Source of the DNA: Pelagicoccus sp. SDUM812003
Lineage (GTDB): Bacteria; Verrucomicrobiota; Verrucomicrobiia; Opitutales; Opitutaceae
Reading direction: 5' to 3'
Length of the DNA stretch: 64,000 nt
Assembly: GCF_031127815.1 (NCBI RefSeq)
Contig: NZ_JARXHY010000001.1
Coordinates: 186,001-250,000 of the forward strand
The notes below the pieces were generated by a model that did not search any database, was not told the origin of the DNA, and saw nothing but the letters and a program-made list of their open reading frames with translations. How positions within the stretch are numbered: position 1 is the stretch's first letter; each line of letters starts with the position of its first letter. The position numbers and the translations under genes are program-made. Positions 1 through 64,000 of this stretch are shown here, piece by piece.

Positions 1-2091
1 GTTGGCTTTGTTGACTTTGTCTAGGTCGGAGAAGGCGCCGTCGTCGCCGCTTTGTTCTTCTTCCAGCTCTTTGAGGCGGGCGGTGGCGGCTTCGAGCTGG
101 GACTGGAGGGCTTCGAGCTCTGCTTGCTCGGCGGCGAAGTAGCGGGCGACGATGAGCGGCTTGGGCACCAGCTCGCAGGTCCAGCCTTTGTCCACGGTCT
201 GGCCCTTCTTTTTGCCTTTTGTAATTTCTTCTAGGATACGCTCGGGCTTGGCAATCCAGCCGTCTTGCGTGATTAGGTAGCAGTCGTCCTGCATCGTCTC
301 CTCCCAGAAATCCATGAGGTGCTGGTAGACGTCGTAGCGATCGATGAGCGGCGAATCGGCGTAGTGCTCGAGCAAGTCTTCCGAGAGCTCGTGAATGAGG
401 GTCTTGGGATGGAAGCCTAGATCGAGTTGCTTGAGCTGAGCGGAGGCTTTCTTTCGCCAGGCAGCGAAGTGTTTTTCGAGGGAGGCAATGAAGGATGCGA
501 ATTCCTTGTGGGATTGGATGGTGGGTTTTATTTGGTCGGGGGTGACGGTGAGGTCGGAGTAGGCGCGTTGCGGCTGTCTCGGCGAGACAGCCCTACCTTT
601 GAAAAGCGAGCTTTTCAGGCTGGGGCAGACTTGCCAGTAGCGGTCGAGGGCGTCGATGTCGCGCTGGGGGATGCCGCCGCGGAGGTGGGCTTCGATGTCT
701 TGGATGTCCTCCTTGGCTTGGCTGTCGATGTAGCGCGGGAGGTTGAGATTGAAGTCGTTTTTCTCGATCTCCTCGAAGGGGACTTCGCGGGCGTAGCCGG
801 GCAGCGCGATCCGTTTCTTGAATACGTCCACGATCTTGTGAATGTCCATGCTGCGGAGGCGGTTCTTGTTGCCGTCCTTCATGAAGCCGGAGGAGGCGTC
901 GATCATGAAGATGGGGCGACGCTCCTGGGCATGCTCCTTGTCGAGTACGATGATGCAGGCGGGAATGCCCGTGCCGTAAAAGAGGTTGGCTGGGAGTCCG
1001 ATGATACCGGCGAGGAGGCCGCGCTTGACCAGCTCACGCCGGATGGCGGCTTCGGCATTGCCGCGAAAGAGCACGCCGTGCGGGAGAATGCAGGCTCCCT
1101 TGGCGGTGGACTTCATGGAGCGGACGATGTGCAGAAGGTAGGCGTAGTCGCCTTGCTTGGCGGGCGGGACGCCGAAGCCGTCGAAGCGATGGAAGTTGCG
1201 CGAGGCTTGGTCGACGCTGTCGCTGTCGGCCGGTACGCCGATCTCGTCGGGATGGAGGCCGCTGGTCCAGCGCTTGTCGCTGAAGGGTGGATTGGCGACC
1301 ACGAAATCGAAAGTCTGCAGGGCGTCGCCTTGGAGGAACTTGGGATTGGCGAGGGTATTGCCCGGACGCACGGTGGCGGTTGGCCGGTCGTGCAGGATCA
1401 TGTTCATGCGAGCCAACTGGGCGGTGGTGGAATCCTTTTCCTGTCCGTAGATGGTGATGTCGGAATCCGCCTCGCCCGCGACCTTGAGCAGCAAGGAGCC
1501 CGAGCCGCAAGTCGGGTCGTAGACGGTGGTGGCGTTGGTCGTCTGGGCTTCGTGGATACCTAGGATGGCGGCCATGACGCGGCTGACTTCGGCCGGGGTG
1601 TAGAACTGGCCCTTGGACTTGCCGCTCTCGGTGGCGAAGTGCCGCATGAGGTACTCGTAGGCGTCGCCCAGAATGTCGTCGCCTTCGGCCCGGTTCCTCG
1701 AGAAATCGAGCTCCTTCTTCTGGAAGATGGAGATGAGGTTGGTGAGGCGGTCGACGATCTCTTTGCCCGAGCCGAGCTTGTTGGCGTCGTTGAAATCGGG
1801 GAAGTCGGCTTGGGAGAGCTGCTCGTTGGCGGCGGCCAGCGGGGCGATGATGCGCTTGTTGATCTGGTCGCCGATGTCGGTCTTGCCCTTGAGCTTGACC
1901 ATGTCGGCGAAGCTGGCACCGTCCGGGATGACGATGGGAGCGTAAGGCTGACCAGCGTACTTGTCGGAGATGTATTTTAGGAAGAGGAGGACGAGAACGT
2001 AGTCCTTGTACTGGGAGGCGTCCATGCCGCCGCGCAACTCGTCGCAGCTCTGCCAAAGGGAGGAGTAAAGTTCGGATTTCTTGAGGGCCAT
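1..2091 (-). CDS. hsdM: Type I restriction-modification system DNA methyltransferase subunit (HsdM), partial
   Basis: The reading frame is open from the ATG at 2091 to the window edge, so 697 codons are visible and the C-terminus is missing. The N-terminal helical HsdM domain (about residues 5-135) is followed by the N6-adenine methylase domain: FYTP at 163-166, the SAM-binding DPTCGSG at 192-198 and the catalytic NPPF at 267-270. A Glu/Leu-rich coiled coil lies near the visible end. Such subunits modify adenine within a bipartite site chosen by HsdS and act with HsdR. No HsdS or HsdR lies upstream on this strand, so they should lie beyond base 1. The gene lies on the same strand as the uncharacterised 2517-4435 genes and is probably cargo of the element that ends at the tRNA near 6.8 kb. 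The assignment is firm; the target sequence is unknown. Confidence 0.93.
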   Translation of the reverse strand, partial: MALKKSELYSSLWQSCDELRGGMDASQYKDYVLVLLFLKYISDKYAGQPYAPIVIPDGASFADMVKLKGKTDIGDQINKRIIAPLAAANEQLSQADFPDFNDANKLGSGKEIVDRLTNLISIFQKKELDFSRNRAEGDDILGDAYEYLMRHFATESGKSKGQFYTPAEVSRVMAAILGIHEAQTTNATTVYDPTCGSGSLLLKVAGEADSDITIYGQEKDSTTAQLARMNMILHDRPTATVRPGNTLANPKFLQGDALQTFDFVVANPPFSDKRWTSGLHPDEIGVPADSDSVDQASRNFHRFDGFGVPPAKQGDYAYLLHIVRSMKSTAKGACILPHGVLFRGNAEAAIRRELVKRGLLAGIIGLPANLFYGTGIPACIIVLDKEHAQERRPIFMIDASSGFMKDGNKNRLRSMDIHKIVDVFKKRIALPGYAREVPFEEIEKNDFNLNLPRYIDSQAKEDIQDIEAHLRGGIPQRDIDALDRYWQVCPSLKSSLFKGRAVSPRQPQRAYSDLTVTPDQIKPTIQSHKEFASFIASLEKHFAAWRKKASAQLKQLDLGFHPKTLIHELSEDLLEHYADSPLIDRYDVYQHLMDFWEETMQDDCYLITQDGWIAKPERILEEITKGKKKGQTVDKGWTCELVPKPLIVARYFAAEQAELEALQSQLEAATARLKELEEEQSGDDGAFSDLDKVNKAN

Positions 2092-2450
2092 GAGGGATGG
2101 GAAAGTGATGGGTGAGCGCCGCGGAAAGGGAAGCGGAAAAAAGCGGTCTCGCGCCGGCGAGGGCGGCGCGTGGCAGCGTCAGCGAAAGTACGGAGCTAAC
2201 GAAGGGCTGGGCAACGGGAAAAGTTGGGCTTTTGCGACGGAGATCTGCGGGCTGTCGGGATACGGCCGGGAAGTGGGCGGCAGGTGGTGTGCCGCTGAGG
2301 GAGGAAGATTGTCTAATTTTTTAGGTAGGGGATGGCAAGTAAGGCAAATCCCCCTAGGTCGACTTACACGATATCGAAAGGCGACGTCGGCTGGGATCTG
2401 GATACACTTTGGTGGATGTTGTCGGTGTCTTTGCACTTGGGGTTGCAAAT
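2092..2450. other. Non-coding gap upstream of hsdM
   Basis: About 360 bases lie between the hsdM start and the terminator of the gene to its right. Short open frames here on both strands are rich in Arg, Gly and Pro and resemble no protein I recognise, so I treat the gap as intergenic. It should hold the hsdM promoter, but I see no convincing -35/-10 pair. Confidence 0.5.
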
Positions 2451-2456
2451 GGAAAT

Positions 2457-2489
2457 GAAAAGCGCCGCTCCGTGATACGAAGCGGCGCT
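2457..2489 (-). terminator. Rho-independent terminator of the 460-aa gene
   Basis: A perfect 9-base inverted repeat (AGCGCCGCT at 2461-2469 with AGCGGCGCT at 2481-2489, 11-base loop) is followed on the minus strand by TTTTCATTT. It lies 28 bases past the stop of the minus-strand gene at 2517 and separates it from hsdM. Confidence 0.8.
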
Positions 2490-2516
2490 GAGTTTTGTGA
2501 ATAGTGACAAGCTTTG

Positions 2517-3899
2517 CTAGAGTCCGAACGACGTGGAGTCGTCGATGTCCTTCGGCTTCTCAGGCTCGGAATGGTCCTGTTGATTTTTGTCCTCGGGACG
2601 CTTCCGTTTCTTGGCTTTCTTCTTTGCCTTGGATGACGGCGGAGGTGGCGACGTTTGAGGATCCAATGCTCCAGCAGGAGGCGACTTGTCGGCATCGTTG
2701 GATTTGCCATCGTTTGATGCCGAATCCTCTACTGCGGCAGGTAAGTGCGGAGTGGGGCGAGGCTCTTTTTTTATTTCGCCGAAGCCCGCTGCCTTTATTT
2801 TCTTAGCCACCTCCTTGAAGTACTCGTTGACCTTGTCTGCGCTTGGCTTCAGGACCCGCTGCATCACCTGGAATTTCATCTGGAAAGACTCTTCCAGTTC
2901 CGCTTCGGAGAGTGCTCTTTTCACATTTTCGTGCAAGGGCATGACGGTGCGGTGTAGGCCTCCGAGGAGTTTCAAAACGCTTTGGGCGTCTAGCACATTT
3001 TGGGCGAGGGCTTCTGCGAACTTTTGCAAGGTGTGCTTGGCAGCGTAACCTTCGCGAGCTTCCTGGATCACCCGGGCGAGGTCTTTGTCTTTTGAGAGCT
3101 CCTTCAGAAATCGCTCGGTGCTCCGGTCGACGTAGCAACTCAGTACATAGTCAGGCGGTGGTTGTCCGCTCGCAGCGCTCTTTTTGGCGAGCGAGGCCTC
3201 GGCTTCGGCGATAACAACCGGGTCGGTGATATGGCCGGTCTTGATAAGTCTCAGCGTCCCGATGAGTCCCTCCCCCGCGCGAGGGGATTTTTGGTTGCCG
3301 GGAGTCGGTGGGCCGATCTTTTTTCCATCGTCATCAACCTCGGTGGTTGCGAGGTGGGAGTGTATGGCCCCAGCCTCGGTGTGTAGTATGGACGCCAAGG
3401 CCATTGACCTCCAGTCGCACTCGTCCCAGCGACTGGGCAAGGACAGCACGAGTTTTGTGGTGAACGGCCCGAGGTCGTAGCCGTATTTGTCGAGGGCCTT
3501 GAGCGCATAGTCGTGCTCGCCAGAAAATGTGATGGTTTCCTTGCGCAAGGGATGCGGCACGTCGTGCCACCGGGTGCGGCGGCCTTTGCCCTTGCCGCGG
3601 GACTCGGTCGATTTGCGCTTCCGACGCTTTGCGGCCTTGGCTTCCATGTCGGGCACGAACTCGCCTTTTTTGTACGGGGTGCCGTCGAGTCGCCAGGCCT
3701 TGCCGACTCCTAGAGAGCGGTATTGGTAGCCGTCGATCTCGACGTACGCCCTGGTTACGACAAAGGTACGCTCGGTTTCTGCTTCGGTGCGGGAGAGTAC
3801 CTGATCCTTGCGCGAGCGCTCAGACTCAGGGTCGAGATGTTCCTTTGAGGCTTTGCTGCTGATCGGGCCGCTGCTGGATCGATTTTTTGGCGAGCTCAT
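2517..3899 (-). CDS. Uncharacterised element protein, basic, possible HxH motif
   Basis: A 460-residue protein I do not recognise. The N-terminal third is highly charged with a Lys/Arg run around residues 90-110; the middle is globular; the C-terminal 90 residues are low-complexity Pro/Ser/Lys ending in an acidic tail. Residues 173-191 hold H173, H180 and H182 followed by VDDDGK, which loosely recalls the three-histidine motif of HUH relaxases and rolling-circle Rep proteins. No clear catalytic tyrosine motif is visible, so this is only a hint. Its start overlaps the end of the upstream 179-residue gene by 4 bases (ATGA), implying translational coupling. A strong terminator follows. Context is an integrase-linked element, so a mobilisation or accessory DNA-handling role is possible. 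Confidence 0.7.
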   Translation of the reverse strand: MSSPKNRSSSGPISSKASKEHLDPESERSRKDQVLSRTEAETERTFVVTRAYVEIDGYQYRSLGVGKAWRLDGTPYKKGEFVPDMEAKAAKRRKRKSTESRGKGKGRRTRWHDVPHPLRKETITFSGEHDYALKALDKYGYDLGPFTTKLVLSLPSRWDECDWRSMALASILHTEAGAIHSHLATTEVDDDGKKIGPPTPGNQKSPRAGEGLIGTLRLIKTGHITDPVVIAEAEASLAKKSAASGQPPPDYVLSCYVDRSTERFLKELSKDKDLARVIQEAREGYAAKHTLQKFAEALAQNVLDAQSVLKLLGGLHRTVMPLHENVKRALSEAELEESFQMKFQVMQRVLKPSADKVNEYFKEVAKKIKAAGFGEIKKEPRPTPHLPAAVEDSASNDGKSNDADKSPPAGALDPQTSPPPPSSKAKKKAKKRKRPEDKNQQDHSEPEKPKDIDDSTSFGL

Positions 3900-4435
3900 T
3901 GTGCGTTCCCTCCTTCGACGGTGAATGGCTTGGCGATGCCGGTCTTGACGACTTCGGAGACCATGAATTTCAGGTGATCCTTGAGGTCGATCTTGTCCAC
4001 GTAAGCCCGTGCAGCCTTGCGCCGGGTTTCCTTTTTGGCCAGGAAGGTCAAAATCTCGATTACGAGATAGGCCAGGATGCGGTCGCTGGTGCTGGCCTCG
4101 TAGCGCTCAAGGTACGACTTGAGCTCGGAATCGGCGATGAAGCAGGACGTCGCTTCTTGAGGCTTAAGGGATAGGGGCTCCTCAAACGTCGTGTTATTCT
4201 CGAAAGCTTCCTCGGCCTTGGCGCGTCCTTTTCGGGCCGCTGATACGGCGGACTCGATGAGGCCGGGCATCGCGGCGAGCGTCAGATCGCGATAGACTTC
4301 GATGTACTCGCTGGAGTAGGCCGGCGTCTTGGTTAGATCTCCGCTCAGCAAGCGAGAGATGGTTGTGGTTGGGAGGTAGTAACAGGCGACAGAGTCGTCG
4401 GTACCCTCGCGGTTCGGTGTTATGTTTTTGCTCAT
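3896..4435 (-). CDS. Uncharacterised element protein, coupled to the 460-aa gene
   Basis: A 179-residue protein of unknown function. Residues 17-35 (ACYYLPTTTISRLLSG) could be part of a helix-turn-helix-like N-terminus, and the rest is mostly helical with alternating charges and a hydrophobic stretch around residue 125 (ILAYLVIEILTFL) too short and context-poor to call a membrane anchor. Its stop overlaps the start of the next gene by 4 bases. The pair looks like a two-gene operon, perhaps a small DNA-binding or adaptor subunit with its larger partner. I could not assign a family. Confidence 0.65.
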   Translation of the reverse strand: MSKNITPNREGTDDSVACYYLPTTTISRLLSGDLTKTPAYSSEYIEVYRDLTLAAMPGLIESAVSAARKGRAKAEEAFENNTTFEEPLSLKPQEATSCFIADSELKSYLERYEASTSDRILAYLVIEILTFLAKKETRRKAARAYVDKIDLKDHLKFMVSEVVKTGIAKPFTVEGGNAQ

Positions 4436-4481
4436 GGCGAGGGTTCCTATGAATCGTTAGTTCGCTCGCGAAAGTGTTTGG

Positions 4482-4510
4482 GCGAAAAAAGTTAATCTTT
4501 TTTTGCCCGA
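4482..4510. repeat. Strong 12-bp inverted repeat between two element genes
   Basis: GGGCGAAAAAAG at 4482-4493 pairs with CTTTTTTTGCCC at 4499-4510 around the 5-base loop TTAAT; one G-T pair, all others Watson-Crick. It lies between the stop of the HTH gene (4568) and the start of the 179-residue gene (4435), both minus strand. It could terminate the HTH transcript, because T-rich DNA lies inside the stem itself, or serve as an operator or attenuator for the downstream pair. Confidence 0.55.
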
Positions 4511-4567
4511 TTTGTGGCGGGCAATGTCGCCAAGGGATATCTTCGGGCAGGTAGTGCTTGACGTAGC

Positions 4568-5041
4568 CTAGGTCTGATCGCCGTCGCTTTGGAGCGCTGC
4601 GAGGATGGAAGCGATCATCAATAGCTCTGGCTTCGATTTGCGGACACCGTTTTGTAAAGCCAGCTGCAGGTTTCGCGGCAGCTCGCGGTACACGCCGTCG
4701 GCGAGCAGCTTGAGTTGCTCGGCGATGCCAAGCGCGAGTTTGGTTTCCCCGCTTAAATCTGAGGGACTCGATACCTGTGTCTTGGATTTAGGCAGCTCGA
4801 CGTAGAAACCGAGTAGGTGCTGTTTCGTAAAACCAAGTTTGTTGGCCTCTTCCAGGTTTGGTTCTGCTCGCATGAGTTTCGAAACCTCAGCGAGCTGGTC
4901 GAGCGTGTACTCGACCGCGGTTCTGTTTCGCTTTTGCGGCGCGAGGTGAGGGTGAGTCGCGTCGATTCTGATCAGGGTTGGTCGCGAGGTTCCAAGCAGC
5001 CTAGCGGCTGAGGATCTAGTAAGGCGTGATGTTTCTTCCAT
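4568..5041 (-). CDS. HTH-type small protein, probable element regulator
   Basis: A 157-residue protein. The N-terminus (residues 5-50: LTRSSAARLLGTSRPTLIRI followed by VEYTLDQLAEVSKLM) reads like a MerR/AlpA-like or KorB-like helix-turn-helix in which a recognition helix follows SAARLLGTSRPTL. The rest is helical and Leu-rich. The gene is transcribed divergently from the integrase with 112 bases between the two starts, which suits a regulator or directionality factor that controls both promoters. Function is inferred from the motif and the position only; excisionase and repressor roles are both possible. Confidence 0.6.
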   Translation of the reverse strand: MEETSRLTRSSAARLLGTSRPTLIRIDATHPHLAPQKRNRTAVEYTLDQLAEVSKLMRAEPNLEEANKLGFTKQHLLGFYVELPKSKTQVSSPSDLSGETKLALGIAEQLKLLADGVYRELPRNLQLALQNGVRKSKPELLMIASILAALQSDGDQT

Positions 5042-5153
5042 CCTCCTTCTATGCGCCTTACGAGGACGAGTCCAAATCGGTGGACGATGGACAGGGTAGA
5101 CGCTCTCAAAAACTTTTTTTTGCTTTGGCTACCTTAAATAAAATAGGGGTAGC

Positions 5154-6383
5154 ATGGCACTAGATCATGCAGTTAGGAACGACCCTAAGGGTCAGTTGAC
5201 AGTAACCGTCGACGGTCGGAGCTACAGGCTCGACCATCGCATTCACTACATCGGAGGCAAAAAGAAACCTAGCAGGCATCTCTACCTCCGAATGTCCGTG
5301 CGGGGCAAGCAAGGCTGGATCAATCTCAAAACCAGCGATCCAGACTTGGCTGTCTTGGCGGCGCGAGAAAAGATACGAGGCGGCTTACCGCTCGAAGGCG
5401 AGGAGGTCGATTTTTCGCAGGCTACCGTTGCTCAGTTCTTGGCTGCCTTTAAGGCTCTTGGAATTTTGCCGCCGAAGACCTACCGAGACTACCGCAACAA
5501 GGTTCTGCGAGTCGTAGCGTGGATCAAGGGTATCGAGATTCCAAGTGTAACGACAGGGCCGAGGCGCAAGGCTTTTGAGCGAAAGGTGGGAGCCGTAAGG
5601 CTCTCGACGATCAAGGAGCAGGATCTGATGGCCTGGCGGGAACGCCAGGTGGAGCTCTGCCGTCGCGACTCGGAAAAGCGGCAGAGTCCACGGTCACCGA
5701 ACGGGCTGATCGCTGCCTGGTGGGCAGTGTTTAGGAAGTCGTCGCTTTGGGATCTATTCGGTCTATCGAGTTTCCCTGGCTTGGATTTAAAGAAGCTCAA
5801 GACCAAGAAAGTCGTTTTTCGAACATTGGTGCCTCTGCAGGGCTTGATTGATAAAGCGAATCAAGAGCTCAAGGAGCAGGACCCCGATTGCTACGACCTG
5901 TTTCTGCTCGCTACTGCTCTGGGGCTCCGGCTCAAGGAAGCGGACATGTTGTTGTGGTCGGCTTTTGATTTTGATCGCAAGATTCTCAGTCTCAGGGCGA
6001 GCGTCTTGTATGGATACAAGAGCTACCAGTCTGAGGGGGATGTCAAAATCTATAACGACAAGGTTCTGGCTCATTTCCGTTCGCGCTTTGAAAATCGCAT
6101 CGGCGACTTCGTCCTGCCGTCTGACCGCCCGGCCGGGGAAGACAAAGAGACTACCTACTATCGCTGCGAGCCGACGGCCGATCGATTGAAGGCATGGCTT
6201 CGCTCGCATGGTGTTGTATACGAAAAGCCGATACATTACCTGAGGGGGGCGGGTGGAAACCAAGTCCGCATTGATAACGACATTTTCGCGGCACAATGCT
6301 TCCTGAGGCATGCCAGCGTTCAAACGACCATTGAGTTCTATTCCGAAGTCGATACGAGTTACAGTACGACTCTGGAATTCTAG
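5154..6383 (+). CDS. Tyrosine recombinase (integrase of the tRNA-linked element)
   Basis: A 409-residue tyrosine recombinase. An N-terminal DNA-binding region (about 1-215) precedes the catalytic domain, where the usual residues can be read: R259 in ALGLRLKEAD, H361 and R364 in HYLR, H386 in FLRHASVQTT and the nucleophile Y396 in EFYSEVD. All expected catalytic positions are filled, so the enzyme is probably active. The ATG follows a GGGG stretch 5 bases upstream, a plausible ribosome site. The gene ends about 430 bases from the 3' end of a tRNA gene, and a good terminator follows it. The layout is typical of an integrative element inserted at a tRNA, with the element extending to the left. 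Confidence 0.88.
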   Translation: MALDHAVRNDPKGQLTVTVDGRSYRLDHRIHYIGGKKKPSRHLYLRMSVRGKQGWINLKTSDPDLAVLAAREKIRGGLPLEGEEVDFSQATVAQFLAAFKALGILPPKTYRDYRNKVLRVVAWIKGIEIPSVTTGPRRKAFERKVGAVRLSTIKEQDLMAWRERQVELCRRDSEKRQSPRSPNGLIAAWWAVFRKSSLWDLFGLSSFPGLDLKKLKTKKVVFRTLVPLQGLIDKANQELKEQDPDCYDLFLLATALGLRLKEADMLLWSAFDFDRKILSLRASVLYGYKSYQSEGDVKIYNDKVLAHFRSRFENRIGDFVLPSDRPAGEDKETTYYRCEPTADRLKAWLRSHGVVYEKPIHYLRGAGGNQVRIDNDIFAAQCFLRHASVQTTIEFYSEVDTSYSTTLEF

Positions 6384-6411
6384 GTTCTTTCGGGAAGTCT
6401 AACTAGCAGAA

Positions 6412-6456
6412 CCCCAGTTTTGCGTTGCTGACGTGCACGCGGCTGGGGATTTTTTG
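6412..6456 (+). terminator. Terminator of the integrase gene
   Basis: CCCCAG (6412-6417) pairs with CTGGGG (6443-6448); the 25-base loop can form an inner GCGT/ACGC stem. Six T residues follow at 6450-6455. It lies 29 bases past the integrase stop. Confidence 0.75.
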
Positions 6457-6815
6457 TTGTTTGGCCACTCGGTACATCGCATGGTGACCGTGCCGATCAA
6501 ACGCGAAGACCGCTTGGAGTTCTGAAAGTGTCGCTTGGGAAGTTGCGATGGCTTCTGAGCAGTCGGCCCGGATTGGGGACTCTTGGGCCTGAGCTCTGGT
6601 CTATTCGACGGCGAAAGGGTCGGAGACCGGCTGGGTGGTAAATCCTTCCGAAAAGTGCGATTCGGATGCCTTGTCGGAATGTCCTTGCCGCTTGCCGTTC
6701 ACGGAGGCAGTTTCTCGGACGAAAGGCGAATCTAGTACAGAACTAGTACAGAATCGGAAACCGCTTTACAAGCGATCCAGTCGAAATCCATAAGTCATTC
6801 AAAATAAACGACTTA
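6457..6815. other. Non-coding junction between integrase and tRNA
   Basis: About 360 bases without a supported gene. It holds two tandem copies of an 11-base repeat (6732-6753) and a 9-bp inverted repeat that runs into the tRNA CCA end (6788-6818). The region probably contains the integrase core and arm sites. Confidence 0.5.
6732..6753. repeat. Tandem 11-base direct repeat, possible integrase arm site
   Basis: CTAGTACAGAA occurs twice with no spacer at 6732-6742 and 6743-6753. Short direct repeats placed some 60-80 bases from a tRNA attachment site are where tyrosine integrases often bind with their N-terminal domain. No further copy was noticed in the window. Confidence 0.5.
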
Positions 6816-6818
6816 TGG
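6788..6818. repeat. Inverted repeat overlapping the tRNA 3' CCA
   Basis: CCATAAGTC (6788-6796) and GACTTATGG (6810-6818) form a perfect 9-bp inverted repeat around a 13-base A/T-rich centre. The right arm includes the CCA-coding end of the tRNA. It may belong to the attachment site, or may fold in the tRNA trailer; the T content after it is too poor for a clear terminator. Confidence 0.55.
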
Positions 6819-6892
6819 TAGGCCCGCTCGGACTCGAACCGAGGACCAATGGATTATGAGTCCACTGCTCTAACCGACTGAGCTACAGGCCC
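6816..6892 (-). tRNA. tRNA with CAU anticodon, probably tRNA-Ile2 (or elongator Met)
   Basis: A 77-base cloverleaf with a 7-bp acceptor stem, D stem GCTC/GAGC, anticodon stem GTGGA/TCCAT with loop CTCATAA (anticodon CAT), T stem CTCGG/CCGAG with loop TTCGAGT, discriminator A and encoded CCA. The GAGCAGTGGA and TTGGTC segments resemble tRNA-Ile2, in which the anticodon C is changed to lysidine, more than elongator Met, but I cannot separate the two with certainty. The T loop and long D loop argue against initiator tRNA. Position 1 pairs as G-U with position 72, and position 6 with 67 as U-G. The 3' end faces the integrase. Confidence 0.85.
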
Positions 6893-7122
6893 AACACAGG
6901 TGAAAAACAAGACAAGGTCTGTTTCTCGGCCGTTTGTCAACTCCGAGCAGTGGTCGGGTCAGCAGTGTAGTCGCATTCGCGACGGGATCTTGGCTTACGC
7001 CTCGGAACGAATCGACTGGGCAACAGGCCCACTCTTGGTGGAAATTCGAACGAAGTCTGTTCCGATTCGCTTTGTTAGCATCCGAGCGGCGCATGAGTTC
7101 GCCGTGTAACGTAGCTTCGGGG

Positions 7123-7806
7123 TCAGGCGCTCAGGACCTTGTCCTCTTGCTGGTACGACGATATGACCTCGTCTACGATTACGGGAATCGCGGCGAAGGA
7201 CTTGGCTTTCGAGTCTTCAAACCTCTGGTCGCCGAACTCTTGGTATTCGATGCCTTCCTGCCAGGAATGGGACACTCCGAAGTATCGCGAGAATACTTCG
7301 ATATGAGGGTGAAGGTGATTCCAGTCGGCTCGTATGCCGTCGCCGGTGAAGCCGAATTCTCCGCTAGTGGTCAAAGTCACCATGCGCTTGCCTGAGAGAA
7401 TGGGTTCTAAGGGGAAGTCGCCTCGTCCAAGGTCGAATGAAAACGTTTCTCCGACCCGCACGACTTGATCGACCCAGGCTTTTACGGCTGCCGGCACTCC
7501 GTAGTTGTGCATGGGAGTGGCGAGCACCAGGACGTCCGCCGCTTTTAGCTCGCTGATCGCTTGGTCCGAATATGCGAGCAGCTCTCGCTGCGTTGCGTTT
7601 CTTTCCTCAGGTGGCGTGAAGACGGCCGCTATCCATTTCTCGGAAACGAATGGCGGGGGCTCGACGCCCACGTTACGGGTAATGATTTTGGAGCCTGGAA
7701 TCCGGCTTAGCCAGCTCTCCTCGAAGCTGCTCGCCATTCTTCGCGAGAGCGAGCGTTCCCCGCGAGGGCTTCCATTGATGATGAGTACGGTTGGTGTGTG
7801 GTTCAT
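7123..7806 (-). CDS. azoR: FMN-dependent NADH-azoreductase / NAD(P)H quinone reductase family
   Basis: A 227-residue flavodoxin-fold enzyme of the AzoR family. Residues 7-20 (VLIINGSPRGERSLS) form the FMN phosphate-binding loop, and residues 97-103 (TPMHNYG) and the GEFGFTGDG stretch near 152-160 match the flavin- and quinone-contact loops of the family. Members reduce quinones and azo dyes with NAD(P)H through FMN in the cytosol and often answer electrophile stress. The gene lies 40 bases downstream of a TetR gene on the same strand, and the same 20-base element precedes both starts, so it is the likely target of that regulator. Length is slightly above the E. coli enzyme. Confidence 0.85.
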   Translation of the reverse strand: MNHTPTVLIINGSPRGERSLSRRMASSFEESWLSRIPGSKIITRNVGVEPPPFVSEKWIAAVFTPPEERNATQRELLAYSDQAISELKAADVLVLATPMHNYGVPAAVKAWVDQVVRVGETFSFDLGRGDFPLEPILSGKRMVTLTTSGEFGFTGDGIRADWNHLHPHIEVFSRYFGVSHSWQEGIEYQEFGDQRFEDSKAKSFAAIPVIVDEVISSYQQEDKVLSA

Positions 7807-7808
7807 GC

Positions 7809-7828
7809 TTACTTATCAGTAGGTAGGT
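7809..7828 (-). promoter_or_regulatory. Putative TetR operator before azoR
   Basis: The 20-base sequence TTACTTATCAGTAGGTAGGT (plus strand) lies 2 bases upstream of the azoR start and is repeated exactly upstream of the TetR gene. The inner 16 bases are an imperfect palindrome (12 of 16 positions self-complementary), as expected for a dimeric TetR-type site. Its position over the ribosome-binding region would block expression directly. Confidence 0.7.
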
Positions 7829-7846
7829 TTTGGTTGATAAAAAAAA

Positions 7847-8392
7847 TCAGACGGGTAGGTTCGATGTCCGGTAGGACTGCGTGAGCTTTCGAAAGAGCTC
7901 TGGATCGGCATTGTTGTGAGCCATCAGGAAGGCGCCGTAGACGAGGGCGACGCATCGGTCCCCGAGGCCTGGGGTCCAGTTTTTGCCCTCCGGATCGGCC
8001 TCTTGGAAGGCTTTCTCCAGCCACTTCGAGGCTTCGCCGAAAAACCTCGTCGCGTACTCGTTCATCTCTGCGGGCACCACATCGCGATCGGATGCGGCGC
8101 TGGCGAACAGGCAGAACAGGCCATCGTCCAGCGTCTTTGAGAACAGCTCTAGGAAATGGTCGAGTCGCTTTTCGGGCGGCAAATCATCTGCAGCCCGGAG
8201 GTAGGCCATGTCGCTCTCGTAGTAGCGCGCGGCGAGTTCTCTGCCGAGATCCGCCTTGGTCGGAAAGTGGTAGTGGATCGCGGCCGACTTGACTCCGATT
8301 TCGGCCGCCAGGTCTCGGAAGGAAAAACCTCGGAATCCGGCCTTCTGGGTGTGCCTCAAGGCGATGTCGAGTATGCGTTCCTTCGTTTTCAT
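7847..8392 (-). CDS. TetR-family transcriptional repressor
   Basis: A 181-residue TetR protein. The N-terminal helix-turn-helix is clear: residues 1-60 read KERILDIALRHTQKAGF, then FSFRDLAAEIGVKSAAIHYHFPTKADL, the standard TetR recognition helix and YYHF-like turn. The C-terminal ligand domain is helical with a Cys/Phe-rich centre (around 95-105) that may form a pocket for an electrophile or quinone. The gene starts the unit that contains azoR. An exact copy of the element preceding azoR lies just upstream of its own start, so it probably represses itself and azoR. The inducer is not deducible. Confidence 0.87.
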   Translation of the reverse strand: MKTKERILDIALRHTQKAGFRGFSFRDLAAEIGVKSAAIHYHFPTKADLGRELAARYYESDMAYLRAADDLPPEKRLDHFLELFSKTLDDGLFCLFASAASDRDVVPAEMNEYATRFFGEASKWLEKAFQEADPEGKNWTPGLGDRCVALVYGAFLMAHNNADPELFRKLTQSYRTSNLPV

Positions 8393-8394
8393 GT

Positions 8395-8414
8395 TTACTT
8401 ATCAGTAGGTAGGT
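8395..8414 (-). promoter_or_regulatory. Putative TetR operator before the tetR gene (autoregulation)
   Basis: Exact second copy of the 20-base element found at 7809-7828, two bases upstream of the TetR start codon. Two identical sites at the same distance from two start codons 586 bases apart argue strongly for a functional operator. Confidence 0.7.
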
Positions 8415-8634
8415 AAACGTGTGCGTTGGGCAAACGACTGCGTGGCGGTTTCGCGATGGCGGGGCGACGGGGGGAAGCTCTCGGAGGGAGCGGCGAGACT
8501 GATGTCTCCGAGGGCAGCAGATTTTTTGGGAATCGGCTTCCGCGATCGTTTCGTTTGTAAATTGGCGTTTGAAACTGGGTTGAGGGAGCGGCGTGCCCGG
8601 CGGTCACGCCCTACCTGTCGATTGGCTCCCTTCT

Positions 8635-9801
8635 TTAGGAGATTCCGGGGCTTTCTTCCATGGCTGCGGAGATGCGGGCTGAGACTTCGTCGAAGCTGGC
8701 TTTGCCGTCTATGCGCGTCACGCCGTGCAGCTGGTTGTACTTGCGGATCACGGGAACGGTTTTCATTTCGTGCTCTTCCAGGCGTTTGACGATCTTTTGC
8801 GTGCTGCTGTCGTAGGGCATGCAGCGCTCGGTTTTGCTGCGGGCGTCCAAGCGTCGGATCAGCTCCAAGGTGGGCACTTCTATTTCGATGACCTTGGATA
8901 TGGAGGAGCCGTGCTTTTGCAGCAGACCATCGAGAATGTAGGACTGCACCAAGGTTCTGGGAAATCCTTTGAAGATGAAGCCTTTGACGTCGCCGGCGTT
9001 TTCGATGCGACGCTCGATCAGCGGCACCACGATTTCGTCCGGGACCAACTGGCCGCTTTCGTAGAGGGCCTTGATCTTTTTTCCCAGTTCCGTGTTGGCG
9101 GCGATCTCTTCCTCCAGCATGGGGCCGGTGGCCACGAACTCCAGGCCGTACTTCGCGGCGAGGGCTTTTCCTTGTGAACCGCGGCCCGAGCCCGGATAGC
9201 CGAAGATGACCACGTTGAGTAGAGTCTTGCGTAGTTCCTGCTCCACTACGTCCTTGATGGACGCGTAGACCTTGTCGATAGGAGCCGTCGCGTCCACGTC
9301 GTGGCACAGCCCCCTCTCCTTGTAGAACTGGAGCACCGGCAGGGTCTTTTCATTGTATTCGCGCAGGCGGTTTCGGATCACGACTTCATTGTCATCGCTG
9401 CGGCCCGAGCTCTGGCCGCGCTTGAGGAGTCTTTCGACGGATACCTCTTCCGGTACCTGCAGATTGATCAGACAGGTCAGAGAGCTGTGCAGTTTGATCA
9501 TCAGGCCTTCGAGGATGTAGGCCTGAATGTAGGTGCGGGGAAAGCCATCGAATAGAAAGCCCTTCGCCTGACGGTTGTCGGTGATGAATTTCTCTATGAT
9601 TTGAACGATGATTTCGTCCGAAACGAGCCCGCCCTCTGCGATGATGCTGCGGGCTTCCTCTCCCAAGGGTGTTTTGTCCGCCATTTCGCGGCGCAAGATT
9701 TCGCCGGTGGAAATGTAGTGCAGTTTGTAGTCCTGAATCAGTCGCTCCGACTGTGTTCCTTTGCCTGCTCCTGGAGGTCCGAATAACGCGATATTCAACA
9801 T
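8635..9801 (-). CDS. Tandem adenylate kinase-like protein with degenerate second domain
   Basis: A 388-residue protein made of two adenylate-kinase units. Domain 1 (1-190) is complete: P-loop GPPGAGKG with K14, NMP-binding STGEILRRE (31-39), DGFPRT (85-90) and a short lid (RGQSSGRSDDNE, 128-139) without zinc cysteines. Domain 2 (194-385) aligns throughout but has R207 where the P-loop lysine should be (GYPGSGRG), ATGPMLEEE for the NMP loop (arginines lost), KGFPRT for DGFPRT and an altered lid. Domain 1 should convert AMP and ATP to two ADP; domain 2 is probably inactive and could be structural or regulatory. The gene is monocistronic. A normal single-domain Adk may exist elsewhere. Confidence 0.88.
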   Translation of the reverse strand: MLNIALFGPPGAGKGTQSERLIQDYKLHYISTGEILRREMADKTPLGEEARSIIAEGGLVSDEIIVQIIEKFITDNRQAKGFLFDGFPRTYIQAYILEGLMIKLHSSLTCLINLQVPEEVSVERLLKRGQSSGRSDDNEVVIRNRLREYNEKTLPVLQFYKERGLCHDVDATAPIDKVYASIKDVVEQELRKTLLNVVIFGYPGSGRGSQGKALAAKYGLEFVATGPMLEEEIAANTELGKKIKALYESGQLVPDEIVVPLIERRIENAGDVKGFIFKGFPRTLVQSYILDGLLQKHGSSISKVIEIEVPTLELIRRLDARSKTERCMPYDSSTQKIVKRLEEHEMKTVPVIRKYNQLHGVTRIDGKASFDEVSARISAAMEESPGIS

Positions 9802-10079
9802 GGCTGCTTTTGCTTGGAAGAGATAGAAATCTTTATCTAAAGCCCGAGGGGGAGAAGCGCAAGCGTGCCGGCGTCGCTTTCGATAGATAAGTCCCTAACG
9901 CCGAACGTGCTGTGGCTTTATCATCACAACCACGCGTGAGGAGTCGCACAGTCGGCGGGTGGAGTTTTGACTTGGCGAAATCGGGATCAACGGACTGCTG
10001 CAAGCGTTGTGGGCCGGTTTGACGTTTTATTCGAAATCTTCGGTTTGCGAGGGGAGCGCTTTGCTTTTAGGTTGCCAGC

Positions 10080-10307
10080 ATGAATGCGAAGTATTTGGAG
10101 GCGGTGGTTCATCCGGCTCAAGTCTATGGCTCGCCGGATGACGTTTTGAGTGATCTGTCCCTCAGCCGGGCGGAGAAGCGCGAGGTGCTGGAAAGCTGGG
10201 AATCGGAGGCCATCCACCGTTGCGAGGAACCGAAGAGGATCTCGCTGCGCAGCGCCTCGAACGATCAGGGCTTGAGCGCGATCCGACGGGCTTTGGACGC
10301 TCTTTAG
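10080..10307 (+). CDS. Small conserved-looking protein, paralogue of the one at 12161
   Basis: A 75-residue soluble protein. Its first 46 residues match those of the product at 12161 closely (shared KY..AV..P.QVYG.P.DVLSD..LS...KREVL..WE.EAIH), while the C-termini share only a weakly similar helix with LDAL/LSKL ends. Similar short proteins with a 'P..V...P.DV..D..LS...K..IL..WE.DA' pattern occur beside unrelated genes in many proteobacteria. Function is unknown. Conservation between two copies 2 kb apart supports this as a true gene. Confidence 0.72.
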   Translation: MNAKYLEAVVHPAQVYGSPDDVLSDLSLSRAEKREVLESWESEAIHRCEEPKRISLRSASNDQGLSAIRRALDAL

Positions 10308-10331
10308 AGCGTTGCAGACCGGAAGGTTTTT

Positions 10332-11057
10332 TCAGGAAACCCAGTCCGCGATGTCGGCGGCGATTTCGCGGTAGGCGAGCTCGCTGAACATATGCGACTC
10401 GCCGGGGCGTTCCACCAGCTTGATCTTGGCGGTGGTTGCCGCGGAAAGGGCTGCGTGGCTGTCGGAAAGGGGCACAACGTCGTCGTCGGCGCCATGGAAG
10501 AGCAGCCAAGGTTGCGTGAGCGTTTCGGCGGCCTTTAGCGTGTCTCCGATAGCGAGGGCGTCGTCCCAAGCCTTTTGCGAGAGCGGGCAGGTGGGCTCGT
10601 CCCACATGAAGCCTTGTCCGGGCGTGGCGTTTCCGAACTCGCGTTTGAAGAACTCGGCGGTGTGGACCATGCCGGCGAGCGACACCAAGGTTTGGATACG
10701 GTAGGGCTCTTCGGCGGCGACGAGGGCGCCGACGGCTCCGCCCATGCTATGGCCGACGTAGATGATGTGGCGTTGCGGGCTGGAGAATTCGTCCAGCAGG
10801 TCGGTGAGGTCCTGGGTTTCGCTGGTGATGGTGCAGTCTTCGAAGCGCCCTTGCGACTTTCCGTTTCCGGTGAAGGAGAAACGCAGGGCGGGGATGCCTC
10901 GCATCGCCAGCTGGTCGGCCAGTCCTTTGATCAGCGGGCGGTCCTTGTTGCCGGTAACTCCATGTCCGATAAGGGCGAGGTAGCGTGTATTGGGCGCAGG
11001 GTGGAAGGTGGCGTCGATGCGCTGGCCGTAGCGGTTTTTGAGCGTCGATGTATCCAT
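10332..11057 (-). CDS. Alpha/beta-hydrolase (esterase/acylhydrolase-like)
   Basis: A 241-residue alpha/beta-hydrolase. The nucleophile elbow GHSMGG puts the serine at S104; the acid is in HGADDDVVP (D191-193) and the histidine is H222 in GESHMF. The oxyanion segment is IGHGVTGNKDRP (30-41). There is no signal peptide, so the enzyme is cytosolic. The pattern of short lid and 'FSFTGNGKSQG' resembles the peptidase S9-like and YqiA-type small esterases; the substrate is not deducible. It is convergent with the small gene at 10080 (25 bases apart), and precedes no obvious partner. Confidence 0.85.
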   Translation of the reverse strand: MDTSTLKNRYGQRIDATFHPAPNTRYLALIGHGVTGNKDRPLIKGLADQLAMRGIPALRFSFTGNGKSQGRFEDCTITSETQDLTDLLDEFSSPQRHIIYVGHSMGGAVGALVAAEEPYRIQTLVSLAGMVHTAEFFKREFGNATPGQGFMWDEPTCPLSQKAWDDALAIGDTLKAAETLTQPWLLFHGADDDVVPLSDSHAALSAATTAKIKLVERPGESHMFSELAYREIAADIADWVS

Positions 11058-11114
11058 TTTTCTGAAAGAAACAGTTGAGAACGAAGAACTGCGAAGTGTG
11101 TAGTTGCTTAAAAA

Positions 11115-12005
11115 CTACATCAACGGGTCGTGATCGCGGCCGGGAAAGGTGAGCTCGGAGACGGCGGATTTGTCGAGCTCGCCTTTGTCGGCGTCGATGA
11201 GCTTGCGGTATTGAGCCTCGGTGGCTTCGGAGAGCGGCACGGTGACGCCGCTGGCTTTGGCGAGGGCGTTGGCGATGCTCGAGTCCTTAGCGGCGTGGGC
11301 GGCGGAGAAGTAGCAGTCGTGGTCGCGGGCGATCATGTCGTCGCCGTCGGTCTCCAGCACGCGAGAATTGGCCCCGGTCTGGGAGAAGACTTTCTTGAGG
11401 ACTTGCAGGTCCAGGCCGAGAGCGGCTCCCAGCCCCAGGCCTTCGGCGAGTCCGGCGGTGTTGATGTTCATGACCATATTGACCAGAGCCTTGACCTTGG
11501 CGGCGCTGCCGATGGGACCGATGTATTGAAGATCTTGTGACAAGTCTTCGAGAAGCGGCTTGTTTTTCTGAAAAACGTCTTCGTCGCCTCCGATCATCAG
11601 GTAGAGCGTGCCGTTGCGGGCTTGAGGGATGGAGGAGGCCATGGCGGCTTCGAGAGCTTCGGCTCGGGCCTCTTTGGCGGCGGCGGCCGCAGCTTGGTGG
11701 GCTTCGGGCGAAAGGGTGGCGCAGTTGATGAAGGTTTTGCCGGCGACCTCGCTGAGGTTTTCCTTTGAAAAGAGCTCGGCCATGGCTTCGTCGTCGGGGA
11801 TGACGGTGAAGATGATTTTGGCGGACTGGATGGCTTCGGCGGCGGAGCTGGCGGCGACGGCGTCGACTTCTGGAGCCACCAGCTCGGTGGCGGTCTTGTT
11901 GATATCGTAGACGCTAGCGATAGAGTAGCCAAGGTCTTTGAGGTGACGGGCCATGTTGGCGCCCATGCGGCCGAGGCCGATGAAGGAGATGGGTGTGTCT
12001 TTCAT
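11115..12005 (-). CDS. NAD(P)-dependent beta-hydroxyacid dehydrogenase family (3-hydroxyisobutyrate dehydrogenase-like)
   Basis: The start is taken at 12005 (MKDTPISFIGLGRMG), because the upstream 20 codons look non-coding and the nucleotide fold then begins at residue 6. The 296-residue protein has the Rossmann GLGRMG loop near residue 10, the DYDRN-like switch replaced by DINKT (NADP preference possible), the GSAAKVKALVNMV helix holding the catalytic lysine, and the C-terminal dimer helices with HAAKDSSIANALA. The family reduces or oxidises small beta-hydroxy acids or succinic semialdehyde. Which acid is used cannot be told here. The gene lies 57 bases upstream of the alpha/beta-hydrolase on the same strand. 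Confidence 0.85.
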   Translation of the reverse strand: MKDTPISFIGLGRMGANMARHLKDLGYSIASVYDINKTATELVAPEVDAVAASSAAEAIQSAKIIFTVIPDDEAMAELFSKENLSEVAGKTFINCATLSPEAHQAAAAAAKEARAEALEAAMASSIPQARNGTLYLMIGGDEDVFQKNKPLLEDLSQDLQYIGPIGSAAKVKALVNMVMNINTAGLAEGLGLGAALGLDLQVLKKVFSQTGANSRVLETDGDDMIARDHDCYFSAAHAAKDSSIANALAKASGVTVPLSEATEAQYRKLIDADKGELDKSAVSELTFPGRDHDPLM

Positions 12006-12160
12006 GCGTGCGGAGTGATGGATTGGCGGAATTCCCGTTGAAACACAGATTTCGGATCGAGTCACGGAAAGAGCTAATTGTTAAGGGGAGACGCGATGGT
12101 GGGGGTCGCGATTGCGTCTGCCGGTTGCGAGTTGGGGCAAGTCGCGTTAGGGTGTAGCCT

Positions 12161-12388
12161 ATGCAGACGAAATACGAGAAAGCTGTGGGAAACCCGGGGC
12201 AGGTTTACGGCCGCCCTGAGGACGTATTGAGCGACGAGGAACTGAGCGCGGAGCAGAAGCGCGAGGTCTTGAAGGAGTGGGAGGCCGAGGCGATCCACTT
12301 GCAGGAATCGGCCGCGGAAGGTTTCGGAGGGGGCGAGCGCAGCCGTCTGGACGAAATCGAAGCGGCTCTTTCGAAGCTGGAGAGTTAG
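12161..12388 (+). CDS. Small conserved-looking protein, paralogue of the one at 10080
   Basis: A 75-residue protein whose N-terminal 46 residues share most positions with the product at 10080. Residues 51-75 add a short helix (ERSRLDEIEAALSKLES). A role cannot be assigned. The two copies flank the hydrolase and dehydrogenase pair, which suggests a local duplication in which the pair is inserted or was left between. Confidence 0.72.
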   Translation: MQTKYEKAVGNPGQVYGRPEDVLSDEELSAEQKREVLKEWEAEAIHLQESAAEGFGGGERSRLDEIEAALSKLES

Positions 12389-12425
12389 GCGGCCGCGCCT
12401 GGCGCTGCGCCAGCGTTTTTCGAGT

Positions 12426-14159
12426 TCAGGTCTCGGCTCGATTGGTCGGGGAGCTTTTCTTCTTCGGGTTGTACCGGCTGAAGAAGCGGGCTTCGGAGTC
12501 GGCGTCGCTGATGAGGATCAGCTCGGTGCCCTCGGTGATAGGCGTGTGAGGGTTCGGGGGCGCTTGCATGCCTTGATCGGCGATCATGGCGATGACGTTG
12601 CAGCCGGTGTTGAGCACTAGGTTCTCTTCGAGCAGGGTTTTGCCTTGGAGATCGGGCGGGGCTTGGACCTTGAAGATATTGAGCCCTTCGGCGACCATGA
12701 GCACGTCGCTGTGCTTGAAGTAGTTTGAAAGAATGTTGGCGCCCATGGAAGCGTAGGAGAGCACGATGTCGGCTCCCGCGCGGTGGAGTTCGCTGATGGT
12801 TTCCGGTTGGGTGGCTCGACAGATGATCTGGATGTCGGGACGGAGCTTGCGGCAGAAGATGGTGAGGTAGACCTCCAGGTCGTCGTCGTGGGAGGTGATC
12901 ACCACGGTGCGTGCGTCGATGATGCCCGCTTCCTGCAGCACTTCGAAGGAGGAGGCGTCCCCGCGCACGCCCTTGTCGCCGAAAGGCTTGAGCAAGTGGG
13001 GGGACCGATCGACCACGCGGTAGTTGGCGTTTTCGCTCTCCAGGGTGCGGCAGACCGCGGCGCCCACGCGGCCGGCTCCGATGACGATGATCAAGCTTTG
13101 GGTTTCGTCGGACTTGCGGTAGAGCCGGTCGAAGGTCTCCAGCTGGGTTTCGGATCCCGCGAGCAGCAGCACGGTGTTGCGGTTGATGGTGGATTGGGGG
13201 CGGGCGATGAGGAATTCGCCGCGTTCCCACAGGCCGATGACGTTGACCCCGGCGCTGGCTCGCAGGTTGGCTTCGGCGAGGGTCTTGCCCTCGAGCTCCG
13301 GGGTGTTGGCGACCGCTTCGGCGATGAAGAGGTCTTCGAACTGGGCGACCTTGTGGGTGATGGACTTGCCGCCGTGGGAGCGGCGGGCGAGGGCTTCGCC
13401 GACGAGAGAGGGCAATTGGAAGGTCTTGTTGGCTCCGGAGAGGCGGATCACGTCGCGGGAGGATTTTGACTCCGCGGAAGCGATGATCGGGATGTCTTCG
13501 CGAAAGGAGCGGATGGTGAAGGCGAGGCGGGAGTTTTCGAAGTCGTTTCCCGTCAGGGCCACCATGCCCGCATGTTGGAGACGCAGGCGCTCGTAGGTGT
13601 CGGGCTGCCGCGGGTCGCCCCAGTAGGCATTGACGCCCAGGTCGGTGAGGCGGATGCACTCCTCCTGCTCGGAGGCGAGCAAGGCGTAGTCGTTTCCGTG
13701 GCGTTCCAGCTTTTCGATCAGGGCGGCGGAGACGGGATCGTAGTTGAGCAGGATGACGTGGCCTTCGACGTCGGGAGAAACGCGCTCGCGGATGGCGCGT
13801 TTGGCCCGGCTTTCGACCCAAGGGGCGTAGAAGAATTCGATCAGGGTGAAGGGCAGCAGGACCAGCAGGAAGACCACTCCGGTGAGCAGCACGATGATGC
13901 TGAAGATGCGGCCCAGGTCGGAGTGGAAGGTGATGTCGCCGAAGCCCAGAGTCGACATGACGGTGAGGGACCAGTAGACGCCGGTGAGCCAGGAATGCTG
14001 TTGTCCCTCCCAGGCCATGATGACGTGGAAGAGCACGCTGAAGATGGCGACTACAATCACCAGGATAACGATGAAGCGCAGTAGCAGGCGCAGGTTGCGG
14101 CGGCGGGATTCGGATTCGCCGCGCAGGAAGGACAGGGCGCTGGAGGTGAGGAATTTCAA
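12426..14159 (-). CDS. Potassium channel with two tandem RCK (TrkA) domains
   Basis: A 577-residue membrane protein. Two transmembrane helices (about 26-49 and 85-110) enclose a pore loop with the filter STLGFGD (69-75), as in other GFG-type K+ channels. Two TrkA-N/TrkA-C units follow. The first (about 133-340) has a degenerate nucleotide loop (NYDPVS). The second (about 350-560) keeps the GAGRVG loop near 352. Such channels gate K+ efflux or uptake in response to NAD(H), ATP/ADP or Ca2+. Half of the typical tetrameric ring could be made by one chain. A small orphan gene lies upstream on the other strand. Assignment to the K+ channel family is firm; the ligand is unknown. Confidence 0.88.
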   Translation of the reverse strand: MKFLTSSALSFLRGESESRRRNLRLLLRFIVILVIVVAIFSVLFHVIMAWEGQQHSWLTGVYWSLTVMSTLGFGDITFHSDLGRIFSIIVLLTGVVFLLVLLPFTLIEFFYAPWVESRAKRAIRERVSPDVEGHVILLNYDPVSAALIEKLERHGNDYALLASEQEECIRLTDLGVNAYWGDPRQPDTYERLRLQHAGMVALTGNDFENSRLAFTIRSFREDIPIIASAESKSSRDVIRLSGANKTFQLPSLVGEALARRSHGGKSITHKVAQFEDLFIAEAVANTPELEGKTLAEANLRASAGVNVIGLWERGEFLIARPQSTINRNTVLLLAGSETQLETFDRLYRKSDETQSLIIVIGAGRVGAAVCRTLESENANYRVVDRSPHLLKPFGDKGVRGDASSFEVLQEAGIIDARTVVITSHDDDLEVYLTIFCRKLRPDIQIICRATQPETISELHRAGADIVLSYASMGANILSNYFKHSDVLMVAEGLNIFKVQAPPDLQGKTLLEENLVLNTGCNVIAMIADQGMQAPPNPHTPITEGTELILISDADSEARFFSRYNPKKKSSPTNRAET

Positions 14160-14313
14160 GAGATCTTTTGCGGAACGTTGGACGGTTTTCTAACCACAGA
14201 TAACACAGATTTTTGGGATCTTGTATAGCGTGTTTTCTGGGAGAAAGGATGATGGATAGGGGATGGGAGTTTGGCGTTTACAGGCAAGGGGAGCAGCATT
14301 GTCTATTCGTTCA

Positions 14314-14595
14314 ATGGAAAAGGGCAGATACGAACCGAACGACGACGGGTTTATCAATGATCAGGTGCGCGAGGCGGCAAAGTCGATCGGCAAGGCGATC
14401 CATATCTACTGCGAGGGCCACTACGCCCACAGCAACGCCCGGGACATCCCAGGTTCGCATCCGCTGGTGGAGATCATGGAGCTGCTGAGGGAGCTCGACG
14501 AGGAGACGGCGGAAAAGGCCAATCGCACGCACGATGCGAAGCTGTTCAAGATCCACAAGCCGACGAAGAAGGCCAAGACCCGGTGGAATATCTAG
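14314..14595 (+). CDS. Small uncharacterised protein
   Basis: A 93-residue soluble protein if read from the ATG at 14314; a longer start at 14263 adds 17 residues that look like shadow sequence. The product (MEKGRYEPNDDGFINDQVRE onward) is polar, with a KIHKPTKKAK basic tail and paired helices around residues 50-70. No motif is recognised. It is divergent from the potassium channel gene. The high-GC third positions and balanced composition support coding, and no homologue can be named. Confidence 0.55.
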   Translation: MEKGRYEPNDDGFINDQVREAAKSIGKAIHIYCEGHYAHSNARDIPGSHPLVEIMELLRELDEETAEKANRTHDAKLFKIHKPTKKAKTRWNI

Positions 14596-14673
14596 TTTGG
14601 AGTCGGAGGGGCCGACTTTCTCAGGAAGGGGGCTACGGGTTGGCGGCTGCGGCCGCTGGGGGGCGCGGACTGG

Positions 14674-17247
14674 CTAGCGGGTGGCGCTGGCTTTTAGGAA
14701 AAGGGGGCTGGGGAAGGTGTCGCTGGTGGGGACGAAGCGGCGATGGCGAGTGAGCGAATCGGCCTGGCGGGCGATGGTTTCCTCCTGAAAGAGATCGGTG
14801 ATGGGCGACCAGAGCACGAGGTCGTGGGAAACGCGCAGGGTGAGGGTCGCGGAGCTGAGTTCCGCCAGTTGCTGGATGGCGATCTGCGGTGGGGCCATGT
14901 CGAGGACGAAGGTGCGCCCTGCCAGGTCTGTGGCGGTGAGAGGGTCGGTTTGCAGGATCCATTCGACGAGGTTGCTGAGGCCGTCGCGGTCGGGGTCGGC
15001 CTGTTCGCCGGAGATCGAAGCTTTGGTTTGCTGGGAGGCGGAAAACACGGATTGGCTCCAGGTCTGGTAGGAAATGCTGTCGCCTGCGGGCTCTCCGAAG
15101 GCGATGCCGCGTCCGGCGGTGCTCATGTAGACGCGGCCGAAGCGGTTTTGGTCGCCGATGACGAAATGGGCGTTTCCGGGCCCGCCGAACTGGTGTTGGT
15201 CGTCGTTGATGCGCAGCCAGCTGGCGCCTTGGTCGGTGGAACGAAAGACGCCTTCCACGCCGTCGATGGAGCCCCAGACGAAGAGCGTCGGGTAGCTGGC
15301 CTCGGGAGCGGCCTTGCCGGTGCCTACAGCCCGAGCGGCGTCGACGGAATCGAGTTGGGAGAAGGTGGCGCCGGCGTCGGTCGACCGGTAGAGTCCCCGA
15401 GTCGGGTGGGCGAGCCAGAGGTGCCCTAGGTGGTCGAAAACGGTGGCCAGACGATCGAAGGCGCCGCTGGGAAGGTCGTTGGCTGCGGCGGCAAAGGTTT
15501 TTCCAGCGTCGTCGGAACGGAAAAGGGTGGTGTCGGAGAGGACGTAGAAGATGTCGCTGTTTTCGGGATCGGCGATGGGGCGAGCGTCGCTGACGGAGAG
15601 GCCGGAGACGGGCGCCCAGGTGGCGCCTTGGTCCTCGCTGCGGTAGGTGACGCTGGAGCCTTCCGGGGCGTGCAGCAGGACGGAGCCATCGGCATTGAGG
15701 GCGATGTGTCCGTTTGGACCTTCGATCTGTGGAGCTTTGGTCCAGGTTTTGCCTTGGTCTTCAGAGCGGTACAGGGAGCTGCCGACTCGGTAGACGAGGG
15801 CGCTGTTTTGGGAGGCGAAGGTCAGGCCGGTGGTGGAGCCGATGCCCGGTTTGTGGACGGGGGCGTAGACATGGGGATCGCTGTGCAGGAAGCCGTCGTA
15901 GTCCTTGATGACGGAGATGGTGGGGCCGTCCGGGATGGAAACGAGGTTTTCCGGCACCGTTTCCTCCAGGCCGCGAACGGTGAACTGCCAGACGGTCGGG
16001 GTGGCGTCGATGTCGGCGCAGCGATAGACTCCGTTTCCGGAGGTGACCCAGACCGTGTCGGTGTCGAAAGGGTCGAATTCGATGGAGCCGGCCCAATGGA
16101 TGGACTGGCCGGGGATCCAGGTGACGCCGTTCGGGTCCAGCTCGAAGCCGCGAGCGACCAGATCGGTCCAGCTGCTTCCCCCGTCGGTGGAAAGAAGAAA
16201 GCGGTCGCCGTGGGAAGCGGGCTGCGCGCTGGTGTCCTGCTCCATCCAGGTATTGATGGTGGAAACGATCAGGCGCTGCGGATCGGCCGGGTCGACGCTC
16301 ACCCCGCCGAAGGCCCGAGTGAAGCCGCTCGGGGTGATGTTCGTCCAGCTATCGTCCCTTGTGTCGAGCTTCCAGACGCCGCCGGTGTCGAAGGTGAACG
16401 CGCTGTTGACCCAGTCCCCATGGGGACCGGCTCCGTTTCCGAAGGTGAGGTAGAGCGAGCCATCCGAGGCTAATGCTCCGCGTTGCGGCATCTGGGCAGG
16501 GGCGCCGGGCGCTAGGCTCCAGGTTTGACCGGCGTCGGTGGAGCGGTAGAGGTTTTCGGAGGTTCGGGAGATGCCGGCGTAGAGGGTTTGGGCGGCGCCC
16601 GCGTGTTCGCTGGACGGGTCGATGATGACGAAGGCCACGCCGTTTCGGCCCTCGGTGGCGGTCACCGGTAGAGTCTCGAGTCGGCTCCAGGAGGAGCCTC
16701 GGTCCAGGCTCTTAAAAAGTCCGTCGTAGCGGGTGCCGCAGTAGAGGATGTCGGAGTTGAAGGGATCGACCTGCAGCTTTTCGCCGTTTTGCCGCCCGAT
16801 GCCGTTTCCGTGGGCTTTGAACTGATCGGTGACCTCGATGATCTCGAAGGTTTCGCCATAGTCGTCCGAGCGCAGGATGGCGCTGCGACCGTCGGAGAAA
16901 TAGGAGGTGCCGACGAAGAGGTAGAGGCGGTTGGGGAAATTGGGGTCGGTGGCCAGCGATTCCACGCCAAGGTAGCCCACGTCTTCGCGGCTGGTCCAGT
17001 CGTTGAGAGCGATCCAGGTGGCGGACGAGTCGTCCCAGCGGTAGGCTCCGCCTACGTCGGTGCGGGCGTAGATCAGGCCCGGTTCGGACGGGTTGGCGAT
17101 GATGGCGGAAACGAAGCCGCCACCGCCGATGCGCACGGAAGCCCATTGGGTGTGGTTCGCCTCGGAGGCGAAGGAGGGGGCTGACAAGGCGAGAATCGCC
17201 AGAAGGCGGAAAAAGAGACGGAGCATATCATGCTGGGGGCGTTGCAT
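14674..17247 (-). CDS. Secreted GH74-type glycoside hydrolase (xyloglucanase-like), C-terminal DxDxDG segment
   Basis: An 857-residue exported protein; the signal peptide covers about residues 8-28 (an internal start at 17226 is also possible). The N-terminal blade matches GH74: GGGGFV and YARTDVGGAYRWD (the general pattern of xyloglucanases, with D64 as one likely catalytic Asp). A second segment, SVIKDYDGFLHSD, aligns with the GDVGGF region and places D449 at the second Asp, but the glycines around it differ from the usual GDxGGF. Many BNR/Asp-box repeats (S.D.G.TW) make two beta-propellers. The C-terminal DPDRDGLSNLVEW stretch (near 750) is the calcium-binding type common on secreted verrucomicrobial proteins. 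It likely cuts beta-1,4-glucans such as xyloglucan; the exact substrate is uncertain. Confidence 0.8.
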   Translation of the reverse strand: MQRPQHDMLRLFFRLLAILALSAPSFASEANHTQWASVRIGGGGFVSAIIANPSEPGLIYARTDVGGAYRWDDSSATWIALNDWTSREDVGYLGVESLATDPNFPNRLYLFVGTSYFSDGRSAILRSDDYGETFEIIEVTDQFKAHGNGIGRQNGEKLQVDPFNSDILYCGTRYDGLFKSLDRGSSWSRLETLPVTATEGRNGVAFVIIDPSSEHAGAAQTLYAGISRTSENLYRSTDAGQTWSLAPGAPAQMPQRGALASDGSLYLTFGNGAGPHGDWVNSAFTFDTGGVWKLDTRDDSWTNITPSGFTRAFGGVSVDPADPQRLIVSTINTWMEQDTSAQPASHGDRFLLSTDGGSSWTDLVARGFELDPNGVTWIPGQSIHWAGSIEFDPFDTDTVWVTSGNGVYRCADIDATPTVWQFTVRGLEETVPENLVSIPDGPTISVIKDYDGFLHSDPHVYAPVHKPGIGSTTGLTFASQNSALVYRVGSSLYRSEDQGKTWTKAPQIEGPNGHIALNADGSVLLHAPEGSSVTYRSEDQGATWAPVSGLSVSDARPIADPENSDIFYVLSDTTLFRSDDAGKTFAAAANDLPSGAFDRLATVFDHLGHLWLAHPTRGLYRSTDAGATFSQLDSVDAARAVGTGKAAPEASYPTLFVWGSIDGVEGVFRSTDQGASWLRINDDQHQFGGPGNAHFVIGDQNRFGRVYMSTAGRGIAFGEPAGDSISYQTWSQSVFSASQQTKASISGEQADPDRDGLSNLVEWILQTDPLTATDLAGRTFVLDMAPPQIAIQQLAELSSATLTLRVSHDLVLWSPITDLFQEETIARQADSLTRHRRFVPTSDTFPSPLFLKASATR

Positions 17248-17436
17248 GATATAGGGTTAAATCTACGTGGGTTCAAGAAGCGAGTAAAAAGAATGCCGAA
17301 TGATGGCTGGCGCGCGGAGCGACGCGACCAGGCATGGCGATTCGAGCTTGGTAAATGAGGAGGTGGGGGCGACGTTTCCGAGGTCCGCCTGCGCCGGGTG
17401 CGTGGGTCTTTGGATGATCGTTCGGACCAGGTGGCC

Positions 17437-18900
17437 CTATTCTGCGAGGGCGTGGCCGATGCCGAGCTCCTGCGGGACTTCGAGGGTTTCGGTGGCGGAG
17501 GCGGTGACGGTGGCTTGCATGCTTTGCAGGTCGATCCGGGTTTCGCAGAAGTGGGGGCCGCTCTCGTAGCGGAGGTGGAGCTGATGGTCTTCGCTGGGAA
17601 GGATGCGCAGTTCGGCGTCGAAGGCGGGGTGGTTGTTGCGCAGCTTCATGAGCTGAAAAAGCTGCTGCACGACGGGGCGTTGGATTTCGGCTTCGATTTC
17701 CTCGTTGCTGTAGTCGTGGCGGTTTATGTCGCGGCCGTTGCGGGTGGATTCGACGAGTTTGATGTCGTTTTTTCCGGCGAGCATGCCGACGTAGTAGATT
17801 TGAGGGATGCCTGGAGCGAAGAATTGCAGGAGGCGGGCGATGAGGTAGCGGGCGTCGTCATTTCCCAGGGCGGAGTAGTAGGTGCAGTTGAGCTGGTAGA
17901 TGTCCAGGTTGCCGAAGGAGGCGGAGTTGTAGATGGCTTTGACGTTGGCGCCTTGCTTGAAGAGGGCGTCCTTGGTGGCCTCGATTTCCTCTGGGGTGAG
18001 CAGGTCGGCGACGTCGACCACGCCGATGCCGTCGTGGGTGTCGAGAGTGGTAAACTGCTTGCGCGGGCAGATCTCGAACCAGTCTTTCAGGCGCTTGGCG
18101 GAGCCGCTGTAGAGGGTATGCAGCACGAGCATGGGCAGAGCGAAGTCGTAGACCCAATAGCCTTTTTCGGCCAGTTTGAGCTGGATGCTGTAGTGCTCGT
18201 GGATTTCCGGGAGGAGAATGGCTCCGCCCTCGGCGGCGATTTGGTCGCAGAATTCGAGCACTTCCCAGACGTCGGGTTCGAGGAAGAAGCAGTTGGTGCC
18301 AGGGCGCTTGGTGGTGTAGGCGAAGGCGTCGAGGCGGATGATTTTGGCCCCGCGATTGACGAGCCCGCCGATGGTCTGGCGAAAGAACTCCTTGGTGACG
18401 TCCTGGCGGAGGTCGAGGTCGATTTGCTCGTAGTCGAAGGTGCACCAGATCTTCTCGGTGCTGCCGTCGGCGAAGGTGGCTTCGAAGTAGGGCGGACGCG
18501 GCTTGCGGGTGTAGATCTTGGCGAGGTCCGCGGCGGGGGCTTCTCCGTCTGGCCAGAGATTTTTGTAGCGCAGGAAGAAGTCCTTCCAGGGGGACTGGTC
18601 CTTGCGCTGCAGGAAATCCTGGAATTCGCGAGACTGTTGGCTGAGGTGGTTGGCCATGAAGTCGACCGCGAGATCGACCCGGCTGGAAATGGACTCGATG
18701 TCGTTCCAGGTGCCGAAGACAGGATCGACTTCCTCGTAGGTGAGCGGCGCGAAGCCGCGGTCGGCGCTGGAGGGAAAGAAGGGGAGGATGTGAGCTCCCG
18801 AGAGGGTGTCCTTGCCGTGGGTTTTGAGGAAGCGGTCGAGCTGGGAAAGGTTTCCGCCGAGGGAGTTGGCGTAGGTGATGAGCTGTATGCCGTTTTTCAT
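17437..18900 (-). CDS. gtfA: Sucrose phosphorylase (GH13 subfamily 18)
   Basis: A 487-residue enzyme, the usual length of sucrose phosphorylases. From memory the sequence follows the Streptococcus mutans GtfA pattern nearly throughout: MLITY-like start, HILPFFPSSADRGF (37-50), RLDAFAY with nucleophile D191, LPEIHEHY with acid/base E232, and DTHDGIG with D290. It converts sucrose and phosphate to alpha-D-glucose-1-phosphate and fructose in the cytosol, saving one ATP. The neighbouring AraC regulator, TonB receptor, GPH symporter and fructokinase support sucrose as substrate. Related GH13_18 enzymes act on sucrose-6-phosphate or glucosylglycerate, so specificity is likely but not proven. The gene is divergent from the regulator, with 166 bases between the starts. 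Confidence 0.92.
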   Translation of the reverse strand: MKNGIQLITYANSLGGNLSQLDRFLKTHGKDTLSGAHILPFFPSSADRGFAPLTYEEVDPVFGTWNDIESISSRVDLAVDFMANHLSQQSREFQDFLQRKDQSPWKDFFLRYKNLWPDGEAPAADLAKIYTRKPRPPYFEATFADGSTEKIWCTFDYEQIDLDLRQDVTKEFFRQTIGGLVNRGAKIIRLDAFAYTTKRPGTNCFFLEPDVWEVLEFCDQIAAEGGAILLPEIHEHYSIQLKLAEKGYWVYDFALPMLVLHTLYSGSAKRLKDWFEICPRKQFTTLDTHDGIGVVDVADLLTPEEIEATKDALFKQGANVKAIYNSASFGNLDIYQLNCTYYSALGNDDARYLIARLLQFFAPGIPQIYYVGMLAGKNDIKLVESTRNGRDINRHDYSNEEIEAEIQRPVVQQLFQLMKLRNNHPAFDAELRILPSEDHQLHLRYESGPHFCETRIDLQSMQATVTASATETLEVPQELGIGHALAE

Positions 18901-19066
18901 TGCGGTGTCTAGGGGTGAAAGGTGGAGCTGGCCCGCTTGTTGGGGGTGACGTCCGTTTGGCGAGCGGGGCGTTCGAGTACGGTTTTAAGACTAGGGAGGG
19001 GGCTTGATCGGAAAAGGTTGTTCATCTAGATAAAACCAAGATTCCTAGCATAGACCCATTTCCCTC

Positions 19067-20104
19067 GTGCTCCACCACCCCGAACGGCCTTCTTCTCAAA
19101 GCGCTAAGCTGATCGAAATCTTTCGCGATACCTTTCGCGGACGCCAGGAAGCGCTCAAGCGCGGACTCGCCCCGATACGGGTGCCGCAGCCGAGGCGTTT
19201 GTATCATCGGCAAAAGGACATGGCGTATCATTTCAAGCCGGAGATGTTCGTGCAGACGGGAGGGGCGACGCTGTTTCGTTGTCCGGAAGAGGAGCTCTTG
19301 GTGCGAGCTCCGGAGATCTGCATCATGCCGATGGGAGTGCCGCATCACGAGACGGTGGAAAATTTGGATACGCCCTTCGAGAACGTGGTGGTTTGCTTCT
19401 ATAGCAAGACGGTGACGCTGCATCTTGCCAAAGCGGACGAGCATATGAAGCCGCGGGCGACTGATATTTTTTTCTATCAGACGCCTTATTTTTCGGACCT
19501 GGTGGCGATGCTGAATCTGAGCGTGGACCTGAGTCACAGCACGCTTCCCGACTCCAAGCTCGGTTTGCAAGGGGTGATGATGGGCGTGTTTTCGCTGCTG
19601 CTAAATATGATCGCGACGGAGGACGGGGCGGCCAGCGTGGAGTCTCAGCGGGTGTATCGTTGCCAATGGCTGATTCGCAATCACCTGCAAGATCCGGAGC
19701 TTTCGGTGCAATGGCTCTCCGATTCCTTGGACTGCAGCTCCAACTATTTGTCTAAGCTTTTCCATGACGAGCTGGGCGAGAAGGTGACCAACTACATCAC
19801 GCGTATCCGTTTGGACAATGCGCTCTACGCCCTGCGGGATACGGCGCTAAGCGTGAAGGAAATCGCTCTGGCCTGCGGCTTTCGGGATCCGAACTATTTT
19901 AGCCGCGTCTTTCGTCAGCGCTATGAGATGACGCCCAAGGACTACCGGCAGAAGCTAGTGAACGAAAGCGGCAAGCCGGAGTCGCAGCCAAAACTGGTGC
20001 GAGGTGACCACGAAGAATACCACTATGGATACGACGATGAGAATCGTCCCATTCGCGGCAACCTGAAGAAGGTACCTGAGGCTAATGGTCAGGCTGAAGA
20101 TTAG
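19067..20104 (+). CDS. AraC-family transcriptional regulator of the sucrose locus
   Basis: A 345-residue protein with an N-terminal cupin-like effector domain (about 20-190) and a C-terminal AraC double helix-turn-helix (about 207-305) with LSVQWLSDSL and SVKEIALACGFRDPNYFSRVFRQ. A polar 40-residue tail follows the DNA-binding domain. The likely start is the GTG at 19067; no ATG in frame lies nearby. It is divergent from sucrose phosphorylase and precedes the TonB receptor, so it probably activates the sucrose genes in response to an intracellular sugar. No direct-repeat operator could be picked out by eye in the 166-base intergenic space. Confidence 0.85.
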   Translation: MLHHPERPSSQSAKLIEIFRDTFRGRQEALKRGLAPIRVPQPRRLYHRQKDMAYHFKPEMFVQTGGATLFRCPEEELLVRAPEICIMPMGVPHHETVENLDTPFENVVVCFYSKTVTLHLAKADEHMKPRATDIFFYQTPYFSDLVAMLNLSVDLSHSTLPDSKLGLQGVMMGVFSLLLNMIATEDGAASVESQRVYRCQWLIRNHLQDPELSVQWLSDSLDCSSNYLSKLFHDELGEKVTNYITRIRLDNALYALRDTALSVKEIALACGFRDPNYFSRVFRQRYEMTPKDYRQKLVNESGKPESQPKLVRGDHEEYHYGYDDENRPIRGNLKKVPEANGQAED

Positions 20105-20400
20105 GCTTTTTCAGAACTGATCGCGAGGGTAGGGCTCTCGTTCCCATGGCGGCAGTGCGAGGGAGCTGCGTGGTCGTTTAAGAATGGCGAAGCCGAGTGG
20201 TAAGTAGCGAGTCTGTGGGGATTTGGCATTTTTCTCCCGTTCTTCGTAGTTTTGTCCAGACTTGTCCCGTTGCGGAATCCGAGCGGTTGGAGGAGGTTGT
20301 TTGGTGTACTTGAGGGCGTGTTCCAGCGCCCATCGCTCCAAACCCCTGAGGGCGTTTTGTAAGCGATATACCCAAAACGAACTCAACCCCGAATAGTTCA

Positions 20401-22920
20401 ATGAAGCTTAATCTAACTACCTCAATTCGGCAGAAACGTGTCGCTACGAGCAAGCGTGTCTGCCCAGCAATCAGCTCGTTGCTTGCGTGCGGCGTTCTCG
20501 TGACGAGTGCCGTTTCGGCCGACAATGAAATGGACGAGTTTGACGACGAGGAGATCTTTCTGCTCGAAGGCGTGGTCGTCACTGGCGTGGCGGCGGAAAC
20601 GACTAAGGTAAAATCCAGCGTGGCGATCAGCACGGTGGATGCAGGGGACCTGGCTCCTTCGGCGCCCCGTTCCACGGCCGAAATTTTCCGTAGCATCCCA
20701 GGCATTCGTTCCGAAGCGACTTCCGGTGACGGCAACGCGAACATCGCGGTGCGTGGACTGCCGGTAGCGGCGGGCGGAGCGAAGTTTCTGCAGTTGCAGG
20801 AAGACGGGCTGCCGATTCTCGAGTTTGGCGATATCGCTTTCGGTACGGCAGACGGTTTTCTCCGCCCCGACTACACCACCGAGCGAGTGGAGGCCATCCG
20901 TGGCGGATCCGCCTCGACCTTTGCCAGCAACTCTCCGGGTGGTATCGTCAACTTTATCAGCCGCACGGGCGCGGTCGAAGGCGGAAGCGTGGGACTGACC
21001 ACGGGACTCGACTACGATTCGCTGCGATTGGACTTCAACTACGGCAAGCCGCTGGGCAATGATATGCAGTATCATGTCGGTGGATACTACAGAGTTGGCG
21101 AAGGTGTCAGAGAGGCTGGATACGATGGAAATGAAGGAGGTCAGATAAAGGCCAACTTCACCAAGTTTACGGAAAACGGATACGCTCGGTTCTTCTTCAA
21201 GCGCTTGGACGACCGAGCCATCACCTACATGCCGATGCCGGTCTTGGCGACTGGGACGAACGCGAATCCCCACATGGGCGCCTTGCCAAGCTTCGATCCG
21301 CTGACCGACACGCCGCACACGCCAGCCTTCATCGAAAACGTTGGGACTGACGGCCAGGGCAATCGACGAGTGAGCGATCCTCAGGAAGGCTTGCGCTCGC
21401 TCTCGACCGCGTTGGGAGCGGAGTTTTCGTTCGACCTCAGCAGTGATTGGAAACTGGTAGATCGATTCCGTTATTCCGATAATAGCGGCCGCTTTGTAGC
21501 TCCGTTCCCGGCCCAGGTCGCTCCTGCTCAGGAAATCGCCGACTCCATAGCGGGCGCAGGCGCGACGCTTCGCTACGCCACGGGAGCGAATGAAGGCGCT
21601 GTGGTGAATCCAGCGTCGCTGAATGACAATGGACTTCTGATGCGTGTCCATATGTTCGATACGGAGCTTAACGACTTCAACAACCTCGTCAATGACCTCA
21701 AAGTGACTCGTCACTTCGGCGGTGGCGATTCAGGTACCTACGACCTGACCCTTGGCTACTATCACTCGACGCAGAACATCAACATGGACTGGTTGTGGAA
21801 TTCCTACCTGCTCGAGGTCAAGGGACGCGATGCCCAACTGGTCGACGTGTTCGATGCTGACGGAGTGTCGTATTCCGATCGAGGTTTGATCGCCTATGGA
21901 ACTCCTTTTTGGGGCGGCCTGCATCGCAACTACGACACCGAGTACAGCATCAACGCGCCGTACGTCGCCTTGGCGATGGAGAAAGGAAAGTTCAACATGG
22001 ATGTGAGCGCCCGTTACGATTTCGGAGATGCGACTGGTTCCTATGCAGGCACTCGCTATGAAACGAATGTCGACCTCAACGGTGATGGATTGATTTCGAT
22101 CCCCGAGCAGAGTATTGAAGTCGTGGATACGGCGAATCGCAGTCCGGTGGATTACGATTGGGACTACTACTCATTGTCGTTAGGAGGCAACTACGCTTTC
22201 ACTGAAGACTATGCGGTGTTTGCTCGCGTCAGTCGCGGCGGTCGAGCCAATGCGGACCGCTTGATATTCGGACCAAACATTCTAGCGGACGGATCGCTTC
22301 GCGACGACGACGCTGCGGTCGATATCGTGGAGCAGTTTGAGGCCGGTATCAAGTATGCCAACGACGACTTCGCGGGCGGCGTTCTTGGCGTATTCGCCAC
22401 CGCTTTCTTCGCGGAGACGGAGGAACAGAACTACGAAGCGACGACCCAGGTGTTTTTGGATCGTGTGTACGAGGCGACCGGTTTGGAGCTCGAGAGCAGC
22501 TATCGCAGAGGCAACTTCGACTTGAAGGTCGGAATGACCTGGACTGACGCGGAGATCACTTCGGACGCGTTGAACGCTTCGGTGGTGGGCAATACCCCAC
22601 GTCGCCAGGCGGACCTCATGTACCAGATCAGCCCCAGCTATACGACCGATAAGTGGTCGGTGGGAGGTAGCGTGATTGGCACGACCGACTCCTATGCCCA
22701 AGACGACAACGTGTTGGTGATGCCCGGCTACGAGTATGTTAACCTCTATGGCAGCTATCGCTTCAGCGACGCGTTCAGCGTATTGCTGACGGTGAACAAC
22801 GTCTTCGACGAGTTCGGTTTGAGCGAATCGGAGGAGGGCTCGATTCCTGCCAACGGAATCATCCGCGCTCGCGGTATCGCTGGTAGCTCGTCCGCCCTCA
22901 CTTTCCGCTACGATTTCTAG
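20401..22920 (+). CDS. TonB-dependent outer-membrane receptor, probably for sucrose or related sugar
   Basis: An 839-residue TonB-dependent receptor. A signal peptide ends near VSA (about 40), followed by the acidic stretch DNEMDEFDDEE and a TonB box-like EGVVVTG (about 56-62). The plug domain (about 70-185) has IRSIPGIRSE, VRGLP and GGIVNF. The rest is a beta-barrel closing with LTFRYDF, the terminal Phe expected for assembly. No N-terminal carboxypeptidase-like domain is present, so it is not SusC-type. Placement between the AraC regulator and the GPH symporter suggests that it imports sucrose or an oligosaccharide over the outer membrane; the ligand is inferred from neighbours only. Confidence 0.86.
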   Translation: MKLNLTTSIRQKRVATSKRVCPAISSLLACGVLVTSAVSADNEMDEFDDEEIFLLEGVVVTGVAAETTKVKSSVAISTVDAGDLAPSAPRSTAEIFRSIPGIRSEATSGDGNANIAVRGLPVAAGGAKFLQLQEDGLPILEFGDIAFGTADGFLRPDYTTERVEAIRGGSASTFASNSPGGIVNFISRTGAVEGGSVGLTTGLDYDSLRLDFNYGKPLGNDMQYHVGGYYRVGEGVREAGYDGNEGGQIKANFTKFTENGYARFFFKRLDDRAITYMPMPVLATGTNANPHMGALPSFDPLTDTPHTPAFIENVGTDGQGNRRVSDPQEGLRSLSTALGAEFSFDLSSDWKLVDRFRYSDNSGRFVAPFPAQVAPAQEIADSIAGAGATLRYATGANEGAVVNPASLNDNGLLMRVHMFDTELNDFNNLVNDLKVTRHFGGGDSGTYDLTLGYYHSTQNINMDWLWNSYLLEVKGRDAQLVDVFDADGVSYSDRGLIAYGTPFWGGLHRNYDTEYSINAPYVALAMEKGKFNMDVSARYDFGDATGSYAGTRYETNVDLNGDGLISIPEQSIEVVDTANRSPVDYDWDYYSLSLGGNYAFTEDYAVFARVSRGGRANADRLIFGPNILADGSLRDDDAAVDIVEQFEAGIKYANDDFAGGVLGVFATAFFAETEEQNYEATTQVFLDRVYEATGLELESSYRRGNFDLKVGMTWTDAEITSDALNASVVGNTPRRQADLMYQISPSYTTDKWSVGGSVIGTTDSYAQDDNVLVMPGYEYVNLYGSYRFSDAFSVLLTVNNVFDEFGLSESEEGSIPANGIIRARGIAGSSSALTFRYDF

Positions 22921-22954
22921 CAGTTTGAGGATTTAGGCTTAGGATAGAGGAGGG

Positions 22955-22989
22955 TCGCTGCTCGTCGCCTTGTCGAGGGCAGCGATTTT
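22955..22989 (+). terminator. Terminator after the TonB receptor
   Basis: TCGCTGC (22955-22961) pairs with GCAGCGA (22979-22985), followed by TTTTCC. It lies 35 bases past the receptor stop, so the symporter downstream probably has its own promoter. Confidence 0.65.
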
Positions 22990-23076
22990 CCTTCTTGATC
23001 ATTACTTTTCTCCCCTACCGTTTTTGATTCGTTTTTCGTGAACGAGACGCTCGGTCGACCACCCCTTTTGGTTCTT

Positions 23077-24453
23077 ATGAAGTTATCCCCCGCAACGGAG
23101 CGCCTGTCGCTCAAAGAGAAAATCGGCTATGGCTTGGGCGATATGGCCTCGAACTTCTATATGGGGTTCTTCGGCTTGTTTCTACTCTACTACTACACGG
23201 ACGTGTGGGGAATCTCTCCCGCGGCAGCGGCTACCATGCTTCTGGTTACCAAGATCGTAGATGCCATTAGCGATCCGGCTATGGGGCTGATCGCGGATCG
23301 GACGCAGAGTCGTTGGGGCAAATATCGTCCTTATCTGTTGTGGACGGCGATACCGTATGCGTTGCTTGGATACCTGCTGTTTATGGGGCCGGATCTTTCT
23401 GACTTCGGAAAACTCGCGTTCGCTTACGTATCCTACACTTTGGTCATGCTCGCCTACACGGCGATCAATGTGCCGTATTCAGCCTTGTTGGCGGTGATTT
23501 CTCCGGTGGCGGAGGAGCGAACCAAAGCGACGCAGTTTCGCTTTGTCTTCGCGTCTCTCGGGACCTTGTCGGTGGGAGCCATGGCCAAGCCCTTGGTAAA
23601 CTTCTTTGGAGGCGAGGACGAGCTGCTTGGCTTTCGGCTGACGATCGTTCTGTTCGCGGTATTGTCTGTATTGATTTTCTGGATCACCTTTGCCACGACG
23701 CGGGAGCGGATTCAACCCAAGGTCCACAACTCTAGCGTGCGGGATGACATGTCTGCGTTGTTGAAGAATGGGTCGTGGATCGTGCTGATGTTCACGGGGA
23801 TTCTGGTGGTTGTCGGCTTGATCGCCCGATTTGCCTCTTTGGCGTTTTACACCAAGTACTACATGGGAGAGGACGACGCTCGGTACTTTTTGTGGATGGA
23901 TAAGACTTCATTCATCGTTTCCTTCGGTCTGGTGGGGCAGCTTGTGGGGGCTCTGGTAACGCCCATGCTCGCGAGGAGCTGGGATAAGAAGCATTTGATG
24001 ATCATGGCGAATGTGCTGCATGCGGCGCTGCTGGTCTTCTCCTTTTTCGTGTCTCCAGAATCCTATGCCCTGACGGTGGTTTTGCATAGCCTGGGGATTT
24101 TTACGTTCGGTGTGGTCATTACGCTGCTCTTTGCGATGTACACGGATTGCGCGGAGTTTGGGGAGTGGAAGACCGGAAAGAACACCGCTGGACTGACGGT
24201 ATCGGCTTCGATGTTCTCGCTCAAATTTGGTTCGGCGGTGGGCGGGGCGTTGCCGGGCTTCATTCTCGCCTGGTTTGGGTTTGTGGCGAACGAGCAGCAA
24301 AGCGAAACGTCGCTGCTGGGAATTCGGCTCATGACCAACGCCTTGCCCGCCTTGTTTTTCATGCTCGGAGGGATGCTGATGATTTTCTATAGGATCGATC
24401 GTGAGACGCTCAGTCGAATAGAGGACGAGCTCTCGGAACGGAGGGCGGAATGA
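23077..24453 (+). CDS. Glycoside-pentoside-hexuronide (GPH)-type sugar:cation symporter
   Basis: A 458-residue, 12-helix inner-membrane transporter of the GPH branch of the major facilitator group. The KIGYGLGDMASNFYMGFFGL start and IVDAISDPAMGLIADRTQS signature around residue 60 are typical of the family, which includes melibiose and lactose carriers. A GTG at 23038 could add 13 residues; the ATG is preferred because conserved sequence begins soon after it. No Shine-Dalgarno is obvious before either. It sits between the TonB receptor and fructokinase, so sucrose or another disaccharide is its likely cargo. Confidence 0.85.
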   Translation: MKLSPATERLSLKEKIGYGLGDMASNFYMGFFGLFLLYYYTDVWGISPAAAATMLLVTKIVDAISDPAMGLIADRTQSRWGKYRPYLLWTAIPYALLGYLLFMGPDLSDFGKLAFAYVSYTLVMLAYTAINVPYSALLAVISPVAEERTKATQFRFVFASLGTLSVGAMAKPLVNFFGGEDELLGFRLTIVLFAVLSVLIFWITFATTRERIQPKVHNSSVRDDMSALLKNGSWIVLMFTGILVVVGLIARFASLAFYTKYYMGEDDARYFLWMDKTSFIVSFGLVGQLVGALVTPMLARSWDKKHLMIMANVLHAALLVFSFFVSPESYALTVVLHSLGIFTFGVVITLLFAMYTDCAEFGEWKTGKNTAGLTVSASMFSLKFGSAVGGALPGFILAWFGFVANEQQSETSLLGIRLMTNALPALFFMLGGMLMIFYRIDRETLSRIEDELSERRAE

Positions 24454-24530
24454 GAGAGGTTGACGAGCTTTTCTTCGGGGCATCACCTTTTTGCGTAGAG
24501 TACTTTCTGCCCACGAATGTTTGAATGAGA

Positions 24531-24553
24531 AGGTTTGCTAAATGGGCAAACCT
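24531..24553. repeat. Perfect 8-bp inverted repeat upstream of fructokinase
   Basis: AGGTTTGC (24531-24538) and GCAAACCT (24546-24553) are separated by 7 bases, 113 bases before the fructokinase start. No T run follows, so it is not an obvious terminator; it could be an operator or the end of the symporter transcript. Confidence 0.4.
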
Positions 24554-24665
24554 GTTGTGAGCCGTCTGATGACGGCCTAAGATAGGCTGTTGAGGTTCGG
24601 GCAATGTTTTTCGCTGATTTTGGTGATGATTTTTTTGGGGGGATGTATTCAGAGTTTGATACGTT

Positions 24666-25616
24666 ATGAATGATCGGATTTGTTGCATAGGGGAGTCGCT
24701 GGTCGACTTCGTCTCGACAAAGAGGTGTACCCGCTTGCTGGATGCGGAGGCGTTCAAGCCTTGCCCGGGCGGGGCGCCTGCGAACGTCGCGGTAGCGATC
24801 GCTCGCTTGGGCGGGAGGTCGAGCCTCATATCTTGCGTAGGCGAGGATGCGTGGGGCGACTTTCTGCGCGAGACGCTAGATCGAGAGGGCGTGGATACTC
24901 GCGGACTGCAGCGAACCGCTGGCGCTTCCACCACATTAGCATTCGTATCGCTCGATGCGGAGGGCGATCGAGACTTCTCCTTTATGCGTAGTCCAGGTGC
25001 GGATACGCTGCTGGATGCGTCCGCGATGGCGGAAGAATCGTTGGAAGACTGCGGACTCTTGCACTTCGGCACGTTTAGCCTCAGCGTGGAGCCTTCGCGA
25101 GGCACGACCTTGGAAGCGGTGCGGCGAGTAAGGGAGCGGGGCGGGCTGATCTCGCTGGATGTGAATTATCGAGAGAGCGTCTGGTCGAGTCCGGAGGAAG
25201 CGATTCGTTGCGTAGAATCGGTTTTACCCTTGGTCGACATTCTCAAGGTCAGCTGGGAAGAGGCGGTTCTGCTGACCGGACTTGAAGATCGGAAGCTCGC
25301 AGTTGAGCGATTGATGTCTACGGGACCTCGAGTCGTGCTGGTGAGCCTGGATGCGGAGGGCTGTCTTGGCGCGAATCGCGAAGCTCAGTTTCATGTATCC
25401 GCATTTTTGGTACCGTGTGTGGATGCGACGGGCGCGGGCGATAGTTTTATCGGAGCGTTTCTGCAACGCTTCGTTGAGCTGGAACTTCCGTTTGAGAACG
25501 CGGAGAGGCTGGAGGAGGCATGTCGCTTCGCCTGCGCCGCGGCTTCGATAACGGTTTCCGGCTACGGAGCGATCCCGTCGCTGCCGCGCCGCGAAGAGGT
25601 GCTGGCGAAGGTCTAG
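24666..25616 (+). CDS. PfkB-family sugar kinase, probable fructokinase
   Basis: A 316-residue PfkB kinase. The N-terminal signature region (PGGAPANVAVAIARLGG, 34-50) and the ATP/anion-hole motif DATGAGDSF with the catalytic base D259 are intact. CIGESLVDFV at the start is typical of fructokinases. It would phosphorylate fructose freed by sucrose phosphorylase to fructose-6-phosphate, completing entry to glycolysis. The gene follows the symporter on the same strand and converges with the AGCS symporter, with only 7 bases between the stops. Another hexose specificity is possible because family members differ little in these motifs. Confidence 0.87.
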   Translation: MNDRICCIGESLVDFVSTKRCTRLLDAEAFKPCPGGAPANVAVAIARLGGRSSLISCVGEDAWGDFLRETLDREGVDTRGLQRTAGASTTLAFVSLDAEGDRDFSFMRSPGADTLLDASAMAEESLEDCGLLHFGTFSLSVEPSRGTTLEAVRRVRERGGLISLDVNYRESVWSSPEEAIRCVESVLPLVDILKVSWEEAVLLTGLEDRKLAVERLMSTGPRVVLVSLDAEGCLGANREAQFHVSAFLVPCVDATGAGDSFIGAFLQRFVELELPFENAERLEEACRFACAAASITVSGYGAIPSLPRREEVLAKV

Positions 25617-25623
25617 CGGGAAG

Positions 25624-27054
25624 CTAGGGTTTTTTCCAGAAGGAGGCGTTTTTGATCTGGGCTGCTTCTGGATCGAAAACCGGGTCCTTGCCGGCCTTTT
25701 GCTGGCCTTCGAAGTCCTTCAAGCAGCGGAAGACGGTCGGGCTGAGCAGGAGGATGGCGATGATGTTGACCCAGGCCATGAGCCCCACGCCCACGTCGCC
25801 CATGGCCCATGCGAGCTTGGCGGATTTGATGGTGCCGTAGTAGATGAGGCCGATGAAGAGGATGCGAACGATCTGCTTGGCCAGAGTGCGTCGCGGGCCG
25901 GATTTGATCAGATACATCAGGTTCGACTCGGTGTAGTAGTAGTAGGCCAGCAGGGTGGTGAAGGCGAAAAACAGCAGGGCGATGGCGATGAACGGCGAGC
26001 CGAAGCCCGGCAGCACTGAGTCGACCGCGTTTTGGGTGAAGGCGGGTCCGACGGTGATTTCCGGAATGTTGTCGATCAGGCGGCTGCCGTCGGCGGCGAA
26101 GACGTTGTAGGAGTCGGTGATGAGGATCATCAAAGCGGTGGCGGTGCAGACGAACCAGGTGTCGACGTAGACCGAGAAGGCCTGCACCAGGCCCTGCTTG
26201 GCGGGGTGGTCCACTTCGGCGGTGGCCGCGGCGATCGGGGCGGTGCCTTGGCCTGCTTCGTTGGAGTAGATGCCGCGCTTGACGCCCCATTGGATGGCGG
26301 CGCCCAGCATGCCCCCGAGGGCGGCGTCCATGCCGAAGGCGTTTTTCACGATGGAGAGCAAGGTGGCGGGGATGAGGGATATGTTTGCTCCGATGACCAC
26401 GAAGGCCACCAAGATGTAGCCGATGGCCATGAAGGGGACTGCCAGCTGGGCCACGTGGCCGATGCGGTGCACGCCGCCGAAAATGATGGCCCCTAGGAGG
26501 ACTACGATGACCACGCCGGTGATGGCGGGGTTGACCCCGAAAGCGTTGTTCATGGCGGCCCCGATCGAGTTGGATTGCACGGAGGGCAGCAGAAGTCCGG
26601 TGGCGAGGATGGTGGAGAGGGCGAAGATCACCGCGTACCATTTCACGCCCAGCCCTTTTTCGATGTAGTAGGCCGGTCCGCCGCGGTACTCGCCGTCGAT
26701 TTCGGTTTTATAGATCTGAGCCAAGGCGGCTTCGGCGAAGGCGGAGCCAGCCCCCAGAAAGGCGATGACCCACATCCAGAACACGGCGCCGGGACCACCC
26801 ATGGCGATGGCGGTGGCCACGCCGACGATATTGCCAGTGCCCACGCGGCCGGACGCGGCCAGGGCGAAGGCCTGGAAGGAGGACAGCCCGCTAGCCGATT
26901 CCTTGCCCTTGAAGAGGTAGCGCAGCATGGCGGGGATCTGCCGCAGCTGCAGGAAGCGCGTGGTGAGCGAGAAGTAGAGGCCGGTGATCAGGCAGAGGCC
27001 CACGAGCCAGTTGGACCAGATGATGTCGTTGAGGAAGGAGATCAGTTTTTCCAT
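25624..27054 (-). CDS. Alanine/glycine:cation symporter (AGCS family)
   Basis: A 476-residue polytopic inner-membrane transporter. The AGCS signature is plain at residues 67-95 (GRVGTGNIVGVATAIAMGGPG then FWMW), and the GVKRGIYSNEAGQGTAPIAAA segment near 255-275 is a family hallmark. Members carry alanine or glycine with Na+ or H+. It has a normal length of about 470-490. It is transcribed alone or with osmC-like 27136 upstream (82 bases between them), though the functions differ. Substrate beyond small neutral amino acids is not deducible. Confidence 0.9.
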   Translation of the reverse strand: MEKLISFLNDIIWSNWLVGLCLITGLYFSLTTRFLQLRQIPAMLRYLFKGKESASGLSSFQAFALAASGRVGTGNIVGVATAIAMGGPGAVFWMWVIAFLGAGSAFAEAALAQIYKTEIDGEYRGGPAYYIEKGLGVKWYAVIFALSTILATGLLLPSVQSNSIGAAMNNAFGVNPAITGVVIVVLLGAIIFGGVHRIGHVAQLAVPFMAIGYILVAFVVIGANISLIPATLLSIVKNAFGMDAALGGMLGAAIQWGVKRGIYSNEAGQGTAPIAAATAEVDHPAKQGLVQAFSVYVDTWFVCTATALMILITDSYNVFAADGSRLIDNIPEITVGPAFTQNAVDSVLPGFGSPFIAIALLFFAFTTLLAYYYYTESNLMYLIKSGPRRTLAKQIVRILFIGLIYYGTIKSAKLAWAMGDVGVGLMAWVNIIAILLLSPTVFRCLKDFEGQQKAGKDPVFDPEAAQIKNASFWKKP

Positions 27055-27135
27055 GGGAAGGTCAGGCGGCGAGGAGAAGGGAAGAGGAAGATGGAGAATC
27101 GAAAAAGGGAGAAGGGCGGGCGAGAGAGGAACGGA

Positions 27136-27591
27136 TCAGGAATCGGGCAGATGGGTGACGATCTCGCACTTGACGGAATTGGCCAGGAAGCACTCCGCGT
27201 GGGCTAGGTGGTGCAGTTTTTCCAAGGCGGCAGCGTCTGGTGTTTGTCCGTCGGCGAAGGTGATTTCCGGATACAGGTCCACGCGGGTGATGACCGGCTT
27301 GCGACTCTCGTTTTTCTCCAAATGCCCCACCGCCCGGTCGACGTAGCGTTCCACAGTGATGCCTCTCATGGAGGCGATGGCGAGGAAGGTGAGCATGTGG
27401 CAGCTGGACAGGGAGGCGACGAAAGCTTGTTCCGGGTCGATTTTCGACTCGTCGCCTAGAAAGGCGGGAGCGGCCGAGGCGGTGACGGTGAGGCTGTGGC
27501 CGAAGTCCCAGGTATGGTTGCGAGAGTAGGTCTTGTAGTCGAAGGCGGCGTCGCCGCGCTCCCAGGTGAGGGTTGCGATGTGTTCGGACAT
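27136..27591 (-). CDS. OsmC/Ohr-type peroxidase
   Basis: A 151-residue OsmC-family protein. The two redox cysteines are in place, C64 (SSCHML) and C134 (HAECFL), and the internal helix and VKCEIVTHLPDS end are typical. The enzyme reduces organic hydroperoxides with cysteine pair chemistry, probably with lipoyl or small-thiol recycling. No ohrR-like regulator adjoins. It is divergent from the McsA-like gene with 147 bases between starts. Confidence 0.86.
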   Translation of the reverse strand: MSEHIATLTWERGDAAFDYKTYSRNHTWDFGHSLTVTASAAPAFLGDESKIDPEQAFVASLSSCHMLTFLAIASMRGITVERYVDRAVGHLEKNESRKPVITRVDLYPEITFADGQTPDAAALEKLHHLAHAECFLANSVKCEIVTHLPDS

Positions 27592-27738
27592 GCGAGTCGT
27601 TATGGATCAAGGAGCGGACGCTGTCCAGCAAGGGCTGCGCCGCTCGGTTGAGCCCGAGTGGCTTGATCAAAAAAGGGCAAATTTGGGCTGATGTTCGACT
27701 CGAATCCTGTCGACGTATAGGGAAGCTAAATCAGCTAA

Positions 27739-28230
27739 ATGAGTGAATCGCGTCCAAAGAAATGCGGCCATTGCGCTGCCCCGACCACCCTGCACCTGAC
27801 CAAGGTCGTCAACGGCAAGGTGTACAAGCTCGGCGTCTGCGCCAACTGCCCCGAAGCGGCGGCGATCCAGAGCGGAGTGGGGTGGGACCTGCTCGATACG
27901 CCAGCAGTGGCGCCGGTCAGCAATCCCTCTCAGAGCGGCAGCAGGAAGTGTCCCGACTGCGGGCTGACACCGGCCGATTTCAAGGAATACGGCCGTCTCG
28001 GCTGCCCGACCTGCTACGAGGTGTTTCAAGAAAAACTGGAGCCGCTGCTCAAGACCCTGCACCGAGGCGTGACGCACTTGGGAAAGGCGCCGCGCGGACG
28101 TCGCAGATCGATTTCTCCCGAGGAGATCGAAGCCCTCAAGCGCCGCATGGACGAGCATGTGAGCCGCGAGGAGTACGAGCTCGCTGCGGTGGTGCGCGAT
28201 CAGCTCAAGTCGCTCGAGGAGTCGTCCTGA
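27739..28230 (+). CDS. McsA-like zinc-finger protein with UvrB/UvrC motif
   Basis: A 163-residue protein with four CxxC pairs: C9/C12, C34/C37, C71/C74 and C89/C92, enough for two zinc sites, and a C-terminal UVR motif (about 128-162, SPEEIEALKRRMDEHVSREE). This is the architecture of McsA, which partners with the protein-arginine kinase McsB and with Clp chaperones in Firmicutes. Here no McsB or clpC follows; the next gene is a response regulator 158 bases away. The role is therefore inferred by family only. It may act in metal sensing or protein-quality control. Confidence 0.82.
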   Translation: MSESRPKKCGHCAAPTTLHLTKVVNGKVYKLGVCANCPEAAAIQSGVGWDLLDTPAVAPVSNPSQSGSRKCPDCGLTPADFKEYGRLGCPTCYEVFQEKLEPLLKTLHRGVTHLGKAPRGRRRSISPEEIEALKRRMDEHVSREEYELAAVVRDQLKSLEESS

Positions 28231-28388
28231 GCCTATGGGCGTTTGGTGTCTTTTCGCGTTTTGGGATCGAAGGCGGAAGGTGACGTGAAAGCCTTGTTAA
28301 AACCGGTGAAAGCGCTGAAGTCGGCCGCGAATCGGCCAATATAAGAGTACTGATTTGCAACCCCTCTGACTGCTCACACTGCCCTGCT

Positions 28389-28784
28389 ATGGCCGACTCA
28401 AAGAAGATTATCCTGCTCGAAGACGACAAGGCGTCCGCTCGCCTGGTATCAACATTTCTGGAATCCAAAGGCTACGACGTTCGTGAAAGCTACGAAGGGC
28501 GATTCGCCATCGAGATGGCTCTCAAGGACAAACCTGATCTGCTGATCGCGGACGTGCTTCTGCCCGACATGCATGGTTCCGAAGCGGTGAAGCAGCTGCG
28601 CGCCTCCTCGAAGATGAACGACTTGAAAGTGCTCTTTCTGACCTCGCTGCTCAACAGGTCCGCGACAGCGGGACAGGAAACGCGTTTGACGGTTGGCGGG
28701 CGCGAATACCCGGCGCTTTCCAAGCCCTTCAAGCCGGCGGTGCTTGCGAGCATCGTCGAGAAGATCCTTTCTGGAGAGAATTAG
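28389..28784 (+). CDS. Single-domain response regulator
   Basis: A 131-residue receiver domain with no output domain. Acidic pocket E11/D12/D13, phospho-acceptor D55 (LLIADVLLPD), the LTS switch and K-P-F near the end are present. An extra 15-residue insertion (about 90-108) precedes the KPF. It may act as a phosphate relay or CheY-like signal. No sensor kinase adjoins. It is close to the McsA-like gene but separated by 158 bases. Confidence 0.85.
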   Translation: MADSKKIILLEDDKASARLVSTFLESKGYDVRESYEGRFAIEMALKDKPDLLIADVLLPDMHGSEAVKQLRASSKMNDLKVLFLTSLLNRSATAGQETRLTVGGREYPALSKPFKPAVLASIVEKILSGEN

Positions 28785-28950
28785 GGCGCTCTCGTTTAGC
28801 GGGGAGCGGTCAGGCGATCCTCCTGAGCTTTGCTAAGAAGCCTTGTTCGGCGAGCGCGTTTCGCGGTGCCGAGGCGTAGCCGACACTCGAAGACGACCCG
28901 GCTACGGAATGTGAGCTCCGCTGCGAGTTTCTTCGTGGGTGGGGGCGAGC

Positions 28951-30195
28951 TTAGGATTTGCTGAGCGTGACCACGCACTCCAGGTGCTTGGTTTGGGGAA
29001 ACAGGTCGAAAGGCTGCACCTCCGCGACCTGATACCCGCCATCGATCAGCGTGCGAAGATCGCGCATCTGGGTGGCAGGGTTGCAGGAAACGTAGACCAC
29101 GGTCCTCGGTCCGAAGGCGATCAGCTGGCTGAGAAAGTCCTCGTTGGAGCCCTTGCGCGGCGGGTCGATGATCACTGCGGAGTCGCTGCCGGGAAAGTCG
29201 ATTTGGGAAAAGATGGAGGCGGCGTCGCCCACCACGAAGCGGGCGTTGTCGAGCTGGTTCGCCTCGGCGTTCTTCACCGCGTACTGGACCGAGTGCTCGG
29301 AGACTTCGATGCCGACCGCCTCCTTGAAGCGCTTGGCGGCGGTGAGGCAAAAAAGGCCGCTGCCGCAATAGGCGTCCACGAGATGGGTGGCCCCGCTTTC
29401 GGCGGCCTTGCCCGAGACGTAGCGGGTGAAGCTCTCCAGGATGCTTGGGTTGTTCTGGAAGAATTCGCCTGCGGGGAAGGAGAAGATCACGTCGCCCACC
29501 TGTTCGCGAATGATGGCTTTGGGGTCGGTGGTGACGCCGTCGAGGTGTTCGCGGATGAGCAGGGTGCCGCCTTTCTTGAAGGGCTTGCGGTCCTGTCGGG
29601 CCTGGGTTTCCGCCTTCAGGCGGCTCAGGGCGGCGTTCATCTCGTCGCTCACCAGAGGGCAGCGGTCGATTTCCACGTAGTTGAAGCGGGAGCCGGCCTT
29701 GAGGAAGCCGACGGTCACCTTGCCGTCGCGGCGCGGCTTTTCGAAGTGAGGGGTCAGCTTGGAGCGGTAGGCGTACTGCTTGGGGGAGGGAATGGCCGGC
29801 AGGACATCGTGCTTGATGCGGGCCATGTGCCAGAGCAGCTCCTGCACCTGCTTGGTTTTCCACTCCAGCTGAGTCGGGTAGTCGAAATTCTGGTATTGGC
29901 AGCCGCCGCATTCCGTAAAAACCGGGCAGGGCGCCGCGACGCGGTGGGGCGAGGGGCGCAGCACGTCGATCAGGTCCGCTTCGGAGAAGTTCTTGTCATT
30001 GCGGTAGATGCGGACCTTCACCCGTTCGCCCGGCAGAGCGAAGCGGACCATGATCACCCAGCCGTCGTGGCGGCCGAGCCCTTGTCCCATGTTGGTGAGC
30101 GTCTCAATCTCCAGCTCGATCTCTTCGTGGTATTGGTAGGGGTCTGGCCGGAAGTTCTTAGGCGTGCGCTTCTCTGGAGTTTGATTTCCGCTCAT
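28951..30195 (-). CDS. rlmD: 23S rRNA m5U methyltransferase (RlmD/TrmA family)
   Basis: A 414-residue RNA methyltransferase. An N-terminal TRAM domain (about 22-80) is followed by the 4Fe-4S cysteines C90, C96, C99 and C179, the SAM site DAYCGSG (274-280), DPPRKG (344-349) and the catalytic cysteine C371 in VSCNPA. These fit RlmD/RlmCD, which methylates uridine in 23S rRNA, more than tRNA-specific TrmA, which lacks the Fe-S cysteines. The exact uridine cannot be set from sequence alone. It is divergent from sufE, with 138 bases between starts. Confidence 0.88.
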   Translation of the reverse strand: MSGNQTPEKRTPKNFRPDPYQYHEEIELEIETLTNMGQGLGRHDGWVIMVRFALPGERVKVRIYRNDKNFSEADLIDVLRPSPHRVAAPCPVFTECGGCQYQNFDYPTQLEWKTKQVQELLWHMARIKHDVLPAIPSPKQYAYRSKLTPHFEKPRRDGKVTVGFLKAGSRFNYVEIDRCPLVSDEMNAALSRLKAETQARQDRKPFKKGGTLLIREHLDGVTTDPKAIIREQVGDVIFSFPAGEFFQNNPSILESFTRYVSGKAAESGATHLVDAYCGSGLFCLTAAKRFKEAVGIEVSEHSVQYAVKNAEANQLDNARFVVGDAASIFSQIDFPGSDSAVIIDPPRKGSNEDFLSQLIAFGPRTVVYVSCNPATQMRDLRTLIDGGYQVAEVQPFDLFPQTKHLECVVTLSKS

Positions 30196-30333
30196 GATGA
30201 AAGTGGGGAGGAAGGAGACGCAGAATCGAGCGGATTTCCAGACCTAAATTGGCCGCGGCCGATTCGTGGGCGGGCAGGGGGGATGCGATTCAATCTCGAC
30301 TTGGCGCTGGTTCTGCATGTGTTTCGGAAGTTT

Positions 30334-30762
30334 ATGAGTATTGAAGACAAGAAGAACGCGTTGGTGGATGAGCTCATGCCGTTCGAAGACCACTTCGAGC
30401 GCTTTGCGTACATCATCGATCGGGCTAAGTCTCAGCCGCCCTTGGCGGACGAGTATAAAATCGACGCGTTTCTGATCGAGGGCTGTCTCTCCCGGCTCTG
30501 GGTCTATCCGGAGTTCAAGGATGGCAAGTGCTACTTCCACACCGATTCCGATGCGGCGATCACCAAGGGAACGTCCACCCTGCTCTGCAGTCTATACAGC
30601 GATGAGCGACCGGAGGACATCATCGCTCTGGAACCGGATTTTCTGGCGGAAGTCGGGGTGACGCAGCACTTGTCGCCAAACCGCCGCAACGGGTTGACCA
30701 ACGTGCGTACCCGTATAAAATCTTATGCGGAACTTTGCTTGAAAAACGCTGAAACGCAGTAG
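30334..30762 (+). CDS. sufE: SufE-family sulfur-transfer protein
   Basis: The true start is the ATG at 30334; a much longer frame upstream reads through the antisense of rlmD and is not coding. The 142-residue product begins SIEDKKNALVDELMPFEDHF and has C51 in IEGCLSRLWV, the same position and setting as the acceptor cysteine of E. coli SufE. It should take persulfide sulfur from a SufS-type cysteine desulfurase for Fe-S assembly. No sufS or sufBCD lies in the window, so the partner is encoded elsewhere. It is followed closely by the deaminase gene. Confidence 0.88.
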   Translation: MSIEDKKNALVDELMPFEDHFERFAYIIDRAKSQPPLADEYKIDAFLIEGCLSRLWVYPEFKDGKCYFHTDSDAAITKGTSTLLCSLYSDERPEDIIALEPDFLAEVGVTQHLSPNRRNGLTNVRTRIKSYAELCLKNAETQ

Positions 30763-30816
30763 CTTGCGTATGGGAGGGATCCTTTCCCCCTCCTGCGGAT
30801 CTAAGCTTCTAAATCC

Positions 30817-31275
30817 ATGGAAACAAAGCAACAGGACGAATCCTTCATGCGAGCGGCTATCTGCGAGGCGGTGAAGGGAGATGTGGTGAAAACCGCTCCC
30901 AATCCACGCGTCGGCGCTATCGTGGTCGAGCGAGGGGAGATCGTCGCCATGGGCCATTTCGAGCAGGATGGCGGTCCGCACGCGGAGCGAAAGGCATTCG
31001 ACGCCCTTGGGCGCAAGCCCGCTGAAGGAGCCTGTCTCTACGTGACCCTGGAGCCCTGTTCCACTCAAGGCCGCACTGGCGCCTGTACGGACGCCATCGT
31101 GGAGTCCGGAATTCGCCGAGTGGTCATCGGAGCCTTCGACCCCACGCCGGATCATCAAGGCAACGCCGTCGCCATCCTGGAGCAGCACGGCATCGAGGTG
31201 GTGACCGACGTGTTGGCCATGGAGTGCGGAGCGATCAATCCGCAGTACCGCGGCCACACCACCAAGGCCCGCTAG
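30817..31275 (+). CDS. RibD-type deaminase, deaminase domain only
   Basis: A 152-residue zinc-dependent cytidine-deaminase-fold protein. H55 and E57 (HAERKA), C81 (EPCSTQGRTGAC) and C90 bind zinc and catalyse. APNPRVGA and the GRTGAC segment match the deaminase half of RibD, which removes ammonia from the pyrimidine intermediate of riboflavin synthesis. The C-terminal reductase domain, normally about 200 residues, is missing, and no separate reductase adjoins. It may pair with an unlinked RibG/reductase protein, or act on another substrate. It lies 54 bases downstream of sufE. Confidence 0.8.
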   Translation: METKQQDESFMRAAICEAVKGDVVKTAPNPRVGAIVVERGEIVAMGHFEQDGGPHAERKAFDALGRKPAEGACLYVTLEPCSTQGRTGACTDAIVESGIRRVVIGAFDPTPDHQGNAVAILEQHGIEVVTDVLAMECGAINPQYRGHTTKAR

Positions 31276-31471
31276 GCTTTTTTCTGTGGGGGTTCGATAG
31301 TTTGCCAAGGGTAGGGCTCGACCGCCGGGCGAGCCGCTCATATTCGAATTTTCGAACCGAAATGCTGCGCGCCGGGTGGTGACGCCCAGTCTCGAGACTA
31401 ATTCGGGCGATGGTCTGAGACCTTTCCGCGGGCTTGCGAAGCTGGGGGATGCGCTGGCAAACTGAACCACG

Positions 31472-31798
31472 ATGAGGGTGATTGAGTTGGCAAGTCGGGC
31501 GATCGCCGCTGTCTTTATTTTTCTGGTGCGCTTGTACCAGTGGTTCCTATCGCCGCTGAAGAACGCGCTCGTGGGACCTGGAGGCGGGTGCCGGTTTCGT
31601 CCCACTTGTTCCAGCTATGCCATCACCTGCTTGCGCACCCAGCCTCTAGGCAAGGCCCTTTATCTCTCGGCTTGGCGAATCCTGCGCTGCAACCCTTGGG
31701 GCGGCTCAGGCTACGATCCGGTGCCGAGTCGCATGAGCTACCGCGGGGATCGGGAAGCGAAATCGAACGTCGGCAGGAGCCTGAAGGATCTGCTGTAG
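31472..31798 (+). CDS. yidD: YidD membrane-protein insertion efficiency factor
   Basis: A 108-residue YidD protein. The core is intact: [28 protein letters not shown] and [14 protein letters not shown], preceded by a hydrophobic N-terminal segment. YidD sits at the inner membrane and aids YidC and Sec insertion. Here it does not adjoin rpmH, rnpA or yidC, the usual neighbours; it follows the deaminase gene by 196 bases and converges on dcd. Length is at the long end for the family. Confidence 0.87.
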
Positions 31799-31892
31799 GG
31801 AGCGGAGCGACGGGATTTGCGACGCTCCCGATCTTGGGATGTGGAGCAAGCGTTTTCAACGGTCCTACTCCACCACTCGAGGGACGGCGCCG

Positions 31893-32429
31893 CTAGAACG
31901 AGTTTCTCCACATCATGGATTCCATGGGGAGAGGACTGCGTTTGTTGTACTTCGCGGAGGCCTTCTTGTTGTAGAAGGTTTCCACATCGCCATCCACGCC
32001 AAAGTAGATGAGCTGTCCAATGGGCATGCCTGGATAGACGCGCACTGGCTGGGCGACTGAGATTTCAAGCGTCCAATGGTTGCAGAAACCGACGTCGCCT
32101 TTGCCAGCGGTGGCATGGATGTCGATCCCGAGGCGCCCGACGCTGCTTTTCCCTTCCAGGAAAGGCACGTGCTTATGGGTTTCGGTGTACTCGAGGGTGG
32201 AGCCGAGGTAGACGGTGCCGGGCCGCAGTACATAGCCATCCTCTGGCATTTCGAAGTGGGCGATCTTATTGTGCTGCCGGGCGTCGAGAATCTCGTCAGT
32301 ATAGGTGGCGAGATGCTTGCTCAGGTGCACGTCGTAGCTGTTGGTGCCGAGGGCGGACCGGTCGAAAGGCTCGACGACGATATCGCCCGCTTCCATGGCT
32401 TGGAGGATCGCTTTGTCTGACAGAATCAT
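31893..32429 (-). CDS. dcd: dCTP deaminase
   Basis: A 178-residue trimeric dUTPase-superfamily enzyme. Signature elements are GTNSYDVHLSKHL (28-40), EGKSSVGRLGI (92-102), HATAGKGDVGF (105-115) and E122 (WTLEIS), the position of the catalytic Glu in Dcd. It turns dCTP to dUTP plus ammonia for thymidylate synthesis. Whether it also cleaves the product to dUMP (bifunctional Dcd-Dut) is not settled by visible residues. It lies 45 bases downstream of the GNAT-nitrilase gene on the same strand. Confidence 0.9.
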   Translation of the reverse strand: MILSDKAILQAMEAGDIVVEPFDRSALGTNSYDVHLSKHLATYTDEILDARQHNKIAHFEMPEDGYVLRPGTVYLGSTLEYTETHKHVPFLEGKSSVGRLGIDIHATAGKGDVGFCNHWTLEISVAQPVRVYPGMPIGQLIYFGVDGDVETFYNKKASAKYNKRSPLPMESMMWRNSF

Positions 32430-32474
32430 GGGTATCGCTGATAGCTGTCGAGAAAACGCTCTCTACTGGCAACC

Positions 32475-34040
32475 CTAAATCGGCAGGTCCATGGGAGGGC
32501 GATCGTCGAGCGATCGACTGGAGCGATCGGACTTCAGGCTGGTGGAGAATTGGAAGAGATCGTTTCGCCGATCGAGGCGAGGCGTCACGCTGCCTGCGGC
32601 CCGGCTGCGGTACAGGTCGTTTATGTCGAGATCCGTCACCAGCAGCATTTCCACGTTGGAATCCGCTTCGGCCTGGATGCCGTCGCGGGCGAATTCGAAA
32701 TCGCTGGGGCTGAAGACCGCCGCTCTACCGTAGTGGATATCCATCGCCGGCACGTTGGGCAGGTTGCCGATGATGCCAGCGGTGACCACGTAGACCTGAT
32801 TTTCGATGGCCCGGGCCTGGCTGCAGTAGCGCACCCGCAGAAAGCCGTGTCGATCGTCCGTGCAGTAGGGCACGAAGATGATCTCGGCGCCTTGATCGGC
32901 CAGATGCCGAGCCGCCTCGGGGAATTCGGAATCGTAGCAGATCAGCACGCCGACCCTGGCTTTAGGGGTGGAGATGACGCGTAGGTCGTTTCCGCCGGAG
33001 ATGCCCCAATACCGCTTTTCGGACGGGGTGATGTGAAGCTTGGGCTGCAAGGTGTTGCTGCCATCCGGGAAGAAGATCGGGCAAACGTTCTGCAAGGTGC
33101 CGTCGATCTCCATGGGATGGCTGCCCGCTACGATGTGCAGACCGTAGTCCTGAGCCAGTCTGCTCATCAGTTCCATGAACGGCTTGGTCATCTCCGAGAG
33201 TTTGCGAATGCCCTCTACCGAAGGAAGCTGGCGCAGCGGCTTTTGCGAGAGCAGCTGCACGGAAAAGAACTCCGGAAAGACCACGAAATCGGAGCGGTAG
33301 TCGGAGGCGGTTTCCACGAAGTACTCCACTTGCTCCGCGAAGGCGTTGAAGGAGTTGATGCCTCTCACCTGGTACTGCACGCAGGAGACGCGTACCTTGC
33401 GATCGTCCTTTTCGACGGGCTGGTAGTCTGGGTTGAGCCATTCGAGGAAAGTGGCATGATTGAGGCTTTTGGGATCTTGTATGTAGTTTTTCAGTACGCC
33501 TCTAACGATAAACCCTTCACGTAGTTGAAAACTGAGCACGAGGTCTTTGATGGCACCGTTTTCGACCTCTCGGATGTAAGCGTCTGGGGTGAGCTTGTCT
33601 TTGTGATCAGCGAAACCGTGAATGCGCCCGCCCGCGATGATGCGTCGCAGGTTTAGGCGTTTGCAAAGGTCGCGTCGCGCCTGGTAGAGCAGGTGTCCGA
33701 TGCCTTTTCCTCGCGCCTCCGGATGCACGTAGACGTCCGCCCCGTAGAGGCTGTCACCCTCTGGGTTGTGATTGTGGAAAAAGCCGCCGTCGGTGATTCC
33801 GGCGTAAGTATGCTGTCGATACGCGTCCGCCCCTAGGTCGACGATCAAGCTGGATACGGCGCCGAGTATTTTTCCGTCTTCCTCAGCGACGAGCTGTCCT
33901 TGAGGAAAGAGTCGGAGGTGGTTGGAAAGCTGCGGAATGGTCCAGACGACGTTTTCCTCCGCCATGGCGGGAAAACAGATCTTGTTGAGCTCTACAAGGT
34001 AGGGAAGGTCGTCGTGGGTTGCTTCGCGAATGGATGCCAT
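32475..34040 (-). CDS. GNAT acetyltransferase - carbon-nitrogen hydrolase fusion
   Basis: A 521-residue two-domain protein. Residues 1-190 are a GNAT acetyltransferase (VYVHPEARGKGIGHLLYQ, 104-120, the acetyl-CoA loop). Residues 213-500 are a nitrilase-fold amidase with the triad E257 (FPEFFS), K334 (PKLHI) and C368 (LICYDSEFPE). Such fusions are found in several phyla and are generally annotated as bifunctional with no known substrate. The nitrilase half probably hydrolyses an amide, while the acetyltransferase half may modify a related amine. It shares its strand and tight spacing with dcd. Confidence 0.86.
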   Translation of the reverse strand: MASIREATHDDLPYLVELNKICFPAMAEENVVWTIPQLSNHLRLFPQGQLVAEEDGKILGAVSSLIVDLGADAYRQHTYAGITDGGFFHNHNPEGDSLYGADVYVHPEARGKGIGHLLYQARRDLCKRLNLRRIIAGGRIHGFADHKDKLTPDAYIREVENGAIKDLVLSFQLREGFIVRGVLKNYIQDPKSLNHATFLEWLNPDYQPVEKDDRKVRVSCVQYQVRGINSFNAFAEQVEYFVETASDYRSDFVVFPEFFSVQLLSQKPLRQLPSVEGIRKLSEMTKPFMELMSRLAQDYGLHIVAGSHPMEIDGTLQNVCPIFFPDGSNTLQPKLHITPSEKRYWGISGGNDLRVISTPKARVGVLICYDSEFPEAARHLADQGAEIIFVPYCTDDRHGFLRVRYCSQARAIENQVYVVTAGIIGNLPNVPAMDIHYGRAAVFSPSDFEFARDGIQAEADSNVEMLLVTDLDINDLYRSRAAGSVTPRLDRRNDLFQFSTSLKSDRSSRSLDDRPPMDLPI

Positions 34041-34108
34041 GCCTAGTACGATGCCCAGGCCGAGCTAATTGGCAAGATCGATGCGAGGGAAAGGGGACTG
34101 GGCTCCTG

Positions 34109-36106
34109 TCAGACGTAAGAGAAACGCAGTTCGTCCTTGGCCCTGGAAAGTTGGCTTTTCAGTTCGTCGATCGCGGCTTCCTGCTCGTTGACGCGGTGGC
34201 TTAGGTCGTGGCTTTGCTGCTTGAGGTCCGCCCCGTCCTCGAAGCTCGTCGAAATGCCTGCAGCATGGGCTTTGCGAGCTTGCAGCCACTTGGGCGCCAG
34301 AATGAGGGCGATCGAAAGTGGGATCAAGCCGCCTCCGATCAGAGCCACGTCGTAGGGGGCGGTGGCGAAGGCGCTGATCGCGAAGAATGCGGCGCTGAGC
34401 AGGGTGAGCGCCGCGATCAGAGGACCGCGTTTCCGATGGCTCACGCTTGATGCCGCGGAGTTTGTAGGCGTCTCTCGATTTTGGATACGCAATTGGGCGG
34501 AAGTTTCCTTCTGCTTGCGAACGAGGGCGTTGACCTCCGATTGCGCGGTTTCGAGCTTGGCTCCAAGCTCTACCATCCGCTGTTCGATTTCCTGCTTTCG
34601 CTTGCTCCAGAGAGCGTCCGCCTTTTTTGCGATTGCTCCCATGCCGAGATGCCCCATGCGAGTGGCCGTCTTTTGAAGGTGCTCTCGGATGCGTTCCGAA
34701 ACGCGGTAGCGGTCCTGATTGCGGTTGAAGAATGTCGGGTTGTCCTTGATGAAGGAAAGCACCTTGTCGGACTGGTTGGCGAAGAGCTGATTCGAGAACG
34801 CTTCGTCGATCCAAAGCAGGCCGGAAAGGAGCAGGATCTTCGATCGCTTCGCCTTCGATGGCACGTTGTAGCGGAATTTTCCATACGCGTTCCACTCCGG
34901 TAGACGTGACGCGAACGCTTGATTGTCGAGAGTGGCACGAATGGCTGCCACTCTCACCCCGTAGGAGATCGTGATCGCTTTCCCTTCCGAGTTTCGTTCG
35001 ATGGCGGATGCGGCGACTCGACTTATCCAAGCGAAAGTTTCGCTACCTTTCCCGGCCCCGAAAAGAGCGTCCAGCTCGTCTGGATACAGTCGGTCTGGGA
35101 GGCAGCAGAGGGCGAAGGTGGCGCGATCGTCGTTCGACATGCTGGAGAGGATCGCCTGGGCGGTCTTGCTCGAGTCGGGATTGTCTAGATCCCGTTTGCA
35201 GCGTGGAATCGCTTGCTGGAGCAGGCGAGGGTAGCCAAGGGTGATGACGCTAAGCGCCTTGCTGGTAGCGGGTTCGATGCCGGAGCGAACAGCGATTTCG
35301 TATGAATCGTCGTGGCTCATTGGATACAGCCTGAAGTCCGCGGTCAAGTTCGACCATTCGCCCCAGCTCTCGTGCGGGTAGGCGAGTTTGATCGGGTCTT
35401 GCGATTCCAAAAGGAAAACGAGGTTTCGACGGTAGGCTCCGCGCGTGGCGGCAGGCAGGACATAGTCGCGCAGCCAATCGATGATGGTGGCGGAAAGGGT
35501 GTCAACGTTTTCGATATAGAGGATGATCAGGTCAGTGCCTAGAGACTGAAGAGGGAGCGTGTCGAGAAACCCTTCCGCTTGGTTGTTGGCTTTGCTTTCG
35601 CCGAGGCCGACCGATACCTGCAAATCGTCTTTTACCGTTTCCGTGCGGCCGACCGATGCGGCGGCGGCCTGGTTGACGTAGGGCTTTTTGTTTTTCGCCA
35701 CCGAAGAGCGTGTGATGAGTATCGAGTCATCGGATACGATCGGATTGACCTTCCCTTGCTGGACACGGTCGAGCTTTTCGGCGATGCTTTCCTCCTTGTT
35801 CGGTTCGGCGGGGTAGCGCACGGACTTCGAACAGGCTCGAATGAATTCGGGAATCGTATCGAGCTGGCCTTCTCGCGTTGGCTGGAGCCAAACGACTTTC
35901 GCCTTTGCCATCAGCTCGCTCTCGCGAAACTGGGAGATGAAGGTGCTTTTTCCGATGCCATCTTCTCCCCAGAGGTTGAAGATACGATTGCTGGAAGCTT
36001 CCACGCCGCGAATGGGCAACAGATCCGCGAAGGCCTGCAGTTCCAGCTTTCGGGGAAGAAAGTGGTCTTGGTCGGCGTTGGCGGATTTTTGCGGGTCGGC
36101 TTTCAT
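34109..36106 (-). CDS. Uncharacterised membrane-anchored P-loop ATPase (STAND-like)
   Basis: A 665-residue protein with an N-terminal P-loop NTPase: Walker A GEDGIGKST at 47-55 and a Walker B-like strand at 192-200 (DLIILYIEN, with Glu in place of the usual second acid). A central region of about 270 residues has no recognised domain. A coiled coil (about 510-550) leads to two transmembrane helices (about 562-603) and a second coiled coil (about 625-655). Size and layout resemble STAND or KAP-type NTPases, which sense a signal and assemble at the membrane. It has no similar neighbour. A weak sigma-28-like sequence lies upstream. Function is unknown; defence and chemosensory roles are both guesses. 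Confidence 0.75.
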   Translation of the reverse strand: MKADPQKSANADQDHFLPRKLELQAFADLLPIRGVEASSNRIFNLWGEDGIGKSTFISQFRESELMAKAKVVWLQPTREGQLDTIPEFIRACSKSVRYPAEPNKEESIAEKLDRVQQGKVNPIVSDDSILITRSSVAKNKKPYVNQAAAASVGRTETVKDDLQVSVGLGESKANNQAEGFLDTLPLQSLGTDLIILYIENVDTLSATIIDWLRDYVLPAATRGAYRRNLVFLLESQDPIKLAYPHESWGEWSNLTADFRLYPMSHDDSYEIAVRSGIEPATSKALSVITLGYPRLLQQAIPRCKRDLDNPDSSKTAQAILSSMSNDDRATFALCCLPDRLYPDELDALFGAGKGSETFAWISRVAASAIERNSEGKAITISYGVRVAAIRATLDNQAFASRLPEWNAYGKFRYNVPSKAKRSKILLLSGLLWIDEAFSNQLFANQSDKVLSFIKDNPTFFNRNQDRYRVSERIREHLQKTATRMGHLGMGAIAKKADALWSKRKQEIEQRMVELGAKLETAQSEVNALVRKQKETSAQLRIQNRETPTNSAASSVSHRKRGPLIAALTLLSAAFFAISAFATAPYDVALIGGGLIPLSIALILAPKWLQARKAHAAGISTSFEDGADLKQQSHDLSHRVNEQEAAIDELKSQLSRAKDELRFSYV

Positions 36107-36156
36107 GGCGTGGGCGAGGCCGGAGCGTTGCGAAGGCTAGCAGTCTCTAGTCTTTT

Positions 36157-36183
36157 ACATCGGCCATAAACCGAAAAGTGTTA
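36157..36183 (-). promoter_or_regulatory. Weak sigma-28-like promoter upstream of the membrane ATPase
   Basis: Minus-strand TAACACTT, 11 bases, then GCCGATGT lies 50 bases upstream of the start. The -10 half fits the GCCGATAA consensus at seven of eight positions, the -35 half only at five. It would tie the gene to flagellar expression if real, but the -35 match is poor. Confidence 0.25.
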
Positions 36184-36215
36184 AATATTTGGTGAATATT
36201 GGCTTGTACGGCATC

Positions 36216-37178
36216 CTAAAGCGAGAAAATCGCGTCGCGGTACCGCATCATGAGCAGCTGCTCGGTCCATTGATCGAAGGGTGAGAGCTCGCTTCCGTCG
36301 AGGTATTCGCGGCAGAGCCACTCGATGTAGTGGCCTTTCGCTGCGTCGCAAAGGGGATAGCCGCCGCCGATGCGCGGGTTTATCTCGATGATTTCTATCG
36401 TTTCGGGACCTGGTTGATGAAAGGCTTGAATGTTGATGATCCCTCGGGCTTGAGGCAGCGAACGGGCAACGTTCCGGCAGAGTTCGATCAACGCCTCAAT
36501 GCGCTCGGTGCGGGCTTGGACCACTTCGCCAGACTCGACAGCGAGCCGCCGATGAGGGATGGCGCAAAGCGCTTCTCCATGGCGATCGAGGTAGAGGTTG
36601 ACGGTGTATTCGCTCCCGTGAGCGACGGGTTGCAGTATCCAGTCATCGGGTACGTCGCTCAGTTGGGCTTGGTTTTCTATGCGCTGGATGGTTGATGCGG
36701 CGCCGTCGCTCGGCTTGGCGATCAAGGGGAAGGCGAGGGCGATTGATTGAAGGTCGAGGCTTCGTTTGAGCCAGGTTTCTGGCGTGGGAGCTCCGATGCT
36801 TCGGAGGTGGCGAGCGGTTTCCAGCTTGTTGACGCACAGGGAGACGGTTTCGGGTGAAGAAACAGCGACCGCTGTGCCGTTGGCTTCCAGCTTCGGGCGT
36901 AGCTGCGCCAGCTTTGGCAGGTCCGCGTGTCGTGTTGGGATAACGAGGCCGATGCGGTTTCGAGAGCAGTAGTCCAGAAGGGTCGCTTCCCAGCGTGGGC
37001 TGCAGGAGGGGGGGAGCGCGGTGAAGTGGTCGGCGAAATGTCTGGAGGGCACGTTTTCTGCAACGTCGCTGGCGTGCAAGGCGATGCCGCGCTTGCCAGC
37101 GGCAGTTTTCGCTATGCGCGTGATGGCTGCCTTGCTGCCCGAGGAAAGAAGGAGCAGGCCGTTGCGGGGGGCGGTCAT
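36216..37178 (-). CDS. ATP-grasp enzyme (carbamoyl-phosphate synthase large subunit-like)
   Basis: A 320-residue ATP-grasp protein, start taken at 37178 (MTAPRNGLLLLSSGSK), because the upstream 34 codons look non-coding. N-terminal Rossmann-like part (1-105), then central and C-terminal grasp domains with FPLIAKPSDGAASTIQRI (ATP lysine), DWILQPVAHGSEYTVNLY, and the metal site EIIEINPRIGGGYPL. It resembles PylC-like and CarB-like ligases used in small-molecule ligation with amino acids or carboxylates. It lies 130 bases downstream of the first flagellin on the same strand and behind its terminator, so a role in flagellin modification is possible but only by location. Confidence 0.75.
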   Translation of the reverse strand: MTAPRNGLLLLSSGSKAAITRIAKTAAGKRGIALHASDVAENVPSRHFADHFTALPPSCSPRWEATLLDYCSRNRIGLVIPTRHADLPKLAQLRPKLEANGTAVAVSSPETVSLCVNKLETARHLRSIGAPTPETWLKRSLDLQSIALAFPLIAKPSDGAASTIQRIENQAQLSDVPDDWILQPVAHGSEYTVNLYLDRHGEALCAIPHRRLAVESGEVVQARTERIEALIELCRNVARSLPQARGIINIQAFHQPGPETIEIIEINPRIGGGYPLCDAAKGHYIEWLCREYLDGSELSPFDQWTEQLLMMRYRDAIFSL

Positions 37179-37248
37179 GATAAGGTGAATGGGAATCTCG
37201 CGGCGTTTCGGCAACAGATAATTCGCTCGAGTCGATCCGCGCCCAGGC

Positions 37249-37280
37249 AAAAAAAAGCGGCTCCCCGCGAAGGGAGCCAC
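37249..37280 (-). terminator. Terminator of flagellin gene 1
   Basis: Minus strand: a 9-bp stem (one mismatch) from GTGGCTCCC-type and GGGAGCCGC arms at 37257-37280, followed by eight T residues (plus-strand A run at 37249-37256). It ends 27 bases past the flagellin stop and separates it from the ATP-grasp gene. Confidence 0.85.
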
Positions 37281-37307
37281 TTGAAAGCCTTGAATGGATT
37301 AAGAGGA

Positions 37308-38123
37308 TTAACCCAACAGACGGAGAGCGACCTGGCTCGAGGCGTTTGCCTGAGAGAGCATGGAAGAACCAGCCTGTACCAAGATGTTGGCACGAGCGAG
37401 CTGAGTGGATTCTTCTGCTACGTCCACGTCGATGATGCGGCTGTTCGCAGCTTCGAGGTTCTGCTGGTTGACGCTCAGCATGTCCGAAGCGAACTGCAGA
37501 CGGCTGCTCTGGGCGCCATTGGTGGCGCGGATAGTAGCAACATTCTGGAGAGCGCTGGTGATGCTGGACAGGTTGGTTGCGGTCAACGTGTCTGAACCAC
37601 CGGTGAGCGCGGTACCCACAGAGTTCTCGAGGGCAGCCTGGCTGATGGATACTGACTTGCCGCCATCTTCAGTGATGCTCACTGAGAGGCTAGCGGCGGA
37701 ACTCGCGTCCGTGAAGAGGGATACACCGTTGAACTTTTCGCCGGTGATGGCGTCGAGCTGGCCCTTGAGAGCCTGGAACTCGGTGTTGTAGTTCCCCTTG
37801 TCGGTGGAGTTCTTGGTGACGTCGTCAGCCAGAGTACGGAGCTCGGACATGCGGTCCAGAATCTTGGTAGCGGTGCCGAGGGCGCCGTCCTGAGTCTGGA
37901 GGAAGGACTGAGCGTTCGCGATGTTGTTGTTTACGGCAGCAGTACGCTTGATTGCCGCGGACATCTTCATCGAAACCGCGAGTCCACCAGCGTCGTCCGC
38001 TGGGTTAACGATCTTCGAACCGCTAGAGAGACGAGCAAGGCTGTTTTGCAGCATTGCGTTGCTCTTGTTGAGGTTATTCTTCGCAGCGATAGCCGATGCG
38101 TTTGTATTGATTACAACTGACAT
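37308..38123 (-). CDS. fliC: Flagellin 1
   Basis: A 271-residue flagellin with the conserved N-terminal D0/D1 (MSVVINTNASAIAAKNNLNK; LARLSSGSKIVNPADDAGGLA) and C-terminal D1/D0 (ANSRIIDVDVAEESTQLARANILVQ..; ends ALRLLG). Residues 130-185 give only a short middle segment, so the outer domains D2/D3 are absent; such short flagellins expose little surface. The leader carries two CsrA-type sites, one over the Shine-Dalgarno. The product shares most of its sequence with the second flagellin at 39026. Exported by the flagellar type III apparatus; FliS at 49398 is the likely chaperone. Confidence 0.95.
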   Translation of the reverse strand: MSVVINTNASAIAAKNNLNKSNAMLQNSLARLSSGSKIVNPADDAGGLAVSMKMSAAIKRTAAVNNNIANAQSFLQTQDGALGTATKILDRMSELRTLADDVTKNSTDKGNYNTEFQALKGQLDAITGEKFNGVSLFTDASSAASLSVSITEDGGKSVSISQAALENSVGTALTGGSDTLTATNLSSITSALQNVATIRATNGAQSSRLQFASDMLSVNQQNLEAANSRIIDVDVAEESTQLARANILVQAGSSMLSQANASSQVALRLLG

Positions 38124-38130
38124 ATTATAT

Positions 38131-38138
38131 CATCCTTG
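38131..38138 (-). promoter_or_regulatory. CsrA-type site over the flagellin 1 ribosome-binding site
   Basis: The minus strand reads CAAGGATG, seven bases before the start codon, matching the CANGGANG consensus and including the Shine-Dalgarno AGGA core. Binding of a CsrA/RsmA protein here would block ribosome entry. It is the nearer of two such sites. Confidence 0.7.
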
Positions 38139-38149
38139 ATTTTTGCGGT

Positions 38150-38164
38150 GGCGTCCGTGCCGCC
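38150..38164 (-). promoter_or_regulatory. Upstream CsrA-type hairpin of flagellin 1
   Basis: The minus strand holds CACGGACG (38152-38159), a perfect CANGGANG match, in a hairpin: GGCG stem, loop GCACGGA with the GGA exposed, CGCC stem. This is the classical high-affinity CsrA presentation, 13 bases upstream of the site on the ribosome-binding sequence, as in the paired sites of Bacillus hag. Confidence 0.7.
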
Positions 38165-38448
38165 GCGCGTCCGATGAAAGCGTCGGACTTGCGCTTTTCT
38201 GCCGTGATGGCGGAAAGGGTGCGCTCGTGAGGTCACGGAGCGTTGGTGAAGTGTTTGCTGGTCATTACTACTCTTATGACGGACCGCGGGTGTGGCGGGT
38301 CCGATTGGTTGGTTTTTAGGTGTGGTGAAATGGGTTCGAGAGCGCGGTTGCGGTTTCTCTTTCTGGTCTACGGCTTGGTTGGTAGGCGGCGTCGAACGAG
38401 GTATCTTAGGCTTTTCGAGTTTTCCTTTGGGCTGGTTCGTGGGGGCTC

Positions 38449-38643
38449 TCAGAACGAGGCCAGGTGAACGCAGGAGGGTTGGCGTCTTTTATGGACGCGC
38501 CCGGTGAGGTAGATGAACGGCTCGAACACCTGCGGGGGGTCCGTCTGGGGTGGAGGTGTCATCTTGAGTGTTGTCAGGGACTGGGGCGCTTCCGTGCGCT
38601 TGCCGCCGACATACTGGGCATTCTCGTCCTTGATACTGCTCAT
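38449..38643 (-). CDS. Possible small protein between the flagellins
   Basis: A 64-codon minus-strand frame whose first 50 residues (MSSIKDENAQYVGGKRTEAP onward) have a balanced, non-Arg-biased composition and GC-rich third positions unlike most shadow frames here. It lacks a strong Shine-Dalgarno and any known motif. It could be a small flagellar accessory or a decayed remnant; I would treat it as a candidate only. Confidence 0.3.
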   Translation of the reverse strand: MSSIKDENAQYVGGKRTEAPQSLTTLKMTPPPQTDPPQVFEPFIYLTGRVHKRRQPSCVHLASF

Positions 38644-39025
38644 CGTATAGGCTTTCGGTATTGGTCTGGGCGAAGGATTCGCTCCGCGAGAGTTATCGAT
38701 CCGATTGTAGGGTTCGTGAGTTCTTTGAGCGCAATTGCTCAGCGAAGGCGTGTGGATCCTCTATCGAGGGCTCGCGTTCCGGATCGGGGCGGGGTACGTC
38801 TGTCCGAGTGATCTGGATACGCTACGCGTTCGCATGACGCACATGGCTCTGCTGCAGGTCGCATAGTCTGGCTCTCCATCGTGTCGAGCGGCGAGCTTGC
38901 GCCTCGGTCCGATTTGATGGGACGCGGCGGGCTAGCGCAGTGGAGCGATGGGGGAGCTCTCGCTTTCAGGCTGCTACGGTTTAGGCGCCCCGCCCGTCGG
39001 CGGGGAACCTATGTCGTAGTAGTAA
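38644..39025. other. Non-coding spacer downstream of flagellin 2
   Basis: About 380 bases with no supported gene. A GC-rich hairpin at 38988-39005 (CCCCGCC, loop CGTC, GGCGGGG) lies 20 bases past the flagellin 2 stop, without a T run, so it may stop transcription weakly or protect the mRNA 3' end. Confidence 0.4.
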
Positions 39026-39847
39026 CTAACCTAAAAGTTTGAGAGCGACCTGGGTGGAGGAGTTAGCTTGGGCGAGCATGGACGATCCGGCTTGCACCAG
39101 GATGTTGTAGCGGGCCAGCTGGGTGGACTCCTCGGCGACGTCGACGTCGATGATGCGGCTGTTCGCGGCTTCCAAGTTCTCTCTGTTCACGGTGAGCATC
39201 TCGGATGCGAAGGAGAGACGGTTGGACTGGGCTCCATTCGAGGCTCGGAGAGACGCGATGTTCTGGATGGCGTTGGTGATGGTGCTGATGCCCATTGCCG
39301 TGACTGTCGTGCTGTCGTTGCCGATCAAGGTGGCCCCGATCTGGGTCGCCAGGTCTGGCTGGTCGATGCTCACGGTGTTGCCTGCCGAACCTTTTTCGGT
39401 AGTGGCGACCGCGAGGGATCCTGAGCCACCGTTGCCGAAGAGGGAGACTCCGTTGAACTTCTCGTCCACCAGAGCGGAGAGCTGCTTCTTGAGCTGCTGG
39501 AACTCGGTGTCGTAGTTGTCCTTGTCGGTCTGGTTCTTGGTGACGTCGTCGGAAAGAACCTTGAGCTCGGACATACGGTCCAGAACCTTGGTGGCGGTTT
39601 GGAACGCTCCGTCCTGTGTCTGTAGGAACGAGCGAGCGTTGGCGATGTTGTCGTTGACTGCTGCGGTACGCTTGATGGTAGCCGAGAGCTTCATCGAAAC
39701 AGCGAGTCCGCCGGCATCGTCGGAAGGATTGACGATCTTGGATCCGCTGGAGAGGCGATTGAGACTGCGCTGGAGCATTGCATTGCTCGTAGCGAGGTTG
39801 TTAGACGCAGATATAGCTGCGCTATTGGTGTTAATTACTACTGACAT
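39026..39847 (-). CDS. fliC2: Flagellin 2
   Basis: A 273-residue flagellin, very like flagellin 1 in both end regions (MSVVINTNSAAISASNNLAT; ANSRIIDVDVAEESTQLARYNILVQ; ends ALKLLG) and differing mainly between about 130 and 190. It also lacks D2/D3. Its leader has the same two-site CsrA arrangement, and a sigma-28-like promoter lies 98 bases upstream. The two flagellins are on the same strand 902 bases apart, so they are separate transcripts and may be used in different parts or amounts of the filament. Confidence 0.95.
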   Translation of the reverse strand: MSVVINTNSAAISASNNLATSNAMLQRSLNRLSSGSKIVNPSDDAGGLAVSMKLSATIKRTAAVNDNIANARSFLQTQDGAFQTATKVLDRMSELKVLSDDVTKNQTDKDNYDTEFQQLKKQLSALVDEKFNGVSLFGNGGSGSLAVATTEKGSAGNTVSIDQPDLATQIGATLIGNDSTTVTAMGISTITNAIQNIASLRASNGAQSNRLSFASEMLTVNRENLEAANSRIIDVDVAEESTQLARYNILVQAGSSMLAQANSSTQVALKLLG

Positions 39848-39852
39848 TTTAA

Positions 39853-39860
39853 CTTCCTTG
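39853..39860 (-). promoter_or_regulatory. CsrA-type site over the flagellin 2 ribosome-binding site
   Basis: Minus strand CAAGGAAG, five bases before the start codon, overlaps the Shine-Dalgarno AGGA and matches CANGGANG. It occupies the same place as the site in flagellin 1, though the surrounding leader sequences differ. Confidence 0.7.
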
Positions 39861-39873
39861 TTTTTAGGTTTTT

Positions 39874-39889
39874 GCGACGTCCGTGTCGC
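39874..39889 (-). promoter_or_regulatory. Upstream CsrA-type hairpin of flagellin 2
   Basis: GCGAC/GTCGC forms a perfect 5-bp stem with a six-base loop ACGGAC, exposing the GGA core of the 8-mer CACGGACG (39878-39885). The same 8-mer is in the flagellin 1 leader. Two sites 17 bases apart would suit one CsrA dimer. Confidence 0.72.
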
Positions 39890-39944
39890 GGTTGCGGTGT
39901 TAGGGTGTCCGCTTCACCTGTAACGTTTTGCGCTACGCCTTCTA

Positions 39945-39970
39945 GTATCGGCAACTCAGTGGCGACTTTA
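39945..39970 (-). promoter_or_regulatory. Sigma-28-like promoter of flagellin 2
   Basis: Minus strand TAAAGTCG (-35), 10 bases, GCCGATAC (-10). Both halves fit the FliA consensus TAAA...GCCGATAA, with the spacer one base shorter than the usual 11. The expected start point near 39938 gives a leader of about 90 bases that contains both CsrA-type sites. Confidence 0.6.
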
Positions 39971-40096
39971 AGGGATTCTTTCGCAAAAGCGCGTTTTTTT
40001 GCTCAATCGCTGAGTGCGTGCGTTCACGCAAGGGTGAGTACCATTGCTCATTGTGTCGTTGCGGTTGGACTCTATTGGCGCAGCGTTTGCCGGAGA

Positions 40097-42706
40097 ATGG
40101 ACGATTCGCGAAGAGCAGATACGGAGGCGGCCCTTGAGAGGGCTCGCGGGTTGCAGGCAGAGGGACGCTTTGGGGAAGCGGCGAGCGTGTTGCGGGAAGC
40201 GGCGGAGAATGATCGGACTGACGGAGAGATCCTCCACCAGCTGGGCCTTTCGCTTTTTCAGGCGGGTCGAGCGGAGGAGGGGGTGAGGTGGTTGCGTCAA
40301 GCTCTGCAGCGGAATCCCGAGCATGCGGAAGCGCTCGCGAATACGGCGGTGGCTTTGAGAACGCTTGGACGCGACGTCGAAGCGTTGGAGATGTTGCAGC
40401 GGAGCGTGAGCTTGGCCCCGAACTTCGGTCCGGCCCAGTTCAACCTCGGGCAATGGCATTGCCAGGCGGGGAGGCTGAAGGAGGGAGAGCGGGCGCTGGC
40501 GCGGTCTGCGGAGCTTTTGCCGCGCGACGGACGCGTCTGGCGCAGTTGGGGCATTGCGGCGAGCTACCTTGGAGACTGGGAGGGGGCGGCCCAGCGGTTT
40601 CGCCAAGCGCTCTCGCTCGATGAAACGGATGCGGCGACGCATGCCGCTTTGGGTAAGGCGTACGGCGAGCTTGGCGAACTGGCCTCGGCCTACCAAGCCT
40701 ATGAGAGCGCCCTGCGCTGGGGCGGCGATGAAATCGACTCTCGAATCGAGTTGGCTGGTCTGGCGATGGGGCTTGGTCGGCATAGCGCTGCGGCGGAGCA
40801 TTTGCGTCGGCTGATTGAGCTCGGGGTGGCCGACGAGGCGGTTTATACGAATCTAGCGGTCACCTACCAAGCGCTCCAGCGATGGGGCCACGCGATGGAA
40901 GCGATCGATCAAGCGCTGGAGATCGCTCCTGAAAGCCCTCAAGCCTTGTGCGCGAAGGCGTCGCTTTGCTTGGCTCAGGGGCGCCCGAGCGACTGTGTGG
41001 AAAGCGCGCTGCTGGCGTTGCAGCAGGAGCCGGGCTTGGAGGCTGCTTGGAGCAATTTGGGGGCGGGCTATCTGGGCGTGAAGCAGTTTGACGAGGCCCG
41101 TCAGGCCTTTCAGGCGGCTCATGAAGTGAACCCCGATCGGGCGGAGCACCTTAATGGCCTGGGCTTGGCCTTGCGCGAACTGGAGCGCTTCGAAGAGATG
41201 GCTATATGCTTCAGACGGGCCTTGGAGCTGCAGCCGAACCAGGTTTCTTTTTTAGAGAACTACGCGGTGGGTCTCCTGAAAAGTGGCAAGCCGGTGGAGT
41301 CGGAACGCTTGCTGGTGCAGGCGATCGGCCTCGATGACCAGCGATCGTCGGCATGGGAGCAGCTTGGCAAAGCCCGTTACGAGCTCGGGCTCCACGAGGA
41401 GTCGAGGCAGGCCTACCTGCGCTCGTTCGAACTGGGGAATCGCGGCGTGGAGGCCAGGATGGCCTTCGCGGCTCGGCAGATCGCCAATGGATCCATCGAC
41501 GAAGCGACGCTCCTCGCCTACCATCGGCAGGCGGCGGAGGCTTTGGAAGCCGGCATCGAGCCCAAGGCCCCGGACTTAAGCGACTCCATCGAGGGAGTGA
41601 AGGCTGGGGGAAAACTGCGCCTAGGCTTCGTGTCGGCTGATTTTCGGCGGCATTCGGTGGCGTTTTTTCTGCTGCCGCTATTTCAGCGATTGGATCGCGG
41701 CCGTTTCGAAGTGATCTGCTACAGCTGCGTTTCCGAGCCGGACCAGACCACGGCCCAGTTTCGGGACCTGGCCGACGCCTGGAGAGACATCAGCCAAGGC
41801 TCGGCGGACGAACTGACGAAGCTGGCCAGAGAGGATGCCATATCCATTTTGATCGATCTGTCCGGTTTCACCGCTGGAAATCGCTTGGTCGCGTTCGCTC
41901 GGCGGGCGGCGCCGGTTCAAGCGAGCTGGTTGGGCTATGCCCATGCCACCGGGCTTTCTGCGATGGACGCCAGACTGGTGGATCGTGATACGGACCCATG
42001 CGAGGGCGCGACCGCCTCGGAAGAGACGGCCTACCTGGAGGGGTGTTTTCTTTGCTACCAGCCGCCAGCGGAATTGCCCGATTCGGGAAGTCCGCCTCTT
42101 TTGGTTTCGAAATCGGCGACTTTCGGCTGCTTCAACAACTTCGCGAAGCTGGGAGAGGCAAGCATCGCGTTGTTCGCTCGGGTTTTGAAAGCCGCGCCCG
42201 GCTCGAGCCTGCTTCTGAAGAGCTTTTACCACGATGACGCGGCGACGGGAGAACACCTGCTGCGACGTTTCGAGCAGCATGGGGTAGAGGCAGAACGAGT
42301 GTCGCTGCTGCCGCCTCAACCGACCCTGGTGGAGCATTTGGAGCTGTATCGGCGGGTGGACGTGGCGCTCGATCCCACGCCTTACAATGGCACCACTACC
42401 ACCTGCGAAGCCTTGGCCATGGGAGTGCCGGTGGTGAGTCTGACGGGTCGGCGGCATGCAGCCCGCGTGGGGCGGAGCCTGTTGCGCGCGGCGGGAGTGC
42501 CGCAATGGATCGCGGAGACCGAGTCCGACTACGTAGCGCTCGCTAGCGACCTGGCTTCCGATGCGAGCGCCTTGCTGGAATGGCGAAAGGCGTTGCCGTC
42601 TCGGTTGCGCAGGTCGACCCTCTGGGATGCGGAAGGGTTCGCCCGACGCATGGGGGATTGTTTTGAGCGGCTTTGGGAAACGGTTTCGGATCGGTCCGCT
42701 CGCTAG
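40097..42706 (+). CDS. TPR and O-GlcNAc-transferase-like (GT41/SPINDLY) glycosyltransferase
   Basis: An 869-residue protein from the ATG at 40097, which follows CGGAG. A chain of about a dozen TPR repeats covers residues 20-480. The C-terminal half is GT41-like: LGFVSADFRRHSVAFFLLPL with the His pair, LIDLSGFTAGNRL, DPTPYNGTTTTCEALAMGVPVV and GRRHAARVGRSLLRAAG (the UDP-sugar site of OGT). It likely adds GlcNAc, or another UDP-sugar residue, to Ser/Thr of a protein, with the TPR part choosing the target. It lies divergently next to flagellin 2, so flagellin is the obvious candidate substrate. It has no signal peptide and would work in the cytosol before export. Confidence 0.86.
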   Translation: MDDSRRADTEAALERARGLQAEGRFGEAASVLREAAENDRTDGEILHQLGLSLFQAGRAEEGVRWLRQALQRNPEHAEALANTAVALRTLGRDVEALEMLQRSVSLAPNFGPAQFNLGQWHCQAGRLKEGERALARSAELLPRDGRVWRSWGIAASYLGDWEGAAQRFRQALSLDETDAATHAALGKAYGELGELASAYQAYESALRWGGDEIDSRIELAGLAMGLGRHSAAAEHLRRLIELGVADEAVYTNLAVTYQALQRWGHAMEAIDQALEIAPESPQALCAKASLCLAQGRPSDCVESALLALQQEPGLEAAWSNLGAGYLGVKQFDEARQAFQAAHEVNPDRAEHLNGLGLALRELERFEEMAICFRRALELQPNQVSFLENYAVGLLKSGKPVESERLLVQAIGLDDQRSSAWEQLGKARYELGLHEESRQAYLRSFELGNRGVEARMAFAARQIANGSIDEATLLAYHRQAAEALEAGIEPKAPDLSDSIEGVKAGGKLRLGFVSADFRRHSVAFFLLPLFQRLDRGRFEVICYSCVSEPDQTTAQFRDLADAWRDISQGSADELTKLAREDAISILIDLSGFTAGNRLVAFARRAAPVQASWLGYAHATGLSAMDARLVDRDTDPCEGATASEETAYLEGCFLCYQPPAELPDSGSPPLLVSKSATFGCFNNFAKLGEASIALFARVLKAAPGSSLLLKSFYHDDAATGEHLLRRFEQHGVEAERVSLLPPQPTLVEHLELYRRVDVALDPTPYNGTTTTCEALAMGVPVVSLTGRRHAARVGRSLLRAAGVPQWIAETESDYVALASDLASDASALLEWRKALPSRLRRSTLWDAEGFARRMGDCFERLWETVSDRSAR

Positions 42707-42791
42707 CTCGGCTTCGAGATTGCCATCGGCAGGCGGAGCGGGTTGAGTTTCCCGGTCTCATCCATCCCTCATCCATATTGACGGTTGTCTC

Positions 42792-43283
42792 ATGAAAGAG
42801 AGCATAACGATTCGATCCATTTTCCTATCAACGGGCCACGATTTCAAGGGCCGGCACGGCCAGGAGCGTCTCAACCACGGCATCCAGTCGGTCGAGTCGG
42901 TGGACTGCGTTCAGGGCAAGGGTTTGAAGGGCGACCGGTACTTCGGCTTCGAGGAGGATTTCAAAGGGCAGATCAGTTTCATCTCCGCCGAGGACATTTC
43001 GGACATGGAGAGGGAGCTGGCGCTCACGGTCGAAGACCGCAGCGCCTTTCGGCGAAACGTGGTGGTGAGCGGGGTGGACTTGAATCAGCTTGTGGGGAAA
43101 CGTTTCGAAGTGGGCGGAGTGGAGTTCGTGGGCACCGAGCAGTGCAAGCCCTGCTATTGGATGGACAAGGCGGTGGCCCCTGGAGCGTGCGCCGCTTTGA
43201 AGGACCGAGGCGGTCTGCGCTGTCGCATCCTTTCCTCCGGAACGCTTCGCCTCGGCGAGCACGACCTAAGCGTCCTAAGCTAG
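42792..43283 (+). CDS. MOSC domain protein
   Basis: A 163-residue MOSC protein. Conserved elements include the KGLKGDRYF glycine-rich loop and the EQCKPCYWMD segment whose cysteine typically binds the molybdenum cofactor. MOSC proteins deliver sulfur to the cofactor or act as small molybdenum oxidoreductases. It opens a tightly packed plus-strand run: the next gene begins 7 bases later, followed by an ATGA-coupled Maf and then MobA. Confidence 0.83.
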   Translation: MKESITIRSIFLSTGHDFKGRHGQERLNHGIQSVESVDCVQGKGLKGDRYFGFEEDFKGQISFISAEDISDMERELALTVEDRSAFRRNVVVSGVDLNQLVGKRFEVGGVEFVGTEQCKPCYWMDKAVAPGACAALKDRGGLRCRILSSGTLRLGEHDLSVLS

Positions 43284-43290
43284 GGCTGGT

Positions 43291-43899
43291 ATGTCGGAAG
43301 TCTATCTAGACGGGGAGAAGGTCGAGTTTCAGGGAGACGCTCCTGAAAGCTGCGCCGATGCGATTGCGCTGATCGAAAACTATCTCGGCGGCGTCGGTCG
43401 TGTCGTGGAGCGGGTGGAACTCGATGGAGTGGAGAGGGAGCTGCAGGATCTCGCCCAAGTCGTCAACTACGGCGTCTTGGCGTTTTTCACTCAATCGGCT
43501 CAGCAGCGTCTGGCCTCGCTTTGCGGTCAATGGAGCGAGGCGAGCTCGCGCATCGCGGAGGAAGCCGAGACCTTGGCGAGCGTGAGTCTCAGAGTGGAGT
43601 GGAAGGAGAGCCAGATGAAGGTGGTGGACTGTTTGGAACGGATGCGACCGATCATCGAAGGCGTGGAGGTGGCTCGAGGCTATGGAGAGGAAAGCCAAGC
43701 CGCATGGACGGAGGCTCTAGGCCAGGCGTTTCAGCGAGGGATCGACTCGATCAACGCCGTGGCCGACGCGGTCGAGTCCGGCGACAGCGTGCGTGTTTCC
43801 GACCAGCTTGCCAGTGAGGTCGCTCCCAGCTGGCTGACATTGGGTCGGTGCTTGCGAGAGGACGTGGCCCAAGTTCTAGACGGAAAGGAAGCCTCATGA
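43291..43899 (+). CDS. Uncharacterised protein coupled to Maf
   Basis: A 202-residue, acidic, mostly helical cytosolic protein without a recognised domain. It begins 7 bases after MOSC and its stop overlaps the Maf start (ATGA at 43896-43899), so it is made together with Maf. No membrane segment or known motif. Position makes a role in flagellin glycosylation, perhaps as a chaperone of Maf or flagellin, plausible, but there is no direct sequence evidence. Confidence 0.72.
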   Translation: MSEVYLDGEKVEFQGDAPESCADAIALIENYLGGVGRVVERVELDGVERELQDLAQVVNYGVLAFFTQSAQQRLASLCGQWSEASSRIAEEAETLASVSLRVEWKESQMKVVDCLERMRPIIEGVEVARGYGEESQAAWTEALGQAFQRGIDSINAVADAVESGDSVRVSDQLASEVAPSWLTLGRCLREDVAQVLDGKEAS

Positions 43900-45674
43900 G
43901 CCTTGGGATGCAGCGATTTCGGGAGCGACACATCCACCTCACGGATCGGGTGTCTGAGGCGACCGCCGATTCCGAGGAGCTCGCTCCTTGGAAAGCGCGT
44001 TGCTTGGATCCTGAGGCCCTGCTGGACCGCTGGATACGGGGCTTGAATCTTCAAGCGGACGCGGCCGTCGCGGTGAGTGGGGTAGGCGACGGTTCGCACC
44101 TCAGGAAGCTGCTGGAGATCCTGCCGGAAGGCGGCATGGTCTTTTGCGCCGAGGCGAATGCGCGGCGGTTCAACGCCTTTTTGGCGACGGATCTGGCGGC
44201 GGAGTTGATGACCGATCGTCGTTTGCTTTTCGGTGTCGGCGAGATCGACGATATGTTTTTCCGTACCTTGGCCTCCTTCGAGATCGTGAGCTATGCTAGC
44301 GCAGAGCCGTTGATCTTCGCTCCCCTTTACCAGGAGGACGAGGCGTTCTATGCCAGGTTTTTCCTGGAGTTCGCCCGCAACGTGGAGATGTGGCGCAAGA
44401 TGTACGGGACCAACCTCTCGCAGTCGGGCTTCTGGCAGCGAAACACCTTTCTCAACCTGCGGCGCTTGATCGTTTCTCCGGATCCCATCGAATTCCAGGG
44501 CTGCTTCGAGGGACTGCCGTTGATCATGGCAGGCGCCGGGCCGTCCCTCGACGAATCGCTGGAGTTCATCAAATCGATGCAGGATCGCGCGGTCGTCGTG
44601 GCGGGAAACTCGTCGTTTCGGGCTCTGCGGCGAGCGGGCGTGGATCCGCATTTCGTGCTGGCGGCGGATCCGAACCCCTCCACCGACCTCGGGTTTCACG
44701 GGGCGGAGATTGGCCGCAGTCTGCTGCTGTGCCCGTTCATGGTGTATCCGGAGGTGCCCAAGCGTTTTGGGGATCGCATCTCGGCCTGGTCGTTTGGGAA
44801 TCCGGTCGCCTCCTATCTGCGCAAGCAAAGCGGGCGTGATCGCGAAGCCTTCGTGACTGAGCAGGGCACCGTTTCCGCCTGCGCTTTCGATCTGGCGGTC
44901 ATCCTCGGGTGTCGAACCGTATTTTTCGCTGGCCAGGATCTGGCGGCCCGTTCGGATGGGCAGATGCATGCCAGCGATTCCTTCTACGCGGATCAGGGAT
45001 CGGACCGAACGACCTTGGAAGGCTGTCGCTGGCTTCCTGGGAACACCTTGGAGAAGGTGCCGGTGGAAGCGAAGCTGTTCGTCTATTTGAAAACCTTCGT
45101 GGAGCTAGCTCGCGCCTACTCGAAGGAGCTCAAGTTGAACGATGGCAAAGGCCTGACCTTGTACAACATCTCCCGACTGGGAGCGAAGGTGGAAGGCATG
45201 CCCTATCTGAGTTTGCGGGAAGCGTCCGAAGTCATGCAGCGCTTTCCGGCCGGAGGGTCGGAGAAGGCATGGAAGCAGGTGGAAGCCATACTGCTGCGCC
45301 ATCGGGTCGGATGGGGCAAGATCGGTCGGACCTTGAGCGAGCTGCAGGACTATGTTTCTCGAACGCTGGAGCTGAGCTTGGAGGCGGCTATGGCCATCGA
45401 GCTGGAAAAGATCGACCTGGAGACTGCCAAGCAGCGAAAGCGCTCGCTGGAGGAAGCTACGACGGCTCGAGAGGATTTCCTGAAAATCCTCATGGAAGGG
45501 CAGCTGAAAAGGGAGCTGCATATCCACGAACGGGCGAAAGCGCTGATGACCCGTCTAGGGGCGGGCTCGGAGCTCGAGCAGCTCGGATCCTACTTTTGGG
45601 CTGTCGCGGAGGGGGCGTTCCACTTGGCGTCGTCGATCGAGATGAGTCGCCAAGACAGCCTAGCCGCTCAATGA
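43896..45674 (+). CDS. Maf/PseE motility-associated glycosyltransferase
   Basis: A 592-residue protein, start at 43896 (after GGAAAGGAAG) rather than an upstream ATG that reads into the previous gene. It has the DUF115-type core: PLIMAGAGPSLDESLEFIKS, VVVAGNSSFRALRRAGVDPHFVLAADPNP and GRTVFFAGQDLA-like sequence, ahead of a coiled C-terminus. Maf proteins move pseudaminic or legionaminic acid from CMP-sugar to flagellin Ser/Thr. The pse genes 5 kb downstream and flagellins upstream support this here. The stop overlaps the MobA start (ATGA at 45671-45674). Confidence 0.85.
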   Translation: MSLGMQRFRERHIHLTDRVSEATADSEELAPWKARCLDPEALLDRWIRGLNLQADAAVAVSGVGDGSHLRKLLEILPEGGMVFCAEANARRFNAFLATDLAAELMTDRRLLFGVGEIDDMFFRTLASFEIVSYASAEPLIFAPLYQEDEAFYARFFLEFARNVEMWRKMYGTNLSQSGFWQRNTFLNLRRLIVSPDPIEFQGCFEGLPLIMAGAGPSLDESLEFIKSMQDRAVVVAGNSSFRALRRAGVDPHFVLAADPNPSTDLGFHGAEIGRSLLLCPFMVYPEVPKRFGDRISAWSFGNPVASYLRKQSGRDREAFVTEQGTVSACAFDLAVILGCRTVFFAGQDLAARSDGQMHASDSFYADQGSDRTTLEGCRWLPGNTLEKVPVEAKLFVYLKTFVELARAYSKELKLNDGKGLTLYNISRLGAKVEGMPYLSLREASEVMQRFPAGGSEKAWKQVEAILLRHRVGWGKIGRTLSELQDYVSRTLELSLEAAMAIELEKIDLETAKQRKRSLEEATTAREDFLKILMEGQLKRELHIHERAKALMTRLGAGSELEQLGSYFWAVAEGAFHLASSIEMSRQDSLAAQ

Positions 45675-46273
45675 AGCGGGACATTCTGGGCCTGGTGATG
45701 TGCGGGGGAGCGAGTCGTCGCATGGGCGAGGACAAGGCCCTGCTCGAGGCGCGTCCTGGCATCACGCAACTCGAATACGCCCTGCAGCTGCTGCGTCCCT
45801 TCTGTCGCCGGCTGGCGGTGAGCGTGGCGGCGGACGAAAGCTCCGCTCGTTTCGGCGGCAAGCTTGCGGACTCGGTGGAGATCGTGCAGGACGTCCCAGA
45901 GATTGGCGGGCCCATGGCTGGGGTAGTCGCTTCGCTGCGCCACCACAAGGGGTGGCCAGTCCTGGCCCTAGCCTGCGATATGCCTTTTCTCGAGCTCTCG
46001 CACCTCGTCCAGCTGCTGAACCGGCGTGATGCAAGCAAGTTGGCGACCGCTTTTGCAGGTCCGGATGGCGGGCCGGAACCGTTTTGCGCGATCTACGAGC
46101 CCGCGGCCCTTTTTCGCCTGGAAGCCTGGGCTCGAGACGGGAACTCGAGTTTGCGTCGCTTTCTGAGGGAGAATCCAGTGGAGCTGGTGGAGAGCGGAAG
46201 ACCGATGGATCTGGCCAGCGTGAATGATCCCGAATCCCTAGCGGAAGCGCGGCGCAAGCTCGGTGGGAGCTGA
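45671..46273 (+). CDS. mobA: Molybdenum cofactor guanylyltransferase (MobA)
   Basis: A 200-residue nucleotidyltransferase. N-terminal LGLVMCGGASRRMGEDKALL is the MobA GTP site (GGxSxRMGxDKA), and the ending NDPESLAEARRKL is the typical MobA C-terminus. It would couple GMP to molybdopterin. The gene begins inside the maf stop codon, so its translation follows Maf. A sugar-nucleotidyltransferase role, for example replacing a missing PseF, is possible but the sequence argues for MobA. Confidence 0.84.
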   Translation: MKRDILGLVMCGGASRRMGEDKALLEARPGITQLEYALQLLRPFCRRLAVSVAADESSARFGGKLADSVEIVQDVPEIGGPMAGVVASLRHHKGWPVLALACDMPFLELSHLVQLLNRRDASKLATAFAGPDGGPEPFCAIYEPAALFRLEAWARDGNSSLRRFLRENPVELVESGRPMDLASVNDPESLAEARRKLGGS

Positions 46274-46439
46274 GGGATTCTGTCCTTAAGGCGACCCGGC
46301 TAAACGCTTTTTTTAAGAATGGCCAGCCTCGGGGCCCAAGGGAGTGTAAAAAGCCCGCTATACTTACGTTGGTGGCCGTTTTTGGATAGAGGATTGTCTT
46401 TGGCTGATGAAGAAATGTGCCCATTCCCGGCGGATTTTC

Positions 46440-46466
46440 TAAAGGTATTCCGCAATCGACCGATAA
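46440..46466 (+). promoter_or_regulatory. Sigma-28 promoter of fliD
   Basis: TAAAGGTA, 11 bases, ACCGATAA: both halves and the spacing match the FliA consensus (TAAA-N15-GCCGATAA). The end of the -10 is 40 bases before the fliD ATG. Confidence 0.8.
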
Positions 46467-46506
46467 CCTCGAGAGCGACATCTGCCGAGTCGCGAGAAAC
46501 TAACCT

Positions 46507-48216
46507 ATGGACAACTTCAACGTAGCAGGCTTAGCGAGTGGCTTTGACTGGAATTCAATGGTAGACCAACTGATGGCGGTCGAAAGGATTCCACAGCGGC
46601 GCCTGCGTACGGAGCAAGGCGCCAACACCGACAAGGTGGATGCCTTGAACACGCTCAAAGGCAAGATCGAGAAGCTGCAAGGCAAGGTGGGCGCGCTGAA
46701 CAGCTCCGCGCTTTTCAACGCCAAGAGCGCCGCCTTGGGCGACGATTCGCTGAACATCACCGCCAAGGCCGCCACCAGCGCCAACAAGGGCAATTTCAAG
46801 ATCGATGTCTCCACTTTGGCCACCGCCACCAAGCGGGTCGGCACGGCGGATGTCGGCGGAGCCATGGGTGATGAAAACACCTTGGTGAGCGATCTTCGGC
46901 TCTCTACCGCCATTTCGGAAGGCACGTTCAGCGTCAACGGGCAGGAGATCACGGTTAGTTCCACCGACACTCTGCAGGACGTTTTCGATGCCATCTCCAC
47001 CGCGACCAGCGGGGTGGTATCCGCCAGCTATGACGCCGGCACTGACAAGATTTCTTTGACCAGCGCTTCGGGCGAGCTCGAGCTAGGTGGCGATGACGAC
47101 ACCAGCAATTTTCTCGCAGCCATGCGATTGGAGCAGCTGGAGGTCGTGGATGGCGGAGGCGGTTCCTCCAAAGTGACCAGCCGACGCGCTCTGGGGGTAG
47201 TCGACCTGGGCGACAGCATTTCCAACAGCGGCTTGACTGGTTCCCTCACGGGCTCGGACACGTTTTTCATCAACGGCGTGGCCATCGATTTCGACGCTGA
47301 CAACGAAAGCGTGAGCGCTCTGATGGAGCGGGTGAACGCTTCCGCGGCCAACGTGACCATGACCTACGATTCCGCGAACGACCAGTTTCGCATCGTGAAC
47401 AATGAGACCGGGGCCTATGCCATGAACGTCATCGACAGCGGAAACGGTTTGCTCGCTTCGATGGGCCTGACCGGGGCCGCCGACATCGGCGATGACCTGA
47501 CCTTTTCCATCGATGGCGGAGCGAACCAGACCAGCCGCAGCAACGTGATCACCGATCAGGATCATGGATTGACCGGGGTGACCATCACCGCGGCGGAGAT
47601 AGGCACGCAAACCGTGACCATCAACAGCGACTCCGAAGGCGTTCGCTCCAAGATCAACGACTTTATTTCCGCCTTCAACGACGTACAGGACTACATCCAG
47701 GAAAAGACCAAGATCTCGGTCGAAAAAAATGACGTGACCGCGGCTGTCCTGTCCGGAAACCGAGAAATCTACTCGCTCGACTCCAAGCTGCGCCGCATGG
47801 CGTTTGACGCGGTGGAAGAGCTGGAATCGGAAGGCCTGTTCCGTCTGGAGCATTTCGGCATCGATTTCATCAGCGGCACCTCCAAGCTCGAAATCAAGGA
47901 TTCGGACAAGCTGGACGACGCCCTCGCCAACGATCTCTCCACGATGGAGAAGTTCTTCGTCAGCGCGGAAAACAGTTTCACATCTCGCCTCGACGAATTC
48001 GCCGAAGGCTATTTGGAAAACGACGGGATCATGGATACGATCACGTCGAAATACACCGAACGAAACAAGGCCATCGACACTCAGATCGAGGAGATGGAGC
48101 GACGTTTGGAGTTACAACGCTCGGCTTTGGAAGCCAGCTTCATTGCCATGGAAGAGGCGCAATCAAAACTCAGCAACCAGTCGGCGGCCCTTGCGTCGCT
48201 GCAGCTTGGGACTTAG
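46507..48216 (+). CDS. fliD: Flagellar filament cap protein FliD
   Basis: A 569-residue FliD. The N-terminal DNFNVAGLASGFDWNSMVDQLM and C-terminal coiled coil (QIEEMERRLELQRSALEASF, ..SNQSAALASLQLGT) are family marks, and there are three variable sections between. FliD caps the growing filament and helps flagellin fold after export. It is preceded by a sigma-28-type promoter, and followed 50 bases later by a lipoprotein gene. Length is near the upper end for the family. Confidence 0.92.
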   Translation: MDNFNVAGLASGFDWNSMVDQLMAVERIPQRRLRTEQGANTDKVDALNTLKGKIEKLQGKVGALNSSALFNAKSAALGDDSLNITAKAATSANKGNFKIDVSTLATATKRVGTADVGGAMGDENTLVSDLRLSTAISEGTFSVNGQEITVSSTDTLQDVFDAISTATSGVVSASYDAGTDKISLTSASGELELGGDDDTSNFLAAMRLEQLEVVDGGGGSSKVTSRRALGVVDLGDSISNSGLTGSLTGSDTFFINGVAIDFDADNESVSALMERVNASAANVTMTYDSANDQFRIVNNETGAYAMNVIDSGNGLLASMGLTGAADIGDDLTFSIDGGANQTSRSNVITDQDHGLTGVTITAAEIGTQTVTINSDSEGVRSKINDFISAFNDVQDYIQEKTKISVEKNDVTAAVLSGNREIYSLDSKLRRMAFDAVEELESEGLFRLEHFGIDFISGTSKLEIKDSDKLDDALANDLSTMEKFFVSAENSFTSRLDEFAEGYLENDGIMDTITSKYTERNKAIDTQIEEMERRLELQRSALEASFIAMEEAQSKLSNQSAALASLQLGT

Positions 48217-48266
48217 ATGCTCTAGGCTGCTAACGCTGATCGCGATGATTTTACTCTCCCACAGGC

Positions 48267-48950
48267 ATGAAACCACTGGCTAATCCAATGTACAAGATTG
48301 GAGCGGTCGCCGCCCTTTGCGCGGTGGTCCTCTCCGGCTGCAAATCGGTCCACTCCTACAACAGCCGTCACGACACCACTCTGGGAAAGAAGGACAAGGT
48401 GCAGAACGTGCATCGCGGAACGGAGCTGCCGGAACACCTGCGGCGGGTGGCTCTGCTGCCTTTGGCCCGTGGCCGATACGACCACATCGAGATGGGCAGC
48501 ATCCGAGACAATTTCGTGCAGGAGATCGGGAAGCGAAACCTTTTCGAGGTGGTGGCGATCGAACCCGAAAGGATGGAGGAGATGTTCGGCTCCGAGGAGT
48601 TCGCCTCGGTGGAGCTGCTTCCGACCACGCTTCTCTCCAAGCTCCATACCGTCTACGCCATCGATGGGGTGATGCTGATCGACATCAGCTACTACAATCC
48701 GTACCAGCCAGTGGGCATCGGCGTGCGAGCCAAACTGCTCGATGGCCACACCGGCGAGATCGTTTGGGCCGCGGACGAGGTCTTCGATGCCGCCAATCCC
48801 GCTGTCTCCAATGCCGCTCGCAAGTATTTCCAGACCCAATCGGTCAACCAATATCCATTGCATCACACTCAGTCCGTGCTGCACAGTCCCACTCGCTTCT
48901 CCAAATACGTGGCGGACGCGATCTTCAGCACGATTCAACCACCTCGCTAA
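48267..48950 (+). CDS. Outer-membrane lipoprotein, FlgO-like
   Basis: A 227-residue lipoprotein: a signal peptide ends in the lipobox VLSGC with the lipid cysteine at C25. The mature part resembles FlgO/DUF-type flagellar-associated lipoproteins (RRVALLPLARGRYDHIEMGS; RAKLLDGHTGEIVWAADEVF), with an internal 'adds to system' pattern seen in peptidoglycan-associated assembly lipoproteins. Position between fliD and flgM makes a part in flagellar outer-membrane assembly likely. The call rests on context and general fold, not on a clear signature. Confidence 0.7.
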   Translation: MKPLANPMYKIGAVAALCAVVLSGCKSVHSYNSRHDTTLGKKDKVQNVHRGTELPEHLRRVALLPLARGRYDHIEMGSIRDNFVQEIGKRNLFEVVAIEPERMEEMFGSEEFASVELLPTTLLSKLHTVYAIDGVMLIDISYYNPYQPVGIGVRAKLLDGHTGEIVWAADEVFDAANPAVSNAARKYFQTQSVNQYPLHHTQSVLHSPTRFSKYVADAIFSTIQPPR

Positions 48951-48967
48951 ATTTGTTTAAAAAGTTT

Positions 48968-48994
48968 TAAAGATCTTCGGGAGAGAGCCGTTTA
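48968..48994 (+). promoter_or_regulatory. Sigma-28-like promoter of flgM
   Basis: TAAAGATC, 11 bases, GCCGTTTA. The spacing is exact, the -35 TAAAG fits and the -10 matches six of eight positions. The -10 lies 57 bases upstream of the flgM start. In many flagellates flgM is itself controlled by sigma-28. Confidence 0.5.
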
Positions 48995-49051
48995 TTAACT
49001 TAACAAAAGATTAACAAACGTCCGAAGAGACTACCAATACACCTGACTATC

Positions 49052-49330
49052 ATGAACATAGATCCACGAAACACCGCCAGCCACCTCTACGCTCAGAACT
49101 TGGCCAAGCAGAACGCTGCAGGCCAGGCCCAGCAGGCCAGCAAGCCGGATCAGGCCGCCGCGGGCGACAAGCTCGAGCTCAACGCTCTGGATAAGCTGCG
49201 TCAGATCCCGGAAGTGCGTCCGGAAATGGTGGCCAAGGGCAAGGAACTGCTCAACGACCCGAACTTTCCATCGAAGGAAATGATGAACGACTTGGCTAAA
49301 CTCATCGTGCCCTTCGCCGATGATGAATAG
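49052..49330 (+). CDS. flgM: Anti-sigma-28 factor FlgM
   Basis: A 92-residue FlgM-like protein. The C-terminal half has the sigma-binding helices: LNALDKLRQIPEVRPEMVAKGKE followed by LLNDPNFPS. The N-terminal half is Gln/Ala-rich and disordered, as in FlgM. It binds FliA until the hook is complete and it is exported. The gene is flanked by the lipoprotein and fliS. No fliA is present in the window. Confidence 0.8.
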   Translation: MNIDPRNTASHLYAQNLAKQNAAGQAQQASKPDQAAAGDKLELNALDKLRQIPEVRPEMVAKGKELLNDPNFPSKEMMNDLAKLIVPFADDE

Positions 49331-49397
49331 GTAACTGACCGCATCGGGCCTAGAGTCCGATATCCATCACACCGTAATCTATTTGTTGACCGACTAA

Positions 49398-49856
49398 ATG
49401 AAATCGAACGCAGCGTCGTACAAACGAGCAGCCATTCTCTCTGCCAGCCCGGAACGTCTCATTTTGATGCTTTTTGACGGCGCTTTGGACGCCATGCGTC
49501 GCTCCCTAGAAGGATTTCAGATTTCGGATTTCAAGAAGCGCAACGAGATCATCAGCAACAACCTGATCAAGGCTCAGAACATATTCGTGGAGCTGCAGGG
49601 ATCGCTTCGCATGGATAAAGGGGGAGAGTTCGCGGAGAGAATGTACGCCCTGTACGACTTTTATAACCAGAAGCTCAACGAAGCGAATTTCAACAAGAAG
49701 AAGGAGCCGATCCAGATCGTGATCAAGCTCGTGACCGACGTTCGCGACGCGTGGGCGGAGATGCTCACCAAGCAAGCGCCCAAAGCGAGGCCCGCGCCGG
49801 CCCCAGCTGCTTACGGATCGACCAGCGTGGGCGGAGGCCTTTCGCTCAGAGCATAA
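49398..49856 (+). CDS. fliS: Flagellin export chaperone FliS
   Basis: A 152-residue FliS: YKRAAILSASPERLILMLFDGALDAMRR at the start and three further helices, with a Pro/Ala-rich tail (PKARPAPAPAAYG) not usual in short FliS. It binds the flagellin C-terminal D0 segment and keeps it soluble until export. It lies 67 bases after flgM, ahead of a terminator. Confidence 0.9.
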   Translation: MKSNAASYKRAAILSASPERLILMLFDGALDAMRRSLEGFQISDFKKRNEIISNNLIKAQNIFVELQGSLRMDKGGEFAERMYALYDFYNQKLNEANFNKKKEPIQIVIKLVTDVRDAWAEMLTKQAPKARPAPAPAAYGSTSVGGGLSLRA

Positions 49857-49892
49857 AGACGACCCGATGGGGCGTCTCGACGTCATGCTTCA

Positions 49893-49925
49893 AAGCCCGG
49901 CTAAAGTCGCCGGGCTTCTTCGTTT
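49893..49925 (+). terminator. Terminator after fliS
   Basis: AAGCCCGGC (49893-49901) pairs with GCCGGGCTT (49909-49917) around TAAAGTC, followed by CTTCGTTTTC. The T tract is modest, but the 9-bp perfect stem is strong. It starts 36 bases past the fliS stop. Confidence 0.7.
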
Positions 49926-49966
49926 TCGCTTTGCGCTGCGTGGTCCCGCTGTACACATTTTCCCAC

Positions 49967-50353
49967 ATGCCGGAAAACGCTCCTTCCAGACGAATGACCC
50001 TCTTGGCTTCTTACGAAGTCGCGACGCGTCGGGAGAGCATTTCCTTGAAGGAGGGAAACTTGGAGGAGCTCAAGCGAGCTCAGGACAAGAAGGCCAAGCT
50101 GCTGCGGAGTCTCAGCTCCGAAACCTTGCCGGCGCCCGACCAGCAGGAAAAGTCCGAATTCAACGCCCGCTTGCGCAAGGTGTTGGAGCAGGAATCCGAA
50201 AACGCTCGTCTGCTCTCCGAGCGCTTGGCGGAAAACCGGAGCGAATACCGCAAGCTCGGTCAAAACGCCGTGTCCGCCAACAAGTTCAAGCGCGTATACG
50301 CTCGGTCCGCCGATTCCACGGCTGCCCGCGGAACGCTCAAGGGAAAGGCTTGA
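49967..50353 (+). CDS. Small coiled-coil protein in the flagellar region (FliT/FlgN-like position)
   Basis: A 128-residue helical protein read from the ATG at 49967, as upstream frame overlaps fliS. It is rich in Lys/Glu with two long helices (about 10-90). This is the size and place of a second flagellar export chaperone such as FliT or FlgN, and it follows fliS, but no diagnostic motif confirms either. It precedes pseC by 19 bases. Likely a coiled-coil chaperone. Confidence 0.6.
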   Translation: MPENAPSRRMTLLASYEVATRRESISLKEGNLEELKRAQDKKAKLLRSLSSETLPAPDQQEKSEFNARLRKVLEQESENARLLSERLAENRSEYRKLGQNAVSANKFKRVYARSADSTAARGTLKGKA

Positions 50354-50372
50354 GCGCTCGCTCATTCTCTCA

Positions 50373-51548
50373 ATGACCGCGTCGCGACGAGGCGATGAGC
50401 CTTCTTTTATCCCATACGCCCGCCAGTGCATCGAGGACGATGACATTCAGGCGGTGGTGGATGTGCTGAAGTCGGACTTCGTTACTCAAGGCCCCCAGAT
50501 CGAACGCTTCGAGGCGTCGTTGGCGGAATACACCGGCGCCCGGTATGCGGTCGCGGTTTCCAGCGGCACGGCCGCCTTGCACCTGAGCTGCCAAGGGCTT
50601 GGCATCCAAGCGGGAGATGTCGGACTGGTGCCGGCCATCACCTTCGCGGCCACCGCCAACGCCCTGCGCTACGTAGGAGCGGAGGTGGCTTTCGTCGATG
50701 TGGACGATCGCTCCGGACTGGCCAGCGCCGAGCAGTTCCTGGCGGCGGCCGACGGGCTGGCCGAGCAGAGTGAAAAGCAGGTTTGGCTACCCGTTTCCTA
50801 TTCGGGATTGCCGCCGGATCTGCCTCGAATCGCAGCGGCTGCTCGAGAGAGGGGGGCCTTTGTGGTGGAAGATGCCGCTCACAGTATCGGGGCCACCTAC
50901 CCGGATGGCGCCGGATCGACCTGCCGTAGCGGCTCTTGCTCCCACAGCGATGCGGCGATACTGAGTTTTCATCCCGTCAAGCACCTCTGCGCTGGCGAGG
51001 GTGGAGCGGTATTGACCAATGACCAAACGCTTGCTCGAAGGATTCGTCGGCTGCGATCGCATGGCGTGGAAAGGGGACGGAACTGGCTCTACGATCAGGT
51101 CGAACTGGGCAGCCACTACCGAATGACCGAGTTGCAGGCAGCTCTGGGACTGAGCCAATTGGGGAAACTGGACCGCTTTCTCGAGCGCCGCCGAGCGATC
51201 GCGCAGCGTTATCAAGCCGCTTTGGAGCGCCAGCCGTTCGCGGGACGCGTCGCCATGGCGCATCGCCCCTTGGAGTCCGCGTGGCATCTTTTCGTGATTC
51301 GCTTTGCCAACGCGATCGAAAGGGAGGCGGCCTACCACTATTTTCGGGAACATCAGATCGGCGTGCAGGTTCATTATTTTCCAGTGTATCAGCATTCATA
51401 TTACAGGAATTTTGCGGGAGGTCACGTTTCCCTCCCCGGCGCGGAAGCGTTTTACGCCGCTTGCTTGAGTTTGCCGATGTATCCGCAGCTCACTGACGCG
51501 GACCAGGACCGGGTGATCTCGACGCTCAAGTCGTTTTTGCAGAGATGA
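50373..51548 (+). CDS. pseC: UDP-4-amino-4,6-dideoxy-beta-L-AltNAc transaminase (PseC)
   Basis: A 391-residue PLP-dependent DegT/PseC-type aminotransferase. SSGTAALHL (63-71), EDAAHSIGA (166-174) and the Schiff-base lysine K203 in FHPVKHLCAGEGG are present. In pseudaminic acid synthesis PseC transfers an amino group to the 4-keto sugar made by PseB. It is coupled to pseG by an ATGA overlap at 51545-51548. Confidence 0.88.
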   Translation: MTASRRGDEPSFIPYARQCIEDDDIQAVVDVLKSDFVTQGPQIERFEASLAEYTGARYAVAVSSGTAALHLSCQGLGIQAGDVGLVPAITFAATANALRYVGAEVAFVDVDDRSGLASAEQFLAAADGLAEQSEKQVWLPVSYSGLPPDLPRIAAAARERGAFVVEDAAHSIGATYPDGAGSTCRSGSCSHSDAAILSFHPVKHLCAGEGGAVLTNDQTLARRIRRLRSHGVERGRNWLYDQVELGSHYRMTELQAALGLSQLGKLDRFLERRRAIAQRYQAALERQPFAGRVAMAHRPLESAWHLFVIRFANAIEREAAYHYFREHQIGVQVHYFPVYQHSYYRNFAGGHVSLPGAEAFYAACLSLPMYPQLTDADQDRVISTLKSFLQR

Positions 51549-52549
51549 GACAAGTGGGACAAAGGGAAATCGCATTCAAATGCCTCTACGGGGGGCGCCA
51601 GGGTTGGGGCCATATCGTTCGGTGCTCCGCTTTGGCTGCGGCCTTTCGGGAAAGCGGTTGGAAGACGACTCTCTGGAGCGAGAACGCGGACGAGCCACTG
51701 CCGGATTTCGCCGCGAAGGAGTTTGATGAGGTGACGAAAACGATGCCGAGGGAGGCCGAGGTCTTGCTCGTGGACGAGATGTACACCAAGGACTCCGAGT
51801 TCGATTGGCTGCGGCAGGACTGGGAAAGCGTCTCATCGTCGGCTCGGCTCTTCATCGGTATCGACGATATGCAGCAACGCAGCATGGGCTCGTTCGATCT
51901 AGCCATCAATTGCGAGCTTGGTTTGGAGAGCGCGGTTTACCGATCCAAGCATGCGCTCCTAGGCGAACGGTTCGCGCTTTTGAGAAAGGGCATTGGTGAG
52001 CCGGAGCCGGTGAACGACTGGGAGCTGCCTCGAGGATCCATACCGGTTTTGGTGATGATCGGAGGCACTGACGCTTACCGCTATACCGATCGAGCTCTCA
52101 ATTCCTTGTTTGACTGGCGAGGGGACGAAGTGGTGCCGATCGTGGTGTACGGAGCTAGTTCTGAAAATCGTATACGAGTTATGAATACGATTGGACGGTT
52201 TCGCAGGAGCCGATTTTTGGAGAGGATCGACGCCTCTCAACTAGCGGGATGGATGGCGTTTTGCTCCTTCGCCGTCGTAGCCTGCGGCTCTACCTTGTAC
52301 GAGCTCGCTGCGGCGAATCTGCCGTTTCTCGGCATAAGCCTCGTCGACAATCAAACCGCGTTCGCGCGGAAGGTCGCTGACATATGGGAGCAGCCCGTTG
52401 TGTTTAGGGAAGGGATGCACCACTTGCCGTTGAACATTAGCTACGAATTGGACCTCCTGTTGGAACGTGGCCGCGTTCCGTATTCGAATGTGGATACGGA
52501 AGGCGCTGATCGAGTCCGTCGAAAGATCGAAGAGCTGCTTGCTTCTTAG
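51545..52549 (+). CDS. pseG: UDP-2,4-diacetamido-2,4,6-trideoxy-beta-L-altropyranose hydrolase (PseG)
   Basis: A 334-residue PseG-like GT-B fold hydrolase that removes UDP from the acetylated sugar. The start GGRQGWGHIVRCSALAAAF puts H23 at the catalytic histidine of PseG, and the FLGISLVDNQ segment near 255 fits the UDP site. It overlaps pseC by 4 bases, and its stop overlaps the stop of pseI, which runs in the opposite direction. Confidence 0.87.
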   Translation: MRQVGQREIAFKCLYGGRQGWGHIVRCSALAAAFRESGWKTTLWSENADEPLPDFAAKEFDEVTKTMPREAEVLLVDEMYTKDSEFDWLRQDWESVSSSARLFIGIDDMQQRSMGSFDLAINCELGLESAVYRSKHALLGERFALLRKGIGEPEPVNDWELPRGSIPVLVMIGGTDAYRYTDRALNSLFDWRGDEVVPIVVYGASSENRIRVMNTIGRFRRSRFLERIDASQLAGWMAFCSFAVVACGSTLYELAAANLPFLGISLVDNQTAFARKVADIWEQPVVFREGMHHLPLNISYELDLLLERGRVPYSNVDTEGADRVRRKIEELLAS

Positions 52550-53589
52550 GTTGGCAAATCGCTCTCGAGCAAGGGGCGGCCGGCTTTGATCGCTCGTTTG
52601 GCGGGCTGCCCCAGGATGCTCTCCCAGTGTTTCGGTGCCAGTCCGAGCGAGGGGCGCACGATGCGCAGGTTGCCTTCGGTGAAGAGCTCTCCCGGTTCGA
52701 TGTCGGCGGCTGCGTAGATGGAGCGGCGAAAATGGATTTGCTTCCGATCCTGCTCGCTAGCCTGCATGAGATCGGAGCCGAGGGAGGCGTGGGCGTTTCG
52801 CGTTTGTTCCACCAGTTGCGCCAGCTGCTCCGGCTCCAGCGAGAAGCCTGCGTCGATGCCGCCGGCGTTTCGATCGTCGGTGACGTGCTTTTCGATGAGC
52901 CGCGCTCCCAGCGCCACGGCGGCGATGGCTACTTCGTTGCTCAAGGTATGGTCGGAAAGTCCTACTGGACAGGCGAAGCGCTCAGCCATGGTGAGCATTG
53001 AGCGAAGATTGAAGCCCTCAGGTTTGCTCGGATAGGCGGAAACGCATTTGAGAAGGGTGACGGTCGAGGCGCCGTTGCGGCGGAGTGTCGACACGGCCTC
53101 GTCGATTTCGTTTTCAGTGCCCATTCCGGTGCTCAGTACGACGGGCTTGCCGGTGGCGGCGACTGCTTTGAGCAGAGGGATGTGGGTCAGTTCGAAGGAA
53201 GAGATCTTATAGAGTTCCGGCGCGATCGCGTCCTCGAGAAACGTTACGGCCGCTTCGTCGAACGGGGTGCTGAAGAGAGCGATGCCAAGGGAGTGGGCGT
53301 AGGAGGCGAGCTCCGCGTGCCACTCGTAGGGCGTACAGGCCTGCGCGTAGAGTTCGTGCAGCCGGCGTCCATGCCATAGTCCGCCCTGAACGACGAATTC
53401 CGGACGATCGCTATCTAGGGTGATGCTGTCAGGCGTGTAGGTCTGCAGCTTTACGGCGTCGGCTCCGGCGTCCGCGGCGGCTTTGATGATGCGACGCGCC
53501 GTATCGATGCTCTGGTTGTGGTTTCCGGAGAGTTCGGCGACGATGACCGGAGCTTGGGTGGGATCGAGGACGCGATCGATAAGGGACAT
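52546..53589 (-). CDS. pseI: Pseudaminic acid synthase (PseI, NeuB family)
   Basis: A 347-residue NeuB-family synthase. The TIM-barrel part shows IVAELSGNHNQ (16-26), AVKLQTYTPDS and STGMGTENEIDEAV, and the C-terminal SAF antifreeze-like domain follows (about 285-347). It condenses the PseG product with phosphoenolpyruvate. The RRSIYAA, AIKAGRPL ends are typical of PseI. It is convergent with pseG and lies in tandem with pseB. Confidence 0.88.
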   Translation of the reverse strand: MSLIDRVLDPTQAPVIVAELSGNHNQSIDTARRIIKAAADAGADAVKLQTYTPDSITLDSDRPEFVVQGGLWHGRRLHELYAQACTPYEWHAELASYAHSLGIALFSTPFDEAAVTFLEDAIAPELYKISSFELTHIPLLKAVAATGKPVVLSTGMGTENEIDEAVSTLRRNGASTVTLLKCVSAYPSKPEGFNLRSMLTMAERFACPVGLSDHTLSNEVAIAAVALGARLIEKHVTDDRNAGGIDAGFSLEPEQLAQLVEQTRNAHASLGSDLMQASEQDRKQIHFRRSIYAAADIEPGELFTEGNLRIVRPSLGLAPKHWESILGQPAKRAIKAGRPLLESDLPT

Positions 53590-53603
53590 GCGGTCGGATT
53601 TCC

Positions 53604-54602
53604 TTAGTCCAGCGTGTTGAGCTGATAGCGGTCGATCAGCTCGCGGATCTGCTCCACGCTGAGCTGCTCGGGATTGGTTTCGCTGGAGTAGCTGAAGCCA
53701 GTCGGGCAGGGCTTTCCGCGGTGAACCTTTTGTCCGGTGTAGTTCCAGTAGGGCAGGCTAGGGTGGATGATGTAGCGGTCCGCCTGCTCGATGGACTTGT
53801 TTGATTCGTCCTCCGGCAAGAGGGCCTCGTGCAGCTTTTCGCCCGGTCTGAGGCCGATCTCCTTTATCTTCGCCTCGGGCGCGATGGCTTTGGCCAAGTT
53901 CTCCAGAGAGCAGCTTGGCAGCTTCGGGATGAAGACCTCGCCGCCCACCATGTCGTTTAGCGAGCGAAGGGCGAAGTTCACCCCATCTCCGATCATGATG
54001 ACGAAGCGCGTCATCTCGGGCTTGGTGAGGGTCAGCGTTCCGTTTTCACGCTGTTTGATGAAAAGGGGGACCACCGAGCCGCGACTTCCGATGACGTTGC
54101 CGTAGCGCACGATGGAGAAACGCGTGCCGTCGCGGCCGGAGTAGTTGTTGGCGGAGGTGAAGACCTTGTCGGAACAGAGCTTGGTGGCGCCGTAGAGGTT
54201 GATGGGGTTGACCGCTTTGTCGGTGCTTAAGGCGATGACCTTCTTGACCTTGGCGGCGATCGCCGCGTCCACCACGTTCATGGCGCCGTTGATGTTGGTC
54301 TTGATGAACTCGTGCGGATTGTATTCCGCTGCGGGAACCTGCTTGAGAGCGGCGGCGTGGATGACGAAGTCCACGTCCGTCATGGCGCGAACCAGTCGGT
54401 CCTTGTCGCGCACGTCGCCGATGAAGTAGCGGATTTTTTTGCTGCTGAAGTTCGGGGAGGCGGCCATCTCCGATTGCTTCAGCTCGTCGCGAGAGAAGAT
54501 GATGATTTTTCCGAGATTGTGATGCCGGAGAAGCTCCAAGCAGCAGCGTTTGCCGAACGAACCGGTGCCACCGGTTATGAGGATCGTTTTACCTTCGAGC
54601 AT
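53604..54602 (-). CDS. pseB: UDP-N-acetylglucosamine 4,6-dehydratase (inverting), PseB
   Basis: A 332-residue extended SDR enzyme, start set at 54602 (MLEGKTILITGGTGSFGKRC). The cofactor loop GGTGSFG is at residues 10-16, with TDKAVNPINLYGATK containing the active lysine motif YxxxK (Y-GATK). PseB converts UDP-GlcNAc to a 4-keto-6-deoxy-L-arabino sugar, the first pseudaminic step. An upstream in-frame ATG at 54659 would add 19 residues with no family match. It lies 14 bases before pseI on the same strand, so the two are likely co-transcribed. Confidence 0.9.
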   Translation of the reverse strand: MLEGKTILITGGTGSFGKRCCLELLRHHNLGKIIIFSRDELKQSEMAASPNFSSKKIRYFIGDVRDKDRLVRAMTDVDFVIHAAALKQVPAAEYNPHEFIKTNINGAMNVVDAAIAAKVKKVIALSTDKAVNPINLYGATKLCSDKVFTSANNYSGRDGTRFSIVRYGNVIGSRGSVVPLFIKQRENGTLTLTKPEMTRFVIMIGDGVNFALRSLNDMVGGEVFIPKLPSCSLENLAKAIAPEAKIKEIGLRPGEKLHEALLPEDESNKSIEQADRYIIHPSLPYWNYTGQKVHRGKPCPTGFSYSSETNPEQLSVEQIRELIDRYQLNTLD

Positions 54603-54817
54603 ATGATTGGGTAGGGAGGTGTGAGGCTCCTCTGCGGGAATCGCCACGGACCACAACAAAAGTCGGGGGTGAGCTGATCTTTGAGCCGTGTTTTACAATT
54701 TATGCTTTCGTATTTGTTTCAATCCTCTTCTAAATAAGTATCTTGTTAAAGTGGGCTAAGCAGAGTCCGCCGGCATTATCTTGTTTGAACTGCAACCAAA
54801 ACGCGCTCCCCTAGACT

Positions 54818-56425
54818 ATGACTTTGGAAAGAATTCTCATCCTCGATGATGAGCTAGTGATTCGCAAAGCCTTGGAGGAACAACTTCGCCGAAAGCGGTT
54901 TTCGGTTTGCAGCGTGGGGACTCTCAAAGAGGCGGACGAGCACCTGTCCAAAGACGAATTCGACCTGCTTTTCGTGGATGTCCACCTGCCGGACGGCAAC
55001 GGCACCGAGCTGCTGGAGAGAGTTGCGGGGATGCAGAATCCACCCTTGGTCGTCATCATGACGGGCTACGGCACCGTGGAGTCCGCGGTGAAATGCATGC
55101 AGTCGGGGGCCTTCGACTACATCATCAAACCCTTCTCGTCCTCGCAGATCGACGTGCTGGTGAAGAAGGCTCAGGACTACCGTCAGCTGGTAAAGGTGAA
55201 CCAGTTTCTGGCCAGCGAGAACAGCGAAGGCGCCGAGTTGATCGGCAAGAGCAACTTTATCAATCAGCTGCGCGACGTGATTCGAAAGGTCGCTCCGACC
55301 GAGGCGACGGTGCTGATTTGCGGCGAAAATGGGACTGGTAAGGAGCTGGTGGCAAACGAGTTGTATCGTTGCAGCGCCCGTCGGAACGCTCCGTTTATTC
55401 GGGTCAATTGCGCCGCGATTTCGGAGTCGCTGATCGAGAGCGAGTTCTTCGGTCACGAGAAAGGGGCCTACACCGGAGCGACGCAGCGTCGCGAGGGGCG
55501 GTTCGAACTCGCGGACGGTGGCACCATTCTCCTCGACGAGATCAGCGAGATTTCTCCTAAGGTGCAGGCTAAGCTGCTGCGCGTCTTGCAGGAGCGAGAG
55601 TTCGAGCGCGTGGGTGGAAACAAGACCATCAAGGTCGATGTGCGGGTCATCGCCACCACCAACCGCAATCTGGCTCAGAGCGTGGAACGGGGCCTGTTTC
55701 GCCAGGACTTGTACTACCGCCTCAACGTTTTTCCTATTCAGGTTCCGCCGCTGAGAGATCGTCATGGAGACGTGGCCTTGCTGGCGAAAAATTTCGCTCA
55801 GAAGTTCGCCCGCAAGCACGGCAAGAAAATCAAAGGCTTCGAGGAAAGCGCCTTGGCCTCCTTGGATCAGCATCCTTGGCCGGGAAACGTGCGCGAATTG
55901 CAGAATACGATCGAGCGGGCGGTGATCCTGACGGAATCGGCGCAGATGATTTCCTCCGCGTCCCTCGGCCTATTCGCCATGCCGACCAATGTTTCGGCTC
56001 CCTTGACCGCGCCTGTGTACGGCCAGCCGATGGAGCATCCCATGCCAGCGTATGCGGGCGGCGGCTACGCTCCCGGAAGCATGGCGGGACACGCCCACGC
56101 CCCTGGTGGCGGATTCTATGATCACCCTCAAGGTGGCTTCGCTCCGCATTCGCCTCCTTCGCGTGGGATGCCAGACGCCCCCCCGAAACGGGAGGAACCA
56201 GCTCCTTCGCAGTCGAACGTCGATGAGGAACGAGGCCGTCAGGTGGAAGAAGCCCCGTTGCCTTTGGAAGAGATCGAAAAGCGGCACATTCTGAGCACCT
56301 TGGAGACCACGGAAGGAAATCGCACCAAGGCGGCCAAGATTCTCGGCATCAGCATCCGGACCCTTCGCAACAAGATCTCCGCCTACCGGAAGGACGGGGA
56401 ATACATTCCGGGCGGCGACGATTGA
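54818..56425 (+). CDS. Sigma-54-dependent response regulator (FlrC-type flagellar activator)
   Basis: A 535-residue NtrC-type protein. Receiver (1-120) with D54 (LFVDVHLP), AAA+ domain with Walker A GENGTGKE (169-176), GAYTGA (216-221, a Tyr variant of GAFTGA seen in several active members), Walker B LLDEI (238-242), and a C-terminal Fis-type helix-turn-helix (about 490-525). A Gly/Pro/His-rich linker of about 70 residues (about 400-470) separates the two. It would activate sigma-54 flagellar genes from a partner kinase such as FlrB, which is not in the window. The gene is divergent from pseB. Confidence 0.87.
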
Positions 56426-56685
56426 ACAGGCCCGCCGCATTGGCGCAGTAGGCTCGACTGAGCCCTGCTAGAGGGGTGTCGCTTCAGAAGTGTGGACCCG
56501 GTCGGAGGAGTGTCCATCCCGGTCGGGAAGGGTACTCGACCTTCGGCGCGAGCGCAGCCTAGTCGCTCTGCGTAGTAGGCTCTGTAGGATTACCTCTTTT
56601 TTGACGAGTCCGTCCCCAATTTCCTCCTAAACCTTTCAGGTCGAGGAACGATATATAGGGAGCGCCACGAACGTACCCTAAACTC

Positions 56686-57219
56686 ATGCAACAGACATTT
56701 CCAATCTCTGACCAGGAGCTCGAAGCTCTTTCTTCGAACGCGATCAACAGTGTCTTCAACACCATGCTGGATAAGACGGCGGTGATTAAGAAGGTGATCA
56801 AAGTGGATGAGCAGACCTGCGTAGAGGGTATTCAGCTCCCTGTGGACGCTTCAGCTCCGATGATCGCGGGCACCGTGGGCTTCATCGGAAACCTGACTGG
56901 GATCATGTATATTTTCATGGAGCTCCCGCTGGCCATGGAAGCCACCTGCAAGCTTTTGGACCTCGATGAAGACGACATCGGAGCCGAGGATCATGAGCTG
57001 GTGAACGACGCCATCGGCGAGCTGACCAACATGATCGTAGGCACTTTCAAGAACGACCTTAGCAACAAGGGCTTCGAGTGCCGAATGACCATCCCATCCA
57101 TTTTGCGCGGTTCGAACTTTTCCATCGAACCCGCGGAAGTTGCCTTAAGGCGTATTTACAAATTCGATTGCGGGGGTCGCTCCTTCGTCATCGATGTCCT
57201 CATGAAAGAAGAAAACTAA
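56686..57219 (+). CDS. cheX: CheX-type chemotaxis phosphatase
   Basis: A 177-residue CheX/CheC-fold protein. The catalytic pair sits in DAIGELTNMIVG: E112 and N115, the ExxN motif of CheX. It would speed up removal of phosphate from CheY-type receivers. The gene lies 9 bases upstream of the REC-REC-STAS gene, so the two probably work as phosphatase and target. Confidence 0.82.
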   Translation: MQQTFPISDQELEALSSNAINSVFNTMLDKTAVIKKVIKVDEQTCVEGIQLPVDASAPMIAGTVGFIGNLTGIMYIFMELPLAMEATCKLLDLDEDDIGAEDHELVNDAIGELTNMIVGTFKNDLSNKGFECRMTIPSILRGSNFSIEPAEVALRRIYKFDCGGRSFVIDVLMKEEN

Positions 57220-57228
57220 TCTCCCACC

Positions 57229-58350
57229 ATGCGTTTGAAAATCCTAACAGTAGACGACTCGAAGACGGTTCGCATCATCGTAAAGAAGTCATTCAAGTCC
57301 TTCGATTGCGAAATCTTCGAAGCTCAAAACGGTGTCGAGGGTCTGGCCATGGCTGCCAAGACCACCCCCGACATCATTCTCTTGGACATCACCATGCCCG
57401 TAATGGACGGCGTGGAAATGCTGACCAAGCTCAAGTCGGACCCCTCGCTTAAGCACATCCCTGTCATCATGCTCACTGCGGAAGCGGGCCGTGAAAACGT
57501 GATGAAGATCGCGAAGATCGGGGTGCGCGACTACATCGTGAAGCCGTTCAAGGAAGAGGTGCTGGTCGACAAGGTGAGCCGCGTGGTGGATCTACGCCCT
57601 GCAGGCGAAGCCGAGCCCAAGCAGAAGAAGATCGACGATCCGATCGACATCCTGATAGTCGAAGACAAGCCCGCCATCATCGAGCAGATCAAGAAGGGAT
57701 TTGCCCATACGCCTTGGGTCATCAATGGCGTGGCTTCCACCGGCGAGGCCATCGACTTCTGCCAGAAGAAGCTGCCAGACTGCATCATCATCAGCCTTTC
57801 CCTCCCGGACGACGCGGCCATTACGCTCTTCCGAATCGTGCGCTCGAACGCCAAGACTAAGTACGTGCCGCTCTTTGGTCTCTCGGTGAAAACAGCTTCC
57901 GAAGAGCAAGCCCGAGCTCAGCAGGCCGGCTTCAGCACCATCATTCACAAACCGATCGACTTCGAGGAGCTCGAGGCCAAAATCGGCAAGGCGGTCAATC
58001 TCGACACCTCCGGAAAGTACTTTGTCATCGACGAAGACTACATGACGGTTCGCCTGCCGAAGGCATGCAACGCAGCCGTGGTCAACGAGGTCAGCACCTA
58101 TCTCAAGGACAAGACCAGCCAGGCCGTCGACGCCGGCATCTCCAAGATCATCTTCGACGCTCAGAAGGTTTCCGCCCTGAACATGGACGTGATCAAGCTC
58201 CTGCTTCACTCCATGAAGACCTGTCGCGACTTGAGCCTCAACTACGCTCTCGCCGGCAACGAGGTCGTTCGCGAAGAAAGCAAGAAGTTCGAAGAGTCCA
58301 AGGACTGGAAGTTCTGCGACACGGTCGAGAGCGCCAGAGCCTCTCTGTAA
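57229..58350 (+). CDS. Two-receiver plus STAS-domain protein
   Basis: A 373-residue protein of three domains. Receiver 1 (1-122) is complete: D9/D10, D53 (ILLDITMP), T83 and K105. Receiver 2 (139-255) aligns throughout, but S189 stands where the phospho-acceptor Asp should be, so it cannot be phosphorylated normally. The C-terminal part (about 260-373) resembles a STAS domain as in anti-sigma-factor antagonists (MTVRLPKACNAAVV; KIIFDAQKVSALNMDVIKLL). Translation is coupled to cheX by position. It may link chemosensory or flagellar signalling to a partner-switch output. A terminator follows. Confidence 0.82.
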   Translation: MRLKILTVDDSKTVRIIVKKSFKSFDCEIFEAQNGVEGLAMAAKTTPDIILLDITMPVMDGVEMLTKLKSDPSLKHIPVIMLTAEAGRENVMKIAKIGVRDYIVKPFKEEVLVDKVSRVVDLRPAGEAEPKQKKIDDPIDILIVEDKPAIIEQIKKGFAHTPWVINGVASTGEAIDFCQKKLPDCIIISLSLPDDAAITLFRIVRSNAKTKYVPLFGLSVKTASEEQARAQQAGFSTIIHKPIDFEELEAKIGKAVNLDTSGKYFVIDEDYMTVRLPKACNAAVVNEVSTYLKDKTSQAVDAGISKIIFDAQKVSALNMDVIKLLLHSMKTCRDLSLNYALAGNEVVREESKKFEESKDWKFCDTVESARASL

Positions 58351-58390
58351 TTCTCCATAACTAGGTAGAGATCTAGTTTTCTTTCACTTG

Positions 58391-58427
58391 AAACCCGCTG
58401 CCCATTTACTCGGTAGCGGGTTTCTTG
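58391..58427 (+). terminator. Terminator after the REC-REC-STAS gene
   Basis: AAACCCGCT (58391-58399) pairs with AGCGGGTTT (58415-58423) followed by CTTGTAT. The stem is 9 bp and perfect. It ends 24 bases before the minus-strand gene stop, and may serve both strands. Confidence 0.72.
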
Positions 58428-58451
58428 TATCCAAATCGCTGATGCGATCGG

Positions 58452-58871
58452 TTAGGAGGACCCGCTCTCGCACAGCTCCTTCAGGATCTCCAGGTTCGTT
58501 TCGCCTTGCGGCTTTCCGAAGCGCGAGAGAAAGGCGACGAGCAGATTGAAGGGAAACGGCACGTGGAACTCCTGTATTTCAGAAACGACTACCCGTTTGG
58601 GCGCGTTCTCGATTCGGTATTCGATGACGAACTCGGAGACCTTGGGCTGGCTCGTCAGTTGGCCTGCGAAGCGCAGTCGGGTGCGTGGTTGGACGAGCTC
58701 GAACTTTCCGATGACCTCCTTGCCTCCGATCTCGATTCGGTAGAAGCCGTCCTCGAGACGCTGCACGGTTTGCATCTTGGAAACGAAGCCTGGCCAAAGC
58801 TCTGGCTTGGAAACGTGAGACCAAACCACGTCCTCAGGAGCATTGATCTCGATGCGCTCGCGGATTTTCAC
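58452..58871 (-). CDS. SRPBCC (START-like) family protein
   Basis: A 139-residue protein if started at the GTG at 58871 (VKIRERIEINAPEDVVW); a longer ATG at 59021 adds 50 residues rich in Arg and Ser that overlap the antisense of the next gene, so I discount it. The fold fits SRPBCC with IEINAPEDVVWSHVSKPELWPGF near the start and AFLSRFG at the end. Such proteins bind hydrophobic ligands or act in polyketide cyclase-type steps. No partner is visible and the ligand is unknown. Confidence 0.72.
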   Translation of the reverse strand: MKIRERIEINAPEDVVWSHVSKPELWPGFVSKMQTVQRLEDGFYRIEIGGKEVIGKFELVQPRTRLRFAGQLTSQPKVSEFVIEYRIENAPKRVVVSEIQEFHVPFPFNLLVAFLSRFGKPQGETNLEILKELCESGSS

Positions 58872-58980
58872 AGTGAAGGGATCGTGGCAGCGCGACCGGG
58901 ATTTGGCAAACGTCTTGAAGGAACGAAGCCGCCAAGGCGATGGTCGGCGGCTTCTGGAAGGCGGTTCGGGGAGTGCCGGG

Positions 58981-60648
<1,668 letters not shown>

Positions 60649-60695
60649 GGCTGGGAGGCTGAAGTCTAAAGGCTGAGGTGGGTGGGGCGAGGTGG

Positions 60696-62072
60696 TTATA
60701 GCGAGGCTTGGAATTTCTTCAAACGGGCGACCACTTTCTTCTGTCCCAGCGTTTCCAGCATAGGGAGCAGGTCGGGGCCGCCGCCGACTCCGCTGACGCC
60801 GAAGCGAAGGAGCGGAAACCAAGCGAAGACCTTGAGCTCCTTTTCATCGGCTAGGCCTTGGAGGGCGCTTTCGATGGAGTCGGCTCGCCACTCTGGCAGA
60901 GCCTCCAGAGCTGGGATCGCTTCTCCCAGGCGCTCGCCGGCGTCTGCTCGCTTGCGCATCTTCTTGTCGGTCTTCTCGTCGACTGAATAGGCTTCGGTGA
61001 AGAAGTAGGCGGAAAACGCGGGCAAGTCTTCGAAGCTGTTTATCTTCTCCTGACAGAGCGTGAGAACTTGAGTCAGGTAGGCATCGTCGGTCGCGTCGTC
61101 GATCAGACCGGCTTTGCTCAGGGCGCTTTTGGCTGGGGCGAGGTAGCGCTCGATGGGCAGGCGCTTCATGTGCTCGAAGTTGATGTGGGACATCTTCTTC
61201 TCGTCGAAGCGGGCGCCTGCTTTCTGCAGGTCGCTCACCTCGAAGCGCTCGATCAGCTCCTCGATGCTGAGCACTTCCTGGTCGTCCTTGGGGGACCAGC
61301 CGAGCAGCGCGATGAAGTTGACCACTGCTTCGGGGAGGAAGTCGCGTTGCTGGTATTCCTCGATGAGGGCTCCGCGGTCGCGCTTGGACATCTTTCCTTT
61401 GCCGAGCTTGGGATCCTTGAGGATCATGGGCATATGGGCGTAGACGGGCGGCTTCACGCCGAAGGCCTTGAAGAGCTCCACGTGCTTGGAAGTGTTGGAA
61501 AGGTGATCCTCGCCTCGCAGCACATGGGTGATTTCCATAGCGATGTCGTCCACCACGTTCACGAAGTGGAAGGATGGGTCGCCGTTGGAGCGCACGATGA
61601 CGAAGTCGCGCTCTTCGCGACGGGTCACCTTGCCGCGGATCAGATCGTCGATCACGACCGGCTCGGCGCGCACTTTTTCGATCTCGGCTTTGTGATAGTC
61701 GTCGTATTCGGTGTAGCGTTCGCCCTCCAGCTTGAAGAAGATGGCCCCGTCCTGTTCGTAGGCCCGGCCCGCGTCGAGCAGCTTTTGCAGGTACTCCTTG
61801 TAGAAATCTCCCCGCTGGCTCTGGAAGTAGGGGCCGTAGTCGCCGCCGACCTCCGGACCTTCGTCCCAGTTCATTCCGAGCCATTTTAGGCCGCTTAGCA
61901 GCTCATCGAGCGCTGCCTGGGTATTGCGTTCCTTGTCGGTGTCTTCGATGCGCAGCACGAAGGCGCCGCCGGTCTTGCGGGCGTAGAGCCAATTGAAGAG
62001 CGCGGTGCGGGCGGTGCCGATATGAGTGGAGCCGGTGGGGCTGGGAGCGAATCTGACGCGTACCTTGGACAT
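60696..62072 (-). CDS. gltX: Glutamyl-tRNA synthetase
   Basis: A 458-residue class I synthetase. [18 protein letters not shown] contains the HIGH motif and KGKMSKRDR the KMSKS motif, with the GluRS anticodon-binding part after. It charges tRNA-Glu. Length is on the short side for the family. It lies upstream of glnS on the same strand; the two are probably an operon of tRNA synthetases for related amino acids. Confidence 0.94.
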
Positions 62073-62160
62073 AAGAGGGCGGTACAGTTGGCAGAAAGCG
62101 CTGGCTAATCAAGCTCTGGTTGCGAGGCGCGCCCGAGAATGGGAAGCGGGCGGCGAGGCG

Positions 62161-63705
62161 TCAGGATCCGCTTCCGTCTTTCGCGGCGAGCCGCGTGACA
62201 AGGCGTTGGTCCAGCTTTCGGTAGGCCTGCAAGGCTTCTCCCGAGACGCTATGCGGATAGTAGCGGTCCACCATCGCCTTGGCTTCTGGGTAGCGTTCCG
62301 CGCGCTCGAAGTAGAGGGCGAGGTAGTAGGCGGTCAGATCGTCTTCGGGGAAGACGGAGAGCCCTTCGGACAGCGCTCCCATGTGCTTGTCGTTGGGCTC
62401 GACTTTCGAGCGTAGCCAAACCGCTCCGATCTGCTGGTAGAGGCCTTTGTCGAAGGCTCCGGCGATCTGGCGGGCTTTGAAAAGGTGGCCGAGGAGGATC
62501 GAGGTGTCTTCCTTGGTGATGAGATTGCGCGAGATGCTTCCGCTCGGGTCGTGGACCTTTATCCAGGAGCGCACGTAGGCGACTAGCGTGTGGGGCGACT
62601 CGCTGCCTAGCTCCACGGCTTTGCCGAAGCTTTCCAGGGCGTACTCCGGCTGATCCTGTCGCAGAGCGTGGTAGCCTTGGTAGGCATGGGCCAGCGGCGA
62701 GTCAGGCAGCTGCTGAGCGGCATAGGCGAGCTTGCTGTAGGCCTCGCTCGGGCCGCGGTTGTAGAGGAGCAGAGAGCCGATGAGCAGATTCACCTCGCCC
62801 TCGGAAGCTCGGCGCAGGTCGAGCTCGAAGTGGCGCTCCTCCTGGCTGAGTTCGTAGATTCTTCGCAGAAAGGTGCCGCGTCGGCTGTAGCGATCGAGCT
62901 CGCGGCCCAGCTGGTCGTAGTCCATGCCAAGCGTTTCCTGCAGGGTTGTCTCGGTCACGATTCCGTCGAGCAACGCCCGTTTGACCAGGGCCCCGAGGGC
63001 GGTTTCCGGCAGATCCGTCTCACCGAACTTCAGGTAGTGGAGCAGCAGCCAGGACTGGGCGTAGAACTGTCCGCGGCCGTGCTTGCGGGAGTTGTATTCC
63101 GGCGAGTAGCGAGTGACGGTGAAGAAGCGTTCGAAGGGGATGGGTTTGTTTTCCTGGTAGGTCTGGGCTCCGTAGGGTACGGGGTTTCCGACCTCGATTC
63201 GTCCGTCTGTTCTGGGTTCGATGGTGGAAAACAGCTCTGCTAGTCCCTCGCTGAGCCACGGGGGCAGGTAGCGATTGGTATGGCTTGTCAGGTAGTGGAT
63301 GTACTCGTGGTAAACGGTCTGCCGAGTGAACTCCCAGTCGCCGCTGGTATTGATGATAATGGTCGGTCCCTCGAAATCGTTGAAGAAAAGGCCGCCGAAG
63401 GTGGTCGGCTTGTCTTCGTAGAGGCGGGAAAAGGTTTTGATGGTGCTGCTTCCGGAGCACACCACCACGCGTATCGGAATGGAGCGACGGGCTCCGAAGC
63501 TCGGAAACAGTTTCTCGAAGAGGCTGCGAGCGTCGCGCAGTTCCTCGACGACCCCTCGCGTGGCTCGGGCGGAATCGTTGCTGTAGACCACGAATCCGTC
63601 GCTTTGGCCGACGAGCCATTTGGGAGCTGCGCGTCCTTGGGTGGAGACACCGAGCAGGAGGACGCTCAAGCCGAGCAGCAGTACGAGAGGAGAGCTGGGT
63701 TTCAT
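62161..63705 (-). CDS. Exported TPR-containing metallopeptidase-like protein (DUF1570-type)
   Basis: A 514-residue protein from the ATG at 63705; the first 26 residues are a signal peptide (LVLLLGLSVLLLGVSTQGRA). The zinc site HEYIH (VYHEYIHYL) plus E in WLSEGLAELFS makes a gluzincin-type arrangement. The C-terminal half carries TPR-like helix pairs (about 320-500). Such proteins are generally of unknown substrate. It lies 88 bases upstream of gltX on the same strand. Confidence 0.8.
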   Translation of the reverse strand: MKPSSPLVLLLGLSVLLLGVSTQGRAAPKWLVGQSDGFVVYSNDSARATRGVVEELRDARSLFEKLFPSFGARRSIPIRVVVCSGSSTIKTFSRLYEDKPTTFGGLFFNDFEGPTIIINTSGDWEFTRQTVYHEYIHYLTSHTNRYLPPWLSEGLAELFSTIEPRTDGRIEVGNPVPYGAQTYQENKPIPFERFFTVTRYSPEYNSRKHGRGQFYAQSWLLLHYLKFGETDLPETALGALVKRALLDGIVTETTLQETLGMDYDQLGRELDRYSRRGTFLRRIYELSQEERHFELDLRRASEGEVNLLIGSLLLYNRGPSEAYSKLAYAAQQLPDSPLAHAYQGYHALRQDQPEYALESFGKAVELGSESPHTLVAYVRSWIKVHDPSGSISRNLITKEDTSILLGHLFKARQIAGAFDKGLYQQIGAVWLRSKVEPNDKHMGALSEGLSVFPEDDLTAYYLALYFERAERYPEAKAMVDRYYPHSVSGEALQAYRKLDQRLVTRLAAKDGSGS

Positions 63706-64000
63706 AAGGGGAGAAAAGGGGGCGAGTCCAATCCTGCCGATTCGCATGAGCTTGGCGAGCGTTTTGAGTCTCGAAACGCTTCTAGCCGAGCGGGTTCGAC
63801 TGGATGCTGATTGAGCGTTAGGGGGCCCTAGGCGAAGTCTAGTGAAGCCGTTTTCGCGAGGGCTCTACGGGGGGAGGGCTTTCGCCTATCGGCCTGCGGG
63901 AATCGCTCAGCGCCCCGTGGCGGCTGATGCCTGAATGCCTTAGAAATTCTCGTTTTTTCGCCAATGAGGGTGAAATGCTAGGGGCCTAGCCGCCGATTAA

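Follow-up and report, generated by a model that had tools for sequence, protein, structure and literature searches.

Paired CsrA-type sites and a predicted upstream pseudoknot in flagellin leaders of Pelagicoccus and related Verrucomicrobiota

Introduction

The CsrA-FliW flagellin checkpoint has been studied, judging by titles, in Bacillus, Campylobacter and Clostridioides. In Bacillus subtilis hag, CsrA blocks the flagellin Shine-Dalgarno sequence, FliW relieves the block, and fliW and csrA are neighbours (PMC6529632, in its accessible part; the details of the binding sites are general background). The same text also mentions binding of FliW to the hag leader, for a reason that is unknown. 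The available text on Campylobacter jejuni flaA describes a pair of hairpins whose loops hold ANGGA, the second over the ribosome-binding site, and reports compensatory changes and FliW as the CsrA antagonist (PMC4894983). The leaders described here share, or are predicted to share, these traits with both systems. Moreover, co-occurrence of CsrA and FliW has been noted in several lineages, and the supplementary tables of that work may include Verrucomicrobiota (PMC7366521, accessible part). In the accessible literature on FliW, CsrA and Verrucomicrobia, the last were named only for FlgV. No leader of the present kind appeared in the literature on flagellin leader pseudoknots with CsrA or motility (titles and abstract openings, mostly of non-subscription papers), nor among the matches listed for structured RNAs, Verrucomicrobia and flagella (titles and abstract openings).

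Here we analyzed a stretch of 64,000 nucleotides (the window) from a 5.7-Mb assembly of Pelagicoccus sp. SDUM812003. An earlier note on this DNA had proposed that the flagellin 1 leader carries two CsrA-type sites, arranged as in hag.

Results

Two flagellin leaders in the window

Flagellin 1 (271 aa; 37308..38123, minus strand) is closest to a protein of Verrucomicrobiae bacterium DG1235 (87% identity), with Pelagicoccus records among the next matches. The two sites of its leader lie on the minus strand where the earlier note had placed them, CACGGACG at 38159-38152 and CAAGGATG at 38138-38131, before the ATG at 38123-38121, and within this 34-nt stretch both do match CANGGANG exactly. The upstream site had been assigned to a GGCG/CGCC stem with the GGA exposed. 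Such a stem, with the loop GCACGGA, can form and was chosen by a script that admits no mismatch, but the minimum free energy (MFE) fold prefers another register, GCGG-c-GGC / ACGGAC / GCC-a-CCGC. This hairpin, here called P1 (38145..38166, minus strand), is predicted from folding and covariation and has its GGA at 38156-38154. The claimed overlap of the second site with the Shine-Dalgarno sequence was borne out; the site itself lies mostly within the loop of a small predicted hairpin, P2 (AUC-AAGGAU-GAU, 38140-38129, minus strand), which together with the start codon occupies 38121..38140. P2 is not seen in the MFE fold of this leader, which has another, later hairpin instead.

Directly upstream of P1, scans, alignments and shuffle tests point to an H-type pseudoknot at 38169..38197 (minus strand), which the earlier note had overlooked. 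Its stem S1 pairs AAAGCG (38197-38192) with CGCTTT (38182-38177), and S2 pairs GTCCGA (38188-38183) with TCGGAC (38174-38169). Loop L1 covers 38191-38189 and L3 covers 38176-38175, L3 being longer when S1 is cut to 4 bp.

The leader of flagellin 2 (273 aa; 39026..39847, minus strand) has a like architecture at 39851..39918, on the same strand. Its predicted pseudoknot consists of S1, GGTG (39918-39915) with CACC (39907-39904), and S2, GCGG (39912-39909) with CCGC (39897-39894). P1 follows as GCGAC-ACGGAC-GTCGC (39889-39874), and P2, AAC-AAGGAA-GTT (39862-39851), encloses CAAGGAAG at 39860-39853.

The window contains 56 matches to CANGGANG, against 37.7 +/- 5.9 in shuffled sequences. Since single matches are so common, the motif by itself is little proof, and we rejected its counts as stand-alone evidence. 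Same-strand pairs 15-30 nt apart occur twice (38131/38152 and 39853/39878), with about 0.4 expected by simple arithmetic from the list of matches in the window, and both are the two flagellin leaders. A further close pair, 55857/55871, 14 nt apart, seemingly lies in a coding region (by eye).

Beside the flagellins, a TPR protein resembling O-linked glycosyltransferases (39872-42706, plus strand) and a DUF115-like protein (43848-45674, plus strand), both named by eye, look like a flagellin glycosylation cluster.

csrA, fliW and the flagellins of the genome

A genome search found csrA and fliW present, in one copy each and adjacent. These sole copies lie on another contig, so the window holds neither gene, in agreement with the earlier note. 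The gene order is flgK-flgL-fliW-csrA-flagellin (flgK and flgL named by eye). The CsrA protein has 95 aa and matches structure 1t3o (1.6e-15), which we take to be CsrA of B. subtilis, as well as the CsrA chain of the FliW-CsrA complex 5dmb; it retains L4, R44 and N55, presumably the residues that contact RNA and FliW. FliW matches chain A of 5dmb, the FliW of that solved complex. Among 38 relatives, CsrA and FliW co-occur in the same 22. The ribosome-binding region of csrA itself (L009, within about 25 nt before 9096) carries CAAGGAAG, which suggests, at the level of sequence, that csrA is autoregulated by CsrA.

Four of the five flagellins have a similar leader, namely flagellins 1 and 2, a third on contig C10 and a fourth at another place on contig C1. 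In each of these leaders a hairpin has ANGGAN as its hexaloop, and another ANGGA falls on the ribosome-binding site. The letters of the P1 stem vary among the four paralogues, and the flagellin 2 and C10 genes have an identical 5-bp stem. The flagellin beside csrA carries no CANGGANG in the last 75 nt of its leader, with ANGGA only at the Shine-Dalgarno sequence; being different, it led us to reject the idea that all flagellins of the genome are alike. The C10 and C1 genes (G000:C10:6407, L011, and G000:C1:540003, L010) have open frames of 863 and 439 codons, and with frames of such length their variable domains probably contain large inserts.

Conservation of the two CsrA-type sites and their hairpins

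We gathered 82 leaders by flagellin homology, of which 68 are not beside csrA (the unselected set) and 14 are. The GGA cores, on whose conservation the earlier proposal depended, recur in these relatives. ANGGA is present at the Shine-Dalgarno sequence in 64/68 unselected leaders versus 8/74 control genes, and an upstream GGA-loop hairpin in 55/68 versus 9/74. Both elements occur together in 53/68 unselected leaders, 2/14 csrA-adjacent leaders and 3/74 control genes; the pair is missing in 15 of the 68 leaders not beside csrA. The spacing from GGA to GGA has a median of 21 nt (65 leaders).

Then we aligned 46 leaders, hand-chosen from the 82 and mostly from one family, with MAFFT (alignment A2). 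Those left out were the 14 csrA-adjacent leaders, four near-duplicates of A2 leaders and 18 others, one of them a near-duplicate and the rest different-looking or distant. In A2, CA-GGA never varies at the Shine-Dalgarno site, and C..GGA is at least 90% conserved at the upstream one. The covariation sought for the upstream stem was found, the inner helix of P1 being paired in 93.8% of the cells of these chosen leaders with changes on both sides at 5/5 pairs. The loop of P1 is most commonly ACGGAC (22/65), and some hexaloop is present in 44/65.

Around the Shine-Dalgarno site, the P2 stem is AUC/GAU in most leaders and AAC/GUU in others. A stem of at least 3 bp with a loop of 6-8 nt was found in 57/72 leaders, and one with a hexaloop in 44/72. 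A2 columns 82-84/91-93 are paired in 84.1% of cells, with a UA/UG/AU exchange at the middle pair. The covariation score of P2 exceeds that of shuffles, and the number of its pairs with both-side changes does not (it was reached by 220/500). A similar Shine-Dalgarno hairpin has been reported for C. jejuni flaA (available text of PMC4894983). The traits of a hag/flaA-type leader are found together here: at least two ANGGA sites with one over the Shine-Dalgarno sequence, GGA loops with covariation support (clear for P1, weaker for P2), csrA together with fliW in one genome, and a CsrA that keeps L4, R44 and N55 with their presumed roles.

A predicted pseudoknot upstream of P1

For a wider set we used R1, a covariance model of S2 and P1 built from A2. 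From 115 matches at E<=0.001 we obtained 98 unique leaders, removed eight without P1 or S2 by rule, and thinned the remaining 90 to 73 with less than 80% ungapped identity; L039:2809-2900, probably a chance match, was retained among these. A pseudoknot adjoins P1 in 65 of these 73 non-redundant leaders. The commonest gap is 4 nt (31/65), and it is 2-6 nt in 62/65 within a search range of about 0-15 nt. In 53/73 leaders the pseudoknot beside P1 was equalled by at most five of 100 dinucleotide shuffles of the same leader. At a fixed place and a cut of -16 kcal/mol, it was found in 44/68 unselected leaders, 1/14 csrA-adjacent leaders and 4/74 control genes; the 24/68 that failed the cut include flagellin 5 of this genome. 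A first scan (82 leaders, 60 shuffles), superseded by the later ones, had shown a near-constant distance to the ATG.

The support differs between the two crossing stems. Among the 46 chosen leaders, S2 is paired in 81.1% of cells and has both-side changes at 5/5 pairs. S2 and P1 together give 87 cells with both-side changes versus 24.3 in shuffles and 8-24 when slid, and their pairing is 87.5% versus 26-40% when slid. Leaders gathered with R1 are biased to S2 and P1, both part of the model, and S2 was misassigned by the script in several of them (e.g. L066, L064, L023:1854). S1 is contained in no covariance model, R1 included; it formed in 44/73 leaders, whereas swapping the 3' halves between leaders gave 18.7 on average and 26 at most. 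It is short, with only 4 bp in 35/65 pseudoknots. In alignment A1 (12 leaders), 75% of the S1 cells are paired and a single both-side change is seen; part of this low pairing comes from a one-column misalignment. Taken over the whole structure, A1 has no more pair types than its shuffles (240/500). Compensatory changes strongly favour S2, while S1 draws its support from the cross-leader exchange and the pseudoknot scan beside P1, and is weak in A1. From leader to leader, both stems and loops differ in letters and in length; L3 is poor in G (18 G in 425 nt) and L2 measures 0-1 nt in 48/65. In some leaders, such as those of relatives G035 and G036, the GGA hairpins are retained and no pseudoknot was found, so the CsrA sites do not need the pseudoknot.

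Specificity and range of the model

In this genome, R1 at E<=1 gave four matches among the best 150 of 1482 candidates scored, and these are the four flagellin leaders. All four are in the training set, so the informative part is that no other match appeared among the candidates scored. In the 38 relatives (at most 121 candidates scored per genome), R1 at E<=1e-4 matched 20 of the 22 genomes that encode CsrA and FliW, plus one without them (fragmented, 81% complete); 18 of these 21 genomes supplied leaders to R1, and the matches there are therefore not independent. At a cut of 0.01, 25/38 relatives match, including four without CsrA (G008, G024, G027 and G029; 1.0e-3 to 5.3e-3).

Beyond these relatives, at least 70 of 286 genomes of the class match at E<=0.01 (best 16 first-look candidates scored), and flagellin matches below 1e-5 extend to other families of the class (f35, f56, f62). 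In the phylum, at least 23 of 387 genomes match at E<=1e-5 (best 11 first-look candidates scored), L132 among them being a non-flagellin locus; none of the candidates scored at this threshold lies outside the class. The weak matches are mixed, since 24 of the 29 loci L110-L138 contain a flagellin and five do not (L132, L134, L136, L137 and L138; E 4.7e-6 to 8.7e-5), and matches from about 5e-6 upwards were not trusted alone. The frame after the match was read for 17 of these 29 loci. In L116 and L125 it runs off the locus with a flagellin-like start, and the flagellin detected there is a neighbour. Terrimicrobiaceae M30B24 has four weak, clustered matches, and the one that was read precedes a flagellin-like start. 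Of three Proteobacterial genomes, two have no match and the third has one at 1.1e-3.

An additional hairpin and promoters

A simple rule-based scan found a hairpin, P0, 5' of the pseudoknot in 46/65 pseudoknotted leaders. The scan found none in the flagellin 1 leader; by eye, and with low confidence, a weak hairpin GCC/GGC or CCG/CGG is possible there at 38201..38213 (minus strand). Four divergent leaders (L128:1501-1580, L051:2308-2388, L127:2590-2667 and, just upstream, L073:66-155) have GGA in the P0 loop, a possible third candidate CsrA site near the pseudoknot in these four.

A pattern based on the sigma-28 consensus was found in 11/82 upstream regions versus a rate of 0.005 in shuffled ones. 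Such a promoter-like sequence lies about 120 nt upstream of flagellin 2 (TAAAG-N13-GCCGATA, 39946..39970, minus strand) and of some relatives, a distance at which the whole structure would be transcribed, within the 5' UTR. The pattern was not found before flagellin 1 or its orthologues, and given this difference the two flagellin genes may not be alike in their transcription.

Discussion

We infer, with a probability of roughly 0.8, that this leader supplies the RNA side of a CsrA-FliW checkpoint on flagellin and that the pseudoknot is most likely structural. A CsrA dimer would span the P1 loop (ANGGAN) and the P2 loop on the ribosome-binding site, bridging GGA cores about 21 nt apart, and ribosome binding would be blocked. 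Flagellin export would then free FliW, which would remove CsrA, and translation would start. The role of the pseudoknot would be that of a stable 5' structure, holding the CsrA hairpins in register, shielding the abundant flagellin mRNA, or serving both ends.

There is an appreciable, if minor, chance that the upstream structure is a generic 5' stabiliser unlinked to CsrA. Its sequence varies freely, and it can be absent while the GGA hairpins remain, as in the G035 and G036 leaders; against this stands its close spacing to the CsrA hairpin, 2-6 nt in 62/65 pseudoknotted leaders. It is rather unlikely that the leader serves mainly as a CsrA sponge and not for its own control: the presence of two sites in each of four flagellin mRNAs would suit such a role, for which the C. 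jejuni flaA mRNA is a precedent (available text of PMC4894983), but the second site lies on the ribosome-binding site and so predicts direct repression.

The pseudoknot might instead be a receptor with a regulatory role, bound by FliW, by some other protein or by a small ligand, making a two-input leader. We regard this as improbable: its position next to the CsrA hairpin is conserved, and the binding of FliW to the hag leader is stated without an explanation (PMC6529632, accessible part), but neither the sequence nor the length of its stems and loops is constant, unlike in ligand-binding riboswitches as generally known. Since FliW is stated to bind that leader, binding to the pseudoknot is possible, and a more specific and still more speculative form would be a device that combines a CsrA-responsive hairpin pair with a pseudoknot recognised by FliW or flagellin-FliW. 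If true, the flagellin mRNAs of this class of Verrucomicrobiota would sense the export state in two ways, by way of CsrA and by direct recognition of the RNA, and the unexplained binding of FliW to the hag leader would be accounted for. Finally, we reject as highly improbable that CANGGANG matches here by chance and that the GGA near the ATG is merely a Shine-Dalgarno sequence, for although single matches are common, P1 has compensatory changes, both elements are far more frequent in flagellin leaders than in control genes (53/68 vs 3/74), and four paralogues of the genome repeat the arrangement.

Read as the RNA half of the checkpoint, these leaders extend the CsrA-FliW system to Verrucomicrobiota with comparative evidence, add a conserved, predicted pseudoknot to leaders of this type, and offer a concrete candidate place for the unexplained contact of FliW with the leader. 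With its stems defined, the role of the pseudoknot is directly testable by breaking and restoring them.

The architecture was also compared with described RNAs. A known Rfam family was rejected, as Rfam 15 gave no match in 20 loci at the gathering score; at E<=1, the window from 36000 to 41000 gave one sub-threshold match, outside the leaders. The predicted pseudoknot resembles preQ1-I riboswitches, as these are generally known, in its crossing S1 and S2, its short L1 and L2 and its G-poor L3, and differs from them in that its loops vary in letters and length. We know of no pseudoknot in the B. subtilis hag leader, and compared with hag one architecture is here common to four flagellin paralogues. 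C. jejuni flaA differs in its 45-nt leader and its phylum, and the word "pseudoknot" is absent from the available text of that paper (PMC4894983). The circuit is known, and the RNA architecture is new.
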